A stretch of DNA of 64,000 bases from Bartonella sp. MM73XJBT.G. Lineage in GTDB: Bacteria; Pseudomonadota; Alphaproteobacteria; Rhizobiales; Rhizobiaceae. Position numbers and translations under genes: made by a program. The notes under the pieces were generated by a model. The model had not been told where the DNA came from and did no database searches. It worked only from the letters and a program-made list of their open reading frames with translations. The DNA is taken from contig NZ_JAQISW010000002.1 of NCBI RefSeq assembly GCF_028618435.1, forward strand, positions 62,001 through 126,000, written 5' to 3'. The number at the start of each line of letters is the position of its first letter. Within the stretch, counting starts at the first letter, position 1. Positions 1-64,000 of this stretch are shown here, in pieces.

Positions 1-776
1 TTGCTGAAGGAATATCCGGAGATGAGTCTCATTTTACAAAGCTGATGAATCAGCGCGCTAGAATAATTGGACTATCTGAAAGCCATTTTGTTAATGCAAC
101 AGGGTTTCCCGAAGAGGGACAATTTGTAACAGTGCGCGATATGATTACATTAGCGCGTTATATTGCTAAGGAATATCCAGATTATTATACACTTTATCGT
201 GAGCCTCATTTTACGTGGAATAATATTTTTCAACGAAATAAAAACCCTCTTATTTCTAGGGAAATAGGTGTAGAAGGATTTGGTTTTGGCTACAGTGAAA
301 AAGAAGGATTTTCAATGGTTGCCACCATTTATAAAAATCATCGGCGTCTTTTTTTAGCAATCAATGGTTTGCAAGATGGTAAAAAACATACAAAGGAAAT
401 AGAACGTATTCTTCAATGGGGAATGACAGCTTTTGATCTCAAAACGATTTTTACAAAGGAAAAAATGGTTGGTCGTGCTTCTGTTTATGGCGGTAAAGAA
501 AATTTTGTTCCACTTATTGTTAAAAAGCCGATAAGTTTTATGCTTTCAAATGAAAAAGAAGTCAATGTTAAAGCAAAAATTAAATATCATGGCCCATTGA
601 AAGCACCCATTATTTTAGGGCAATCAGTTGGGGTTATTCAAATTTTAGAAGATAAACAGGTTCTTTTGGAAAGACCAGTTTTTGCCGGCGAAAATGTTCG
701 AGAAGGAAGTTTCTTTACAAAAGTAAAAGATGCATTCTATGAAATAACAATTGGATGGTTACGGAAATATTTATAG
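1..776 (+). CDS. D-alanyl-D-alanine carboxypeptidase family protein, 5' truncated by window edge
   Basis: The reading frame is open from base 3, so the true start lies upstream and only the C-terminal ~257 residues are visible. They show the end of a peptidase S11 transpeptidase fold (an LMNQRA segment, then HFVNATGFPEEGQ) and the C-terminal beta-rich domain typical of DacA/DacC/DacF, with a hydrophobic, basic tail (IGWLRKYL) that could bind the membrane. Such enzymes trim pentapeptide side chains of peptidoglycan in the periplasm. At the place of the KTG active-site motif (bases 276-290) the protein reads GFGFG, so the catalytic lysine is not there; it may be inactive or a variant. The SxxK and SxN motifs lie outside the window. 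The gene heads the tmk-holB-metG operon with a 29-bp gap. Confidence 0.85.
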   Translation, partial: AEGISGDESHFTKLMNQRARIIGLSESHFVNATGFPEEGQFVTVRDMITLARYIAKEYPDYYTLYREPHFTWNNIFQRNKNPLISREIGVEGFGFGYSEKEGFSMVATIYKNHRRLFLAINGLQDGKKHTKEIERILQWGMTAFDLKTIFTKEKMVGRASVYGGKENFVPLIVKKPISFMLSNEKEVNVKAKIKYHGPLKAPIILGQSVGVIQILEDKQVLLERPVFAGENVREGSFFTKVKDAFYEITIGWLRKYL

Positions 777-805
777 TTACGCGCTAATAGGATTAAGGTT
801 TATAC

Positions 806-1450
806 GTGTCAGGTTATTTTATCACATTCGAAGGAGGGGACGGGGTAGGAAAAACAGTGCAAATTTCTTTACTTGCTGAATATCTCTCTTACCAAGGTTA
901 TGATGTTGTTACAACGCGAGAACCAGGAGGAACACCAGGGGCTGAAGCAATCCGGCATATTTTGTTGTCAGGGCAGGCACAACAATATGGAGCGTTGATT
1001 GAAGCTGTTTTGTTTACAGCAGCACGCACCGACCATGTTGCCGAGATTATTGCGCCTTCTTTGCAAAAAGGTAAAATCGTTTTATGTGATCGCTTTATTG
1101 ATTCTACACGCGTTTATCAAGGACTCAATGAAACCGTCAATTCTTCTCTTCTTTCTATTTTAGAGTGTGTTGCACTCAACGGTATCATGCCTCATTTAAC
1201 ATTTTTATTAGATATGCCAGCAGCGTGTGGTATAAAGCGTGCAAATTTACGAAGAAAAAAAACAGAAGCAATCGATTATTTTGAAAAAGATCAGTTGGAA
1301 ATCCAAGAACAAAGGCGTCAAGCTTTTCTTCAATTGGCCCAACAAGAGCCACAGAGATTTCGCGTTATTGATGCGAGTGTCTCGGTGGAAGTCGTTGCTA
1401 ATCAAATAAAAAAATTTTGTCATCAGATATTGTTGGATCAATTTTCATGA
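806..1450 (+). CDS. tmk: Thymidylate kinase
   Basis: This 214-residue protein phosphorylates dTMP to dTDP with ATP, in the cytoplasm. The N-terminus has the P-loop FEGGDGVGKT (residues ~8-17), followed by the dTMP-binding TREPGGTPGAEAIR segment and the DRF(I)DST motif near residue 95, all diagnostic of the family; length is normal. The start is GTG, with AAGG about eight bases upstream. Its stop overlaps the holB start in an ATGA arrangement, so translation is probably coupled to the clamp-loader gene, a pairing common in alphaproteobacteria. Confidence 0.96.
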   Translation: MSGYFITFEGGDGVGKTVQISLLAEYLSYQGYDVVTTREPGGTPGAEAIRHILLSGQAQQYGALIEAVLFTAARTDHVAEIIAPSLQKGKIVLCDRFIDSTRVYQGLNETVNSSLLSILECVALNGIMPHLTFLLDMPAACGIKRANLRRKKTEAIDYFEKDQLEIQEQRRQAFLQLAQQEPQRFRVIDASVSVEVVANQIKKFCHQILLDQFS

Positions 1451-2493
1451 GTGATGTCATAAATATCTTACGCCAATATGATGATATTGATACAATTTTA
1501 TCTCCGTCCCAGAATAACGTTATTTTTGGTCATGAAGACGTTCGTTACTTTTTGACACAAATGCTTAAAGAAAAGCGTTTGCATCATGCGTTATTATTTG
1601 AAGGAGAATATGGAATTGGAAAAGCAACATTAGCGTTTCATCTTGCTTGGAATATTTTAAGTTGTCAAAAGGGAATTTTCTTAAAACCCGATCTTCATTC
1701 TATTCCATGGCGCCAAATTACACAGGGGAGTCATCCTGGTCTTTTGTATGTTTCACGTCGATTTGATGTAAAAACACAAAAATTTAAAACAGGAATACTC
1801 ATTGATGATATCCGTGATGTTATGCATTTTTTAAGCCGAACATCGCAAGATAATGGATGGCGTATTATTATTATTGATTCTGCAGACGATATGAATAGAA
1901 ATGCAGCCAATGCAATTCTTAAAATACTTGAAGAACCTCCTGCAAAGACTCTTTTTATTATTATCGCGCATTCTTTAGGAAGATTACTTCCAACCATTCA
2001 TTCACGGTGTCAAAAAATTTCTTTTCGCCCGTTGAGTCATGATGAAATGAAAAAAGTCATTACACATATTTTCAGCAATCAGGATTTACCTGATGAAAAA
2101 ACGATTGAAATAATTATTAAAAAATCCAAAGGAAGTCCTCGAAAAGCGGCTTTACTTATTTGTCATGGTGGTTTTGAAATTATTAAAACAATTGATGCTC
2201 TCCTAGAGCAACCTATTTGTAATGCAACGATTGTACACACGCTTGCTCAAACACTTTCATCTGCTTCTTCCCCATTCCAATTTCAACAATTTTGTGATGA
2301 AATTCTTGATAAAACTCAACAAAAAGCTCTCACGCTCGTTGAAAAAGGAAATTTATTTCTCTCAAAAAAATATGCGCAAAAATGGCAGGAGATTCATCAA
2401 GAAATAGAGGAAATACAATTGTTTAATCTCGATAAGAAGCAGTTTGTTATTAACTTACTTTTTAGAGTTCATAAGATCATTCATGAGGTTTAG
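1447..2493 (+). CDS. holB: DNA polymerase III subunit delta'
   Basis: This 348-residue AAA+ clamp-loader subunit of the replicative polymerase is recognised by HHALLFEGEYGIGKAT near residue 45, ILKILEEPPAKTLFIII and the SRC motif (HSRCQKISFRPL). The P-loop ends GKA rather than GKS/T, which fits delta', a stator subunit that usually does not hydrolyse ATP. A TTG at 1417 would extend the frame, but the ATG at 1447 overlapping the tmk stop matches the family start better. Translation is probably coupled to tmk. The C-terminal third is poorly conserved, as usual for the family. Confidence 0.93.
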   Translation: MSDVINILRQYDDIDTILSPSQNNVIFGHEDVRYFLTQMLKEKRLHHALLFEGEYGIGKATLAFHLAWNILSCQKGIFLKPDLHSIPWRQITQGSHPGLLYVSRRFDVKTQKFKTGILIDDIRDVMHFLSRTSQDNGWRIIIIDSADDMNRNAANAILKILEEPPAKTLFIIIAHSLGRLLPTIHSRCQKISFRPLSHDEMKKVITHIFSNQDLPDEKTIEIIIKKSKGSPRKAALLICHGGFEIIKTIDALLEQPICNATIVHTLAQTLSSASSPFQFQQFCDEILDKTQQKALTLVEKGNLFLSKKYAQKWQEIHQEIEEIQLFNLDKKQFVINLLFRVHKIIHEV

Positions 2494-2569
2494 TTTTTCC
2501 GTGACAATGTGATGAACAAGCGTTATGTCATTATATCTTTTATTTATGGCGTTTTACAACGAGTACGAC

Positions 2570-4129
2570 ATGTGTGACACATATTACATAACAACTCCCA
2601 TTTTTTATCCTAATGGTAATCCGCATATTGGGCATGCCTATAGTGCCATTGCAAGTGATGTCTTAGCCCGTTTTCAACGATTAAAGGGAAAAAATGTATT
2701 TTTTCTTTCTGGTACAGATGAGTATGGTCTAAAGATGCAACAGACCGCAGCAACATTAGGCATGACACCTCAGCAACTTGCAGATCGTAATAGCGCTGTG
2801 TTTCAAAAAATGCTTACGGTATTAAATTGTTCTAACGATGATTTCATCCGCACGACAGAAGAGCGCCATTCTCAAACGTGTCAAGAAATTTGGAAAAGGA
2901 TGGAAGAGAATGGCGATATTTATCTTGGCCGTTATAAGGGTTGGTATTCGGTTCGCCAAGAAGCCTATTATGAAGAGAAAGACACGGAAATTGGACCCGA
3001 TAATATTCGTCGCGAGAAGGAATTAGGTTCTTCTGTTGAATGGAATGAAGAAGAAAGTTATTTTTTTAAACTTTCTCGTTATGAAAAGGCGCTTATTGAA
3101 TATTATGAAAAACATCCTAATTTTATTGCTCCCTTCGAGCGGCGTAATGAAATTATAAGTTTTATCAAATCGGGTTTAAAAGATATTTCTATTTCACGGA
3201 CAAATTTTAATTGGGGAGTTTCTGTTCCTGATAATCCCAAACACGTGATGTATGTTTGGGTTGATGCGCTTACAAATTACCTATCAGCAATTGATTTTTT
3301 TAATAAAAATTCAAAAAAACGTGATTTTTGGCCTGCAAATACGCATATCATTGGTAAGGATATTATTCGTTTTCATGCCGTTTATTGGCCAGCATTTTTA
3401 ATGTCTGCTGGAGTTGAATTGCCTAAAAGTATTTTTGCACATGGTTTTTTACTTAATCGTGGTGCAAAAATGTCAAAATCTGTTGGAAATGTCGTTGATC
3501 CTTTTGAAATGGTTGATCATTATGGCCTTGATCAGGTTCGTTATTTTCTGCTTCGTGAAGTGCCCTTTGGACATGATGGTAGTTATAACCATGAAAACCT
3601 TGTGAGCCGTATTAATGCCGATCTTGCTAATGATCTTGGTAATTTAGCACAGCGTTCTTTATCTATGATTGCCAAGAATTGTGATGCAAAGGTTCCTAAA
3701 CCCGCTGCATTTTTAGTTCAAGATAAACAGCTTTTAGAACAATCTCTTCAAGTGCTTGAAACTGTAGACCAAGCGATGTCTTCTCATAGTATGCATTTAG
3801 CTCTTTCAGCTATTTTTTCACTTGTAGCAGATGCCAATCGCTATTTTGCCAACGAACAGCCTTGGAGTTTACGAAAGAATGATCAAGAGCGGTTTTTTAC
3901 AGTTCTTTATATAACTGTCGAAACCTTGCGACGAATAGGAATTATGCTTTTGCCTTTCATTCCCCAATCAGCAACAAAACTTCTTGATAGCCTTGCGGTT
4001 GCTGAAAATGATCGGTTGTTGTATCATATAAGCCATACAAAAATTCAAGAAGGGCTTGATCTTCCACCACCAGAACCAATTTTCCCTCGTTATCTCTTGA
4101 AGAAAGAAGATTCTCATCATGCTCATTGA
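2570..4129 (+). CDS. metG: Methionyl-tRNA synthetase
   Basis: This class I synthetase of 519 residues charges tRNA(Met). From the chosen ATG the protein starts MCDTYYITTPIFYPNGNPHIGH, with HIGH at residues 19-22 and KMSKS near residue 300. It is the short form without a C-terminal tRNA-binding extension. An upstream in-frame ATG at 2525 would add 15 residues that do not look like the family, so 2570 is preferred although neither start has a strong ribosome site. The 3' end overlaps tatD by 11 bp. Confidence 0.96.
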   Translation: MCDTYYITTPIFYPNGNPHIGHAYSAIASDVLARFQRLKGKNVFFLSGTDEYGLKMQQTAATLGMTPQQLADRNSAVFQKMLTVLNCSNDDFIRTTEERHSQTCQEIWKRMEENGDIYLGRYKGWYSVRQEAYYEEKDTEIGPDNIRREKELGSSVEWNEEESYFFKLSRYEKALIEYYEKHPNFIAPFERRNEIISFIKSGLKDISISRTNFNWGVSVPDNPKHVMYVWVDALTNYLSAIDFFNKNSKKRDFWPANTHIIGKDIIRFHAVYWPAFLMSAGVELPKSIFAHGFLLNRGAKMSKSVGNVVDPFEMVDHYGLDQVRYFLLREVPFGHDGSYNHENLVSRINADLANDLGNLAQRSLSMIAKNCDAKVPKPAAFLVQDKQLLEQSLQVLETVDQAMSSHSMHLALSAIFSLVADANRYFANEQPWSLRKNDQERFFTVLYITVETLRRIGIMLLPFIPQSATKLLDSLAVAENDRLLYHISHTKIQEGLDLPPPEPIFPRYLLKKEDSHHAH

Positions 4130-4892
4130 TACACATTGTCATCTTGATTTTGAAGATTTTTCACAAGATTTGGATAATGTTATCCAACGGGCTTTTGATG
4201 CTGACGTTAGACGTATGATCACAATTTCAACCCATGTTCGTAAGTTAGATAAACTGTTAGCTATTGCGCAAAACTATGATCAAGTCTTTTGTTCCGTTGG
4301 AACCCACCCTAATCATGCGCATGAAGAACAAGATATTACAGCCAAAGAGCTTATACAACTCTCAAAACACCCTAAAATTGTTGCATTTGGGGAAGGGGGG
4401 CTTGATTACCATTATGATTATTCTACACCAGAAGAGCAAAAGAAAGTATTCCAAGAACATATCATTGCTTCTCGAGAAACACAGATTCCTCTTGTTATAC
4501 ATTCACGCAATGCAGATATTGATATGGAGAAAATTTTACGCGAACAGATAAAGCTAGGGGCTTTTCCTTTTATTCTTCATTGTTATTCATCTGGAATGCA
4601 GCTTGCTCGTGCTGGCATTGAACTTGGGGGTTATATTTCTTTTTCAGGTATTCTTACTTTTAAAAATGCATTTGAAATCCGTGAAATAGCAAAAATTGTG
4701 CCCCATGAGCAGTTGCTGGTGGAAACAGATGCACCATTTTTAGCCCCCACTCCTTACCGGGGTAAAACCAATGAACCATCTTTTGTATGCTATACAGCAG
4801 CTATTTTAGCTGAAACAATTGGTTTAAGTATTGAAGAAACAGCGCAGATAACAACCCGGAATGCTTTTCGTTTATTTAGCAAAATGAAATAA
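4119..4892 (+). CDS. tatD: TatD family metal-dependent hydrolase (DNase)
   Basis: A 257-residue TIM-barrel hydrolase starting MLIDTHCHLDF, where the HxH pair binds metal. GEGGLDYHYD, PLVIHSRNA, FILHCYSSG and VETDAPFLAPTPYRGK follow in the family order and supply the other metal ligands. TatD enzymes act as 3'-5' exonucleases in DNA repair or RNA quality control. The gene overlaps metG by 11 bp and is followed ten bases later by the MBL-fold gene; metG-tatD-MBL is a common gene order in Rhizobiales. Confidence 0.93.
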   Translation: MLIDTHCHLDFEDFSQDLDNVIQRAFDADVRRMITISTHVRKLDKLLAIAQNYDQVFCSVGTHPNHAHEEQDITAKELIQLSKHPKIVAFGEGGLDYHYDYSTPEEQKKVFQEHIIASRETQIPLVIHSRNADIDMEKILREQIKLGAFPFILHCYSSGMQLARAGIELGGYISFSGILTFKNAFEIREIAKIVPHEQLLVETDAPFLAPTPYRGKTNEPSFVCYTAAILAETIGLSIEETAQITTRNAFRLFSKMK

Positions 4893-4902
4893 GGCAAAAG
4901 CT

Positions 4903-5712
4903 ATGTGCGATCAGTACCGATTTACAATATTAGGCTGTGGTCCCTCTCCAGGTGTCCCACGCCCCAATGGTGATTGGGGTATATGTGATCCCAATAACCC
5001 TAAAAATAAACGCTACAGAAGTTCTTTATTAGTTGAACGCATTAAATCATCAGAAAAAAAAACAACGGTCGTTATTGATACAGGTCCAGATTTTCGCTCA
5101 CAAATGATCGATGCCCGTGTAAGTCATCTTGATGCTGCTCTTTACACGCATTCTCATGCAGACCATATCCACGGTATTGACGATTTACGCAGCTATGCCC
5201 TTGCACAAAAATGTTTAATCGATATCTATGCAGATAGGTTTACATTAGAGCATCTCAAGAATGCTTTCGGATATTGTTTTCAAACACCAAAAGATTCCTC
5301 TTATTCACCCATCTTAAAAGAACATCTTATCAATGAAGATAGCCAGTTTATTATTCAGGGGCAGGGGGGCAAAATAAGCGTTAATACGCATTTACAATAC
5401 CATGGAAATATTCATTCCTTAGGTTTTCGTATTGGAAATGTTGCATATTGTACAGATGTTAGTGAGTTTCCTGCAAAAACATTATCCAAATTAATGGATT
5501 TGGATGTTCTTATCATTGAAGCCCTTCAATTTAAACCTCATCCGAGTCATTTTTCTGTTGATCAAGCATTACAATGGATAGAATATTTAAAGCCCAAACA
5601 AGCCATACTTACACATATGGACAGATCGCTAGATTACAATAAGGTTGTCAATTACGTTCCTGCTTATGTAAAGCCTGCATATCAAGGTCTTATTTTTGAA
5701 ACAGATATATAA
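4903..5712 (+). CDS. MBL-fold metallohydrolase, PhnP-like phosphodiesterase
   Basis: This 269-residue metallo-beta-lactamase-fold protein has the HxHxDH metal motif (THSHADHIHGIDDLR, residues ~84-98), an N-terminal GCGPSPGVPRPNGDWG typical of the phosphoribosyl 1,2-cyclic phosphate phosphodiesterase group, and late ligands in AYCTDVSEF and ILTHMDRSLDY. The substrate is not known from sequence: no phosphonate lyase genes are nearby, so an RNase Z/PhnP-like role on a cyclic phosphodiester is only an inference. It is the last gene of the tmk-holB-metG-tatD run, with AAGG as ribosome site. Confidence 0.85.
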   Translation: MCDQYRFTILGCGPSPGVPRPNGDWGICDPNNPKNKRYRSSLLVERIKSSEKKTTVVIDTGPDFRSQMIDARVSHLDAALYTHSHADHIHGIDDLRSYALAQKCLIDIYADRFTLEHLKNAFGYCFQTPKDSSYSPILKEHLINEDSQFIIQGQGGKISVNTHLQYHGNIHSLGFRIGNVAYCTDVSEFPAKTLSKLMDLDVLIIEALQFKPHPSHFSVDQALQWIEYLKPKQAILTHMDRSLDYNKVVNYVPAYVKPAYQGLIFETDI

Positions 5713-5815
5713 ATAAAAAGTACCTTTTTAAAATTATCCTTTATTTTATCTTATTTTTGTCATAATTGGCATTTTTGGATTATCTTCTTATTTATCTTAA
5801 AGATGAGGTTTTTTT

Positions 5816-6172
5816 ATGCATAATGTTAAGCAAGTAATGTATATTATAGTTTTAGCAGTTTTCTTGTCAGCATGTGGTGGGCGTTTAGAAAAAAATATTT
5901 CAGTTACTACAATACATGATGGAACAATGAGTTGTGCTGATATTCAACGAGAGTTTCTTGCTAATAAACGTCAAATCGATGCTACAATTGCAGAGCGTTC
6001 TAAAACAAGAAAGAAAAATGTAGCTTTAGCAGCTGCAGGTCTCTTTTTTCTACCTGCCTTTTTCTTTATAGATGCAAAATCAAATGAAAGTAATGAAATT
6101 TCAGCTTTAAATAATCGTAATGCTGTTTTGAGTGATCTTGCACATATGAAACGTTGTAAATTAGTACAATAA
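5816..6172 (+). CDS. Small putative lipoprotein of unknown function
   Basis: A 118-residue protein with a lipoprotein signal: a short basic start, the hydrophobic run VMYIIVLAVF and the lipobox LSAC with Cys20. The mature part has a polar stretch with one Cys (SCADIQREF), a second hydrophobic segment near residues 68-83 that could re-enter the membrane, and a polar end with another Cys. GATGAGG upstream is a good ribosome site, and a terminator-like hairpin follows. I do not recognise a family; small exported proteins of this kind are common in Bartonella. Confidence 0.75.
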   Translation: MHNVKQVMYIIVLAVFLSACGGRLEKNISVTTIHDGTMSCADIQREFLANKRQIDATIAERSKTRKKNVALAAAGLFFLPAFFFIDAKSNESNEISALNNRNAVLSDLAHMKRCKLVQ

Positions 6173-6190
6173 TTTTTCTTGTTGTTTTTT

Positions 6191-6229
6191 GGCTTTAAGT
6201 AGTTTTGTTTTTTTACTTAAAGCCAATTT
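6191..6229 (+). terminator. Probable intrinsic terminator after the lipoprotein gene
   Basis: GGCTTTAAGTA (6191-6201) pairs perfectly with TACTTAAAGCC (6214-6224) and is followed by AATTTTT. The stem is A/T-rich but 11 bp long, and it sits 18 bases after the stop at 6172. Confidence 0.6.
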
Positions 6230-6459
6230 TTATCATAATCACATTATCGCATAATATATATTATGGAACTTTTAATGAGAAGGTACGTTTTATAATTGCC
6301 AGACAACACATATATTTAAAGAAAAAGAAAGAATGGTTATCATTTTCGAACACGCTGAACTATAGCGCGCATTTTTTAATTTTAAAAACTTGGATGATTT
6401 TATAGTTAGATAGTTAGATTGAAAACCGATGCTGTTTTATTCTGGCTCGAAAGTTTCAA

Positions 6460-6873
6460 TCACAATCGTTTTTTATTTTTTATTCTTTCAAAAAAAATCA
6501 TCATAATTCGTAGGATCACAAAGACTAAAAATAATATTCCATGAAATAATGGTACAAACGGCTGATAAATAAAATTAGAATAATAGATTGTTATTATTTC
6601 AATCAACGCCGCACTACACCATAAAATAATGCCCCATAATGAATACATCCAAAGTCCAATCAAGGCAATAGGATAGAGAATAGCCAATATTGCTGATGCA
6701 AACTGCCACTGCCAAGGCATAAGATCAAAACGCCATAGAGTACCTGGAAAGACACCAACTAAGCGTATCCAATAAAAAACACTCAAGCTCAAGCAAATAA
6801 GCGCCAAAAATCGTAAATAACAGTTATAAATTAAGTTGATTTTTGAAATCCGTTTGTGTGAATTATTTTTCAC
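6460..6873 (-). CDS. Four-helix inner-membrane protein, DUF6163-like
   Basis: This 137-residue, highly hydrophobic protein has four predicted membrane segments at about residues 20-37, 55-75, 80-98 and 108-130 and a basic tail (FFERIKNKKRL). It resembles the small DUF6163 membrane proteins of Rhizobiales, found beside phosphatidylcholine synthase and enoyl-CoA hydratase genes; no function is known. The start is GTG, overlapping the TGA of the upstream hydrolase as GTGA, so it is translationally coupled to that gene. Confidence 0.75.
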   Translation of the reverse strand: MKNNSHKRISKINLIYNCYLRFLALICLSLSVFYWIRLVGVFPGTLWRFDLMPWQWQFASAILAILYPIALIGLWMYSLWGIILWCSAALIEIITIYYSNFIYQPFVPLFHGILFLVFVILRIMMIFFERIKNKKRL

Positions 6874-7916
6874 AATAATAACTCTCGTTCAACAGGTTGG
6901 AAATAAGCCTCTATCATTTCATCTGTTACATTTGAAAGTTTATCTGGCTGCCATTTGGGTGTTTTGTCCTTATCGATTAACATAGCACGTATCCCTTCAT
7001 AAAAATCATGGGAATTAATCATATGATGTGCGATGCGGTTTTCAATTTTTATACAATCTTCCAAAGTTCGAGGTACATTTTGTTTCATTTGTTTCCAGAT
7101 GACTTTTAAACTTATCGGAGAACGTGCCTGCAAAATATCATAACATTCTTTAGCAAATAAAATACCTTCATTACTTTTTTTATAAAGCAATTCAAGGCAT
7201 TCTTCTAATGTCTGCGCACTAAAACAAGTGTTAATAATACACCGTATTTCATGACTCGTTTCATAATTTTTTGTAATTGCGTGCTCATTTAAAGCTAAAG
7301 TAGGATCTCCTTGCTCAATAACTGCTTTCCTAATAATATCGAACTTAACTTCAGGAACAGCATGTGTTGCTAATCCTAAATTTAAACAATCTCCCCATTT
7401 TATATTTGCACCGGTCAATGCAAGATAAATACCAAAATAATTAGGAAGAGATGGTAAGAAAAAACCTGCACCAACATCTGGAAAAAATCCAATCGCAGCT
7501 TCTGGCATAGCAAAAACTGTATTTTCTGTAACAATTCGATGAGAACCATACAGCGAAATACCGACCCCTCCTCCCATCCAAATACCGTTTAAGAAAGAGA
7601 TATAAGGCTTTGGAAAACGTTTAATATAAGCATTTAAACTATATTCCTCTCTAAAATATTGATAAGCAGAGGCACTTTTCCCCATCTGATAGATTTCTAC
7701 AACATCTCCACCAGCACAAAAAGCACGTCCCTCTCCTTCAATTAAGACACATGAAATATCACTATCCGTTTTCCACGTCTTGAGAGCTTTTTTTAAAGCG
7801 GAAACCATTCGTTGACTAAGAGCGTTTAATGCTAAAGGGCGTGTGAGCTTTATAATACCAGCATACCCTTCTTTCGCAAAAGAAATATCATTATCTGCTC
7901 CAAAATCAATTTTCAT
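6870..7916 (-). CDS. Enoyl-CoA hydratase/isomerase family, 3-hydroxyisobutyryl-CoA hydrolase-like
   Basis: A crotonase-fold protein of 348 residues. Its length, the RAFCAGGDVVEIY oxyanion segment near residue 65 and PEAAIGFFPDVGAGFFLPSLP near residue 138 are hallmarks of the 3-hydroxyisobutyryl-CoA hydrolase branch, which acts in valine breakdown; ordinary enoyl-CoA hydratases are about 260 residues. It lies between phosphatidylcholine synthase and the small membrane protein, all on the minus strand. No other valine-degradation gene is visible, so the physiological substrate remains uncertain. Confidence 0.85.
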   Translation of the reverse strand: MKIDFGADNDISFAKEGYAGIIKLTRPLALNALSQRMVSALKKALKTWKTDSDISCVLIEGEGRAFCAGGDVVEIYQMGKSASAYQYFREEYSLNAYIKRFPKPYISFLNGIWMGGGVGISLYGSHRIVTENTVFAMPEAAIGFFPDVGAGFFLPSLPNYFGIYLALTGANIKWGDCLNLGLATHAVPEVKFDIIRKAVIEQGDPTLALNEHAITKNYETSHEIRCIINTCFSAQTLEECLELLYKKSNEGILFAKECYDILQARSPISLKVIWKQMKQNVPRTLEDCIKIENRIAHHMINSHDFYEGIRAMLIDKDKTPKWQPDKLSNVTDEMIEAYFQPVERELLL

Positions 7917-7945
7917 TTCACACCCTTCTTAAAACCTTAAAACAA

Positions 7946-8764
7946 CTAATCTATTGTTTTTTTTATACTTTTTGCCCCAAGTTGGGGAAATATTTGCATG
8001 ATCGCGCCAATACAATATATATAAATCCCTGTTATTGAAATTCCTATTTTAACCCAATATGGAGCCTCTAGTTGATAAAAGAAAGCGACAACACCAAAGA
8101 AACACCATAAGAGAAAAATTGGAAAATTAATTCTCCGCAAACGACAGACTCTTACAGGGTGGATGAAATAAATTGGTAAGAAAGATATAATGGCCGATAA
8201 AACAATAATGATAAAGGTAATCCACTCCTCTGGTCTTACGACAAAAAGTGTAAAAACCATCATATTCCAAACAACAGGAAATCCTTTAAAAAAGTTTTCT
8301 TTGGTTTTCATACCCGTATCAGCATAATAAATAGCCGATGAAATAACAATGACTGCACTCAATGAAAACGATAACCCTACCCTCATAAAACCACTTTGAT
8401 AGAGGGCAAAAGCAGGAATTAAAACATAAGTTACGTAGTCAATGATATTATCTAACAACTCTCCAGACCATGTTGGAAGTACATATTTAACATCAAGTTT
8501 GCGTGCAATGGGTCCATCTATACCATCAACAAGAAGTGCAAGCCCAAGCCAACAGAACATAGCTGTCCATTCTTTTTGAGAAGCCGATATAAGAGAAAGA
8601 AACGCTAAAAATGATCCCGAAGCTGTTAGTAAATGAACAGAAAAAGCCTTTGCTTGTGGCATTGTTACTTTTTTATGGCGTAATAATTTAGCATTTGTTT
8701 TGATTTTTTTTGTTAGTTTACGTTTCAAGGTTTTCTTATCCTCGTTTTTACAGTCTTCATCCAT
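7946..8764 (-). CDS. pcs: Phosphatidylcholine synthase
   Basis: A CDP-alcohol phosphatidyltransferase that condenses choline with CDP-diacylglycerol to make phosphatidylcholine in the inner membrane. The catalytic motif is seen in modified form as DGIDGPIARKLDV followed by GELLDNIIDYVTYV, and about seven membrane helices follow. An in-frame ATG at 8662 (MPQAKAFSVHLLTASG) gives 238 residues, close to known Pcs lengths. Starting at 8764 adds 34 very basic residues, so the true start may be 8662. Because host choline is the precursor, the enzyme is relevant to host-associated Rhizobiales. Confidence 0.9.
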   Translation of the reverse strand: MDEDCKNEDKKTLKRKLTKKIKTNAKLLRHKKVTMPQAKAFSVHLLTASGSFLAFLSLISASQKEWTAMFCWLGLALLVDGIDGPIARKLDVKYVLPTWSGELLDNIIDYVTYVLIPAFALYQSGFMRVGLSFSLSAVIVISSAIYYADTGMKTKENFFKGFPVVWNMMVFTLFVVRPEEWITFIIIVLSAIISFLPIYFIHPVRVCRLRRINFPIFLLWCFFGVVAFFYQLEAPYWVKIGISITGIYIYCIGAIMQIFPQLGAKSIKKTID

Positions 8765-8944
8765 CTACCAATACGCCATTTTTACTCATGATATGACTCA
8801 GCATAAAAAAATTATAAAAAGGTTACTTTTTTATATCGCATTATTTATTACATAATATAATAGAAGAACTTCATACAATAAAAAGAGAGCAATCATTTAG
8901 AAATGTTAAAATATTTGCTCTATTGAAGAAAGGCTTAACTTGTT

Positions 8945-10162
8945 GTGATCTTTGAAAAGAAAGAACATAAAGCTATTACTGTTATTGGTGCAGGTCCTGT
9001 CGGGATGTTAGCCGCGCTAAGGCTTGCACATAAGGGTTTTTTTGTTTTTCTTGTTGGCCCCCCTGCTCATACAGATGAGTTACGGACAACAGCTCTTATG
9101 ATGCCTGCAATACGCACACTCCAAAAACTTAATATTTGGGATAGTCTTCAAAAACGAGCTGCTGCTTTATCGTACATGAGAATTATCGATATAACTTCTA
9201 GGATTGTGCGTGCACCTACGGTGCACTTTTCTTCTGCTGAAATTGGTGAAAAAGCTTTTGGATATAATATACCCAATGCAGAATTGAACTCTGCTTTAGT
9301 CGATGCTGTTGCACAGATGCCTAATATTAAAAGGTTTGTTTCTGAAGCTAAATCTTTTCATCACACGAAAAGCCATGTATCTATTACTCTTGCTGATGAT
9401 AAAGTCATTCAAACACCTCTTGTTATTGCTGCTGATGGACGCCACTCTCTTACCCGTGCCGCAGCCGAGATAACTGTTAAACAGTGGAACTATCCACAAA
9501 AAGCTCTTGTTCTCAATTGTTCTCATGAATTTTCTCATCAAAATACATCAACTGAATTTCATACAGAACATGGCCCATTTACACAGGTTCCACTCCCTGG
9601 ACGAAGATCCAGTCTTGTATGGGTTGTTCACCCTTCTCGTGCTGAAGAATTATTGAATATAGAAGCAAAAGCAATTACAAAAATAATCGAAAATAAAATG
9701 CAATCAATGCTTGGAACACTAACCTTAGAAACATCAATTCAAGCATGGCCGCTTTCGGGGCTTCTCGCTCATCATTTTGCTGCAAATCGAACGATTTTAG
9801 TCGGCGAATCTGCTCATGTTTTTCCCCCTATTGGAGCCCAGGGACTAAATTTAGGATTCCGTGATGTTCAAACTTTGATTGATATTTTACCCAATCAAAT
9901 ATCCGATTCTAACTCTGAAATGGTTGTTACACAATATAACCAATACCGCAAACCAGATATATTAATCCGTAGTAGCGCTGTTCATACCCTCAACTCTGCT
10001 TTACTTTCTCATATGTTTCCTGTTCATATCATGCGCAGTATTGGCCTTGGTCTATTACATCATTGCTCACCATTACGTAATTTATTTATGCGCGAAGGTA
10101 TGTATCCCGGTTACGGCTTCAAAGAAATGATGTCAATATTTCCAATAAAATCACCTAAATAG
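8945..10162 (+). CDS. UbiH/VisC family FAD-dependent monooxygenase
   Basis: A 405-residue flavoprotein hydroxylase with the Rossmann dinucleotide motif VIGAGPVGMLAALRLA near residue 13, the middle DG motif (VIAADGRHSLTR) and the C-terminal flavin motif GESAHVFPPIGAQGLNLGFRD. The family usually has GDAAH in the last motif; here E replaces the Asp. Members hydroxylate the ubiquinone ring, which fits an organism with complex I, but which ring position cannot be told. The start is GTG at 8945. The gene is monocistronic and divergent from pcs. Confidence 0.87.
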   Translation: MIFEKKEHKAITVIGAGPVGMLAALRLAHKGFFVFLVGPPAHTDELRTTALMMPAIRTLQKLNIWDSLQKRAAALSYMRIIDITSRIVRAPTVHFSSAEIGEKAFGYNIPNAELNSALVDAVAQMPNIKRFVSEAKSFHHTKSHVSITLADDKVIQTPLVIAADGRHSLTRAAAEITVKQWNYPQKALVLNCSHEFSHQNTSTEFHTEHGPFTQVPLPGRRSSLVWVVHPSRAEELLNIEAKAITKIIENKMQSMLGTLTLETSIQAWPLSGLLAHHFAANRTILVGESAHVFPPIGAQGLNLGFRDVQTLIDILPNQISDSNSEMVVTQYNQYRKPDILIRSSAVHTLNSALLSHMFPVHIMRSIGLGLLHHCSPLRNLFMREGMYPGYGFKEMMSIFPIKSPK

Positions 10163-10773
10163 CTCTATTGACAGATAAGAGATAATAGCTAAAAATAAAT
10201 GCTAATTTTGTATCTGACGTACTCATGTAAACTAAAAAAAATAATAATAAGTATATAACCTATAAATAACCAAAGAAATGGTTATTTATAATAATGTATT
10301 TTTTAATTACATTTATTTACTAAAATATAATATTATATTATAGAATAAAAAGAATTTAATTCATTATTTTAGGACATAAATATAATTCAAAGCTTTATCA
10401 GTTTTGTAAAATTCATACTAGAATGTTTATTCTATTGATTTCCGTGCTTGTTTTAAAGTAACATCTTGCATTTAAGCTCGTTTCTCGCAGTAGCACCTCT
10501 GCATTAATAATATAAATGAAAAACTATTAAACACTATCACTTTATCTAAAAAATTACTCTATATATTTAGTATATTGATATGAAGTAATTCATAAAATAT
10601 ATATTTCTTATAATTCTGTATTAAATATAAAATTTATATATAAAAAACAATTTTAGTTAAGCAATAAATTTTCAAATTTTTTATTAATTATAATATTAAA
10701 AATAGAACCATCTTTGGAACCAAGTTAGCAATACAACAGTTAATAAAGTGTTGTTTCAACAGAGAGTGACAAG
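10163..10773. other. AT-rich intergenic region, no gene seen
   Basis: 611 bp rich in short A and T runs, with stops in all frames. I see no tRNA, convincing hairpin terminator or repeat. It separates the housekeeping block from the accessory zone that begins with the small gene at 10774. Confidence 0.6.
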
Positions 10774-11118
10774 ATGAAACTAACTAATATTTTAAAGTTA
10801 AGTATTTTTTTTATGATGATTGTATATGTTTTATCGATCGTCACTACTTCAATCAGTGAAGTTTTTCATCTTCCTTATTGTCAAGCCTTTACCTATAGCT
10901 CTAATCAAAATGTCACTAAAATAGGTCAAAATTCATTTACTGCTTCACAAATTAAAAATTGTCTTATGCAAAATGGTTTTGAAAACATTAAACGATTGCG
11001 TTTAGATGACAAAGGTATCTGGCGTGCTTTAGTAAAATTTAAAAAGTCTCATTTTTTCGTGTCCGTTGACTATTCAGGAACAGTTAGCATTCAAAATGAA
11101 AGAAAAAAATATGATTGA
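10774..11118 (+). CDS. Small exported protein with a PepSY-like C-terminal half
   Basis: A 114-residue protein that starts with a basic residue and a hydrophobic segment (residues 9-28) that could be a signal anchor. The C-terminal half (TASQIKNCLMQNGFENIKRLRLDDKGIWRALVKFKKSHFFVSVDYSGTV, quoted in parts: ASQIKNCLMQNGF, DDKGIWRA, VDYSGTV) has the beta-alpha-beta look of PepSY-type domains seen in small exported alphaproteobacterial proteins. AGAGAG lies just upstream of the ATG. Its TGA overlaps a downstream ATG. Function unknown; the domain call is inference. Confidence 0.65.
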   Translation: MKLTNILKLSIFFMMIVYVLSIVTTSISEVFHLPYCQAFTYSSNQNVTKIGQNSFTASQIKNCLMQNGFENIKRLRLDDKGIWRALVKFKKSHFFVSVDYSGTVSIQNERKKYD

Positions 11119-11452
11119 GTTTAAAACTTACAGTAACGTTTCTATTCATCGTTGTAAGAATTTTTTTTTCAAAAAGTGCTATCATTCTATTAAAGAATTT
11201 GCTTTCATTGGCGGTTTAAATGGTAGCATATCAGGAGCAATCGCAGCAACTCTTGCTACTTATGGTTATATTGCTCTTCCGGGATTTGGTCCACTTATCG
11301 CAATGGGTATAGGAATAGCACTTTCTACCGGAACGATAATAGGAGCACTGATAGGATCCGGAATGGGGGGTGGTGTTGGTATATGCTGTATTTTATGGGA
11401 AATTTATATTAATCATAGTACTTTCTTCTCTTATAAATTTCACAATGAATAG
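11111..11452 (+). CDS. Small glycine-rich membrane protein, unknown
   Basis: From the ATG at 11111 this is a 113-residue protein with a polar start and a long glycine-rich hydrophobic stretch (residues ~29-82) containing ATYGYIALPGFGP and IGSGMGGGVGICC, a glycine-zipper style of membrane segment. The start overlaps the preceding stop by eight bases, which suggests coupled translation; ATG codons at 11096 and 11066 are alternatives. The composition recalls glycine-zipper or bacteriocin-like membrane peptides, but I recognise no family and assign no function. Confidence 0.55.
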   Translation: MIEFKTYSNVSIHRCKNFFFKKCYHSIKEFAFIGGLNGSISGAIAATLATYGYIALPGFGPLIAMGIGIALSTGTIIGALIGSGMGGGVGICCILWEIYINHSTFFSYKFHNE

Positions 11453-11861
11453 AAAACTATTATCATTTTTCTATAAACAGAACATTAAAACATCAACAAA
11501 TTATATGCTCTGCTTTTTGCTGAAATGATCATTATATTATTAGCTAACTTATTAAAATCGCTTGATTAATTTCTTAATATATCTCAAAAAAAATATTTTT
11601 TTAAGCATCCCTTGAAGAAAGGTAAGCGAGATATAATTATCCATCTGTAAAAGCTACATTTTTATAGAAAAAAACAGAAGTTATGTTCAAAAATATACTT
11701 TAATCTATTCTTTATAATAGTTAGTATTTATGTATATTTTATTTTTCTTAAATTAAATTTATAATATTTTTATGTATTTAATAATATATATTACTAATAA
11801 AATATTTTAATTAAGATTATTTTTATAAATAATTTATTTAAAGTAATTATAAAGGTATTTT
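11453..11861. other. AT-rich intergenic region upstream of sodC
   Basis: 409 bp, very rich in A and T, with no sustained open frame. The promoter of sodC must lie here or further upstream, but no box stands out against the composition. Confidence 0.55.
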
Positions 11862-12386
11862 ATGAAAAAAATATTATTCTTATTATTCGTTGTTATGGCA
11901 TTTCTAATACATAAAAACTTTGCATTAGCTCTATCAGCAACAGTGAATATTTATAAACTAGAAGATAATAATTCAAAAAAGGCTATTGGTAGCATTAAAA
12001 TTGAAGAAAACACATACGGTTTGGTTTTCATCCCTAATTTATCGACTTTACCAGAAGGGCTGCATGGTTTTCATGTACATGAAAACCCTTCATGTAATAC
12101 AAAAGATGGCATAATTGGTGGGAGCGCAGGAGGACATTATGATCCTGAACATACCGGAAGACATTTTGGACCTTATAATGTTGATGGTCATCTTGGTGAT
12201 TTACCAGCACTTTATGTTGATAAACAAGGATATGCTACGATGAGCGTTCTTGCTCCACGATTGAAAAAAATCTCTGAAATTACAGGGCGCTCATTAATGA
12301 TTCATTTAGGGGGTGATAATCAATCAGATAAACAGTTACCGCTTGGTGGAGGTGGTGCACGCCTGGCGTGCGGCGTTATTGAATAA
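11862..12386 (+). CDS. sodC: Superoxide dismutase [Cu-Zn], periplasmic
   Basis: This 174-residue enzyme turns superoxide into peroxide and oxygen. A signal peptide (residues 1 to ~23, ending FALA) sends it to the periplasm. Metal ligands are visible: His71 and His73 in GFHVHENPSC, bridging His92 in AGGHYDP, His101, His110 and Asp113 in the GHLGDLP region, and His148 in LMIHLGGDNQSD. Cys78 and Cys170 form the expected disulfide. A good AAAGG lies upstream of the ATG. Periplasmic SodC protects pathogens against the host oxidative burst. It stands alone between two AT-rich gaps. Confidence 0.95.
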   Translation: MKKILFLLFVVMAFLIHKNFALALSATVNIYKLEDNNSKKAIGSIKIEENTYGLVFIPNLSTLPEGLHGFHVHENPSCNTKDGIIGGSAGGHYDPEHTGRHFGPYNVDGHLGDLPALYVDKQGYATMSVLAPRLKKISEITGRSLMIHLGGDNQSDKQLPLGGGGARLACGVIE

Positions 12387-12992
12387 ATAAGAGAACATTG
12401 TTGTAAGTGGTATTGTATACACTCCCCTTATCATAAAATATGATAGAAATTTATTTTTAAGCCCACTTCAAGAGATTAAAATAACCTTTGACAATATTTT
12501 ATAAAATTCATATTTCTCTTTAAATGTTTAATATAGATGATAAAGACTTAAATATAATCAAGAGGAACAACAATCGGGACTAACAAAATTCTGCGTGAGA
12601 AAACTTCAATATGAGAGAACATATATATTTCAATGCTTGATGTAAATAAAGCAAAAAAGTTGAATTTAATTCTCTATAATAGAAAATTTGTAATAAATTA
12701 TAATCATTAAGTCTAATATCTAATGAAATACCCTACGCGCAAAATGGAACAGGTTTTAAACAGAGTTTATTCATTCCCACTTGATGCGTATGCAAAAGTT
12801 TCGATTGATTAAATATCGATATAAGATGGTTTGAAATGATTGAATGTTACAATATTCTAATCTCTCATTTAAGTTAAGTGAGACTAATTATCATTATAAA
12901 TCAATATAATCATTCAAATAAAACAGTTATAGTAATTTTTTATCACTCTGAAAAAGAAACTTTTAAACAATAGAATCTTTTTAAAATAACCT
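12387..12992. other. AT-rich intergenic region between sodC and the hrgA-like gene
   Basis: 606 bp without a supportable gene. Stops occur in every frame. The plus-strand sodC and minus-strand hrgA-like gene converge here, so terminators are expected, but no GC-rich hairpin with a T run was found. Confidence 0.5.
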
Positions 12993-13887
12993 TCATGGCC
13001 CCATATGATCCCAATCGGATGGACGCATCTCACCGGTTTGATAAAATTGACGAATGAGCTTAATATAATGAAGAAAGTCTTTGTTTTCCTCCACTAATCT
13101 ATTAGCAATATCCCAATCAATATCTCTCCGTTCTTTAGCTGGAATTATGATCTCACTCTCGGAAGCATTTTCCTTGTCAAGTCTTATAAATCCAATTCCG
13201 TGCAAGCTTGAAAGCATCCGAAGCTCTTTTAATGTATCAACACCTTCAACTTCACTCGCAACTAAATAACTAAAATTTGCCCATGAAGAATTGCTTACTG
13301 TTTGAAAAAATGCTTTTCGTAAATTTGAACGATTAATGAGAATTTTAACTTCAAAAGACCAAAGCTTTGTTTTTTTTATCAAAATATTGCAAAATGCAAT
13401 CTTTGATTTCACGATTCCATTCTTTACTTAAATCCTGTATTCCTACGAGATCTGGATAAAGCCATTTATTCCCTCCTGTACCACTTTTATTACGAGAACA
13501 TTTCTCATTAATGCGCTTGCTATAAACTGCAAGCTCTGACCATAAAAATTTAGATAATAATGGATAAAGATCATGCTCTTTAATAGAGCCATCTTCTGTC
13601 CTACTCTCTGTATTGTCCTCTACTGCATCAATTTCAGCACTATCTGTTTGTTTTGTAAAATAATACTGCCGCGGACGTCCTTCAGTGGTCTTAATTTCTG
13701 GATAATGCTTTTGTAACTGAGGTCGCTGAGATCCTATTTCAGCGACAATTTGCTGAATAAGTGCTGTATCATTCTTAAGAGGAGTGATTGTTGCCGTTGA
13801 ACGCTTTTGTTTTTGGCGGCATTTTTCCGGATAATTTTCAAATATCCATTGTGCAATTTCTCGAGCTGTAAATTTTTTTGGCGGCAT
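12993..13887 (-). pseudogene. hrgA: HrgA-like protein, frameshifted at an A8 run (possible phase-variable gene)
   Basis: Two overlapping frames, 13887-13351 and 13412-12993, together make one HrgA-type protein. The switch point is a run of eight A on the coding strand (T8 at 13370-13377). With one A fewer, DKKNKALVF-stop becomes DKKTKLWSFEVK and the frame runs on to 12993, giving 297 residues. The N-terminus (FTAREIAQWIFENYP) looks like a winged-helix domain. The middle has YPDLVG (PD at 13455-13450) and, after the A run, FEVK (13352-13344), a PD-(D/E)xK-like nuclease arrangement. The downstream part (AFFQTVSNSSWANFSYLVASEV) matches my memory of HrgA, a gene tied to restriction-modification loci. 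The frame ends before ExK as sequenced. It lies downstream of mod-res in the same direction. Confidence 0.7.
13370..13377 (-). repeat. Homopolymer tract (A8 on coding strand) at the hrgA frameshift
   Basis: Eight T on the plus strand, read as eight A in the hrgA direction. Frame restoration needs seven A (or ten). Runs like this are prone to replication and transcription slippage, so the tract could switch the gene or yield some full-length protein; it could also be a sequencing error. Confidence 0.65.
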
Positions 13888-14247
13888 TTTTCTTTAAAAA
13901 ATTAAAAACAGTGTTTGTTAAATTCAAAGTCATACGTAAAATTATTTTCTTTTATCTTCTAGATATCCCATTATATTCAGACTTTTCAAAAGATAGAATC
14001 ATAAACTGATTAAGTTTTTTTTGAAAAAAGTTGTTTATAAAATTAAGATATTTTTTAATTTGTAACGATAAACTTACTGTTTTTTTCATATAAAGAAAGT
14101 AAAATTGTATATTTTTTTATTTAAGAAATTCCTAATATTTTTAAATTAATGATGCAATAGTGTAAATTAAAAATAATATTCAAACATTTTATTGAGCCTC
14201 ACATCTGTCAATAAAAAATTTATGCGTTTTATTTTTGAAACAAAAGG
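13888..14247. other. AT-rich gap between res and the hrgA-like gene
   Basis: 360 bp of mostly A and T with poly-T and poly-A runs. No open frame of note. It is longer than the 22-bp mod-res gap, so the hrgA-like gene probably has its own promoter. Confidence 0.5.
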
Positions 14248-17001
14248 TTATGGGCTCCCAAGTATAGATTCTGAAATGGTAAACTCTGCGCATAAACCTT
14301 CAAAACTACTATTTGCTTTAATAGCATCATGGGGAATAAGAACATAATACCATTTTTTATCGCCATAAGTCGCCGCATAGCGCGTTGCATGACAACACCA
14401 TTGAACTGCTGCTTTTCTTTTTTTCAAAACAATAGCATTTTGTATTTCAGAGGCTTTTTTAGGCTCACAAAGATATTTGGCATCCTTCGTTTCTACAACA
14501 AAGTCCGGTTCATAAGTTGATCCTTTATCATATTCTATTCTGAAAAAACCGCGAGCGGGTTTCATCCATTTCAAGACTTGTGCATCATCCTCTAATATTT
14601 GAGCAAATCGTAATTCCCCTTCTACTGAATCAAACTTTTGTAAAGGATAACAGCATTTTCTAAAGCCGCTGAATACAAGTTTTTTAATATCACTTTTAAT
14701 GGCAGGAATGTTACGAAAATCAAGAGGAGACGTCCCTTGCGGTAACACATAATGGATAGGTGATAAAGTTGTAAAACCTCGTGTAACTTTAATCGCATAA
14801 TCTTTTTGTGTTTCCCATTGATGTTCTCTTAATTGTGCAACAATAAAATTATTAAGTTTATGCTGATAATGAATTAATACATTCTCAACGGCCGTATCAT
14901 TGGGTAAATAAGATCGGAAATGCTCGACCATCTGACCAGCCAATTTTCGTAATAACAGCGTATGGCTATCATAATCGATAAAGTCATTATCAATTAAATC
15001 ACGAATGATATAATTTTCAAGATGAGGCTCTTTGACATATTCATTCTTAGATGTGAGAAAAATGCTTTTATGTGTCCGCAATTCTCGAATTAAAAGTTCT
15101 TTACTAACAGGTTGAAAATTTAAGCTTTCTAGATTTTTTAAATCAAAATCATAAAAACCATAAGTAACATCACGCGAAGGTATGAGTATAATATTTGGAA
15201 TATCTATTATCAGTTCTGTTAATTGTTTTGTCAGAATTGTCACCACTTTTGATACAAGAGACTTTTGTGATGAAGGCTTAATATTCATAACTTTATTAGC
15301 AATTTTTTCTTGTATCTGTGCAGAACAAAGCATTTGAGAACTTGGCAATTTATTATTCTCTTTAATAAGATCCCACGCGATCGCTGCAATTTCTTGCTCT
15401 TCAGATGTTAATGTAGGGGAATCTGTATTACGTAATATGATACCTTGTAAATCAGAAGATGCTCCATTTATATCGGAATTACGTGTTACCATCGTTTGCA
15501 TCAATAAAGCTTCTACTTGGCTTGGAACTGTCACTATATCGGTCTTTTCAGAGGGGATATTCCCTCCTGTTCCAATCTCAATATGCTTTTTTATAATTGA
15601 GTTTGGATCGTTTGCACGATCAATAATATCTTGAAAACGATCATGCGCAATAATTGTTAAACGATCAATAGCTTCCACGCCTGTTCTATATCCATAAGGC
15701 AAACGCAATCCACGCCCAATTGTTTGCTCTGTTAAAATTTCTGAAGCCGATGCACGCAACGGTACAATAGTATAGAGATTCGTAACATCCCACCCCTCCT
15801 TTAATTTATTAACGTGAATAACAATTTCTGTTGGTTCATGAGGATCCTCAATCGCAATAAGCTTTTGAATATTTTGATCTTCTTCTATATTGGACTGTTT
15901 TGTATGAATCTCTGCGACTTTTCCCTTATAAGCCCCTGCAAAAAAATCATCTGATTCCAAAAAGTCACGCAATTTCTGTGCATGATTTGTATCTTGAGCG
16001 ACAACTAAAATAAAAGGCTTAACGAATTTTTGATTATAATCCTTGGCATAGGTAATTAAATCTGTTTTTACATTTTCATGGGTATGAATCGCATCTTGTA
16101 ATTTAATATATTCTAATTGCTCAGATGTATAATTTTGAGGTTGAAAGTCTTTACGTGTAGCAACCGCAGGTTCTTTTACAAAACCATCCCTCATAGCCTC
16201 TGCAAGTGGATAATGATAAACAACATTTTTAAAATTTACAGGTTTTGCACCTATTGTTTTTGGTGTCGCTGTAAGCTCTATTCCTAATATGGGTTTTAAC
16301 TCATTAATTGCTGCCGCACCAGCAGAAGCACGATAACGATGTGCTTCATCCATTAACAAAACTAAATCAGGAAGATTTGCGAGATAATCAAAATAACTTT
16401 CACCAATCGTTTCTTGTAAGCGTTTAATACGCGGAACACTAGATTTTAGTGCACCTTTTTTATTATCCGTTGTATTAATTTTAGAAATATTAAAAATATT
16501 GATAAAGGCCGTATCTCTATTCTCAAACAAACGCTTTTGTCCTTCAAAATGGTGTTCATCAACGCGAATACCTTTACCACTTTCATAATCTTCACCTGTA
16601 ATAATAACGGGTCTATTGGCAATAAATTCACTCATTCCACTGAAAACATACTTCGGACTTTGGGGACTAAAATCCTGTTTTAACTTTTCATAAATAGTCA
16701 AATTTGGCGCTAAAACAAAAAAATGGCGACTGCGACCTGTTAAATAAAGATAGCTAATAAAAGCCCCCATAAGTCGCGTTTTCCCAACACCTGTTGCTAA
16801 GGCAAAACAAAAAGAGGGAAAGTTTCGTTCAAAATCTTGCACAGAAGGATAAAGATTTTTTATCACTTCTAACTCTGCAACCAAATCAGCATTTTTAGAA
16901 AGCTCTATATTTTCTAAGATTTTTACCAAAATATTTAAAGATTCACGTTGAGGATCACGTAACGATAAGCGAGCAGAAATCCTTTTTTCAACAGTGTTCA
17001 T
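14248..17001 (-). CDS. res: Type III restriction enzyme, Res subunit
   Basis: A 917-residue SF2 helicase-nuclease that cuts DNA with its Mod partner after ATP-driven communication between two sites. Walker A ATGVGKT is at residues 69-75, DEAH at 218-221, ELTATP near 242 and motif VI QTIGRGLRLP near 426-435. The C-terminal nuclease shows a PD-(D/E)xK centre: YEPDFVVE with Asp833 and CEPKK with Glu846 and Lys848. All motifs look intact and no internal stop is present, so the subunit should be active. It follows mod by 22 bp on the same strand, forming a two-gene operon. Confidence 0.93.
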   Translation of the reverse strand: MNTVEKRISARLSLRDPQRESLNILVKILENIELSKNADLVAELEVIKNLYPSVQDFERNFPSFCFALATGVGKTRLMGAFISYLYLTGRSRHFFVLAPNLTIYEKLKQDFSPQSPKYVFSGMSEFIANRPVIITGEDYESGKGIRVDEHHFEGQKRLFENRDTAFINIFNISKINTTDNKKGALKSSVPRIKRLQETIGESYFDYLANLPDLVLLMDEAHRYRASAGAAAINELKPILGIELTATPKTIGAKPVNFKNVVYHYPLAEAMRDGFVKEPAVATRKDFQPQNYTSEQLEYIKLQDAIHTHENVKTDLITYAKDYNQKFVKPFILVVAQDTNHAQKLRDFLESDDFFAGAYKGKVAEIHTKQSNIEEDQNIQKLIAIEDPHEPTEIVIHVNKLKEGWDVTNLYTIVPLRASASEILTEQTIGRGLRLPYGYRTGVEAIDRLTIIAHDRFQDIIDRANDPNSIIKKHIEIGTGGNIPSEKTDIVTVPSQVEALLMQTMVTRNSDINGASSDLQGIILRNTDSPTLTSEEQEIAAIAWDLIKENNKLPSSQMLCSAQIQEKIANKVMNIKPSSQKSLVSKVVTILTKQLTELIIDIPNIILIPSRDVTYGFYDFDLKNLESLNFQPVSKELLIRELRTHKSIFLTSKNEYVKEPHLENYIIRDLIDNDFIDYDSHTLLLRKLAGQMVEHFRSYLPNDTAVENVLIHYQHKLNNFIVAQLREHQWETQKDYAIKVTRGFTTLSPIHYVLPQGTSPLDFRNIPAIKSDIKKLVFSGFRKCCYPLQKFDSVEGELRFAQILEDDAQVLKWMKPARGFFRIEYDKGSTYEPDFVVETKDAKYLCEPKKASEIQNAIVLKKRKAAVQWCCHATRYAATYGDKKWYYVLIPHDAIKANSSFEGLCAEFTISESILGSP

Positions 17002-17023
17002 GAAAAACTCCGCTTTTTATATA

Positions 17024-18664
17024 TTATTCAAATAGATCTAATTCTGCTTGCGCAATATCTTTATTTTTGTTGTTTTCTTTTACTACAATCACTGGTTCAA
17101 GATTGGCTACATTTAAACTGTAATCGTCCCTTCCCCATTCGCATTTTTCTAATATTGCACGGGGGATTTTAGTGAGTGTCAGATTTTCAAAGGATGCTGA
17201 TTTTGTATCAAAAGCGGTGCAACAAATCAGCAACGTGCGATGAGAGCCTACCTCTTCACTCATTATACGGAGTTGTTCATGGGTCATAGCGCTTGTTGTG
17301 ACATAAATATAATCTGTTTCGGTTGAATACCCTTGCATCCAATAATGATTTTCATCAGGTGCGTAGGTAAATCCCATATGTTTGCACATTGCTTCTGAAA
17401 GCATCGCAGCATTATATTCGCGACTAATAATCCATTGTCCCCATGGATCTTTTTCTAACAAAGAAGGTGCAAGACGATAATAACGGAACCCACCGCCACC
17501 TTGCCAATTGACACTTTGGGAAATTCCCCCTTGATCCGTTCCATCAATGACTTGTTTTAAACGAGGGATAATGTGGGTGTGACAATGTTCACCAAGTTCA
17601 ATCATAATCCACTTTCTTCCCATTTTATGAGCAACAGCACCGGTTGTGCCGGAACCCGCAAAGGAATCTAGGACAAGATCACCGGGATTAGTGGCAAGTT
17701 GAATAATACGCTCTATGAGCTTTTCAGGTTTAGGAGTTGTAAAAACATCATCAGAATTAAAGGCTTTGACTTCTCTTTTGGCATCTTGATTATGTCCCAC
17801 TTCCGTATAGGGCCAAATAGTCATTGAAACCATACCATTTTTTACTTCTGATAAAAAACGCTTAATACGGGGTACTCCATTATTATCTCTTCCAAACCAA
17901 ATACGATTATCTTTTAATAATTCAGAGAATTTTTTTTCACTTATAACCCAACTTCTACCATGAGGAGGCATTACCTTTCGTCCAGAAGGTGTGGTGATTT
18001 CATAAATATCTTTAAGAGTCACCCTTTTTACGGATAAATTATCTGATTGCCATAGACCACGCGGATCATTATCAGGATTTTTATAGCGGGCATCCATATC
18101 TGTTGAACGAGGAAGTAAATTAGGGCGCCAAATCGTTTTATCCTTAGCATAAACCATTATAAAATCATGGTTATCCGAAAGCCATTTTGTATCATTTTGT
18201 GGAGCATATTTCTTTTGCCAAATAATATTGTTGATGAAATTTTGGCGACCAAAAATTTCATCCATCATTACTTTAAGATAGGCTTGTTCATCATCATCAA
18301 TCGATATCCAGATACTCCCATCATTTACAAGTAAACGATGGAGGAGTTCCAACCTGTCTCTCATAAGACTAAGCCATATGGAGTGCTCCAAACCGTCTTC
18401 ATAATGTTCAAAAGCATTGCCTGTATTATAAGGTGGATCGATATAGATACATTTTACCTTCCCCATATATTCTTGTTCAAGTGCTTTGAGTGCGAGCAAA
18501 TTGTCACCAAAAATAAGTTTATTATCAAAAATGTCCTGAGATGATATTTGATGCGAAGCGTGATAAGATTTTTCAAGATCTTCTAATAAGATACGAGGCT
18601 CTAGTTTTGGGCGTTTTTCTTTTCCAATCCAGTTAAGTTCTAGTTTTTGTTTATTATAACTCAT
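17024..18664 (-). CDS. mod: Type III DNA methyltransferase, Mod subunit
   Basis: A 546-residue adenine-N6 methyltransferase with beta-class motif order: motif IV DPPY at residues 76-79 comes before the SAM-binding motif I DSFAGSG near 333-339. The region between (~150-310) is the target-recognition part and would set the sequence specificity. No simple-sequence repeat of the phase-variable Mod kind is seen in the gene, and it reads through intact. Start ATG at 18664, 83 bp after the sufT stop and on the same strand, with no terminator in between. Confidence 0.93.
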   Translation of the reverse strand: MSYNKQKLELNWIGKEKRPKLEPRILLEDLEKSYHASHQISSQDIFDNKLIFGDNLLALKALEQEYMGKVKCIYIDPPYNTGNAFEHYEDGLEHSIWLSLMRDRLELLHRLLVNDGSIWISIDDDEQAYLKVMMDEIFGRQNFINNIIWQKKYAPQNDTKWLSDNHDFIMVYAKDKTIWRPNLLPRSTDMDARYKNPDNDPRGLWQSDNLSVKRVTLKDIYEITTPSGRKVMPPHGRSWVISEKKFSELLKDNRIWFGRDNNGVPRIKRFLSEVKNGMVSMTIWPYTEVGHNQDAKREVKAFNSDDVFTTPKPEKLIERIIQLATNPGDLVLDSFAGSGTTGAVAHKMGRKWIMIELGEHCHTHIIPRLKQVIDGTDQGGISQSVNWQGGGGFRYYRLAPSLLEKDPWGQWIISREYNAAMLSEAMCKHMGFTYAPDENHYWMQGYSTETDYIYVTTSAMTHEQLRIMSEEVGSHRTLLICCTAFDTKSASFENLTLTKIPRAILEKCEWGRDDYSLNVANLEPVIVVKENNKNKDIAQAELDLFE

Positions 18665-18747
18665 GCGATCGTCCTTAAATTCAAACGCTTGTGAAAAGTA
18701 AACAGCTTATTCATGAATGGCTAAATTAGAGTCTCTTACCAATACTT

Positions 18748-19149
18748 TTAGTACCATCCGACAGCAATTTGAGCTTCTTCTGACATACAATCAGGTGTCC
18801 ATGGTGGATCAAAAGTCATAGTGACTTCAACATACGAAACCCCTTCAACTGCACTGACTGCATTTTCTACCCACCCCGGCATTTCACCAGCAACAGGGCA
18901 TCCCGGTGCTGTAAGAGTCATTTCAATTTTTACTGAACGATCATCTTCAATATCAATACGATAAATCAGTCCTAGCTCATAAATATCAGCAGGAATCTCT
19001 GGATCATAAACTGTTTTAAGAGCAGCAATAATATCATTCGTCATACGATCAATTTCTTCTGCGGGAATTGTTGATATGTAAGATTTTTTATTTTCGCTTA
19101 CAGTTTCAGCAGATTCTGTAGAATGACGTTCTTCTATTAACTCACCCAT
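18748..19149 (-). CDS. sufT: SUF system protein SufT (DUF59/MIP18 family)
   Basis: A 133-residue protein whose last 100 residues form a MIP18/DUF59 domain: IIAALKTVYDPEIPADIYELGLIYRI, MTLTAPGCPVAGEMPGW and MTFDPPWTPDCMSEEA, with the conserved DPE and PGCP Cys. The N-terminal ~30 residues are polar and variable. SufT helps iron-sulfur cluster maturation or transfer to targets. Its start overlaps the end of sufS by eight bases, so it belongs to the suf operon. It is the last suf gene here; no sufA follows. Confidence 0.92.
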   Translation of the reverse strand: MGELIEERHSTESAETVSENKKSYISTIPAEEIDRMTNDIIAALKTVYDPEIPADIYELGLIYRIDIEDDRSVKIEMTLTAPGCPVAGEMPGWVENAVSAVEGVSYVEVTMTFDPPWTPDCMSEEAQIAVGWY

Positions 19150-20386
19150 TAAAAAATGTCCTTGTTTCTTTCAATGCTTTGACCAATTGATCTATATCTT
19201 CTTGAGTATTATACATGGCCAACGATGCACGACAAATAGATGTTAAACCAAAGCGCTGTAATAAAGGCTGTGCACAATGAGTTCCTGCACGTATTGCAAC
19301 CCCTTTTCTATCAATAAACATAGCGATATCATGAGCGTGAATACCTTCAATTGTAAATGATATAATCGCTCCTTTATTGGGAGAATGGCCATAAATACGC
19401 AATGATTCAACTGTTTTAAGCTTTTCATGCGCATAAGCTGAAAGAGACATTTCATGGGCATGAATTGTACTGAGACCTCTCTCTTGTATATAGTCAATGG
19501 CCGCAGCTAATCCAATAGCTTCAACGATAGGAGGTGTACCTGCTTCAAAACGATAAGGAGGAGCATTATAAAGAACCTTATCGGTTGTTACCTCTTCAAT
19601 CATTTCACCTCCCCCTTGAAAAGGATGCATTTCCTCTAACCGATGTTCTTTACCATAAAGAACGCCAACACCAGTGGGACCATAAAGCTTATGTCCTGTA
19701 AAGACATACCAATCACAATCGAGATCTTGTACATTAACGGTTAAATGTATTGCTCCTTGAGAACCATCAACAAGAACAGGAATAGAGTTTTGATGTGCTT
19801 GCTTAATCATCTCTTTAACAGGAGGCACAGTCCCTAATATATTAGACATATGCGTTATAGCGACAAGCCGTGTTTTTTCACTTAAAGCCTTTTGAAAATC
19901 CTCAATATGCAGAACACCATTTTCATCAACGGGAACAAAAATAAGCTTCACCCCTTTTTGTTCACGCAGAAAATGCCAAGGGATAATATTTGCATGATGT
20001 TCCATGATTGTTAGAACAATCTCATCACCTTCCTTGAGTTTGGGCATAGCCCAACCATAAGCAACCGTATTAATCGCTTCTGTTGCATTTTTCGTAAAAA
20101 CAATTTCTTCAGCTTTTTGAGCATTTAGAAAAACACGAACAGTTTCACGAGAATTTTCATAGGATTGTGTTGCTGTATTGGCTAAAAAATATATTCCCCT
20201 ATGCACATTAGCATAACAATGGTGATAATAATTATTCATTGCATTGAGTACTGATTGCGGCTTTTGTGCAGAAGCACCACTATCAAGATATGCTAATCGC
20301 TTTCCATAAACTTGATGATGCAAAAGAGGAAAATCACGTCGAATTTCGTCGACATTATAATTGAGCGTTTGTACGTCATTTTCCAT
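19142..20386 (-). CDS. sufS: Cysteine desulfurase SufS (group II)
   Basis: A PLP enzyme of 414 residues that removes sulfur from cysteine and feeds it to the SufBCD scaffold. PLP lysine is in FTGHKLYGPTGVGVLYG and the catalytic Cys in IRAGTHCAQPLLQRF. The frame is open upstream into sufD, but ATG 20386 (MENDVQTLNYNVDEIRRDFP), preceded by AGAGAG and ten bases beyond the sufD stop, fits the family. Group II enzymes normally need a SufE or SufU sulfur acceptor; none is in the window. Confidence 0.94.
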   Translation of the reverse strand: MENDVQTLNYNVDEIRRDFPLLHHQVYGKRLAYLDSGASAQKPQSVLNAMNNYYHHCYANVHRGIYFLANTATQSYENSRETVRVFLNAQKAEEIVFTKNATEAINTVAYGWAMPKLKEGDEIVLTIMEHHANIIPWHFLREQKGVKLIFVPVDENGVLHIEDFQKALSEKTRLVAITHMSNILGTVPPVKEMIKQAHQNSIPVLVDGSQGAIHLTVNVQDLDCDWYVFTGHKLYGPTGVGVLYGKEHRLEEMHPFQGGGEMIEEVTTDKVLYNAPPYRFEAGTPPIVEAIGLAAAIDYIQERGLSTIHAHEMSLSAYAHEKLKTVESLRIYGHSPNKGAIISFTIEGIHAHDIAMFIDRKGVAIRAGTHCAQPLLQRFGLTSICRASLAMYNTQEDIDQLVKALKETRTFFNG

Positions 20387-20396
20387 TTTTTCTCTC

Positions 20397-21659
20397 TTAA
20401 ACATTTTTTTTAAGCCATTGACCAATGATATTTTCCAAAACAGTCTGGATATCACCTTGCTTGATGTCATCAATAAGCTCGGCAATAAATCCTTTAATCA
20501 AAAGAGCACGAGCCGTTTTAAAGGGGATACCGCGTGCCATAAGATAGAAAAGATAATCATGATTAATATTTGCAACTGTTGCGCCATGGCCGCAGGCAAC
20601 ATCATCAGCAAAAATCTCCAATTCAGGCTTTGCATTAAATTCTGCATCATCTGAAAGGATAAGGCTATTGCAAGCCATGCGTGCATCGGTTTTTTGCGCT
20701 TTTTGAGCAACACGTATGATCCCCTGAAAAACACCCACAGCCTTATCTGTAACCACATTGCGTATAATTTCAGTTGATGTTGAATTTTCTTCCACGTGAC
20801 GAACAGTCATTGTAAGATCACTATGTGTTTGTCCTGATAGTAAATTTATAACGCGTAATTGAAAATCAGATTTTTCCCCCTGTAACTCAATATCGACTTC
20901 CTGACGATTAAGTTGACTCCCTATATTAATGACATAAAGTGATAATTTTGCTCCTTGAGCAAGAACAGCACGCAATCGACCAAATTGCGTAGAATTAAAA
21001 CCACGATTGCGAATAAGAATCCAAGTAACATCACTATGGGCGGCAATATTTAATGAAAATATTGAACTGACAAAAGCATCTTGATCATTGCCAACCTGAT
21101 GTTCAACAAATATAACTTGACTATTTTTATCAACTTTTATGTCTGAAAAAGTATGAGATTGTCCTCCCATTTGTATATTTTGTAATTCAAAGCATCTATT
21201 TAACTTTGTATTTTCAGGAATGTGAAAAAGCCAACCATCTGTAACGAAAGCTGTATTTAATTGCCCAATGAAGTCCTCATCAGAAATGTTTTGACCTATC
21301 AATACAGAATTATCTTCTAATGCATCTGAAAGGCGTTTTACTGTAATTTTGTCTATCTTTGACCGCGTTGCTACTTTTCCATTGTTCATGGAAAAAACAG
21401 CGCTTTCTGAAAGTAATGTATCAACCGATTGATTGTCTTGATCTTTTGAAAAATTGCTCACAGACTTCAGTAATGTGCGCAGATTGGTATAGTGCCAATT
21501 TTCGATTTTACGAGAAGGAAGACGTGTCGTTAGAAACTGATCAATAGCTTTCTTGCGGATTGCACACACGGCTTTACTACCCGGTAGCTCATTGATATAC
21601 TGATTAAAATTACTAAGTATATTTTCTTCAACCGCTAACAAGTTTTGTTGTACCTTCAT
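20397..21659 (-). CDS. sufD: Fe-S cluster assembly scaffold subunit SufD
   Basis: A 420-residue beta-helix protein, partner of SufB in the SufBC2D scaffold. Recognised by RLRAVLAQGAKLSLYVINIG, VGVFQGIIRVAQKAQKTDARMACNSLILSDDAEFNAKPELEIFADDV (quoted in parts: FQGIIRVAQKAQKTDA, AKPELEIFADDV) and ACGHGATV with the conserved His. The start at 21659 (MKVQQNLLAVEENIL) lies seven bases after the sufC stop with GAAGGT as ribosome site; the frame extends upstream to 21701 without family-like sequence. Confidence 0.93.
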   Translation of the reverse strand: MKVQQNLLAVEENILSNFNQYINELPGSKAVCAIRKKAIDQFLTTRLPSRKIENWHYTNLRTLLKSVSNFSKDQDNQSVDTLLSESAVFSMNNGKVATRSKIDKITVKRLSDALEDNSVLIGQNISDEDFIGQLNTAFVTDGWLFHIPENTKLNRCFELQNIQMGGQSHTFSDIKVDKNSQVIFVEHQVGNDQDAFVSSIFSLNIAAHSDVTWILIRNRGFNSTQFGRLRAVLAQGAKLSLYVINIGSQLNRQEVDIELQGEKSDFQLRVINLLSGQTHSDLTMTVRHVEENSTSTEIIRNVVTDKAVGVFQGIIRVAQKAQKTDARMACNSLILSDDAEFNAKPELEIFADDVACGHGATVANINHDYLFYLMARGIPFKTARALLIKGFIAELIDDIKQGDIQTVLENIIGQWLKKNV

Positions 21660-21666
21660 AATACCT

Positions 21667-22425
21667 TCAAACTGCCTCCCTGATAAGATCAGCATACCCA
21701 TTTTGCTCTAAATAAAGCGCTAGGGATTTATCTCCGCTTTTAATAATTCGTCCTTTATAGAGAACATGTACCGTATCTGGAATAATATAATTAAGCAGCC
21801 GTTGATAATGGGTAATCACTAAAAATGAACGTTTTGAATTCCGAAGTTTATTAACACCATCTGCAACAATTTTTAATGCATCAATATCTAAACCAGAATC
21901 CGTTTCATCTAAAATGCAAAGTTTAGGTTCAAGAAGTGCCATTTGTAAAATTTCAGCACGTTTTTTTTCTCCCCCTGAAAAACCTACATTTAATGGACGT
22001 TTTAGCATGTCCATATCTATTTCAAGCTTAGCTGAAACCTCCTTAACATATTTTATAAATTCAGGAATTTTAAGCTCTTCATCACCTCGCGCTTTGCGTT
22101 GAGAATTCATCGCGACTTTTAAAAATTCCATCGTTGCTACCCCTGGTATTTCCATTGGATATTGAAATGCAAGAAAAATACCATATGCAGCACGTTCTGC
22201 TGGATCCATTTCTAAAATTGATTGTCCATTATAGAGAATATCGCCTTCTATTACTTCATAATCATCACGACCAGCAAGCAAATAAGATAAAGTTGATTTT
22301 CCGGCACCATTTTGTCCCATGATCGCGGCAACTTCTCCATCTTGAACCGTCAAGTTTAAACCACGAATAACTTCCGTATCGGTCCCAGCAATACGGGCAC
22401 GTAAATTTTTTATCTCTAACATCAT
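21667..22425 (-). CDS. sufC: Fe-S cluster assembly ATPase SufC
   Basis: A 252-residue ABC-type ATPase that drives the SufBCD scaffold; it is soluble, not a transporter subunit. Walker A GQNGAGKST near residue 38, SufC-type Q loop (FLAFQYPMEIPGV), signature SGGEKKRAEI and Walker B LCILDETDSGLD with the D-loop are all present. Start is one of two tandem ATGs at 22425/22422 behind an AGGA. It lies between sufB (149-bp gap) and sufD. Confidence 0.96.
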   Translation of the reverse strand: MMLEIKNLRARIAGTDTEVIRGLNLTVQDGEVAAIMGQNGAGKSTLSYLLAGRDDYEVIEGDILYNGQSILEMDPAERAAYGIFLAFQYPMEIPGVATMEFLKVAMNSQRKARGDEELKIPEFIKYVKEVSAKLEIDMDMLKRPLNVGFSGGEKKRAEILQMALLEPKLCILDETDSGLDIDALKIVADGVNKLRNSKRSFLVITHYQRLLNYIIPDTVHVLYKGRIIKSGDKSLALYLEQNGYADLIREAV

Positions 22426-22573
22426 TTAATCCTGTTCTGGCTGCTTTTTTCAGATACTAATGCATACTATTTTTTCTTAGCACCCATCTCCTTTTGTAAT
22501 CACCATAGAAGTTATTTTTTTACATTATTGTCTACTATTACAGCTCTTCTTCAATTTATCTCATTAAATAGAA

Positions 22574-24085
22574 TTATCCAACACTCCCCTCAAGGCTAAT
22601 ACCAATAAGCTTTTGAGCCTCGACAGCAAATTCCATGGGAAGTTTTTGAATAACTTCTTTTACAAAACCATTGACAATTAATGCAATTGCCTCTTCTTCG
22701 GGAATTCCTCTCTGCATAACATAAAAAAGTTGGTCATCAGAAATTTTTGATGTGGTGGCTTCATGTTCAAATTGAGCTGTTGCGTTTTTTGCTTCAATAT
22801 AAGGCACTGTATGGGCCCCACAATCATTCCCAATTAACAAACTATCACATTGTGTAAAGTTACGCGCATTTTGTGCTTTTCGATGAGCTGTGACTTGTCC
22901 TCGATAAGTGTTATTTGAAAAACCAGCAGAAATACCTTTGGAAATAATACGACTGGAGGTATTTTTTCCTAAATGAATCATTTTTGTACCGGAATCAATT
23001 TGTTGATGACCGTTTGCAACGGCAATAGAATAAAATTCTCCACGCGCGTTATCTCCACGCAGTAAACAGGATGGATATTTCCAAGTAATAGCAGAACCAG
23101 TCTCAACTTGTGTCCATGAAATTTTAGAGTTATGCCCTCGACAATCTCCACGCTTCGTTACAAAATTATAAATACCACCCTTTCCATCTTTATCGCCAGG
23201 GTACCAATTTTGTACTGTAGAATATTTAATCTCTGCATTCTCAAGGGCAACAAGCTCAACGACAGCAGCATGAAGTTGATTTTCATCACGTTGGGGAGCT
23301 GTACACCCTTCAAGATAAGAAACATAGGAATCTTCAGCAGCAATAATCAATGTTCGCTCAAATTGCCCTGTATTGCGTTCATTAATTCTAAAGTAAGTTG
23401 AAAGCTCCATAGGGCAACGAACTCCTTTAGGAATATAAACAAATGAACCATCTGTAAAGACAGCTGCATTTAAGGCCGCATAATAATTATCCCCCACCGG
23501 TACAACTGTTCCCAAATATTCTTTAATAAGCTCAGGATGTTCAATAATAGCCTCTGAAATAGAACAAAAAATTACACCAGCACGTGCCAGTTCTTTTTTA
23601 AATGTTGTCACAACCGAAACAGAATCAAAGACCGCATCAACAGCCACTTGCCCTGATATAGACACACTGTCATCAAATGTAGAGGGATCAGACTGTTTTC
23701 TTACCCCAGCTAAAATTTCTTGTTCTTTAAGAGGAATGCCAAGTTTTTCGTATGTTGCTAATAACTCAGGATCCACTTCGTCTAAAGATTTTGGTCCTGT
23801 ATGATTTTTAGGAGCAGCATAATAATAAAGCTCCTGAAAATTAATTTTAGGATATTCAAGACGTGCCCAATGAGGCTCTTGCATTGTCAACCAACGGCGG
23901 TAAGCTTGTAAGCGCCATGTTAGCATCCATTCAGGCTCATTTTTTTTAGCAGAAATAAATTTAATAATATCTTCATTCAAACCTTTCGGTGCTTTATCCG
24001 TTTTAATTTTCGTTTCAAAGCCATATTTATATTGGTCAACATCTATTTCACGGACTTGGCGTATCGTTTCTTCTACTGCCGGCAT
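22574..24085 (-). CDS. sufB: Fe-S cluster assembly scaffold subunit SufB
   Basis: A 503-residue SufB of normal length. Conserved blocks are [47 protein letters not shown] and the C-terminal [15 protein letters not shown] and [23 protein letters not shown]. SufB assembles [Fe-S] clusters with SufC and SufD using sulfur from SufS. It lies 146 bp downstream of the first desulfurase gene; the gaps on both sides hold no gene or clear hairpin. Confidence 0.96.
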
Positions 24086-24231
24086 AAATCTTCTCCATCT
24101 TTTGGCATCAAAAACCGGTAACTAAAAGTCTTGTTTTACAAGATTAAAATTAAGTAAGTCATTTCCTAGGCTATAGGCAAAGTGCTAAAATTTCAATCAA
24201 AGTTATTTTATTATTTAAAATAATTCTAATT

Positions 24232-25377
24232 TTATCCCTTTTTCTTGCTTATCATTTGAGAAAAAAATAATAGAAAATCATCAATATCTTTAGAGGTTGT
24301 GTCACGTCCCAGCGAAATGCGAATGGCACCATTTGGAACATGATACCCCATTGCTTCCAAAACTTTACTTTGTTTTACTTTTCCCGAAGAACAAGCAGAA
24401 CCAGATGATACTGAAAAACCTTCTAAGTCAAAAACAATTTGCATGGTTTCAGCTTTTATATTTTTCACGGTAAAGTAAGTTGTATTCGGCAAACGTTGAA
24501 CTCTTTTGCCAAAAATTTCAACATTTTGGCTTATTTTTTGAAGCCCATCTTCTAATTTATTACGTAAATATAGTAACTGTTTTATTTCTTCCTGTGTGAG
24601 ACGATCAGTCATCGCTGCTCCAAAAGCAGCAATAAGAGGCAATGCTTCTGTTCCTCCCCGTAAGCCCTTTTCTTGTCCTCCTCCAGTAATAAGAGGATGT
24701 GGCATGAGGAGATTGCCACATGAAACAAAAGCACCAACGCCTTTAGGACCACCAACTTTATGTGCAGAGAGTATAAAAAAGTCTCCTCCTAGCTGATGAA
24801 TATCAACAAGATTTTTATCGATATATTGTGATAAATCAACAATAAGAGTACCACCTAAATCACGAACAATAGGCGCTATTTCTTTTAACGGTTGAATAAC
24901 ACCCGTTTCACTATTTGCTGCTTGAATAGCAACAAGAGGTAAACCTTTTGTTTTATCGTGAGCCCTTAAGAGTGATGCTAATTTATCTTGTTGAATAAGC
25001 CCATCTTGATCAACAGCAATGACACTTATCAATTCTCTAGAAAAACGCCCTCCCTCTGCAACAGAAGGGTGTTCAGTTGCTCCTCGGTAAAGATGAGAAA
25101 ATTGAACCTTTGCATTCCCCATCGTGTAAAAAGGTGTTAACAAAGTCATTGCTGCTTCACTCGCACCAGAGGTAAAGACAACGTTATCTGGATCTGTTTT
25201 AAGATTTTCAGCGATTTGTCGACGCGCCTTTTGCAATAAAGTTTTAGCAGCACGCCCTTCCCTATGAACGGATGATGGATTACCAAATGTCTCTAAAGAT
25301 TCCAGTAACGCTATCCGCGCTATTTTCTTGAGTGGTGTTGTTGCGTTATGATCAAAATATCGGCGTTTTATAACCAT
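24232..25377 (-). CDS. Cysteine desulfurase, IscS/NifS-like (group I), first gene of the suf cluster
   Basis: A PLP enzyme of 381 residues, with PLP-binding Lys in ILSAHKVGGPKGVGAFV and the mobile-loop Cys in VSSGSACSSGKVKQSKVLEAMG. The SACSSG loop marks the IscS/NifS group, unlike the SufS later in the cluster, so the locus carries two desulfurases of different groups. Its role may be tRNA thiolation or an extra sulfur supply for SufB; that is inference. ATG 25377 (MVIKRRYFDHNATTPLKK) is preferred to a TTG at 25389. It begins the suf cluster and is divergent from the alpha/beta hydrolase. Confidence 0.92.
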   Translation of the reverse strand: MVIKRRYFDHNATTPLKKIARIALLESLETFGNPSSVHREGRAAKTLLQKARRQIAENLKTDPDNVVFTSGASEAAMTLLTPFYTMGNAKVQFSHLYRGATEHPSVAEGGRFSRELISVIAVDQDGLIQQDKLASLLRAHDKTKGLPLVAIQAANSETGVIQPLKEIAPIVRDLGGTLIVDLSQYIDKNLVDIHQLGGDFFILSAHKVGGPKGVGAFVSCGNLLMPHPLITGGGQEKGLRGGTEALPLIAAFGAAMTDRLTQEEIKQLLYLRNKLEDGLQKISQNVEIFGKRVQRLPNTTYFTVKNIKAETMQIVFDLEGFSVSSGSACSSGKVKQSKVLEAMGYHVPNGAIRISLGRDTTSKDIDDFLLFFSQMISKKKG

Positions 25378-25536
25378 TTTACATCGCAATCATTAATCTT
25401 ATAATTGATTAAAAAAAATAACGCAATTTTCTTGAAAAGTGCACTTAAAAAAGAATATCTAATGATTATTTAGGATTCTATGGTAAAAGTCGACCAAGGT
25501 CAATGAGAGCCTTTTATAGCATTTAAGGAGCATTTT

Positions 25537-26217
25537 ATGCCAGAAATTATTTTTAACGGTCCCGCGGGTCGGCTCGAAGGACGTTATCAACCTTCCCAAC
25601 AAAAAAATGCACCCATTGCAATCATTTTGCATCCTCATCCTCAATTTGGTGGAACGATGAATCATAAAATTGTCTACGATCTCTTTTATATGTTCCAACA
25701 ACGTGGCTTTACAACTTTACGTTTTAACTTTCGTGGTATTGGTCGCAGTCAGGGGGAATTTGATTATGGAATAGGAGAACTTTCAGATGCTGCAGCAGCT
25801 CTCGATTGGGTGCAAACACAACATCCAGACTCTAAAAATTGCTGGGTAGCAGGATATTCATTTGGAGCATGGATTGGCATGCAACTTTTAATGCGCCGAC
25901 CGGAAATTGAGGGTTTTATATCTGTTGCCCCTCAGCCTAATGTTTATGACTTTTCATTTCTTGCACCTTGTCCCTCCTCTGGGCTTATCATTCATGGTGG
26001 TATCGATAAAGTTGCCCCCCCAAAAGACGTTCAAATGCTTGTTGATAAATTAAAAACACAAAAAGGTATTATCATTACACAAGAAATACTAGAAGGAGCT
26101 AATCACTTTTTTAGTGGATGCCATGAAGAACTTATTGAACGATGTGCCCACTATTTGGATAATCATATCACCAATGAATTTCTCGCTCCTCCTCCTGAAA
26201 TACTTTCACTTACTTAG
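25537..26217 (+). CDS. Alpha/beta hydrolase (COG2945-like)
   Basis: A 226-residue alpha/beta hydrolase with a likely triad Ser108 in AGYSFGAWIG, Asp157 in HGGIDKVAPP and His190 in EGANHFFSG. The N-terminus (AIILHPHPQFGGTMNHKIV) and GRSQGEFDYGIGEL are typical of the short cytoplasmic hydrolases of COG2945, whose substrates are not established. AAGGAGC lies directly before the ATG. It is divergent from the suf cluster across a 159-bp gap, which must carry both promoters. Confidence 0.88.
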   Translation: MPEIIFNGPAGRLEGRYQPSQQKNAPIAIILHPHPQFGGTMNHKIVYDLFYMFQQRGFTTLRFNFRGIGRSQGEFDYGIGELSDAAAALDWVQTQHPDSKNCWVAGYSFGAWIGMQLLMRRPEIEGFISVAPQPNVYDFSFLAPCPSSGLIIHGGIDKVAPPKDVQMLVDKLKTQKGIIITQEILEGANHFFSGCHEELIERCAHYLDNHITNEFLAPPPEILSLT

Positions 26218-26542
26218 GAAAATACAACAGATTTATAAAAAGTCAGCAAAAACCATCCCTGATCATAACAATGTTATTTTTTTAGACTGTATTTGCGATT
26301 TTTCTAAGTTTTATTTTAGGATAGAAACGAAGATAAAAAAGTGTCTTTTTTTATTTACTGGTTTTTGTTAAATTATCTTTTTAAGCGTAAAAAGGGAATG
26401 ATACTCGTATTATTATCTTCATTACCAATATGTCTAGTTCTCTTGTGATATATGTCATTTATGGTAGATAAAGCATGAATGATCCATTAATAATCATCTA
26501 TTATATAAAATGATTGCTCTCTTAAATTAGGAAATTAACTCT
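26218..26542. other. Intergenic region upstream of tyrS
   Basis: 325 bp, A/T-rich, without a supportable gene. No T-box, tRNA or obvious terminator was seen. Confidence 0.5.
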
Positions 26543-27796
26543 GTGTTTGCCTTTAAATCTGATTTTTTACATATTATGAGTGAGCGTGGTTTTATCCACC
26601 AAATTTCGGATGAAAAAGGCTTAGATAATCTTTTTTCAAAAGAAACTGTAAGTGCTTATACTGGATTTGATCCAACAGCATCAAGCTTACATGCTGGAAG
26701 TCTTCTTCAGATTATGATGCTTTATTGGCTACAAAAAACGGGACATCGCCCCATTGCTTTGATGGGCGGAGGGACAGGATTGATCGGTGATCCTTCCTTT
26801 AAAGATGAAGCACGACGGCTTCTAACACAAGATGATATTGCAGCTAATATTGATGGTATTAAAAAGGTATTTGCTAACTATTTGACATTCGGTGATCGAG
26901 AAACCGATGCTTGTATTGTGAATAATGCTGAATGGTTGTGCAATTTAAACTACTTAGAATTTTTGCGTGATGTAGGAAAACATTTTTCTGTCAACCGTAT
27001 GTTGTCATTTGATTCTGTTAAACTCAGACTTGAGCGTGAACACTCTTTGTCCTTCTTAGAGTTTAATTATATGATTCTGCAAGCTTATGACTTTGTTGAA
27101 CTTTATAAACGTTACGGCCTGCGTATGCAAATGGGGGGCTCTGATCAATGGGGCAACATTATTAACGGAATCGAATTAGGGCATCGTTTAGGAACACCAC
27201 AATTATATGCATTAACATCACCATTGCTGACGACCTCTTCCGGTGCCAAAATGGGTAAATCATTGAATGGTGCTGTGTGGCTTAATGCTGATATGCTTTC
27301 GCCTTATCAATTTTGGCAATATTGGCGCAATACAGAAGACGCTGATGTAACACGATTTTTAAAGCTCTATACCACATTACCCATGGATGAGATTCTCAAA
27401 CTTTCTCTCTTACAAGGGACTGAAATTAACGAAGCAAAAAAAATTCTTGCAACAGAAATTACCGCAATGTTGCATGGGCGGACTCTTGCCGAAGCAGCCG
27501 CAGAAACTGCCCGCAAAACGTTTGAAGAAAAAACACTTGGAGAAAATCTTCCAACAGTTGAAATGAACACAATAGAATTAAAAACGGGTGCTGGATTACT
27601 CTCTCTTTTAGTAAAAGCAGGACTTGCAAAATCAAACAGTGAGGCACGCCGTCATATTCAAGGTGGAGGGATACGTGTTAATGATCAAGTCATAAAGGAT
27701 GAAACATACCTTGTTATTGAAAAAGATGTCACAGCAGAAGGAATTATTAAACTTTCTTTTGGTAAGAAAAAGCATGTATTGATCAAAGCTCTATAA
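26543..27796 (+). CDS. tyrS: Tyrosyl-tRNA synthetase
   Basis: A 417-residue class I synthetase. The HIGH-type signature reads HAGS ([17 protein letters not shown]), the KMSKS-type reads KMGKS ([11 protein letters not shown]), and tyrosine-binding [17 protein letters not shown] and [16 protein letters not shown] are intact. The C-terminal S4-like RNA-binding domain ([22 protein letters not shown]) is present. HAGx in place of HxGH is, as I remember, common in alphaproteobacterial TyrS, so the enzyme is expected to work. The start is GTG. Confidence 0.95.
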
Positions 27797-27830
27797 TCTA
27801 TTGATGTTTCATTCATTCTATAGATTTTTA
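27795..27830 (+). terminator. Weak hairpin after tyrS
   Basis: AATCTAT (27795-27801) pairs with ATAGATT (27820-27826), with an 18-base loop and then TTTATT. The first bases overlap the tyrS stop codon. It is all A/T apart from one pair on each arm, so termination is uncertain. Confidence 0.3.
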
Positions 27831-28000
27831 TTCCATGAGAGTGATGTTTTTTGCACCTCCTTTATTTAATTTTTATGAAAGAATAATTTCTATATGATAG
27901 CAAAAAAACTTTGAAATAATTTTCTTCTAAAGAGTTGAAACTTTATTCCTTCTCTGTCATGCTGCTAATTAATCTTTTAACTCGAAAAAAAAGATAGAAC

Positions 28001-28477
28001 ATGACAAAATCAATGAAAGGAACTCTTGCACCTGATTTTAGCTTGCCACGTGATGGAGGAGAGATGGTTTGTCTTTCTGACTTTAGGGACAAACCTGTTG
28101 TCTTATATTTTTATCCCAAAGATGACACGAGTGGATGCACAAGCGAGGCTCTTGATTTTACGAAATTAAAGACGAAATTTGATGAAATCGGTGTTGCTGT
28201 CATTGGCATCTCTCCAGATAATGTAAAAAAACACGATAAATTTAAAGTGAAACATGGGCTTGATGTCATTTTGGCTTCTGATGAAGAAAAAACAACCCTT
28301 GAAGCTTATGGTGTTTGGGTAGAGAAAAGTATGTATGGACGCAAATATATGGGTGTCGAACGAAGCACTTTTTTAATTAATGCAAATGGAAAAATCATAG
28401 AAGAATGGCGCAAAGTGAGCGTATCTGGACACGCTGAAAATGTTTTAGCAGCAGCAAAGCTTTTACTATCGTCATAA
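28001..28477 (+). CDS. bcp: Peroxiredoxin, Bcp/PrxQ type
   Basis: A 158-residue thiol peroxidase that reduces peroxides with thioredoxin. The peroxidatic Cys46 is in KDDTSGCTSEALDF, and the active-site Arg is in VERSTFLINANGKI. The usual resolving Cys five residues later is Leu51 here, so it is a 1-Cys form or uses another thiol. A second Cys (Cys24, MVCLSDF) lies in the N-terminal part. Length is normal. It stands alone between tyrS and the convergent prfB. Confidence 0.92.
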   Translation: MTKSMKGTLAPDFSLPRDGGEMVCLSDFRDKPVVLYFYPKDDTSGCTSEALDFTKLKTKFDEIGVAVIGISPDNVKKHDKFKVKHGLDVILASDEEKTTLEAYGVWVEKSMYGRKYMGVERSTFLINANGKIIEEWRKVSVSGHAENVLAAAKLLLSS

Positions 28478-28847
28478 TGACATATGAGCTAGGAGTATAC
28501 GATATTTAAAAGCAATGGCGTTCCTCTTCAATTGATTTTATTTTTCCAAGGAATTCAATTTTTATAATATGTTAATTTATAAGATTAGCTGGTTATTTAT
28601 TCTTTAAATTAATCCTCATGATATCGTAAATTCTCTCCTTTCAGATTTTTCTTATCTTAAATGAATCAAAAAATTCACGTGTTCCTGTCATAAGCAGAAT
28701 TGACTTGTGAGAAAAGACTTTGAAAAAAGGAACAAAAAAACACCTCTTTGAATCCTTCACCTAGCAAGAGTTATCTATATATCACAGCATTAATAAAACA
28801 AGCAATTTAAGAAATAAATCTACACAGCTTGAAGGAGGGCTATATCA
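28478..28847. other. Intergenic region between convergent bcp and prfB
   Basis: 370 bp with no gene found. Both flanking genes end here, but no strong hairpin-plus-T-run terminator is visible. Confidence 0.5.
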
Positions 28848-29976
28848 TTAGTGAATATCTTCAATTTCTTTGTCTTTTCCATAAATACGTTGAGAAAGTG
28901 CAGCCTCTATAAATGAATCTAAGTTCCCATTAAGGACAGATTGTGGATCAGTACTTTCAATTCCTGTACGCAAGTCTTTTACAAGTTGATAAGGTTGAAG
29001 AACATAAGATCTAATTTGATGTCCCCATCCAATTTCTGTTTTAGAAGATTCAACAGCATTGGTTTCTTCTTCTCTTTTTTTGAGCTCCTCTTCATAAAGG
29101 CGAGCACGGAGCATTGACCAAGCTGTGGCGCGATTTTTATGCTGAGAACGCTCCGTTTGACATTGAACTACAATACCTGTTTTCATATGTGTGATACGAA
29201 CGGCAGAATCTGTCGTATTAACATGTTGTCCTCCTGCTCCCGATGCACGATAGGTATCAATACGCACATCTGCTTCTGAAACATCAACTTCAATATCATC
29301 ATCAATAACTGGATAAACCCAAATGCTTGCAAAAGAGGTATGGCGCTTTGCATTCGAATCAAATGGAGAAATTCGTACTAAGCGATGAACGCCTGATTCT
29401 GTTTTTAACAATCCATAAGCATTATGCCCTTTTACCAGAATCGTCGCTGACTTTATTCCTGCCTCTTCTCCATCATGAATTTCTAAAACTTCAACCTTCA
29501 TTTCATGGTATTCAGCCCAGCGCATATACATACGCAACAACATAGAAGCCCAATCTTGGCTTTCTGTTCCACCCGCCCCTGCATGAACTTCTAAATAGGT
29601 ATCATTAGGGTCTGCCTCTCCTGAAAGAAGCACATCAATTTGCCTTTTATCGATCTCACTTTTAAGATTACGTATTGAATTTTCCGCATCAGCGATAATT
29701 TCAACATCACTTTCTTCTTCACCCATCGCAATGAGCTCAATGCATTCTTCAAGTTTTTTTGTAAATGATAAAAGAGCACTGATTGAATCATCAAGACGCT
29801 GACGCTCACGCATCATATCTTGTGCTTTTTGTGCATCATCCCAAAGTTTAGGATCTTCTGCTTTTTGATTAAGATATTCGAGACGCTTTAATGATTGATC
29901 CCAGTTAAAGATGCCCCCTTAGCAACTGAATTGCTTGTCGGATTTCATCAACTAATGTTTCTATTTCTGCTCGCAT
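28848..29976 (-). CDS. prfB: Peptide chain release factor 2, with programmed +1 frameshift
   Basis: RF2 ends translation at UGA and UAA. The first 23 codons (from ATG 29976, MRAEIETLVDEIRQAIQ) run into a TAA at 29907-29905. A +1 shift at CTT T(AAC) joins them to the long frame 29906-28848, giving 375 residues, the usual RF2 length. The stop-recognition tripeptide SPF is in RISPFDSNAK and the catalytic GGQ in GAGGQHVNTTDSA. A Shine-Dalgarno-like AGGGGG sits three bases before the slippery CTT as in other bacteria. The in-frame stop is UAA, while most known sites use UGA, which only RF2 reads. Confidence 0.93.
29905..29919 (-). promoter_or_regulatory. prfB programmed frameshift site (AGGGGG, CTT, TAA C)
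   Basis: On the coding strand, AGGGGG (29919-29914), three bases, CTT (29910-29908) and TAA (29907-29905) then C. Spacing equals the classic RF2 element. The stop being TAA means RF1 could also terminate there, which would weaken RF2-specific autoregulation. Confidence 0.88.
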
Positions 29977-30145
29977 AATTTAACACCGTATTTTTTTACA
30001 CTCTTTCTGGTATGTTCTTAACATTTTACACAAATTTAATAGCTTTTATCAAAAAAATGGAACGGATCCATCTTTCTATTTACAGGGCCAACACTATTAA
30101 AAAACAGATAAAAACTAAGACTCATAGAAAAGGAGATTTCGTTGG

Positions 30146-32614
30146 TTAATACAGCCCCCCTGTTCCACTTTCAAGAGCTTTATTAACTTGTGGAGAAGTG
30201 GTTATTGCTGGAACACCTTCTTGAAAAGAATCCGTCCCCCCAATGACTTGATATATATCAGCAGGACCAGTTCCTGGTTTAAATGCTTCTATAATGACAT
30301 CGTGATCTCCTCTTTCCGCAAGCATTCCTGTTTTTCGATTAATTGGCATTAAAATCATACCCTTCGGCATCTTAAAAGGAACATCCGGTTTTCCTTTAAG
30401 AGCATCTTCCATAAATTCACCAAAAATAGGTGCTGCCAATGAACTTCCCGTCCCGTTATATCCCAACGATGCTGGTTGATCGTAGCCAACAAAAACGCCA
30501 ACGACGAGGTCAGGGGTAAATCCCATAAACCAAACATCTTTGGAATCATTGGTTGTTCCTGTTTTAGCAGCAATATGCCTATTGAGATAACGTAAACGCG
30601 CTGCAGTACCACGCTGAACAACCCCCTCCATCATCGATGTAATCTGATAAGCTGTCATAGGATCAAGAACTTGATCTCTCTCATCAATTAAAGTGGGTTC
30701 CCTTTGATTATTCCATGAATTCGCATTACAATTTTCGCAAATACGATCATCGTGACGATAAATTGTCTTCCCATAACGATCTTGAATTCGGTCTATCAAA
30801 GAAGGTTTAATAGAGCGTCCTCCATTAGCTATGACAGAATAAGCTGTAACCATTCGTAAAACTGTTGTTTCAGCGGCTCCTAGGGCCATGGGGAGATAAG
30901 GTTGTAATTTATCGACCACGCCAAAACGCTCTGCATATTCAGCGACAAGAGGCATTCCCATATCATTGGCAAGCCTTACTGTCATAAGATTACGAGAACG
31001 CTCAATACCATAACGCAACGTTGAAGGTCCTGCAAAAGTACCACCATAATTTTTAGGTTGCCAAACCTCACCATTATATTGGCGAACTTCGATGGGACCA
31101 TCTAAAATAACCGATGCTGGTGTATACCCATTATCAAGTGCTGCTGAATACACAATGGGCTTAAATGCAGAACCAGCCTGACGATAAGCTTGTGTTGCAC
31201 GATTAAATTCAGATGCTGCAAAAGAAAAACCTCCCACCATTGCAAGAACGCGCCCTGTGTGCGGCTCCATAGCAACAATCGCACCTTCAACCTTAGGAAT
31301 TTGTTGTAAACGATAAGTGTTATTTGTATTGGGTAGCTTTTCAACAAAAATGACATCCCCAACTTGCAGAACATGAGACAAGCTCTGAACAGTTCTTCGA
31401 TAACCATTTTCTTTCACAACATGGAGTGCCCATTTTGAATTAGCTTCAGATAAAACAGCAATTTCTCGTTTTTTTGAGAGCATACCAGAAGCTTCGCGCT
31501 GCGGTTGTAAACCAATCTCTATTTTATTGGGATTTGCAGAAAGAACAACCGCTAAACGCCATTCAGGAACATCACTTAACCCTGTGATATTTGCAAGCTC
31601 AGCCCCCCAATCATCATCTTTCTTATCAATATGCGCATAAGCTCCACGCCATCCGTGTGCATGATCAAATTTAATTAATCCATTTTGCAAAGCCCGCCGA
31701 GCAATTATTTGTAAATTCGGATCAAGCGTTGTACGGATGGACAGCCCACCTTCATAAAGTGTTTTAGCCCCATAGCGATGCATTAAACGCCGACGTACTT
31801 CTTCAGTAAAATAATCAGCTGCAAAAACATAGCTATCACTTCCACGTATTCTCGCTCCCAAAGGTTTAGCTTTAGCTTTTTCACCTTGTTCACGGGTTAT
31901 ATAACTATTTGCAACCATCCGATCTATAACCCAATTGCGCCGATCAATAGCACGCTGTGTATTCTTAAATGGATCATAATTTGCTGGTCCTTTTGGAAGT
32001 GCAGCCAAATAAGCACATTGTTCTAACGTCAGATCATTGACGGATTTATTGAAATAAGTCAAAGAGGCAGCTGCTATACCATAAGTACCACGCCCCAAAT
32101 AAATTTCATTGAGATAAAGTTCGAGAATATGATCTTTTGAGTAAGTTTTCTCAATACGCATTGCTAAAATAGCTTCCTTAAATTTACGCTCTAACGTTGT
32201 TTCTGAACTTAAAAGGAAGTTTTTAGCGACTTGCTGCGTTATAGTTGATGCGCCTTCAGGACGTCTTCCAGAACCAATATTACGAATATTATTGATCAAA
32301 GCGCGAGAAAGTCCTTCGGGATCTAAACCAAAATGATGATAAAAATTTTTATCTTCAGCTGAAATAAAAGCATCTTTAACAAGCTTTGGGATTGATTGAA
32401 TCGGTAAATAGAGGCGATGTTTTGTTGCAAACTCTGCCATAAGACTGCCATCAGAAGCATGGACACGAGTCATTACCGGTGGCTCATAAAGTGAAAGAAC
32501 TTCATAATCAGGAAGTGCATTTGCTTGACCTCTGGTCATAACACCCCATGTTATTGCGCCACAAAGTCCAGTAGCAACAAAAAAACGAGGAAGATATTTT
32601 AAAAAAATCATCAT
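30146..32614 (-). CDS. mrcA: Penicillin-binding protein 1A, class A
   Basis: An 822-residue bifunctional peptidoglycan synthase in the inner membrane. An N-terminal membrane anchor is followed by the glycosyltransferase domain (catalytic Glu in SAEDKNFYHHFGLD near residue 90; GASTITQQVAKNFLL; KEAILAMRIEKTYSK) and by the transpeptidase domain (SxxK GSAFK near residue 480, SRN near 540, KTGT near 680). An OB-like insert lies between. The ATG is one of two in tandem. It follows amiC on the same strand with a 172-bp gap, so the two cell-wall genes may share a transcript. Confidence 0.95.
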   Translation of the reverse strand: MMIFLKYLPRFFVATGLCGAITWGVMTRGQANALPDYEVLSLYEPPVMTRVHASDGSLMAEFATKHRLYLPIQSIPKLVKDAFISAEDKNFYHHFGLDPEGLSRALINNIRNIGSGRRPEGASTITQQVAKNFLLSSETTLERKFKEAILAMRIEKTYSKDHILELYLNEIYLGRGTYGIAAASLTYFNKSVNDLTLEQCAYLAALPKGPANYDPFKNTQRAIDRRNWVIDRMVANSYITREQGEKAKAKPLGARIRGSDSYVFAADYFTEEVRRRLMHRYGAKTLYEGGLSIRTTLDPNLQIIARRALQNGLIKFDHAHGWRGAYAHIDKKDDDWGAELANITGLSDVPEWRLAVVLSANPNKIEIGLQPQREASGMLSKKREIAVLSEANSKWALHVVKENGYRRTVQSLSHVLQVGDVIFVEKLPNTNNTYRLQQIPKVEGAIVAMEPHTGRVLAMVGGFSFAASEFNRATQAYRQAGSAFKPIVYSAALDNGYTPASVILDGPIEVRQYNGEVWQPKNYGGTFAGPSTLRYGIERSRNLMTVRLANDMGMPLVAEYAERFGVVDKLQPYLPMALGAAETTVLRMVTAYSVIANGGRSIKPSLIDRIQDRYGKTIYRHDDRICENCNANSWNNQREPTLIDERDQVLDPMTAYQITSMMEGVVQRGTAARLRYLNRHIAAKTGTTNDSKDVWFMGFTPDLVVGVFVGYDQPASLGYNGTGSSLAAPIFGEFMEDALKGKPDVPFKMPKGMILMPINRKTGMLAERGDHDVIIEAFKPGTGPADIYQVIGGTDSFQEGVPAITTSPQVNKALESGTGGLY

Positions 32615-32665
32615 AAAAACGGCTATCGCTTTCTTAAGAATTGATCAAAGAAAAAATATGTAACT

Positions 32666-32702
32666 TCAATCACACCACGTGGATATCACCACACAAGATT
32701 GA
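32666..32702 (-). repeat. Imperfect inverted repeat between amiC and mrcA
   Basis: TCAATC (32666-32671) pairs with GATTGA (32697-32702), and inside it GTGG pairs with CCAC around ATATCA. In the minus direction a six-T run comes about a dozen bases later, so it might be a partial terminator or a protein site. Evidence is weak. Confidence 0.3.
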
Positions 32703-32786
32703 GAAAAAGAAAATTTGTTTTCTATCTTTATATTTATACTAGGGTAAATTAAAATCCCATATTAATTACTCTATTTTCTTAAAAAT

Positions 32787-34016
32787 TTAAAGAGGCTGTA
32801 CCATTTTCTGTCTATATTCAGCGAATTGACGAATAGAATGAGCAATTGAGAGAGCCATTTGTTTTCTCCAATGAGGATCGTTTAATAATTTTTCATCCTC
32901 TTTATTGGATAGATACCCGATCTCTATCAAGACAGAGGGAATATCTGAAGCTCTTAAAACTTGAAAATTAGCATAGCGATGAGGATTATTGATTAAGTTG
33001 ATATGACTCTTTGATAAACTTGAAATAACACTATTTGCAAAATTAACCGAAAATGTATGCGTTTCACGTCGTGTAAGATCCAGCAAGATATCTGTAACTT
33101 CAAGCGTTTCATCTGCAGGCAAACCATCAAGCAAATCAACTTTATTTTCACTTTCAGCTAAAGATTTAGCAATGGCATCAGAAGCTTTATCTGATATGGT
33201 ATACACTGTGGCTCCACGAAGGGAATGAACATCAATTGTATCTGCGTGAATGGATATAAAAAGATCAGCACCAAACTCTTGTGCTTTTTTTACTCTTTCG
33301 CTTAATCTTAAAAAAACATTAGAATCACGTGTTAAAGTAACGCTAATATGTGGATCTTTTTGTAATTCTTCTCGCAATGCACGTGCAAAGTCTAAAGTTA
33401 CATCTTTTTCTAAAATTCCAGTAACCCCCCGTGCACCACCATCAATACCACCATGACCAGGATCAAGAACAACACGAAAATTTTGCGCCGGAATTAACGG
33501 TAGTTTTGTATCAAAATTGTTCCTTTGCTGGCTTTTTAACATCTTATCAAATTTTTCTTGCGTACTTTTACGAATATCAACCAGCAACTGCCATAAACCA
33601 TTATCTAATTTTTTTACGATACTTTTTTCAACAACAAAAGCTGTTTGACTTGTCAAAATAATGCGTGAAGTTTGTATGTCAGAGAAAGCATAACGCACAT
33701 CTGAGAGCATAACGGATAATGCATTCTGTTTCTTTAAAGACATATTTTGCATTGAAAAGTCAATTGTAGGTAAATTGATAACCAAACGTGCTGGCCTATC
33801 CAAAATCTGCAAACGAATATCTGGTTTTGAATTGAAAAGCGCAATTATACGTGTATGAGCACTATCACCAATGGTTCGAAAATTGATAAGTCTCAAAGGA
33901 TCCGCAGCTTGAACAGAGGTTTGACATAACAAAAAAAATAATAAAAAGCATATGAACTGCACAATAACGTCCCAATAGGCTGTTTTCAGCTTTTGGGTCA
34001 AAAAAAATCTCATCAT
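32787..34016 (-). CDS. amiC: N-acetylmuramoyl-L-alanine amidase, AmiC type
   Basis: A secreted zinc amidase of about 409 residues that cleaves the amide between MurNAc and the peptide stem to split daughter cells. A signal peptide (hydrophobic QFICFLLFFLLCQTSVQA) leads to an AMIN domain (~residues 45-160), then the Amidase_3 domain with Zn ligands in VVLDPGHGGIDGG and SIHADT and the catalytic Glu in VLIEIGYLSN. ATG 34016 or 34013 follows AGAGGG; a longer TTG frame starts at 34037. Enzymes of this group are usually activated by EnvC/NlpD-type LytM proteins, none of which is visible here. Confidence 0.93.
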   Translation of the reverse strand: MMRFFLTQKLKTAYWDVIVQFICFLLFFLLCQTSVQAADPLRLINFRTIGDSAHTRIIALFNSKPDIRLQILDRPARLVINLPTIDFSMQNMSLKKQNALSVMLSDVRYAFSDIQTSRIILTSQTAFVVEKSIVKKLDNGLWQLLVDIRKSTQEKFDKMLKSQQRNNFDTKLPLIPAQNFRVVLDPGHGGIDGGARGVTGILEKDVTLDFARALREELQKDPHISVTLTRDSNVFLRLSERVKKAQEFGADLFISIHADTIDVHSLRGATVYTISDKASDAIAKSLAESENKVDLLDGLPADETLEVTDILLDLTRRETHTFSVNFANSVISSLSKSHINLINNPHRYANFQVLRASDIPSVLIEIGYLSNKEDEKLLNDPHWRKQMALSIAHSIRQFAEYRQKMVQPL

Positions 34017-34380
34017 AAGCCCTCTTATCACAAGCAAATTATTCTACAACGATATTTGTAATAATTTATCTTGGTTATATAAAAAAGATACACTAAATTT
34101 ATTGTCTATTTTTCAATAAATGCTAAACTTCTCCATTATAAAAAACGAAATTAAGGTAATAAAAATATTATCATGATACATGATTTACATTGTTACTTGC
34201 CAAACGCATGATATCAACATAAAAGAATATTGGTGCTTCCTAGCTGATAATAGATCCAATTATCTGTAACTGATAGTAAGTTGTCTTTAAAGGGGTTGTT
34301 GCATATTATCCGTTGAGACTTTGTTATGGATGAAAAATTTCTATGTTATAAAATTAGGATTGCATTATTTAAGATTCGTT

Positions 34381-34398
34381 AGTTCGGATATCCGAACT
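34381..34398. promoter_or_regulatory. Perfect 18-bp palindrome upstream of rne
   Basis: AGTTCGGATATCCGAACT equals its own reverse complement. It could bind a dimeric regulator or form a cruciform. No T run follows closely, so a terminator is unlikely. Confidence 0.6.
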
Positions 34399-34470
34399 GT
34401 TTTAAAGATTATTTTATCAGAGACTTTTTTAAAATATGAGTCATAAAAAACAGATGGAGATAATGATGAG

Positions 34471-34580
34471 AAATGGTGTAAATGCAGTCATGCATCTACA
34501 TGTGGTGTTCCGTCCTGTTTTTCTGGTACTTCCCTTTTATGGCAGACAGCCCTTTACGTCTATGAATAATTACACCGTTC
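34471..34580 (+). promoter_or_regulatory. Predicted folded element in the rne 5' leader
   Basis: AATGGTGTAA (34472-34481) can pair with TTACACCGTT (34570-34579) with one G-U pair, closing a domain of about 110 nt. Inside lies the hairpin ATGCA-GTCA-TGCAT (34482-34495). It ends about 43 bases before the rne ATG. Pairings were found by eye and energy was not computed. Confidence 0.45.
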
Positions 34581-34622
34581 GTTTGAATAAAGTTGTGCAT
34601 GTCGCCTTCAGGATATTAACTT

Positions 34623-37256
34623 ATGTCAAACAAAATGCTTATAGATGCCTCTCATCCGGAGGAAACACGTGTTGTTGTTGTTCACGGCAACAAAATTGAA
34701 GAACTTGATTTTGAATCAGAACATAAAAAACAGCTCAAGGGGAATATTTATCTTGCACGTATTACGCGTGTAGAACCATCTCTTCAAGCAGCTTTTGTCG
34801 AATATGGTGGAAATCGACATGGTTTTTTAACATTTTCTGAAATTCATCCTGACTATTATCAAATTCCTATTGCTGATCGCCTTGCTCTTCTTGAAGAAGA
34901 GGAAGCAGCAGCTATAGGGGAAAATCCAGCAGATGTTTTTGAGGAAGAAACAACTAAAAATAAAAAACGCTCTAGAAGAACAAAAAAAAATGCGAAAAAC
35001 AATGTCATAGCAACCAATGTTGAAAATGATATTGCATCCGAATCTGTAACAATTAATCATACAGAAGAGATATTAAATGCCGATGTCTCTTATGATGAAA
35101 TCGAAATGGTTGGTGCTGAAGACATCCGTGAAGAGCTCCCAACATATCAAAGAAAACAAGGGCGCCAATATAAAATTCAAGAAGTGATTAAACGACGTCA
35201 AATTTTGCTGGTGCAAGTTATCAAGGAAGAACGTGGAAATAAAGGCGCTGCCCTTACAACATATCTCTCTCTAGCAGGTCGTTATTCTGTTCTCATGCCC
35301 AACACAGCACGCGGTGGTGGTATTTCACGAAAAATTACGAATGTGCAAGACCGTAAGCGTCTTAAAGAAATCGTAAAAGAATTAGCTGTTCCAAAAGGTA
35401 TGGGCGTTATCTTACGAACGGCTGGCGCTAATAGAACAAAAGCTGAAATCAAACGCGATTATGAATATCTTATGCGGTTATGGGATACGATTCGTACTTT
35501 GACACTCGAGTCAACGGCACCATGCCTTGTTCATGAAGAAAGTAATCTTATAAAACGTTCTATACGAGATCTTTACAATAAGAACATTAGTGAAATTCTT
35601 GTCTCTGGAGACCAAGGATATCGTGAAGCGAAAGACTTTATGCGTATGCTTATGCCAAGTCATGCAAAAGTCGTGCAACCTTATCGCGATCCTACGCCTA
35701 TTTTTGCAAGAAATAATATTGAAATTCAGCTTGATAAAATGTTGCAACCGCAGGTTTCTTTAAAGTCTGGGGGGTATCTTGTTATTAATCAAACAGAAGC
35801 ACTTGTTGCTATTGACGTTAATTCTGGACGCTCTACGAGAGAATTCTCTGTTGAAAAGACAGCTTTACAAACAAACCTTGAAGCTGCAGAAGAAGTAGCA
35901 CGTCAATTACGCTTACGTGATCTTGCTGGTTTAATCGTGATTGATTTTATTGACATGCTTGAAGAACGCAATGTGCGACTGGTCGAAAAAAAATTAAAAG
36001 ACTGTTTGAAAAATGATCGTGCTCGTATTCAAGTTGGCCATATCTCACACTTCGGCCTTTTAGAAATGAGTCGTCAACGTATTCGCATATCAGTTTTAGA
36101 AAGTACAACACACCCCTGCCCCCATTGCGCAGGAACAGGAAGTATACGTTCTGAATCATCAATTGCCTTACATGTCATGCGCTCAATTGAAGAATATCTT
36201 CTTCATAATTCGCAATATAATATTATTGTGCGCACACCCGTAGCGACAGCGCTTTATGTGTTAAATCACAAACGCAACATTCTTGTTAATTTAGAAACAC
36301 GCTTTAAACTCAATATTAGTATTGAGGCAGATGATAGTATTGGAACACAACATCTTGTTATTTCTAAAGGCACAATAGCAGAAAGCATTTCTCGATCTTC
36401 ATTGGAAGATGACAATAAGCAAGAAATTGAAAATTCTGTTTTCATAAAAAGTGAATCTATTGAAAATCCTCCTTCCATTGAAACAAATCAAAAACGTCAA
36501 CGCAAAAATCGCTACGATGAAATTGCTGATCATTCTCTCTCCGACGTTCATAAAAAAGAAGATACGTTGAGTGATGATTCTTACCGTCGAGGACGTCGTC
36601 GAGGGCGTCGTGGTGGTCGACGAAATCAAGATAATAGTTTTCATCAGGTTCGTATTCCTTACGCAGAACCCGTCGGAGATTTTGCTAAAAAGGCTTTAGC
36701 AGAAATTAAAGCAGTGCTTCGCAAAGGTCGTGGTTCATCGGCTAAATCTTCTAAACTTGAAGAAATAAAAAACAATACACAAGCTCTCGAGGTACAACAG
36801 CAAGATGAAGCGATAAAAGTTGATGATACAAGAGGTAAACCTAAAAAGCGTAAAACACTTTCTTCAAGGGCGGCAGAAAATAATCTTTCTCTGGAGAATG
36901 ATCAAAATATTGTAGAACAAAAATCTCTTGAAGAAAAACCTAAAAGCAGTTCGGCACGTAAAATTAGAACAAAAAAAGCAAATAAATCTCTTCATGAGAA
37001 TGAGGATAAAACTCCTGAAAATACTAAAAAATCAACACGTAGAACACGTAAAAAAACATCCTCTCAAGAGGCAACAGAAATACAAAAAACATTAGAGCAA
37101 GAAACTGATATGAAGATGGAGAAAGCTGTCGAACCTTCTCCTTCCAAAATTGAAGAAACAATTAACCAACCCGTTGTTATTTCATCAACGTCTAGTGATT
37201 CTCCTAAAACTGCGCGTATTGGTTGGTGGAAGCGCAGAACTCTTTCAAAAAATTAA
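34623..37256 (+). CDS. rne: Ribonuclease E
   Basis: An 877-residue endoribonuclease and likely degradosome scaffold. It shows the S1 domain start (KQLKGNIYLARITRVEPSLQAAFVEYG, in parts ~residues 37-62), an acidic and basic insertion at ~88-155 that splits the S1 domain as is usual in alphaproteobacteria, catalytic aspartates in VAIDVNSG (~397) and IVIDFIDM (~437), and the zinc-link CPHC near 498. The C-terminal ~300 residues are basic and acidic repeats of low complexity, including an Arg/Gly-rich run (YRRGRRRGRRGGRRNQ, ~656) likely to bind RNA. The ribosome site is weak (AGGA). A strong bidirectional hairpin follows. Confidence 0.95.
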   Translation: MSNKMLIDASHPEETRVVVVHGNKIEELDFESEHKKQLKGNIYLARITRVEPSLQAAFVEYGGNRHGFLTFSEIHPDYYQIPIADRLALLEEEEAAAIGENPADVFEEETTKNKKRSRRTKKNAKNNVIATNVENDIASESVTINHTEEILNADVSYDEIEMVGAEDIREELPTYQRKQGRQYKIQEVIKRRQILLVQVIKEERGNKGAALTTYLSLAGRYSVLMPNTARGGGISRKITNVQDRKRLKEIVKELAVPKGMGVILRTAGANRTKAEIKRDYEYLMRLWDTIRTLTLESTAPCLVHEESNLIKRSIRDLYNKNISEILVSGDQGYREAKDFMRMLMPSHAKVVQPYRDPTPIFARNNIEIQLDKMLQPQVSLKSGGYLVINQTEALVAIDVNSGRSTREFSVEKTALQTNLEAAEEVARQLRLRDLAGLIVIDFIDMLEERNVRLVEKKLKDCLKNDRARIQVGHISHFGLLEMSRQRIRISVLESTTHPCPHCAGTGSIRSESSIALHVMRSIEEYLLHNSQYNIIVRTPVATALYVLNHKRNILVNLETRFKLNISIEADDSIGTQHLVISKGTIAESISRSSLEDDNKQEIENSVFIKSESIENPPSIETNQKRQRKNRYDEIADHSLSDVHKKEDTLSDDSYRRGRRRGRRGGRRNQDNSFHQVRIPYAEPVGDFAKKALAEIKAVLRKGRGSSAKSSKLEEIKNNTQALEVQQQDEAIKVDDTRGKPKKRKTLSSRAAENNLSLENDQNIVEQKSLEEKPKSSSARKIRTKKANKSLHENEDKTPENTKKSTRRTRKKTSSQEATEIQKTLEQETDMKMEKAVEPSPSKIEETINQPVVISSTSSDSPKTARIGWWKRRTLSKN

Positions 37257-37268
37257 TAATAAAAAGAA

Positions 37269-37292
37269 ACCGCCACAAAAAATTGTGGCGGT
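37269..37292. terminator. Bidirectional intrinsic terminator between rne and ialB
   Basis: ACCGCCACAA (37269-37278), loop AAAA, TTGTGGCGGT (37283-37292): a perfect 10-bp GC-rich stem flanked by A/T. It serves rne on the plus strand and probably ialB from the other side, as the genes converge. Confidence 0.8.
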
Positions 37293-37344
37293 CTAAATAA
37301 ACAAGCATAGAAAAAGTTTTAACCAATTCTATGGTGTGTGTGTA

Positions 37345-37956
37345 TTATTTCTGCTTTGCTTTCTCTTGCTCAGCCCGCATACGCTCTTCAATTTCTTTTT
37401 GATTTGATTGAATAGCTTGCTGCAGCTTTATTTGCTCTTGTTGGAAATCTCTTTCTTCCATACCAGGACCGGTATACGCTGCTGTAAATCCATTAAGAGA
37501 AAATTCAATAGGATTAGCTGAACCACGGAAATTAACAGTGGTTACAACCATTTTTGTACCACTTTTCATAGCTGCAATAAGCTTATCGTCTAAGACATCA
37601 TTGGCAATACAGCTTGGTCCATTACAAATGATATAAGGAATTTTTTTAGAGAAACCATCACCTATTTGAATGTGAACACCTTCTGGTAAAAAGCGACCTG
37701 TAGGCACTTGAATACCTATACGTTTTTCATTTTGCTTTCCTTTTATTTCAACAAGATTAAAAGCCGTTAAAGGTTGTCCTGTATTTGATAATACAGTATT
37801 CATTGTATTACAAATATCAACATCATTCTGTTTACTGCAAACTTTGTACCAACCCTGCGATAAAGTCTGCGCATTTGCCGAAATACCAGCTATAAGAAAA
37901 AGGGCAGCTGCTCCAACTAATACTGAGACAGCAGAATAAAAATTTTTATGCGACAT
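37345..37956 (-). CDS. ialB: Invasion-associated locus B (IalB) family protein
   Basis: A 203-residue exported protein. From ATG 37956 (MSHKNFYSAVSVLVGAAALFLIAGISANA) there is a clear signal peptide, with cleavage expected after residue ~29. The mature domain has two Cys pairs, C40/C49 (WYKVCSKQNDVDICN) and C111/C116 (IICNGPSC), and the family motif YTGPGMEERD. The last 35 residues are Gln/Glu/Lys-rich and probably helical. In Bartonella, IalB-type proteins are linked to red-cell invasion; which paralogue this is cannot be told. A longer frame starts at 38016. It is isolated, with a large desert upstream. Confidence 0.85.
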   Translation of the reverse strand: MSHKNFYSAVSVLVGAAALFLIAGISANAQTLSQGWYKVCSKQNDVDICNTMNTVLSNTGQPLTAFNLVEIKGKQNEKRIGIQVPTGRFLPEGVHIQIGDGFSKKIPYIICNGPSCIANDVLDDKLIAAMKSGTKMVVTTVNFRGSANPIEFSLNGFTAAYTGPGMEERDFQQEQIKLQQAIQSNQKEIEERMRAEQEKAKQK

Positions 37957-40130
37957 GATTAAGTTAATCCTTTCAACGCGCTTTAAGTAATTAAAAAATA
38001 TTAAGTATAATTTCAATTTAATTGTATTAGATTATAATGAAATAAAACTTAATTTTATTATTTTTACTTCAATATAAAAAAAAAAGTCAAATGTAGAGAA
38101 AAAACTACGACGATCTATGTAAACTTTTATACAGCCATATAGCTTTCCCCTCTTTATCACACAGGGGGATGATGCAATTTATCCATAAAACACCTCTGTG
38201 CCTTCGCACTAAGATTACACAAACGAATCAATATTGCAATATCAATTAAAATAAACTCCGATGCACTTCTAAAAATCTTACAAATTTACACTTAAATAAA
38301 TAATTCTTGAGCTATGTTATAGAGTCTTTGCAACAAATATTACAATGCACGAAGCTTAAAAATATTGAATAAATTTTACTGTTTGTGATCGACGAAAATA
38401 AAATTATTTATTATGGTATTATTGAAACATTTGATGGATTAAAGCTGCTAATTATCTGAAATTCCTGAACAATAGAAAGAAAGCTTTTTGCTAACAGACT
38501 GTCTTTTTTGACAAAATAATAGCAATATATCTTTTTCATAAAGCTATATTTATTTTTCTTGCTAAAAAAGTAAAATCAAATGACGAAATGTATGTGAGTT
38601 ATCTTTTTTATTAATTAAAAGACATATTTTTTTGCTGGAAAATCGATAACAATTGAAATCTTTTCAATTTATAATAAACCTATTTTAAAGATAGAAAAAG
38701 TTTTATCTCTCTTATGAAACATATAGAATTATCTGAAAAATTTTAAAACTCCTTTTCACTCAAAACTTATAAATTTATACTTCTTTGGCTCTCATATACC
38801 TCAATGAAGAGAAATACATTATGAATCTGATGATTTAAAAATGAATTGAATAAAATCATAAAATTTTATCTCAATAGCATTGCATATATATCATATAAAT
38901 AAAACAATCCGAAAACATGCTCTTGATAAGAGAATTATAAAGAGAAGAAAAGTCCTCTTCATAAGAAATTAAATAATTTCAAGGTCATCCAAATAGAATA
39001 TTTTTGACAAAACATAATGTCTTTGAAAGCTTAAAAAAAATAATTGATATTTTTATTGCCCTCCTATGCTTTTACGATCCATAACAGACATATTATGAAA
39101 GAAAAGTTTGAACCGCTATTGATTTCAGAAAAATTGTTTTTACATATCTTGCTTTTTTAAAAGAAGGTAAGCAAAGCTTTATAGAATTTTTTTGACTCTT
39201 AAATAATATCAAAAGATTATGATCGCTTCTTGAAAATTATCGAAACACTATAAACATAAAAAGCATTAATACTCTAAGCGGTTCTTTCTAAAGTTATAGA
39301 TGGGGGGGATATGTTTAAAATAAATAGATCAGAGGCGATTGATAACTTAAAAATCTTTAAAGCTGTATAATCAAAAATTTCTATAAGAAGTAAGCTTTAT
39401 AAAAAAATGGGGGTAGTCTACCCATAATCTATCTTTTCAATTTAAAATTATGTTCACCTCTAATAAGAAAATAAGAATAAAAGTCATTTTTTTTAAAGTA
39501 TTTTATTGGGTCTTGTATTTATTTTAGAAGAAAAGCTATCAATGATAACCAAATCAAAACATTTTTTAATGTTTAAAACTAACATAATTATAAATAAATT
39601 AAAAACTTCTCTCTCATCATAAACTGGATAAACAAACTGTTAAAGTTTATTTCTTTAAAACTTAAAGGGAAAATTAATTTTTCTGAGATCATTAATCTCC
39701 CTATAAATACAATCCTAACAGCGATGCTTTATACATATTTAGATGTCGACTTAATTGCATCATTCGTGATTTAAAACAAAGCTCTTTATTTCTAGCGAGT
39801 TAATGCTTTTCATTTCCTAAACAATAGATAGCTCTATAATTATCTTAAATATGCGCATAATGCACCACTTTATAAATATAGTTTTTCAACTTTGTAATGT
39901 GCGTAAAAATAGCTGTGGAAATTAGCAACAAAATCATAATAAATAAAAATTAAAAAATATATTATAAATAACCTATTTATTATAAATTATAATTTTACTC
40001 CATTCACCTAAGAAAACTTTTGATTTAATATTATTATAGCGCTATTTTTCATCAAACTTTTTAAGTATATTATTATGATAATAATTAGATATTATTCTAT
40101 TTTTCACACATTGTAAAAAAAATCCGTCCT
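37957..40130. other. 2.2-kb AT-rich gene desert upstream of ialB
   Basis: No open frame with coding character, tRNA or rRNA sequence was found. A small hairpin GGGTA-GTC-TACCC at 39411-39423 has seven T beyond it in the minus direction and might be a weak terminator. The stretch may hold decayed genes, small RNAs and the ialB promoter, but nothing can be supported from reading alone. Confidence 0.5.
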
Positions 40131-40770
40131 TTAATTGAACCATTCTTCGACATGAGAACGGATACGATTTATGGTATTATTTCTTTTATTTGGAAGCATT
40201 ATATTATGTAATTCTTTTATAGTTCTACAAAACATAGGCCCACTTTCCACAAACCAACCATTTACTATAATATCATTTTTTACATTATCAAATATTTTTT
40301 TTCATAGCTATAAGAGCCATCTGTTAGTAATTCTTTAATGTCCCTGACTAAACTAGAACTTATTGAATGAATTGCATCTTTTGCCCAATTAAAATCCTTA
40401 TCTTTCCAATCAAAATCTTTACGCAAAATAGCGCCTATATCACTCTGCAATATATCTTCTAACGTTTTACAACTAATAACGAATATGAGATAATTTTTCA
40501 TTATCTCATATTCACCTCCATTCTTCTCATTCATTTTCCATTCGTTAAATAATGGAGTTTTTTTCAAATACTCTTTTGCTTTAATCAGCTTTTCTTCATG
40601 TTCTCCTACTTCGTACTCTCTCGCTATATGTACTCTAGAGATAAATTTTTGTTTTTAAAACGTTGGTATTGTTCTTCAGAAAATAACTCAGCATGAGTAT
40701 CTTTTACGCCATATATGCAAGGCAGTAACAAAAAAACTACCGTTAGAAATTTTTGTAATGAAGAAAGCAT
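40131..40770 (-). pseudogene. Decayed secreted-protein gene with two frameshifts, unknown family
   Basis: From ATG 40770 a signal-peptide-like start is read (MLSSLQKFLTVVFLLLPC, then HAELFSEEQYQRFKNKNLS) until a TAG after EYI. One base added near the A-rich run by FKNKN passes into a second frame (RVHIAREYEVGEHEEKLIKAKEYL through KTLEDILQSDIGAILRKDFDW to GSYSYEKK), which ends at 40280. Another added A in the A8 run there restores a third stretch (IFDNVKNDIIVNGWFVESGPMFCRTIKEL to IRSHVEEWFN) ending at 40131. Repaired, it is about 213 residues. Coding character on all three segments and the same direction support one broken gene. I do not recognise the family. Confidence 0.65.
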
Positions 40771-40958
40771 GTTATTTTGATCCAAATTTTTCTTATTATA
40801 TCAATATGTATTATAATAAAGGACCTAAAATAAATATATAATAGATTATCTTTATTATAAACTTAAATTTTATTCTTACAAAAAATAAATAAGTGGTTAT
40901 TATTTATAGAATAATTTTACAAGCATAAGAAACAGTTCTGAAAAGTAGAGAAACTGCT

Positions 40959-43900
40959 TTAAACAGAATGTTGTTCTGCCATTTCCACAAGCTGTGTCAT
41001 AATCGTAGCAGCTCCAATAAGTCTTTCATCAACGGTAGACCAATTCCGAATAAGAGCAATAGTTTGATCTGGACGAATTTTTGCCATTGAACCTTGTTTT
41101 TCCACCCATTGAACAAGAGCAATACTATTGGCAAAATAGTTATTGCGAAACTGTATGACAATACCCTTTGGTCCAGCATCCAATTTTTCTACATGGGCTT
41201 TTCGACACAATATTTTGATATGAAAAACTTTAAGGATGTGTTGAACTTCAAGGGGCAAAGGACCAAAACGATCGATTAACTCCGCTGCAAACTCATCAAT
41301 CTGTTCTAAATTTTCGAGTTCTGTCAAGCGTCGGTAAAGTCCCATACGTAATGATAAGTCAGGCACAAAACTTTCTGGTATCATTACAGTTGTAGCGAGC
41401 GAGATTTGAGGTGACCATTGCTTATCCTCACTTAGCTCTCCATCTTTTAATTCAGCAACAGCTTCTTCAAGCATTTTTTGATAGAGTTCAAATCCAACTT
41501 CTTTGATATGTCCTGATTGTTCTTCACCTAAAAAATTTCCTGAACCACGAATATCCATATCGTGACTTGCCAATTGAAAGCCAGCCCCTAATGTATCAAG
41601 AGATTGTAACACTTTAAGACGACGATCAGCCGCAGATGTTAAAACTTTACCAGAAGGAAATGTAAAAAGTGCATAAGCACGTTGTTTTGAGCGCCCTACC
41701 CTCCCTCGTAACTGATAAAGTGCAGAAAGACCAAACATTTCAGCACGATGCACAATTAATGTATTGGCTGTTGGAATATCAAGACCGGATTCAATAATGG
41801 TTGTCGATAGCAAAACATCATATTGTCCATCGTAAAATGCATTCATAATATCATCAAGTTGTCCAGCCGGCATTTGTCCATGTGCTATAACGAATTTGAG
41901 CTCTGGAACATGAATTTTAAGGTATTCTTCTACAAAAGCCAGATCAGAAATACGAGGACAAACATAAAAACTTTGTCCACCACGGTAGTATTCTCGAAGT
42001 AATGTTTCTCGTATAACAAGGGCATCAAATGGAGTAATAAAAGTACGAACTGCCATTCTATCAATGGGTGGAGTGGTGATTAATGAAAGTTCACGTACTC
42101 CCGATAATGCCAATCCTAAAGTTCGTGGTATGGGGGTTGCTGAAAGTGTAAGAACATGAATATCACTTTTAAGCTGTTTTAAACGCTCTTTGTGTTTTAC
42201 CCCAAAATGTTGCTCCTCATCAATGATGAGAAGACCTAACCGTAAAAAATCGACTGCACCACTTAAGAGTGCATGGGTTCCAATAGCAATATCAATCGTA
42301 CCATCTGAAATCCCTTTTTTGGCTTGTGTGAGTTCTTTCCCTCTCACAAGCCTTGATACATGACCAATTTTAACAGGTAATCCTTGAAAACGCGAAATAA
42401 AAGTCTTGTAATGTTGACGTGAAAGCAAAGTTGTCGGTACAACAACAGCGACCTGATATCCATTTAATGCTGCAACAAAAGCACTTCGAATAGCTACTTC
42501 TGTTTTTCCAAAGCCAACATCACCACATATCAAGCGATCCATCGGCTTTCCTGAGGCTAAATCATCTAAAACAGCATCAATGGCATTCATTTGATCCTCT
42601 GTCTCTTCATAGGGAAAACCAGCAACAAACTCATCAAATGGTCCAACTGGTGGAAGTAAAGCAGGCGCGGCACGTGTCGCACGCTCCGCAGCTATACCAA
42701 TTAATTGCCCGGCCATTTCCAATAAATGTTTTTTAAGCCGAGCTTTACGTGCTTGCCAAGCAACACCCCCTAATTTATCTAAAGCTACCTCTGTTCCTTC
42801 TGAGCCATAACGTGAAAGAAGTTCAATATTTTCAACAGGTAAAAAGAGTAAATCACCTCCAGCATATTTAATTTCAAGGCAATCTCGTAAAATTCCAGTG
42901 GTTGTGATGGTTTTAAGACCAACAAATTGGCCAATACCATGATCGATATGCACAACAAGATCACCAGAATTTAAAGCAGAAAGTTCAGAAATAAAATTTG
43001 TATTATTTTTACGCCGCTTTGGCGATCTAATGAAGCGATCACCTAAGATATCTTGCTCTGCTATAATAGCTAAATCTTCAGCCTCAAAACCATGTTCTAT
43101 CATGATAACAGCTGCTAATATGCGATCTCGTGGGGTTGCTTTAACTGTTTGCAAAGATTTTACAACTTCTATTTTTTTCAATCCATGCTCATCAAGAACT
43201 TGTATTAGACGATTGAGAGATCCTTCACTCCAACATGCTAAAAGCACTTTTTTACCAGCAGCGCGTAAAAAAGCGATGTAATCAATAACACTTGAAAAAA
43301 CATTTTTTTCCTGTGCATTCCGCTCTTTTACAAAATTATATCCCTGTTTAACTTGTGCGTGAATAACTGTTTGTTCCAAACTTTGTGGAATATTAAAAGG
43401 CGAAAAATCAATACGCTGTGAAGATTGTTGCACATATTCAAAAACACGCTCTGGCGTTAAATGGAGAAGATTAGGATCTATCGGATGATAAGACGTCGTA
43501 TTTTCTTTATCATTTTCGCGCTCTTTACGCGCGTTATAATAGTCTTCAATAAGACGATAGCGCTCAACAAAAACTTCTTCTATAAGATGTTCGAAAACAA
43601 GCGGTAAATTACCACAATGATCAAAAAAAGTATCAAGGTTTTCATAAAAAAATGGAAGCCAATGTTCCATACCAGCAAAACGCCGACCTTGAGCAATTGC
43701 TTCATAAAGCATATTATTTTTTTGTGATACACCAAATGTACGGGTATAATTGCTTTTAAAACGGCTGATGCATTCATTTGTCAAAACAACCTCGCTCATT
43801 GCCTGTAATAAAAATTCAGTTTTTTGGCGTGTTGTTCTTTGATTTTCTGGATCAAATACACGAATGCTTTCTAGGGTATCTCCAAAGAAATCAAGACGTA

Positions 43901-44459
43901 AAGGCTCAATATCCATAGGAGAAAATATATCTAGTATTCCTCCTCTTACAGCAAATTCACCAACATCACGGACAACCGTAACGCGTTCAAAACCATTGGT
44001 TTCTAGGAATTGAATAAAATGCCCCATATTATGGCGTTGGCCAACATGTGCGTGAATAAGCTGAGCTTCTATCATTTCACGAGGAGGCAATTTTTGCATA
44101 ATTGCATTTGCTGTTGTTAATATAATTGCAGCCTGTGGATTTTGACGTAAATTGGCCATGCGTGCCAATGCTGATAGTCGACGTGCCATAATAGCAATTC
44201 CTGGTGACACGCGATCATAAGGCAAACAATCCCATGCAGGAAATTGAAGGACGGGTAAATGGGGCTCAATAAAATTTAAAACTTGTTGTAAATGCGCAAT
44301 TTTTGTTCCGTCTCGGACAACATAGATGAGTGGTTTACCTTGTGCAATTTCTAATCTTAATTTGGCAAGGGCAAAGGCTTCAAATCCATCAGTAACGCCA
44401 TCAAAAATTATATGAGCAGAACTATTGGGGGGAATGATAATTTTCTTAAATATAGGCAT
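40959..44459 (-). CDS. mfd: Transcription-repair coupling factor Mfd
   Basis: An 1166-residue SF2 translocase that removes stalled RNA polymerase and recruits UvrA. The N-terminal UvrB-like domains (FPAWDCLPYDRVSP; RGGILDIFSP) are followed by the RNAP-interaction domain (GDLVVHIDHGIGQFVGL, ~residue 500), the translocase with Walker A CGDVGFGKTEVA near 640 and DEEQ (IIDEEQHFGV), motif VI QLRGRVGRSKQRAYALF, and a C-terminal TRCF domain. Length is normal. It starts five bases after the sdhE stop, so they form an operon. Confidence 0.96.
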   Translation of the reverse strand: MPIFKKIIIPPNSSAHIIFDGVTDGFEAFALAKLRLEIAQGKPLIYVVRDGTKIAHLQQVLNFIEPHLPVLQFPAWDCLPYDRVSPGIAIMARRLSALARMANLRQNPQAAIILTTANAIMQKLPPREMIEAQLIHAHVGQRHNMGHFIQFLETNGFERVTVVRDVGEFAVRGGILDIFSPMDIEPLRLDFFGDTLESIRVFDPENQRTTRQKTEFLLQAMSEVVLTNECISRFKSNYTRTFGVSQKNNMLYEAIAQGRRFAGMEHWLPFFYENLDTFFDHCGNLPLVFEHLIEEVFVERYRLIEDYYNARKERENDKENTTSYHPIDPNLLHLTPERVFEYVQQSSQRIDFSPFNIPQSLEQTVIHAQVKQGYNFVKERNAQEKNVFSSVIDYIAFLRAAGKKVLLACWSEGSLNRLIQVLDEHGLKKIEVVKSLQTVKATPRDRILAAVIMIEHGFEAEDLAIIAEQDILGDRFIRSPKRRKNNTNFISELSALNSGDLVVHIDHGIGQFVGLKTITTTGILRDCLEIKYAGGDLLFLPVENIELLSRYGSEGTEVALDKLGGVAWQARKARLKKHLLEMAGQLIGIAAERATRAAPALLPPVGPFDEFVAGFPYEETEDQMNAIDAVLDDLASGKPMDRLICGDVGFGKTEVAIRSAFVAALNGYQVAVVVPTTLLSRQHYKTFISRFQGLPVKIGHVSRLVRGKELTQAKKGISDGTIDIAIGTHALLSGAVDFLRLGLLIIDEEQHFGVKHKERLKQLKSDIHVLTLSATPIPRTLGLALSGVRELSLITTPPIDRMAVRTFITPFDALVIRETLLREYYRGGQSFYVCPRISDLAFVEEYLKIHVPELKFVIAHGQMPAGQLDDIMNAFYDGQYDVLLSTTIIESGLDIPTANTLIVHRAEMFGLSALYQLRGRVGRSKQRAYALFTFPSGKVLTSAADRRLKVLQSLDTLGAGFQLASHDMDIRGSGNFLGEEQSGHIKEVGFELYQKMLEEAVAELKDGELSEDKQWSPQISLATTVMIPESFVPDLSLRMGLYRRLTELENLEQIDEFAAELIDRFGPLPLEVQHILKVFHIKILCRKAHVEKLDAGPKGIVIQFRNNYFANSIALVQWVEKQGSMAKIRPDQTIALIRNWSTVDERLIGAATIMTQLVEMAEQHSV

Positions 44460-44464
44460 TTAAA

Positions 44465-44752
44465 TCAATAAGTTAAGTAATTACGATAATTGATAATATC
44501 ACGAAAAAGAGGACTATCAATTTCAGGGGGAGGTGACATTTCTCCGGTAATCCATGTGAGTAAGTCGCGATCATCAAAAGACATAATATACTCAAATTCA
44601 GAGAGTGTTTTATCATTCATTGAAGTAATATTAGCATTAACATAATGTCCAAAAATGAGATCCATTTCACGAATACCGCGATGCCATGCACGAAAAATCA
44701 ACCGGCGACGACGTATATCCAATTGATTTTTGTCAACGACAAAAACTGTCAT
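44465..44752 (-). CDS. sdhE: Succinate dehydrogenase assembly factor SdhE
   Basis: A 95-residue five-helix protein with the family core RRRRLIFRAWHRGIREMDLIFG, in which the RGxxE segment helps attach FAD to SdhA; then FDDRDLLTWITGE. Length and order are typical. It lies directly before mfd, a neighbourhood I recall from other Rhizobiales, although the functions are unrelated. Confidence 0.93.
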   Translation of the reverse strand: MTVFVVDKNQLDIRRRRLIFRAWHRGIREMDLIFGHYVNANITSMNDKTLSEFEYIMSFDDRDLLTWITGEMSPPPEIDSPLFRDIINYRNYLTY

Positions 44753-44818
44753 AAAAAGTCTCCTTGAATAAAGTAATATAAACCATTCAATTAGTCGTAT
44801 AAAATTTATGCCTTGCCT

Positions 44819-45499
44819 TTAAGGAAGTTCAATAATCTTCTGTTCTTTAAGTGTAATTCGACGATGCATTTGCTTTGCCAAAGCGTAATTATGTGTTGCA
44901 ATAAGAGCAGAAAGACCAGACTGACGAACAAGAACAGATAAAGCTTGAAAAACATAAGCTGAAGTTACGGGATCAAGATTTCCAGTAGGTTCATCCGCCA
45001 AAAGAACCGAAGGGGCATTTGCTACGGCACGTGCAATAGCAACACGTTGTTGTTCTCCTCCCGATAACTCTGAGGGACGATGATTCGCCCGATGAGAAAC
45101 ACGTAAATACATCAATAATTTACGCGCACGATCTTCTGCGATGGACTTGTTTAATCCTGCTATCATTTGCGGTATCATAACATTTTCTAAAGCAGTAAAC
45201 TCTGGAAGTAAATGATGAAATTGATAGACAAAACCAATATCATTTCGTCTGATAGCTGTTCTCTCACTATCAGAGCGCTTTGCACAAGAAACGCCCCGTA
45301 ACATCACATCACCGGCTGTTGGTTTTTCTAATAACCCAGCAATATGAAGAAGTGTTGATTTCCCGGCACCAGATGGTGCAACAAGTGCAACAAGCTCTCC
45401 ACGATTAAGAATAAAATTTGCTTTATCTAAAACAATGAGCGGCTTATGACTCTCAAAAAAGCGTCTTTCAATCTCTACAAGCTCTAAAATCGCTGTCAT
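44819..45499 (-). CDS. lolD: Lipoprotein-releasing ABC transporter ATPase LolD
   Basis: A 226-residue ABC ATPase that powers release of lipoproteins from the inner membrane. Walker [10 protein letters not shown] near residue 35, Q loop [16 protein letters not shown], signature [14 protein letters not shown] and Walker [13 protein letters not shown] are present. Its ATG shares one base with the lolC/E TAA (TAATG), indicating coupled synthesis with the permease. Confidence 0.94.
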
Positions 45500-46767
45500 T
45501 ATTCGTACCTCAAGGCTTGCACAGGATCTAGCTTAGCAGCACGCCATGCAGGAATAAGCGCAGCAAGAAATGATAAGAATAATGCCATAATAGCAACCAA
45601 AACAGTTTGTTTCCACTCAATTTGTGCAGGCAGTTTTGTTAAAAAATAAAGTTGAGGATTAAAAACATCGACATTAAATAACCAAGAGATAAAGTCTTGG
45701 ATATGATTAATATTCGCGGTCGCGATAACACCTAAAATTAAGCCTAATATCGTTCCAATAAAACCAATCATCATTCCTGTAATAATAAATATACGCAAAA
45801 TCGCACTCTGTTGTGCACCCATTGTGCGTAGAATTGCGATATCATGACTTTTATCTTTTACAAGCATAATAAGGCCTGAAATAATATTTAAAGCAGCAAC
45901 AAGAATAATCAGAGAAAGAATAAAAAACATGACATTCCGTTCAATCTGTAAAGCTGAAAAAAAAGCCTGATTACGAGTACGCCAATCAATTAAATAGACC
46001 TGTTGATCAACTGCTTTTTCTATCATTGGTTTTATTTGATCAACAGCATCAGGATCGTTTAAAAATAATTCTAAAGACTGAACTTTATCGCCTAAATTAA
46101 AAAACATTTGTGCTTCATGGAGAGGCATAAAAACAAATATTGAATCATATTCAGACATACCAACTTCAAAAATAGCAACGACTTTATAAGCTTTTACACG
46201 TGGTGTAACGCCAAAAGGAGTTTCATCACCATCAGGAGTAATAATACGAAGATCCATCCCAACTGTAAGCCCCAATTTTTCTGCTAAACCACTTCCAATT
46301 GCAACACCTTCTTCTTGATCAAACCGAGAAATCGAACCTAATTTAATGTTTTGAGAGACTGTTTTAAGTTTTTCTAAATCTTGTTTGCGCATACCACGAA
46401 TTAAAGCACCAGAGCCACCTTGAGCTTCACCTTGAACAAGTGCTTGACCTTCAATAACAGGTAAAGCAAACTTCACACCATTTTTAGATTCTAAAGAAGA
46501 AATAAGAGTCTTATAATCAGAAAAACCAGCATCAATTGTTTGAACAATAAGATGCCCATTCATACCAAGAATACGGTTAAGAAGTTCTGTACGAAAGCCA
46601 TTCATCACCGCCATAACAACAACCAGAGCGAAGACTCCCAACATAATCCCAATAAGAGAAATAATTGAAATAACCGATGCGACGACATGTTTTTTATTGG
46701 GAATCATATAACGAAAAGCAATTATCCACTCATAAGATGAAAACCATTTATTTTTCAGCCTCTTCAT
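45499..46767 (-). CDS. lolC: Lipoprotein-releasing ABC transporter permease, LolC/LolE type
   Basis: A 422-residue membrane protein with one N-terminal membrane segment (~residues 25-50), a large periplasmic domain (~55-270) and three C-terminal segments, ending [11 protein letters not shown] as in the MacB/LolC permease family. Only one permease gene is found beside lolD, so it probably acts as a homodimer (LolF-like) instead of a LolC-LolE pair. It starts 11 bases after proS. Confidence 0.92.
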
Positions 46768-46778
46768 AACATTTCCTA

Positions 46779-48104
46779 TTAAATTATAGAAAGTTGGCTG
46801 AGCACATTTTCAACCGTTAGAGATTTTTTTATACCAGTTTTTCGATCTTTAATTTCAACTTCATTCTGTGCAATGCTGTTAGGACCAACAATGATTTGTG
46901 TTGGCAAGCCAATCAAATCCATTGTTGCAAATTTTGATCCAGGACGTTCATTTCTATCATCTAATAATGGATCAAAACCAGCATCCTTTAATCCCTGATA
47001 GAGAAACTCACATGCTTTTGTACATTTTTCATCATCGGGTTTCATATTGATAATTCCAAAATCAAACGGTGCCATCGACTTTGGCCAAATAATACCCTTT
47101 TCATCATGAGAAGCCTCAATAGCAGCCGCAACAAGGCGTGAAGGTCCAATCCCATAAGATCCCATAGAGACCACATGCTCTTTTCCATCTTGTCCCATAA
47201 CTTTTGCTCCCATTGGAACAGAATATTTCGTTCCAAAGTGAAAAATATGCCCGACTTCAATACCACGCGCTGAAAGACGATTTTTCTCAGAAATTTTAGT
47301 CCATTCTTCTTCATTATGCATTTCTTCTGTCGCTGCATAAAAAGATGTCCACTGTTTAACAGTATCATCTAAAACAGCTTTATCACTAAAATCGATTGAA
47401 CTGTGGAGAACGTTCAGTTCAAGAAACTGTTTATCACAGAAGATAGCGCTCTCTCCCGTTTCAGCTAAAATGATAAATTCATGACTGAGTTCCCCTCCTA
47501 TTGGGCCTGTATCTGCACGCATGGGAATAGCTTTTAAGCCAAGGCGAGAAAAAGTGCGTAAATAAGCCACAAACATACGGTTATAAGATGTTTTAGAGCC
47601 TTCATAATCAAGATCAAAAGAATAAGCATCTTTCATTAAAAATTCTCGTGCCCGCATCACACCAAAACGTGGACGAATTTCATCACGAAATTTCCATTGA
47701 ATATGGTACAAATTAAGTGGAAGGTCTTTATAAGAACGAACATAGGAACGAAAAATGTCTGTTACCATCTCTTCGTTTGTTGGACCATAGAGTAAATCAC
47801 GCTTTTGACGATCTTTAATGCGGAGCATTTCTAAACCATAATCATCATAACGGCCACTTTCACGCCAAAGATCAGCAGATTGAATTGTAGGCATCAATAT
47901 TTCTATTGCACCAGCACGTTCTTGCTCTTCACGAATAATTTTACAAACTTTATCTAGCACTTTTTTTCCCAAAGGAAGCCAAGAATAAATCCCGGATGTT
48001 TGTTGTCGAATCATCCCGGCACGCAACATGAAACGATGAGAAACAATTTCTGCTTCTTTAGGATTCTCTTTTAAAATTGGAAGGAAATATTGAGAAAGAC
48101 GCAT
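46779..48104 (-). CDS. proS: Prolyl-tRNA synthetase, short bacterial type
   Basis: A 441-residue class II synthetase. Motif 2 is in [32 protein letters not shown], with PTNEEM before it; motif 3 is in [15 protein letters not shown]. The ~180-residue editing insertion of the E. coli type is absent, as in other alphaproteobacteria, so mischarged Ala-tRNA(Pro) would have to be cleared by a separate protein not seen here. The anticodon-binding domain ([25 protein letters not shown]) closes the protein. Confidence 0.95.
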
Positions 48105-48305
48105 TGAAATAATTAACTCCTACTCAGATCTATCATATCGGAACAATTTAACATACCCTCTCTATTTATCTATAGTCGCATTCTGAATACTTACAAATAT
48201 AACGATCTTATTGTTTAAAAAATTATTGTGCTTTATTCTCTATTTTTCTTATTGAGCAATAAAATAAGAATGCTCTTCTTTTTAATAACGTAATATAGAA
48301 ATGCT

Positions 48306-49982
48306 TTATTTTGATCGATGTAAAAAAACTGTACAGAGAGGTTTTTTTTGCCAAATTTCATAAACAGCCGCTCTCACTGCACGTCGTGTTGCCTCTCGAA
48401 TAACTTCATTATTTTTTCGCTTCATGCGTGGAATATTATAAACTGTATTTTCCACAACCTCTAAAAGAATATCTTTTAATTTTTCCCCCTCTCCATTATT
48501 CTCAGGGAGTCCCAATATGCTTAAACCGACATCACCAAACAACTCATGCTTGCTATTCATATGGAGAGAAACAGCAACATGACCAGCGTAACTTAATTTT
48601 CTACGCTCACGAATCCCTAGCTCATACTCATCTCCAAGAAGACATCCATCTTTATAGAGACGACCAACAGGCACTTGATCAATAACTTCTACAGGCGTTG
48701 GTGCAAGACGCAGCATATTACCATTTCTAATATTCCTAACAATTTTAATCCCTGCTTGACGCGCTAAAGCGGCTTGAGCAGTAAGATGCATTGCCTCACC
48801 ATGCACAGGCACAAGGATCTGTGGTTTTATCCAATCATACATCTGTAAAAGTTCTGAACGACGGGGATGACCTGAAACATGAACAAGTGCATCTTCATTC
48901 GTAATAACTTTAATACCTAAATCGATGAAGCGATTTTGTATATCAAGAATCGCTTTTTCGTTTCCTGGAATACTTCGTGATGAATAAATAACAGTATCTC
49001 CAGTGGAAAGCGCAATATTCCTCATTCCCTCACGTGACAGCTTAGCCAAAGCTGCACATGGCTCACCTTGGCTCCCTGTGACAATTAAAACAAGTTCTTT
49101 TCGTGGGATGTAACCATAATCATCTTCCGTTACAAATGGCGCTAAGCCATCCATATAACCAAGCTCTTGTGCAACCATAATACTTCGCTTAAGGGAACGC
49201 CCAATAACAAGAACCTTACGCCCAACAGCTTGAGCAGCTAGAGAAATAGAACGTATCCGACCAATATTAGAAGCAAAAGTTGCTATTGCAACACGTCCTT
49301 CAGCTTTCGAAATAATGTCAGAAAGACTGGTTTGGACCTGCTGCTCTGATGGAGATATACCATCCCGACATGCGTTTGTGGAATCACAAAGTAATGCTAA
49401 AACACCTTTATTGCCTAAATTTCGAAATCTTTTTTCATCTGTTACAGCTCCAAGCGAAGGAGTATGATCAATTTTCCAATCACCCGTATGGATTACAGTC
49501 CCTAAAGACGTTGTAATGGCTAAAGATACAGACTCTGGTATCGAATGGTTAACAGCAATAGATTCTATGGCAAAGGGACCAACATGAAAACAATCCCCTA
49601 CTTTAAAAATATTAAATGGCATTTTATGAGATTCAAAATCTGATTGCCTTTTACTCTCCAATAACCCTGCTGTGAAAGCTGTACAATAAACTGGAATTTG
49701 TAACTTTGGCCATAAATCAAGAACAGCTCCATAATGATCTTCATGTGCATGTGTTAAAACAAGACCATGTATATTATGTTTTTCACTTTCTAGAAAACGA
49801 ATATCAGGAAAAATAAGATCGACCCCCGGTAATTCAGAGCCAGCAAAACTAACGCCCATATCAACAAGCAGCCATTCACGAAGATTTTGGGAGCCAAATC
49901 CATAAGCGGCTAAATTCATCCCTATTTCACCTACACCTCCCAGAGGTAAAAAAACAAATTCATTCTTATTGGTTGCAACCAT
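48306..49982 (-). CDS. rnj: Ribonuclease J
   Basis: A 558-residue metallo-beta-lactamase/beta-CASP ribonuclease of RNA maturation and decay. The MBL motif LTHAHEDHYGAV is near residue 75, further ligands are in HTGDWKID, and the beta-CASP motifs are in SGHPRRSELLQMYDWIKPQILVPVHGE. ATG 49982 is favoured over 49988 because AGGAG lies six bases before it. With rne on the same window, the organism has both RNase E and RNase J, as in other Rhizobiales. It lies after birA and before proS. Confidence 0.94.
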   Translation of the reverse strand: MVATNKNEFVFLPLGGVGEIGMNLAAYGFGSQNLREWLLVDMGVSFAGSELPGVDLIFPDIRFLESEKHNIHGLVLTHAHEDHYGAVLDLWPKLQIPVYCTAFTAGLLESKRQSDFESHKMPFNIFKVGDCFHVGPFAIESIAVNHSIPESVSLAITTSLGTVIHTGDWKIDHTPSLGAVTDEKRFRNLGNKGVLALLCDSTNACRDGISPSEQQVQTSLSDIISKAEGRVAIATFASNIGRIRSISLAAQAVGRKVLVIGRSLKRSIMVAQELGYMDGLAPFVTEDDYGYIPRKELVLIVTGSQGEPCAALAKLSREGMRNIALSTGDTVIYSSRSIPGNEKAILDIQNRFIDLGIKVITNEDALVHVSGHPRRSELLQMYDWIKPQILVPVHGEAMHLTAQAALARQAGIKIVRNIRNGNMLRLAPTPVEVIDQVPVGRLYKDGCLLGDEYELGIRERRKLSYAGHVAVSLHMNSKHELFGDVGLSILGLPENNGEGEKLKDILLEVVENTVYNIPRMKRKNNEVIREATRRAVRAAVYEIWQKKPLCTVFLHRSK

Positions 49983-50035
49983 AAACATCTCCTAAATCAT
50001 TAAGATAATCTGATGGTAAAATAAAACTTCATAAA

Positions 50036-50839
50036 TTAATAACGATTTTCATGAACAGAAGCTGCCAAACCAAAATGAACATCTCCAGCTGTTATAATAC
50101 TTGTCTCACCATTTTTTTGTTTTATGATGCAGTTAAAATCATGATCAAGCCCCTCAAAAATACCCTCAATAATTTTTTCATCATTAGTTATTTTGATGTA
50201 TTGCCCAAGGTGAGCAGAATATAAAAGCCATTTTTTGCGGATTATATCACATCCTCCAAGCTGCTTCCAAAGCAGATAATTTTTAGCAAAATACTCCGTC
50301 AAAACTGTAAATAATTGTGCTGGTTCAATATTTAAACCAATATTCTTTAAGCTTGAAGTGAGATAGGGAGCATCTTCATAATGATGTTTCACATTTATTC
50401 CAATACCAATAACCAATACATCTTGTTGTGATGGTAATTTTAGAATTTCGAGCAAAACTCCAGAGCTTTTTGCTCCTCTGAGCAAAATATCGTTTGGCCA
50501 TTTTAAGCTTACAATATTGTTTGTTTTCTTTTCATCTTTTATAAATTGTTTTATTGCCTCTGCTACACTGACTCCAGCAACAAAACCAAGTTGAGCAGCG
50601 GTTTGATGAACAATATTATCCATTAACAAAAGACTAGAATAAAGGTTCCCTTTTGGACTATTCCATACCCTCCCTCTCCTTGCCCTTCCCTGTAATTGCT
50701 CTTGCGCAACAATCCAAAGATAACCTTGATGTCCAGTTTGCGCTTTTCGTTGCGCAATGAGATTTGTTGAATCAACGCTGTCGTAGGCTTCAACAGTGTA
50801 TCCTTGTTTCTTTGCAAAATCTGATAAAATATAGACCAT
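50036..50839 (-). CDS. birA: Biotin--[acetyl-CoA-carboxylase] ligase
   Basis: A 267-residue ligase that attaches biotin to the carboxyl carrier protein. The biotin/ATP loop GRARRGRVWNSPKGNLYSSLLL is near residue 55, with SLKWPNDILL and VLVIGIGINV following. No N-terminal helix-turn-helix is present, so it is not a biotin repressor. ATG 50839 lies two bases after the nuoN stop; the longer frame overlapping nuoN is not family-like. It is co-transcribed with the nuo genes and rnj. Confidence 0.93.
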   Translation of the reverse strand: MVYILSDFAKKQGYTVEAYDSVDSTNLIAQRKAQTGHQGYLWIVAQEQLQGRARRGRVWNSPKGNLYSSLLLMDNIVHQTAAQLGFVAGVSVAEAIKQFIKDEKKTNNIVSLKWPNDILLRGAKSSGVLLEILKLPSQQDVLVIGIGINVKHHYEDAPYLTSSLKNIGLNIEPAQLFTVLTEYFAKNYLLWKQLGGCDIIRKKWLLYSAHLGQYIKITNDEKIIEGIFEGLDHDFNCIIKQKNGETSIITAGDVHFGLAASVHENRY

Positions 50840-50841
50840 AA

Positions 50842-52296
50842 TTAAAACAATGCAGCAGCTGCTTTTTCTGCCAATTCGGCAAACCAAATTCCAAAAAAGG
50901 TATAAAATAAAATAAATAATGCGGAAAGGCTAAGACAAAACTGAAGCTCTTTTGATAAAATAACGAAATGCGTTTTTACGTCATCAAACCACATAATTTT
51001 AATAACTCGTAAATAGTAAAAAGCGCCAACAACGGACGCTATCATACCGACAATAGCAAGTGGTGTCAGACCAGCATGAACAGCAGCAGAAAATGTATAC
51101 CACTTCCCAAAAAAACCAGCCATAGGGGGTATACTGGCTAGCGAGAAAAGCTGTATTGTCATGACAATCGCCATAAACGGATTCGTCTTTGCTAATCCTG
51201 AAAGATCATAAATATTTTCAACATTACCACTCTGAGATCGCATTCCAAGGATAAAAGCAAATGAGCCAAGAGTAACACCAAGATAAATGGTCATATAAAG
51301 AATAACACTTTTTATCCCAAGCATATCTCCAGCCGATAAACCAACAAGTGCATAGCCCATATGGCTGATCGACGAATAAGCCATTAAGCGCTTAATATTA
51401 TTTTGACCAATTGCAGCAAACGCACCAAGAATCATTGATGCAATTGCCATGAAAACCAAAATTTGTTGCCATGCAGGCATCGCGCTATCAACACGCCCTA
51501 GGGGAATAAAGGCCGTAACAATCACACGAATAATGAGCGCCATTGCAGCAACTTTAGGCGCCCCAGCAAAAAATGCTGTAATCGGTGTTGGGGCACCTTC
51601 GTAAACATCAGGTGTCCACATATGAAATGGAACGGCAGAAATTTTAAAAGCCAACCCCGCTAAAATAAAAACAATTGCAAAAATGACCCCCAATTGTAAG
51701 CTTTCACCTTTTAAAGCAATGGCTATTTCGTGAAAACCAATTTGACCGGAAAAACCATAAAGCAAAGAAATGCCATAAAGCAGCATCCCTGAAGATAATG
51801 CTCCTAAAACAAAATATTTTATACCGGCTTCAGAAGATTTTACATTATTACGATTAATCGCTGCTAAAACATATAAAGCTAAGGACTGTAGTTCTAATCC
51901 CATATAAAGTGACAGCATATTCCCCGCTGAAATCATCAGCATCATGCCAAGAGTTGCTAAAAGAACAAGCACTGGAAATTCAAATATATTGAACTTTTGC
52001 GCATTAGCAAAACCAACAGACATAATAAGAGCAAAAAGTGCACCAATAAGCGTTAAAACTTTCATATAACGACCAAAAGGGTCAATAATAAGCGCATTGG
52101 TTTGAAATAAGCCAGTCTTTGGAAAAACGATGAGAATAATAATGGTTGCCACAAGAAGAGCCATAGCTAAACCTGTCACCGTTAAAGAAGCGCGTGCATT
52201 GGAATAAACACCAACCAAAAGCAACACTACTCCCCCTAATGCAATTAAAATCTCTGGAAGAATTAAGACTAATTGTGTTATTATTTGACTTTGCAT
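50842..52296 (-). CDS. nuoN: NADH-quinone oxidoreductase subunit N
   Basis: A 484-residue antiporter-like subunit in the membrane arm of complex I with about 14 membrane helices. Conserved charged residues are in GLELQSLALYVL (Glu), GLAFKISAVPFHMWTPDVYEGAPTP (Lys, His) and NNIKRLMAYSSISHMGYAL (Lys). Length is normal. It begins 17 bases after nuoM. Confidence 0.95.
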   Translation of the reverse strand: MQSQIITQLVLILPEILIALGGVVLLLVGVYSNARASLTVTGLAMALLVATIIILIVFPKTGLFQTNALIIDPFGRYMKVLTLIGALFALIMSVGFANAQKFNIFEFPVLVLLATLGMMLMISAGNMLSLYMGLELQSLALYVLAAINRNNVKSSEAGIKYFVLGALSSGMLLYGISLLYGFSGQIGFHEIAIALKGESLQLGVIFAIVFILAGLAFKISAVPFHMWTPDVYEGAPTPITAFFAGAPKVAAMALIIRVIVTAFIPLGRVDSAMPAWQQILVFMAIASMILGAFAAIGQNNIKRLMAYSSISHMGYALVGLSAGDMLGIKSVILYMTIYLGVTLGSFAFILGMRSQSGNVENIYDLSGLAKTNPFMAIVMTIQLFSLASIPPMAGFFGKWYTFSAAVHAGLTPLAIVGMIASVVGAFYYLRVIKIMWFDDVKTHFVILSKELQFCLSLSALFILFYTFFGIWFAELAEKAAAALF

Positions 52297-52313
52297 GAGA
52301 ATTCTTCCCTTAT

Positions 52314-53783
52314 CTAGTGTAATTTATTGATGAGGGCTTCTACAGAAAACGCCGTCGCTTTAAGAAGTGGCGTTGGATAGATACCAAAGAATATTGTAAG
52401 AATAACCATCGGGTAAAGAATAAATTTTTCCCTCGAAGAGAGATCTACCAATACTTTTAAACTTTCTTTATCCAAGGAACCAAAAACCACACGCCGATAA
52501 AGATAAAGGGCATAGGCTGCTGATAAGATAACACCTGTTGTCGCTAAAATAACAACCAATTTATTCACTTGAAAAACACCTATTAAGGTTAAAAACTCAC
52601 CCAAAAATCCTGAAGTTCCAGGGAGACCGACATTTGCCATCGTGAAGATTAAGAAAACAACAGCATATTTGGGCATATTATTCACTAAACCACCAAATGC
52701 TGAAATTTCACGCGTATGCAAGCGATCATAGATCACCCCAACACAAAGGAATAAAGCTGCGGAAACAATTCCGTGCGATAGCATCTGATAAATAGCCCCT
52801 TGTATTGCCTGTTCATTCGCAGCAAAAATACCCATCGTTACATATCCCATATGCGCTATTGAGGAATATGCAATAAGTTTTTTGATGTCACTTTGAACAA
52901 GTGCAACCAATGAGGTATAAATAATTGCAATAAGCGATAATGTGAAAACAAAAGGGGCAAAATCTGCTGAAGCAATAGGAAACATAGGTAAAGAAAAACG
53001 AAGAAAACCATACCCACCTAATTTGAGTAAGACACCAGCTAAAATAACAGAACCTGCTGTCGGTGCTTCCACGTGAGCATCAGGGAGCCAAGTATGAACT
53101 GGCCACATCGGCATTTTAACAGCAAAAGAAGCAAAAAATGCAAGCCATAACCATATTTGCATATGGGCAGGAAACTGATAATTGAGTAAAGTTGGTATAT
53201 CAAGTGTTCCTGCCTGCCAATACATAGCCATAAGTGCAACCAGCATAAGCACTGAACCAAGTAAAGTGTATAAGAAAAACTTGATACTTGCATAAACACG
53301 ACGTGAACCACCCCACACCCCTATAATGATAAACATTGGAATGAGGCTACCTTCAAAAAAAACATAAAATAATATTGCGTCAAGAGCACAAAAGACTCCA
53401 ATAATGGCAACTTCAAGAAGAAGAAAAGCAATCATATAAGCTTTTAATCTCTCTTTAACATTCTCCCAACTTGCTAAAATACAAAAAGGCAAAAGAAAAG
53501 CTGAGAGAACAACAAAAAGAATAGAAATACCATCAACTCCCATATGATAGCTAATACCATCCCCTAGCCAACTGAATTTTTCAACCATTTGAAAATTCGG
53601 GTTTCTAGAATCAAATCCTACCCAAATAATTAAAGAAATAATAAAAACAAATATCGTCGTAAAAAGTGCAACATTGCGTATATTATGGCGCGCAGCTTCA
53701 CCATCATCTTTGATAAATAAAATAAGCAGTACACCCACTAGTGGCAAAAATGTAACCGTAGAAAGAATAGGCCAATCGGTCAT
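52314..53783 (-). CDS. nuoM: NADH-quinone oxidoreductase subunit M
   Basis: A 489-residue proton-pumping subunit of complex I. Essential charged sites are visible in [14 protein letters not shown] (Glu), [26 protein letters not shown] (Lys, His) and [18 protein letters not shown] (Lys). The ATG at 53783 shares its A with the nuoL TAA stop (TAATG), so the frame extended upstream into nuoL to 53810 is not needed. Confidence 0.95.
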
Positions 53784-55750
53784 TAGTTCACGCCCCCGAT
53801 CATCATCCATGTAATCAGCAATGCAATACCTATCAGCATCGCAAATGCATAGTGGTAAAGATAGCCTGTTTGCATCCGAACAACTCTATTTGTAATATCA
53901 ACAACACGCGCTGCGATACCATTAGGACCTAGACCATCAATAATTTTACCATCTCCAACTTTCCAAAGAAAAGAACCAATCTTAAAGATAGAACGAACAA
54001 ACAAAAAATTATATAATTGATCAAAATACCATTTTTGGTAAAGAAATTGATATACTCCTGGCATAACACGAGCCATTTTCTTGGGAAGAGATGGAAAAGA
54101 AATATAAAACAAATAGGCAAACATAAACCCAAAAACCATTGCTATAAATGGCGACCACTTTACCCAATTAAAAACATGGTGGGCATCATGAAGAATATGA
54201 TTGTGGCTGCTTATAAACAATGCTCCCTTCCAAAAAGTATCATATAAGTCACCAAAAAAATAAGGTTGAAAAATAACACCAGCAAATATCGCCCCAAAAG
54301 ATAAAATAAATAGTGGCATTAACATAATTGGCGGTGATTCATGCACATGATGCATAACATCAACTGTAGCTCGTGGTTTACCATGAAATGTCATAAAGAT
54401 AAGCCGCCATGAATAAAAACTTGTTAAAAACGCTGCAAAAACAAGAAGATAGAAAGCATATCCTGAAGCAATATTATGCGATGCAAAAGCAGATTCTATA
54501 ATCGCATCCTTAGAGAAAAAACCAGCTGTCCCCAAAACTGTTCCTGGAATTCCAACCCCTGTCAAGGCAATGGTACCGACCATCATCATCCAATAAGTTA
54601 TCTTTATATGTTTGCGTAACCCGCCCATTTTTCGCATATCTTGTTCATCGGAGACAGCATGAATGACAGAACCTGCACCAAGAAATAATAAGGCTTTAAA
54701 AAAAGCATGGGTAAAAAGATGAAAAACAGCTGCTCCATAAGCTCCAACACCAAGGGCGACAAACATATACCCGAGTTGTGAACATGTAGAATAAGCAATA
54801 ACACGTTTAATATCATTCTGCACCAATCCTACAGTTGCTGCAAAAAACGCAGTTGTGGCTCCAATAATAACAATCACTGTCAAAGCAATCGAAGAGAGTT
54901 CAAAAATTGGTGACATACGCGCAACCATAAAAACACCAGCTGTGACCATTGTAGCAGCATGAATAAGAGCTGATACAGGCGTTGGTCCTTCCATAGCATC
55001 AGGCAGCCAAGTATGTAAAAGAAATTGTGCTGATTTTCCCATCGCACCAATAAATAATAAAAGACATGTAACAGTAATTGCTGCTTGTCCATCAAGCTGC
55101 CAACCTAAAAATGTCATATTTTGTATAAAGCTATTGTCTGCGGCTTTTGCAAAAATAGAAGCAAAATCAACCGATTGGAATAAAACAAAAACACTAAATA
55201 TTCCTAAGAGAAAACCAAAGTCTCCAACACGATTGACCACAAAAGCTTTCATTGCAGCTTTATTCGCAGAATCTCTCTGAAACCAAAAACCAATAAGCAA
55301 ATAAGAAGCAAGTCCTACACCTTCCCAGCCAAAAAACATCTGGATCAAATTATTGGATGTCACCAACATCAGCATCATAAATGTAAAGAGAGAAAGATAA
55401 GAAAAAAAACGCGACCTTGAAGGGTCATGATGCATATAACCAATTGAATAAATATGCACTAATGCCGAAACACTGTTTACCACAATAAGCATAACAGCTG
55501 TTAATGTATCAATATGAAGAGCCCAGTCAAAGCTTAAATCACCAATGGTAAGCCAATGTAATACGAATACATCAATCGCTAAAGTATAACCAAGTGCAAG
55601 ATTGAAAAATGCTATCCACGACAATATGGCAACAATCACCATAAAGCTACATGTTATCAACTCGCTTGCACGTTCTCCTATGGTTTTTCCACCTAATGCT
55701 GCAATTAAAAAACCCAAAAGCGGAAGAAAGACAATCGTATAATACATCAC
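53783..55750 (-). CDS. nuoL: NADH-quinone oxidoreductase subunit L
   Basis: A 655-residue subunit, the largest antiporter-like piece of complex I, with a long lateral helix and extra C-terminal membrane segment. Key stretches are [55 protein letters not shown] (in parts) and [19 protein letters not shown]. It lies three bases after nuoK and overlaps nuoM by one base, consistent with one transcript. Confidence 0.95.
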
Positions 55751-55753
55751 GGG

Positions 55754-56062
55754 TTAGCCTTTCATTACGTTAACATCTTCAACCGCAATGGAACCACGAT
55801 TACGGAAAAAAACGACAAGAATTGCTAAACCAATAGCAGCTTCAGCAGCTGCGACGGTTAAGACAAATAAAGCAAATATCTGACCAACGAGATCATGAAG
55901 AAATGCCGAAAATGCGACAAAATTTATATTAACGGAGAGTAATATAAGCTCAATAGACATCAAAATGATAATCACATTTTTTCTGTTGAGAAAAATTCCA
56001 GCAATACCAATTGTAAACATCAAAGCAGAAACAGTAAGATAATGCGCAATATCGATATACAT
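55754..56062 (-). CDS. nuoK: NADH-quinone oxidoreductase subunit K
   Basis: A 102-residue, three-helix subunit of the complex I membrane arm starting [16 protein letters not shown]. The conserved membrane Glu residues are in [17 protein letters not shown] and [18 protein letters not shown] lies eight bases before ATG 56062 and only two before ATG 56068, so 56062 is preferred; it also matches the family length. Longer frames overlap nuoJ. Confidence 0.94.
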
Positions 56063-56075
56063 AACCATAGCCCCC

Positions 56076-56696
56076 TTAAATACCTTTACCTGATTCAACT
56101 TGCTTGATTTCAATAGCACTTTCTACTGTTCTAGAAACTTGCTCTGCGATGGATTGTCGTTTAACTCCCGATCTATGACAAAGTGTTAAAACAATAGCAC
56201 CAATCATTGCAACTAATAAAATTATTCCAGCAATTTGAAAATAGAAAACATAATCCGTATAGAGAATATCTCCTAATGCTTGTGTATTTGTTCGCTGCCC
56301 TAAATCTGGCATTGGCTGTGTAACATGCGTTTTAAGAACTGGAGAAAAATGGCTACTCACAAAAACAACAATCAATTCTACAGCGATAATAACGCCAATA
56401 AGAGCTCCAATAGGCGCATATCGAAGAGCGCCACTCTTTAACTCAGCAAAATCAACATCGAGCATCATAACGACAAATAAAAATAAAACAGCGACAGCTC
56501 CAACATAAACAACAAGCAGAATCAGTCCCAAAAACTCTGCTCCTGCAAGCAAAAACAAAGCTGCAGCATTAAAAAATGCCAATATTAAAAATAAAACAGA
56601 ATGTACAGGATTGCGTGCTGTAATAACAATCACTGCACTTGTTAGCATAATAAAAGCAAACAAATAGAAAAATGCCGCCGCTAGATCTGTTAGCAT
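56076..56696 (-). CDS. nuoJ: NADH-quinone oxidoreductase subunit J
   Basis: A 206-residue membrane subunit with five helices, including the pi-bulge helix region [26 protein letters not shown] polar loop (~residues 110-140) and a polar C-terminal tail of ~35 residues follow typical alphaproteobacterial forms. A 92-bp gap without gene separates it from nuoI; it runs into nuoK at 13 bases. Confidence 0.94.
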
Positions 56697-56788
56697 GGGC
56701 TTCTCCTTAATTATTTAAATAATTGGTACAAACTTCATACCAGATTACAATTTATCGGAAAAATTATCCGATACCTCAAATGATACAC

Positions 56789-57283
56789 TTAACGGTAAGG
56801 TGCATCCATCAATATATTACGAGCAATTTCTCGCTCCCAGCGATCTCCATTGCTTAAAAGCTTTTCTTTATCATAATACAGTTCTTCTCGCGTTTCTGTG
56901 GCAAATTCAAAATTTGGCCCTTCTACAATAGCTTCAACTGGACAAGCTTCTTGACAAAAACCACAGTAAATACACTTAACCATATCTATATCATAACGGA
57001 CAGTCCTCCGTGTACCATCATTACGCCTCGGTCCTGCTTCAATGGTAATTGCTTGTGCAGGGCAAATTGCTTCACATAATTTACAAGCAATGCAGCGTTC
57101 TTCACCATTTGGGTAACGACGAAGTGCATGTTCTCCACGGAAACGCTCAGAAACAAAACCCTTCTCATAAGGATAATTAATCGTAGGCTTTGGTGCAAAA
57201 AATTGACGCATAGCTAAGAAAAAAGCACTCATAAACTCTAAGAGAAGAAGTGACTTTGCTGCCTGAAAAAAAACTGACATCAT
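56789..57283 (-). CDS. nuoI: NADH-quinone oxidoreductase subunit I
   Basis: A 164-residue ferredoxin-like subunit that carries clusters N6a and N6b. Two [4Fe-4S] motifs are complete: C64, C67, C70, C74 ([11 protein letters not shown]) and C104, C107, C110, C114 ([11 protein letters not shown]). It has the N-terminal amphipathic helix that docks on the membrane arm. It lies 11 bases after nuoH. Confidence 0.96.
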
Positions 57284-57294
57284 AAAAACTCCTC

Positions 57295-58344
57295 TTAAGA
57301 AAAACCACTATACTTTAAAAAAGCAGCAGTTATGACAACCATTGCTAACGAGAGAGGAAGAAAAACCTTCCAACCAAGCCGCATGAGTTGATCATAACGA
57401 TAACGTGGAACAAAAGCTTTGACCATAGCGAACCCAAAAAATACAAAACAAACTTTTAGAACAAACCAAATGATACCGGGAACCCAATTAAGCCACCAAA
57501 CATCTAAAGGAGGGAGCCAACCGCCTAAAAATAAAATGGTTGTTAATGCGCACATTAAAACAATAGCAACATATTCACCAAGAAAGAAGAGCATATATGG
57601 CGTTGAAGAATATTCAACCATATGACCAGCAACAAGCTCAGATTCTGCTTCCACTAAATCAAAGGGAGGACGGTTTGTTTCTGCGAGCGCAGAAATAAAA
57701 AAGATAATAAACATTGGAAAAAGAATGAGCCAATTCCAATCGAGAAAACTATTAAAAGGAAGACCTAGAGTTGTACCAAGTCCATGATTTTGTTTAAGAA
57801 CAATGGTTGTGAGATCCAACGAACCACTTACTAAAATAACAGTCACAAGAACAAAACCAATAGAAACTTCATAAGAAACCATTTGTGCTGCTGAACGAAG
57901 AGCTCCTAAGAAAGGATATTTTGAATTTGATGCCCATCCCCCCATAATAACACCATAAACTTCAAGAGATGAAATGGCTAAGATATAAAGCAATCCAACA
58001 TTAATCTTTGCAACTTCCCATCCCTCATTGACAGGGATAACAGCCCAAGTTGATAAAGCAAGTGTTGCTGAAACAAAAGGAGCTAAAAGAAAAACCCCCT
58101 TATTTGCACCTGCTGGGATAATAGGTTCTTTCACAACAAATTTAATTAAATCTGCAAAAGACTGTAGTAATCCCCACGGACCAACAACATTGGGACCACG
58201 TCGCAATTGTACAGCAGCCCAAATCTTTCTATCTGCATAGAGAAGATAAGCAACTAAAATCAACAGAACGACCAAAAGAAGAAGCGTTTTTCCAACGACA
58301 ATAAGTAATGGCAACAGCCAAGTCATAAAGAAATCATACATCAT
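57295..58344 (-). CDS. nuoH: NADH-quinone oxidoreductase subunit H
   Basis: A 349-residue membrane subunit at the quinone site with eight helices. Signatures are [29 protein letters not shown] (in parts), [21 protein letters not shown] and [22 protein letters not shown], whose acidic residues lie at the quinone channel. 19 bases separate it from nuoG. Confidence 0.96.
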
Positions 58345-58363
58345 TATTCCTTTTCCTTTGCCC

Positions 58364-60436
58364 TTACTCTACAGCTTGCATAGCACGGCTTTTTGCAAGA
58401 GATGAACATTCAGCCATAACGGCAGAAGCACGTGCTATCGGATTTGTCAAATAAAAGTCTTTAACCATAGAAGTAAATGCTTGACTTTCTAGGGAAACCA
58501 TTTTTGAACCAAGCGCCTTAAGACCACTTATATCAGAAGGCATTATATCATCAATGGCACAAAGATGTGGGTAATCATTAAATAAGCATTGTCTTAATTG
58601 AGAAAGAGAATCAAAGGGGAGTCTTTGTCCTAAAACATCCGATAAGGCACGCAAAATAGCCCAATCTTCTTTTGCTTCACCTGGAGCAAAACCAGCCCGA
58701 TTTGTCATTTGAACACGCCCTTCTGTATTCACATAAAGTCCTGATTTTTCAGTATAAGTTGATGCAGGTAAAATAACATCAGCCGCATGCGCACCATTAT
58801 CACCATGGCTACCAATATAAATTTTAAACGCTTTTATATTGGTCAATTCCACTTCATCAGCACCAAGCAAAAATAAAACTTCACAGGTTTTAAGAATATT
58901 TGCAACCCCAAGCTTAGAAGTAAAGCCTATATCTAACCCTCCAACGATTGACGCTGCATTATGAAGAATCCCAAATCCATTCCATTCTTCACTAAGAGCA
59001 CCAATATTATCCGCTAATTTAGCAAGGTTTTTTAAAACAGATAACCCTTCATTTCCGCAAATCGCCCCCTCTCCGATAAGAATAAGAGGTCTCTTTGCTT
59101 TTTTTAAAACATTAAAAAAAGCATCCTCTCCACCAATAAGTGTATTTAAAGCATCACCCCCAGATCCAAGATAAGAATAAGGATAACGTAAATCCACTTC
59201 CTCTCCAATGAGCGCAACAGGAAAATTTCCCATCCGTTGGCGTTTTAAAATACGCGCATTTAAAACAGCAGCTTCATGGCGTGGATTAGAGCCCACAATG
59301 AGCAATGCATCAGCTTGTTCAATCCCCGCAATTGTAGGATTAAAAATATAACTCGAACGTCCAAACTCTGGCGACAAAGCAACTCCTTTTTGACGACAAT
59401 CAAAAAGCTTTGAACCCAACGAGATCAGTAATGCTTTAAGGGCATACATTTCTTCAACAGAGGCAAGATCCCCTGCAATTGCCCCTATTTTTTCTGGCAA
59501 GGTTTTAGAAACCACCATTTTAATCTTTTCAAAAGCTTCTACCCAACTTACAGGCTGAAGTTTTCCATCTTTGCGTACATATGGTCTATCAAGACGCTGA
59601 GTTCGTAACCCATCCCAAATAAAACGCGTCTTATCAGAGATCCATTCCTCATTTACATCTTCATTCGTACGCGGCATGATCCGCATCACTTCACGGCCGC
59701 GGCTATCAATACGGATCGCACTGCCAAGCGCATCCATAACATCAATCGATTCTGTTTTAATCAACTCCCAAGGACGTGCATGAAATGCATAAGGCTTTGA
59801 AGTTAAAGCTCCTACTGGACAAAGATCAATAACATTGCCCTGTAACTCAGATGTCATAGCTTTTTCAAGATATGTCGTAATTTCAGCATCTTCACCACGA
59901 CCGATCAATCCAAGCTCAGAAATACCTGCTACTTCTGTTGTAAAACGGACACAACGTGTACAATGAATGCAGCGTGTCATAACCGTTTTGACAAGAGGAC
60001 CAATATATTTATCTTCTACAGCACGCTTATTTTCTGTATAGCGAGAACAATCACGTCCATAGAGCATTGCTTGATCTTGAAGATCACATTCTCCTCCCTG
60101 ATCACAGACAGGACAATCCAAAGGATGATTGATGAGAAGGAACTCCATCACACCTTCACGGGCTTTCTTTACCATCTCTGTATTGGTAAAAATTTCTGGT
60201 GCTTCACCATTAGGCCCTGCACGCAAATCACGAACCCCCATCGCACAAGAAGCCTGAGGTTTTGGAGGTCCTCCCTTAACCTCAACCAAGCACATGCGAC
60301 AATTTCCAGCAATTGATAAAGTTTCATGAAAACAAAAACGTGGTACTTCAGCACCAGCTGCCTCCGCTGCCTGAAGCAACGTATAGTAATCAGGGACTTC
60401 AATCTCTTTACCATCAACTTTGATATTTATCATCAC
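58364..60436 (-). CDS. nuoG: NADH-quinone oxidoreductase subunit G
   Basis: A 690-residue iron-sulfur subunit of the peripheral arm. N-terminal [2Fe-2S] ligands ([19 protein letters not shown]), the HxxxCxxCxxxxxC site ([17 protein letters not shown]) and a [4Fe-4S] site ([10 protein letters not shown] and later [14 protein letters not shown]) lead to a molybdopterin-oxidoreductase-like domain without cofactor. It is normal in length for the alphaproteobacterial and mitochondrial type. A 61-bp gap follows nuoF. Confidence 0.95.
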
Positions 60437-60497
60437 TCATCCAGCCTGCGGATAATCCACTTAAACTTGCATTTCATTGCTCTTAAAACAAAAATCT

Positions 60498-61805
60498 CTA
60501 TCCAACCGCTTCCAAAGCAATATTTTTCCTTTGCACAACATTTCGTGTATAATCATCAATTCTACGCTCAATTTCTGGGCGAAAATTTCGTATCAATCCC
60601 TGTATAGGCCATGCTGCTGCATCACCAAGAGCGCAGATAGTATGACCTTCAACCTGTTTAGACACTTCAAACAAAAGATCAATTTCACGTTTTTGAGCTC
60701 TTCCCTCAACCATACGCCCTAAAAGACGCATCATCCACCCCGTACCCTCACGACATGGCGTACACTGACCACAACTTTCATGTTTGAAAAAAGCTACTAT
60801 ACGCCAAATTGCCCTGATAATATCCGTTGATTTATCCATAACAATAACACCACCGGTACCAAAAGAAGACCCGACATCGCGCATCCCATCAAAATCCATG
60901 ATCGCATCAACCATATCCTCTCCACGAACAACTGGACAAGAAGCACCACCTGGAATAACTGCCAAAAGATTATTCCAACCTCCACGAATACCACCGGTAT
61001 GTTTTTCAATTAACTCACGAAAAGAAACACCAAGAGCTTCTTCAAATGTACAAGGTGCATTCACATGCCCAGAAACCATAAACAATTTCGTTCCAACATT
61101 ATTTGCACGTCCAATTGATGAAAACCAGGAAGCACCCCGACGCAAAATCGTTGGAACAACGGCAATAGATTCTACATTATTAACAGTCGTTGGACATCCA
61201 TAAATTCCCATATTTGCAGGGAATGGTGGTTTAAGCCGAGGTTGTCCCTTTTTTCCCTCAAGACTCTCAAGAAGAGCCGTTTCTTCACCACAAATATAAG
61301 CACCCGCACCATGATGAATAATAATATCACATGCATGACCATATTTTGTTTTTTTACCTAGTAAACCGGCACTATAACACTCATCAACAGCCGCTTGCAG
61401 TGCTTCACGCTCACGAATATATTCACCGCGAATATAAATAAAAGCAACATTTGCTCCCATGGCAAAAGTAGCAATTGCACATCCTTCAATGAGAGTATGG
61501 GGATCATGGCGTAAAATATCACGGTCTTTACATGTCCCAGGCTCTGATTCATCAGCATTTACAACCAAATAATGAGGACGACCATCACTTTGTTTGGGCA
61601 TAAATGACCATTTCATTCCTGTAGGAAAACCAGCACCACCACGCCCACGTAAACCTGACGCTTTCACTTCATCGATGATCCAATCACGACCTTTATCAAT
61701 AATCTCTTTCAGACCACTCCAATGCCCACGCAACATCGCAGCCTTTAACGATTTGTCTTTTAAACCATAAATATTGGTGAAGATACGATCTTTATCAGCG
61801 AGCAT
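60498..61805 (-). CDS. nuoF: NADH-quinone oxidoreductase subunit F
   Basis: A 435-residue NADH-oxidising subunit with FMN and cluster N3. The NADH/FMN glycine loop [13 protein letters not shown] is at residues 54-66, [10 protein letters not shown] near 87, and the [4Fe-4S] ligands are C345, C348, C351 (ESCGQCTPC) and C391 ([14 protein letters not shown]). AAAAAGGTGGGG precedes the ATG. A 163-bp gap lies between nuoE and this gene. Confidence 0.96.
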
Positions 61806-61968
61806 ACCCCACCTTTTTCTCTATTACCCGTAGCATTTTTAGCTTTTCCTCAAATGCAATTTTTTTAAATTTCTTAAAAACTTTCTACTTTTAATTAAAC
61901 ATTGTTATAATGTGGATAAAATAATGAAATATCTTTTCAAAAAAATATCTCACTCACCCCCCATTCCT
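61806..61968. other. Gap between nuoE and nuoF
   Basis: 163 bp, A/T-rich, no reading frame. It is larger than most gaps within the nuo operon. Some Rhizobiales have a small unknown gene here, from memory; if so it has been lost. Confidence 0.4.
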
Positions 61969-62625
61969 TTATGATCCTTTTTTCTTTGAAGATTTGAGAG
62001 ATTTCCTTTTTTCTTCATCCTCAAGAAGAGAGGTTAAACCACTAATCGGCTCCGATGATTGACGACTGTTTTGTGGACCAACCGCTATTTCAGAACCTTT
62101 TCCCGCTTCAAATGCATCAATAATTTCTTCAAGACGCTCAGCTGTAAGATCTTCATAAGTATCCTTGAAAATCATAACCATGGGAGCATTAACACAAGCG
62201 CCAAGACACTCTACCTCTTCCCATGATAATGTTCCATCCGGATTAGTAACGAAAGGATCATGATGAATTTTTTTCTGACAAACTTTAATCAATTCATCAG
62301 ATCCACGTAACATACAGGGAGTTGTACCACACACTTGAATATGTGCTTTTGTCCCTACAGGTTTAAGTTGAAACTGAGTATAAAAAGTTGCAACCTCTAG
62401 AACTCGAATATAAGCCATAGAAAGAATTTGGGCAATATGCTCAATTGCAGCACGCGTAACCCAACCATCTTGCTCTTGTGCACGCATGAGTAATGGAATA
62501 ACAGCAGACTGCTCGCGCCCTACAGGATATTTCTCTATGGTATTCTTCACCCATATCTGATTTTCCTTTGTAAAAGAAAACTCTGCGGGCTGTGAGATAT
62601 CATCTGCAAGACGGCGCACGGACAT
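61969..62625 (-). CDS. nuoE: NADH-quinone oxidoreductase subunit E
   Basis: A 218-residue thioredoxin-like [2Fe-2S] subunit (cluster N1a) with ligands C99, C104 (CGTTPC), C140 and C144 (CLGAC). The C-terminal ~45 residues are polar and Lys-rich, an extension common in alphaproteobacterial forms. Its start shares a base with the nuoD stop, so translation is coupled. Confidence 0.95.
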   Translation of the reverse strand: MSVRRLADDISQPAEFSFTKENQIWVKNTIEKYPVGREQSAVIPLLMRAQEQDGWVTRAAIEHIAQILSMAYIRVLEVATFYTQFQLKPVGTKAHIQVCGTTPCMLRGSDELIKVCQKKIHHDPFVTNPDGTLSWEEVECLGACVNAPMVMIFKDTYEDLTAERLEEIIDAFEAGKGSEIAVGPQNSRQSSEPISGLTSLLEDEEKRKSLKSSKKKGS

Positions 62626-63821
62626 TAGCGATCAACCTCCCCAAAAACAATATCAATTGAACCCAAAATAGCGGTAGCATCCGCCAACATATGCCCTCTG
62701 GTTAAAAAGTCCATAGCCTGAAGATGAGCAAACCCAGGAGCACGCAACTTGACACGATAAGGCTTATTGGTTCCATCAGAAACAAGATAAACTCCAAACT
62801 CACCCTTTGGAGCTTCCACAGCAGCATATACCTCACCAGGAGGCGTATGAAAACCTTCTGTATAAAGTTTAAAATGATGAATAAGCGCTTCCATCGAACT
62901 TTTCATTTCGCTTCGCTTTGGGGGTACAATTTTACGATCTAAACTCGAAACTGGTCCATTTTTTTCAGTACTAAGCAAACGATTCACGCATTGGCGCATA
63001 ATTTTTGCTGATTGCCGCATCTCTTCCATACGAATCAAATAACGGTCATAACAATCACTATTCTTACCTACAGGAATATCAAATTCCATTTCATCATAAC
63101 ACTCATAAGGTTGGCTCTTACGCAAATCCCATGCTACACCGGCTCCACGAATCATAACCCCAGAAAAACCACGCGCCCAAGCCTCATCAATACTCACCAC
63201 ACCAATATCTACATTACGCTGTTTGAAAATCCGATTTGGTGTTATAAGTGCATCCAGTTTACCCAGAGCAACAAGAAACGGATCAATAAAATTACCAATA
63301 TCCTCAATTAAGGATTCTGGTAAGTCTTGATGCACACCACCGGGGCGAAAATAATTGGCATGAAGACGTGCCCCGCACGCACGTTCATAAAAAATCATCA
63401 ATCTTTCACGTTGTTCAAATCCCCAAAGTGGTGGAGTCAAAGCACCAACATCCATCGCCTGTGTCGTTACGTTAAGCAAATGATTAAGAATACGTCCAAT
63501 TTCAGAAAACAAAACACGTATTAATTGCCCTCGCTTTGGAACTTTAACCCCTAATAATTTTTCAATAGCAAGTACAAAAGCATGCTCTTGGTTCATAGGA
63601 GCAACATAATCTAAACGATCCAGATAAGGGCCAGCTTGAAGATAGGTTTTTGTTTCCATTAATTTTTCGGTACCGCGATGCAATAATCCAATATGCGGAT
63701 CTACACGCTCAACAACTTCACCGTCCAATTCCAAAACCATGCGCAAAACCCCATGCGCTGCAGGATGCTGCGGTCCAAAATTGATATTAAAGTTCCGAAC
63801 ATTGACCTCAGCCACAATCAA
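62625..63821 (-). CDS. nuoD: NADH-quinone oxidoreductase subunit D
   Basis: A 398-residue peripheral subunit forming the quinone pocket. Signatures are [14 protein letters not shown] (residues 14-27, with the quinone-site His), HRGTEKLME and the C-terminal DIVFGEVDR. It overlaps nuoE by one base. The gap to nuoC is 114 bp. Confidence 0.96.
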
Positions 63822-63935
63822 CCCCTTGCTTTTCTAAAAAACTTGATATCAAACGTTAACAAAAACTCTCATTATACCTAAAACTGGTATTTTTAAAGAC
63901 CCACACCCTAACCTAAAGATTTATCAGCCCCCATA

Positions 63936-64000
63936 TCATTTCTTGACATCTCCTTTTTCATCACATGGCAAAACATATTGTGCTCCTTCCCAAGGAGAAA
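63936..64000 (-). CDS. nuoC: NADH-quinone oxidoreductase subunit C, C-terminal end only
   Basis: The last 21 codons before a TGA at 63938-63936 read SPWEGAQYVLPCDEKGDVKK, the typical NuoC ending (PWEG...VLPGDEK). The rest lies beyond the window. The position upstream of nuoD agrees with the standard nuoABCDE order. Confidence 0.85.
   Translation of the reverse strand, partial: SPWEGAQYVLPCDEKGDVKK

Follow-up and report, generated by a model that had tools for sequence, protein, structure and literature searches.

The window, a 64,000-nucleotide stretch of DNA from Bartonella sp. MM73XJBT.G, carries two full-length type III restriction-modification genes on its minus strand and, beyond them, the broken pieces of a third gene, hrgA. 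The methyltransferase gene mod (17024–18664) is intact and encodes 546 aa (PF01555, 4.6e-53; PADLOC MTase_III, 781.5 bits). The restriction subunit gene res (14248–17001) is also intact and encodes 917 aa (PF04851, 1.9e-22; PADLOC REase_III, 945.7 bits). The two reading frames are separated by 22 bp, in agreement with the tight mod-res arrangement of the original prediction. The motifs said there to be kept can be read in both translations: DPPY and FxGxG-type motifs in Mod and, in Res, ATGVGKT, DEAH and PD...EPK, for the helicase and the C-terminal endonuclease. Mod and Res are ordinary type III restriction-modification members, and the pair is probably active. The same genome has a second, distant type III Mod-like gene on another contig (G000:C44:125324-126511), in a 643-aa frame with about 42% identity.

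In the window hrgA stands outside the tight operon, as about 314 bp of AT-rich DNA (13934–14247) lie between res and its start. No terminator-like site was found in this gap, and six promoter-like matches were counted on both strands of 13900–14300, against 2.9 (sd 1.7) in shuffled sequence. The hrgA remnant (12993–13933, minus strand) consists of three pieces in different frames: a short 5′ piece starting at about 13933, a 178-aa piece (13351–13887) with most of the winged-helix region, E119 and the PD motif, and a 139-aa piece (12993–13412) carrying the SFEVK motif together with Q...SNSSWA. Because the gene is split into two ORFs plus the short 5′ piece, it contains two frame breaks. PADLOC, queried with only the two longer pieces from the window, gave no match for either. 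The PD motif (13455–13450) corresponds to P160-D161 of intact relatives and the ExK motif (EVK, 13352–13344) to E194-V-K196, so that these residues are also present in the broken pieces and lie at the positions originally given. The HrgA-like gene that had been proposed here is a real homologue, with intact orthologues in the genus and nuclease-domain sequence homology to annotated HrgA proteins, but in the window it is not one ORF.

Both breaks fall at A-runs (13873–13879 and 13370–13377), and the lengths of the A-runs at these two places vary among 16 intact orthologues. Of the 103 A/T runs of at least 7 in the window, 45 fall within open frames of 250 aa or longer, including four in mod and res, a count that favours intact frames by design. 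Sequencing error is the less likely source of the breaks. Phase variation of hrgA was also considered and judged unlikely, as four other broken Bartonella copies (L022, L023, L028 and L029) break at other places. The window copy of hrgA looks like a pseudogene, and the modest lesson is that Mod and Res here probably function as an ordinary type III pair.

The state of the three genes was then compared across the genus. A search of 71 Bartonella genomes gave an HrgA match in 31 and a Res match, counting weak partial ones, in 32. The 34 loci fetched comprised every locus with an HrgA match (31) plus three with mod remnants, and a gene was scored as intact when at least 93% of the query lay within one open frame. 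On this definition hrgA is intact in 16 of the 34 loci. The first 14 loci contained nine intact orthologues of 310–315 aa, not the 297 residues expected for a repaired protein; the other eight are 78.6–93.2% identical to that of L017. In named Bartonella records intact hrgA sits between sufT or mod-res on one side and sodC on the other.

All three genes are intact in ten of the 34 Bartonella loci, in the order mod-res-hrgA and in one direction. This is the arrangement that would be expected if HrgA were a functional third component of the type III machinery, binding Mod or Res and cutting where directed, or sensing sites modified by Mod. The pairing of HrgA with mod-res that had been foreseen is therefore real in these genomes, but it does not hold throughout the genus, where intact hrgA also occurs without intact mod in four loci (G017, G028, G073 and G093) and without intact res in six, although these are draft genomes, in which some broken frames may be assembly errors. 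In two of the six loci (G019 and G088) mod is intact and res is broken, and in two more (G073 and G093) both are broken. The mod-res pair has been lost from the locus in G017, where a 50-aa scrap of mod remains with no res match, and in G028, where the best mod match elsewhere has E 2.5e-13 and there is one 74-residue res-like match. The converse, intact mod and res with broken hrgA, is found in the window and in two other loci, G002 and G036. The hrgA and mod copies of G011 are on separate contigs.

Substitutions in hrgA were also counted. Unique silent and replacement changes stand at 17:17 in G017 and G028 together, against 34:34 summed over the ten genomes with all three genes, though the counts are small; pairwise dN/dS for hrgA is 0.09–0.18. 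Left out of this comparison were G093 (6 silent, 18 replacement), whose 321-aa hrgA ORF aligns only partially at the C-terminus, G073 (2:4), G019 (1:2) and G088 (0:1). When G073 and G093 are set against the ten genomes, the Fisher test on silent and replacement changes gives p 0.046, which weakens the case for even constraint across the genomes without intact mod-res.

The retention of hrgA bears on a second explanation, in which HrgA is a suicide effector that fires upon failure of the host methylation mark or of the restriction system. Backup suicidal effectors are proposed for BREX in the accessible part of PMC12839542, and most partners of HrgA are systems that place a mark on host DNA. 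Against this, some genomes whose locus lacks an intact mod still have intact hrgA; unless a further trigger is required, then, losing the mark is not by itself lethal. A suicide effector is, in our estimate, unlikely.

Several Bartonella loci have tandem mod genes before a single res: three intact copies in G029 (L027) and two each in G036 (L023) and G002 (L022), with one mod and two mod fragments in G032 (L018). The tandem Mods of G029 and G036 diverge mainly in the middle of the protein, where identity falls to 27–70%, against mostly 80–100% in the other parts. This would suit a single Res working with several target specificities. The G002 copies are near-identical.

The structure of HrgA was modelled with an intact relative. 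The full-length model (pLDDT 86.3, pTM 0.62) matched winged-helix proteins over its first 95 or so residues, in agreement with the winged-helix-like start that had been noticed, and its C-terminal part matched PaqCI (Z 9.9). The C-terminal domain of an intact relative, not of the window copy, was then modelled alone (pLDDT 89, pTM 0.88) and matched PaqCI (Z 10.0, rmsd 3.9, 142 aligned), SPO1766 (Z 9.2), an XisH-family protein (Z 8.5), NucS/EndoMS (Z 8.1, rmsd 2.7–3.1, 99–105 aligned), AF1548 (Z 7.0) and VC1899 (Z 6.8), with EcoT38I, AspBHI, HindIII, MspJI and FokI at Z 5.9–6.5. These Z values are modest, and a best Z of 7 to 8 is common in such comparisons without a true match. Nearly all of the top matches, however, belong to what we take to be one nuclease superfamily, PD-(D/E)XK, and it is this agreement and not the size of Z on which the assignment is based. 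Foldseek gave a single match at E 0.001 for the C-terminal domain alone (3dnx, E 2.8e-4) and none at that threshold for the full model. Sequence searches of solved structures found nothing at E 1 with alignment A1, whereas A3, a profile of the C-terminal domain, gave one match (E 0.47).

The conserved residues point the same way. In alignment A2, which holds 65 of the 71 long HrgA ORFs, E119, P160, D161, E194, K196 and Q210 are conserved in all 65 relatives, where the PD and SNSSW stretches had served as scan patterns for finding relatives and E119, E194 and K196 had not. With D161, E194 and K196 kept throughout and a PD-(D/E)XK-type domain in the models, the guess of a nuclease fold is supported for the intact relatives. 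The models thus support an architecture for intact HrgA in which a winged helix would be joined to a C-terminal PD-(D/E)XK-type nuclease domain.

The partners of hrgA were then compared beyond Bartonella. A genome scan found at least 568 HrgA relatives, of which the best-scoring 80 were examined, 12 from Bartonella and 68 from elsewhere; being the top of the list, this sample is biased towards close relatives. Type I genes are the commonest partner among these 68 loci (35/68, from the best 80 of at least 568), and hsdM is present in 31 of them. Type III res lies directly before hrgA in three of the same 68 (L073, L084 and L089), overlapping it or within about 60 bp, and mod is present only in L084. 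BREX genes occur in two of the 68 (L044 and L046): L044 has an Eco57I-type methylase, PglZ and BrxL, and L046 was assigned to BREX because its BrxL-like ORF clusters with that of L044. The remaining large group, 27 of the 68 from the best 80, has none of the type I, type III or BREX partners; it includes L064, where hrgA has beside it a kinase and a HerA ATPase with hits to several PADLOC models, those of MADS among them (the kinase scores highest with mad6, at 138.9 bits).

Some assignments in this sample need comment. Loci L082, L096 and L098 match the type III Res profile and were not counted as type III: in L096, one of the 35, the R-like ORF is beside hsdM and hsdS; in L082 the Res-like ORF is on the opposite strand and hsdR is elsewhere in the locus; and the lone, opposite-strand Res-like ORF of L098 is putative, so that this locus is in neither the partnered nor the unpartnered group. 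Four loci without an HrgA ORF in the gene lists (L055, L061, L106 and L109) were retained in the 68.

The partners were followed on a quickly built tree with 65 rows, many of whose forks are weak. With unpartnered rows left out, the partner label changes at least seven times. The labels are nevertheless clustered (18 changes against a shuffled mean of 28.7, with none of 200 shuffles as low), suggesting that partners are also kept for a while. The type III rows require five changes, at least three judged by starred branches. Association with type III genes outside Bartonella, the lack of which would have counted against the original idea, does exist, and hrgA sits close to res in all three of those loci, which would suit a third subunit. 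The dominance of type I genes, the repeated changes on the tree, the Bartonella genomes with intact hrgA and no intact mod or res, and the broken third gene in the window itself all count against such a subunit, which we regard as very unlikely. A dedicated three-part type III unit, as originally envisaged, is not supported and holds only in part.

A third explanation is that HrgA lies near restriction genes merely through the clustering of defence islands and has an unrelated role in DNA repair or regulation. The 27 loci without a tested partner, the housekeeping genes that adjoin hrgA in L043 and L072 and the likeness of the fold to the repair nuclease NucS/EndoMS are in keeping with this. 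So is the hrgA of Acinetobacter baumannii, for which the available portion of a 2019 paper (PMC6563999) gives no modification system within 1000 bp, a finding that fits either a partner-independent role or no defence role. The frequency of hsdM argues otherwise. There were 187 N6_Mtase matches in 150 genomes, from which the share of random places within 10 kb of such a match is put at roughly 1% or less; hsdM in 31 of the 68 loci is far above this baseline and speaks against chance co-location. Gene order does too: same-strand runs of hsdM-hsdS-hrgA-hsdR are present in three of 12 plasmid stretches (L033, L167 and L168), although L033 and L168 have the same HrgA. In Helicobacter pylori, moreover, hrgA is found in place of hpyIIIR, as cited in the accessible parts of PMC4615327 and PMC4687069. 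Clustering alone thus seems quite unlikely.

The 12 plasmid stretches (L030–L034 and L165–L171) include five with a full-length HrgA and type I genes (L032, L033, L167, L168 and L169), L167 and L169 also having one HrgA accession in common. In L170 a fragment of HrgA lies close to an annotated S gene, and in the other six no annotated restriction-modification gene was found near HrgA. A separate, even sample of the phylum comprised 397 genomes, including that of the window, and 15 had an HrgA match; without the window genome the figure is 14 of 396. Four of these 14 are by clear type I genes (L151, L152, L155 and L161), one has an MmeI-like methylase and a helicase beside hrgA (L156), two have only a short remnant of hrgA, each close to one type I-like ORF (L162 and L164), and seven show no verified partner. 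In this sample L153 looks like the same record as L059, and L160 has two putative Mod-like ORFs.

Two further observations concern the neighbours of hrgA. A conserved ORF of about 96 aa lies convergently just 3′ of the gene in 15 of the 68 non-Bartonella loci among the best 80 of at least 568 (L058:10955-11245:-, L057:10936-11235:-, L089:3715-4035:- and 12 more). It occurs alike with type I, type III (L089), BREX (L046) and kinase-HerA (L064) partners, and no match was found in Pfam (two members searched), PHROGs (three) or NCBIfam (two). In Legionella an HNH-EVE protein (10911–11795 in L086) is encoded directly after hrgA, and this gene cluster recurs at the corresponding position in L088.

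The family assignment of HrgA differs between its two halves. Over the 65 members Pfam gave only weak, scattered matches (best E 1.4e-4), among them RlmN_N in 29 (best 2.8e-4), DUF7669 in 13 and Forkhead in 5, and neither NCBIfam nor PHROGs matched intact Bartonella HrgA; no phage record matched HrgA. None of these 65 close relatives matched HARE-HTH (PF05066) at E 0.1, and hhalign of a profile of 20 of them against two HARE-HTH relatives gave a probability of 0.3%. Two HrgA relatives do carry Pfam HARE-HTH (L166, 2.9e-11; L034, 1.3e-7). The C-terminal domain, by contrast, aligned over 230 columns at E 5.9e-49 with a profile built from three distant proteins, the two HARE-HTH relatives just named and an annotated Helicobacter HrgA. 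In the intact-relative model three helices (H23–33, H35–44 and H55–68) precede the wing strands, and the accessible text of PMC11037411 describes HARE-HTH as a winged helix whose HTH contains one additional helix. The modelled extra helix fits this wording, and the N-terminal domain of the close relatives may therefore be a diverged HARE-HTH. Within the family the N-terminal reader may have been replaced and the nuclease domain retained. As the N-terminal domain is not recognised as HARE-HTH, that HrgA reads modification is a guess.

HrgA is best read as a partner-switching accessory, or "backup", nuclease with no need of Mod or Res. For the locus in the window we put at somewhat better than an even chance the explanation that a type III pair stands beside a decayed accessory nuclease, intact HrgA being an add-on that cuts invading DNA without Mod or Res, as a second line. 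The winged helix would probably bind DNA and may read its modification state, and the PD-(D/E)XK-type domain would cut invading DNA once triggered, perhaps by a feature of the DNA or a phage signal. Such a nuclease could act as a backup when the main system is evaded, and appears to be carried by systems that mostly methylate their own DNA (type I, type III, type IIG-like and BREX). A wider version is more tentative and, on balance, doubtful: HrgA may be a mobile backup module that switches between type I, type III, IIG-like, BREX and perhaps MADS-like systems, with one PD-(D/E)XK domain, varied winged-helix readers and often the convergent gene of about 96 aa, which may control it. If intact HrgA cuts DNA alone, several types of restriction locus would share one plug-in nuclease. 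The Bartonella loci, with hrgA alone, mod-res with broken hrgA, or all three genes, form a natural series on the contribution of the third gene.

A literature search, with most subscription papers outside its scope, found for HARE-HTH with type III restriction only PMC10853773, available in part. Within the same scope there was no paper on Bartonella with HrgA, nor on the HrgA protein, and for type III restriction-modification in Bartonella only one, on another bacterium judging by its title.

Compared with known type III restriction-modification, the window locus is alike in Mod and Res and differs in hrgA, which to our knowledge is not among the components of such systems. HrgA of Helicobacter pylori is reportedly the subject of work by Ando et al. 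in 2002 and 2003. That protein and the HrgA-annotated plasmid genes share with the present family the C-terminal domain, as compared through an annotated Helicobacter HrgA and not that of H. pylori, and the linkage to restriction-modification; they differ in the sequence of the N-terminal domain, in the partner, which in H. pylori is the MboI-like HpyIII system and in the window a type III system, and in that the window copy is broken. Type IV DpnI and HhiV4I (PMC11037411, available portion) resemble HrgA in joining a winged helix to a nuclease domain and, likened by this general layout, may be a model for modification sensing. A further parallel is with HARE-HTH/REase fusions. In the accessible parts of the papers, PMC12839542 lists them with the auxiliary or backup nucleases of BREX, and PMC10853773 treats those beside Dnd genes as nucleases that discriminate modification. 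They have the same layout of a DNA-binding HTH and a PD-(D/E)XK domain and are likewise accessory to DNA-marking systems, whereas the partners of HrgA are mostly type I and type III and its 65 close relatives lack a Pfam HARE-HTH. Since such accessory nucleases are described for BREX and Dnd in those partial sources, HrgA belongs to a kind already known, and the window copy is a decayed member of it.
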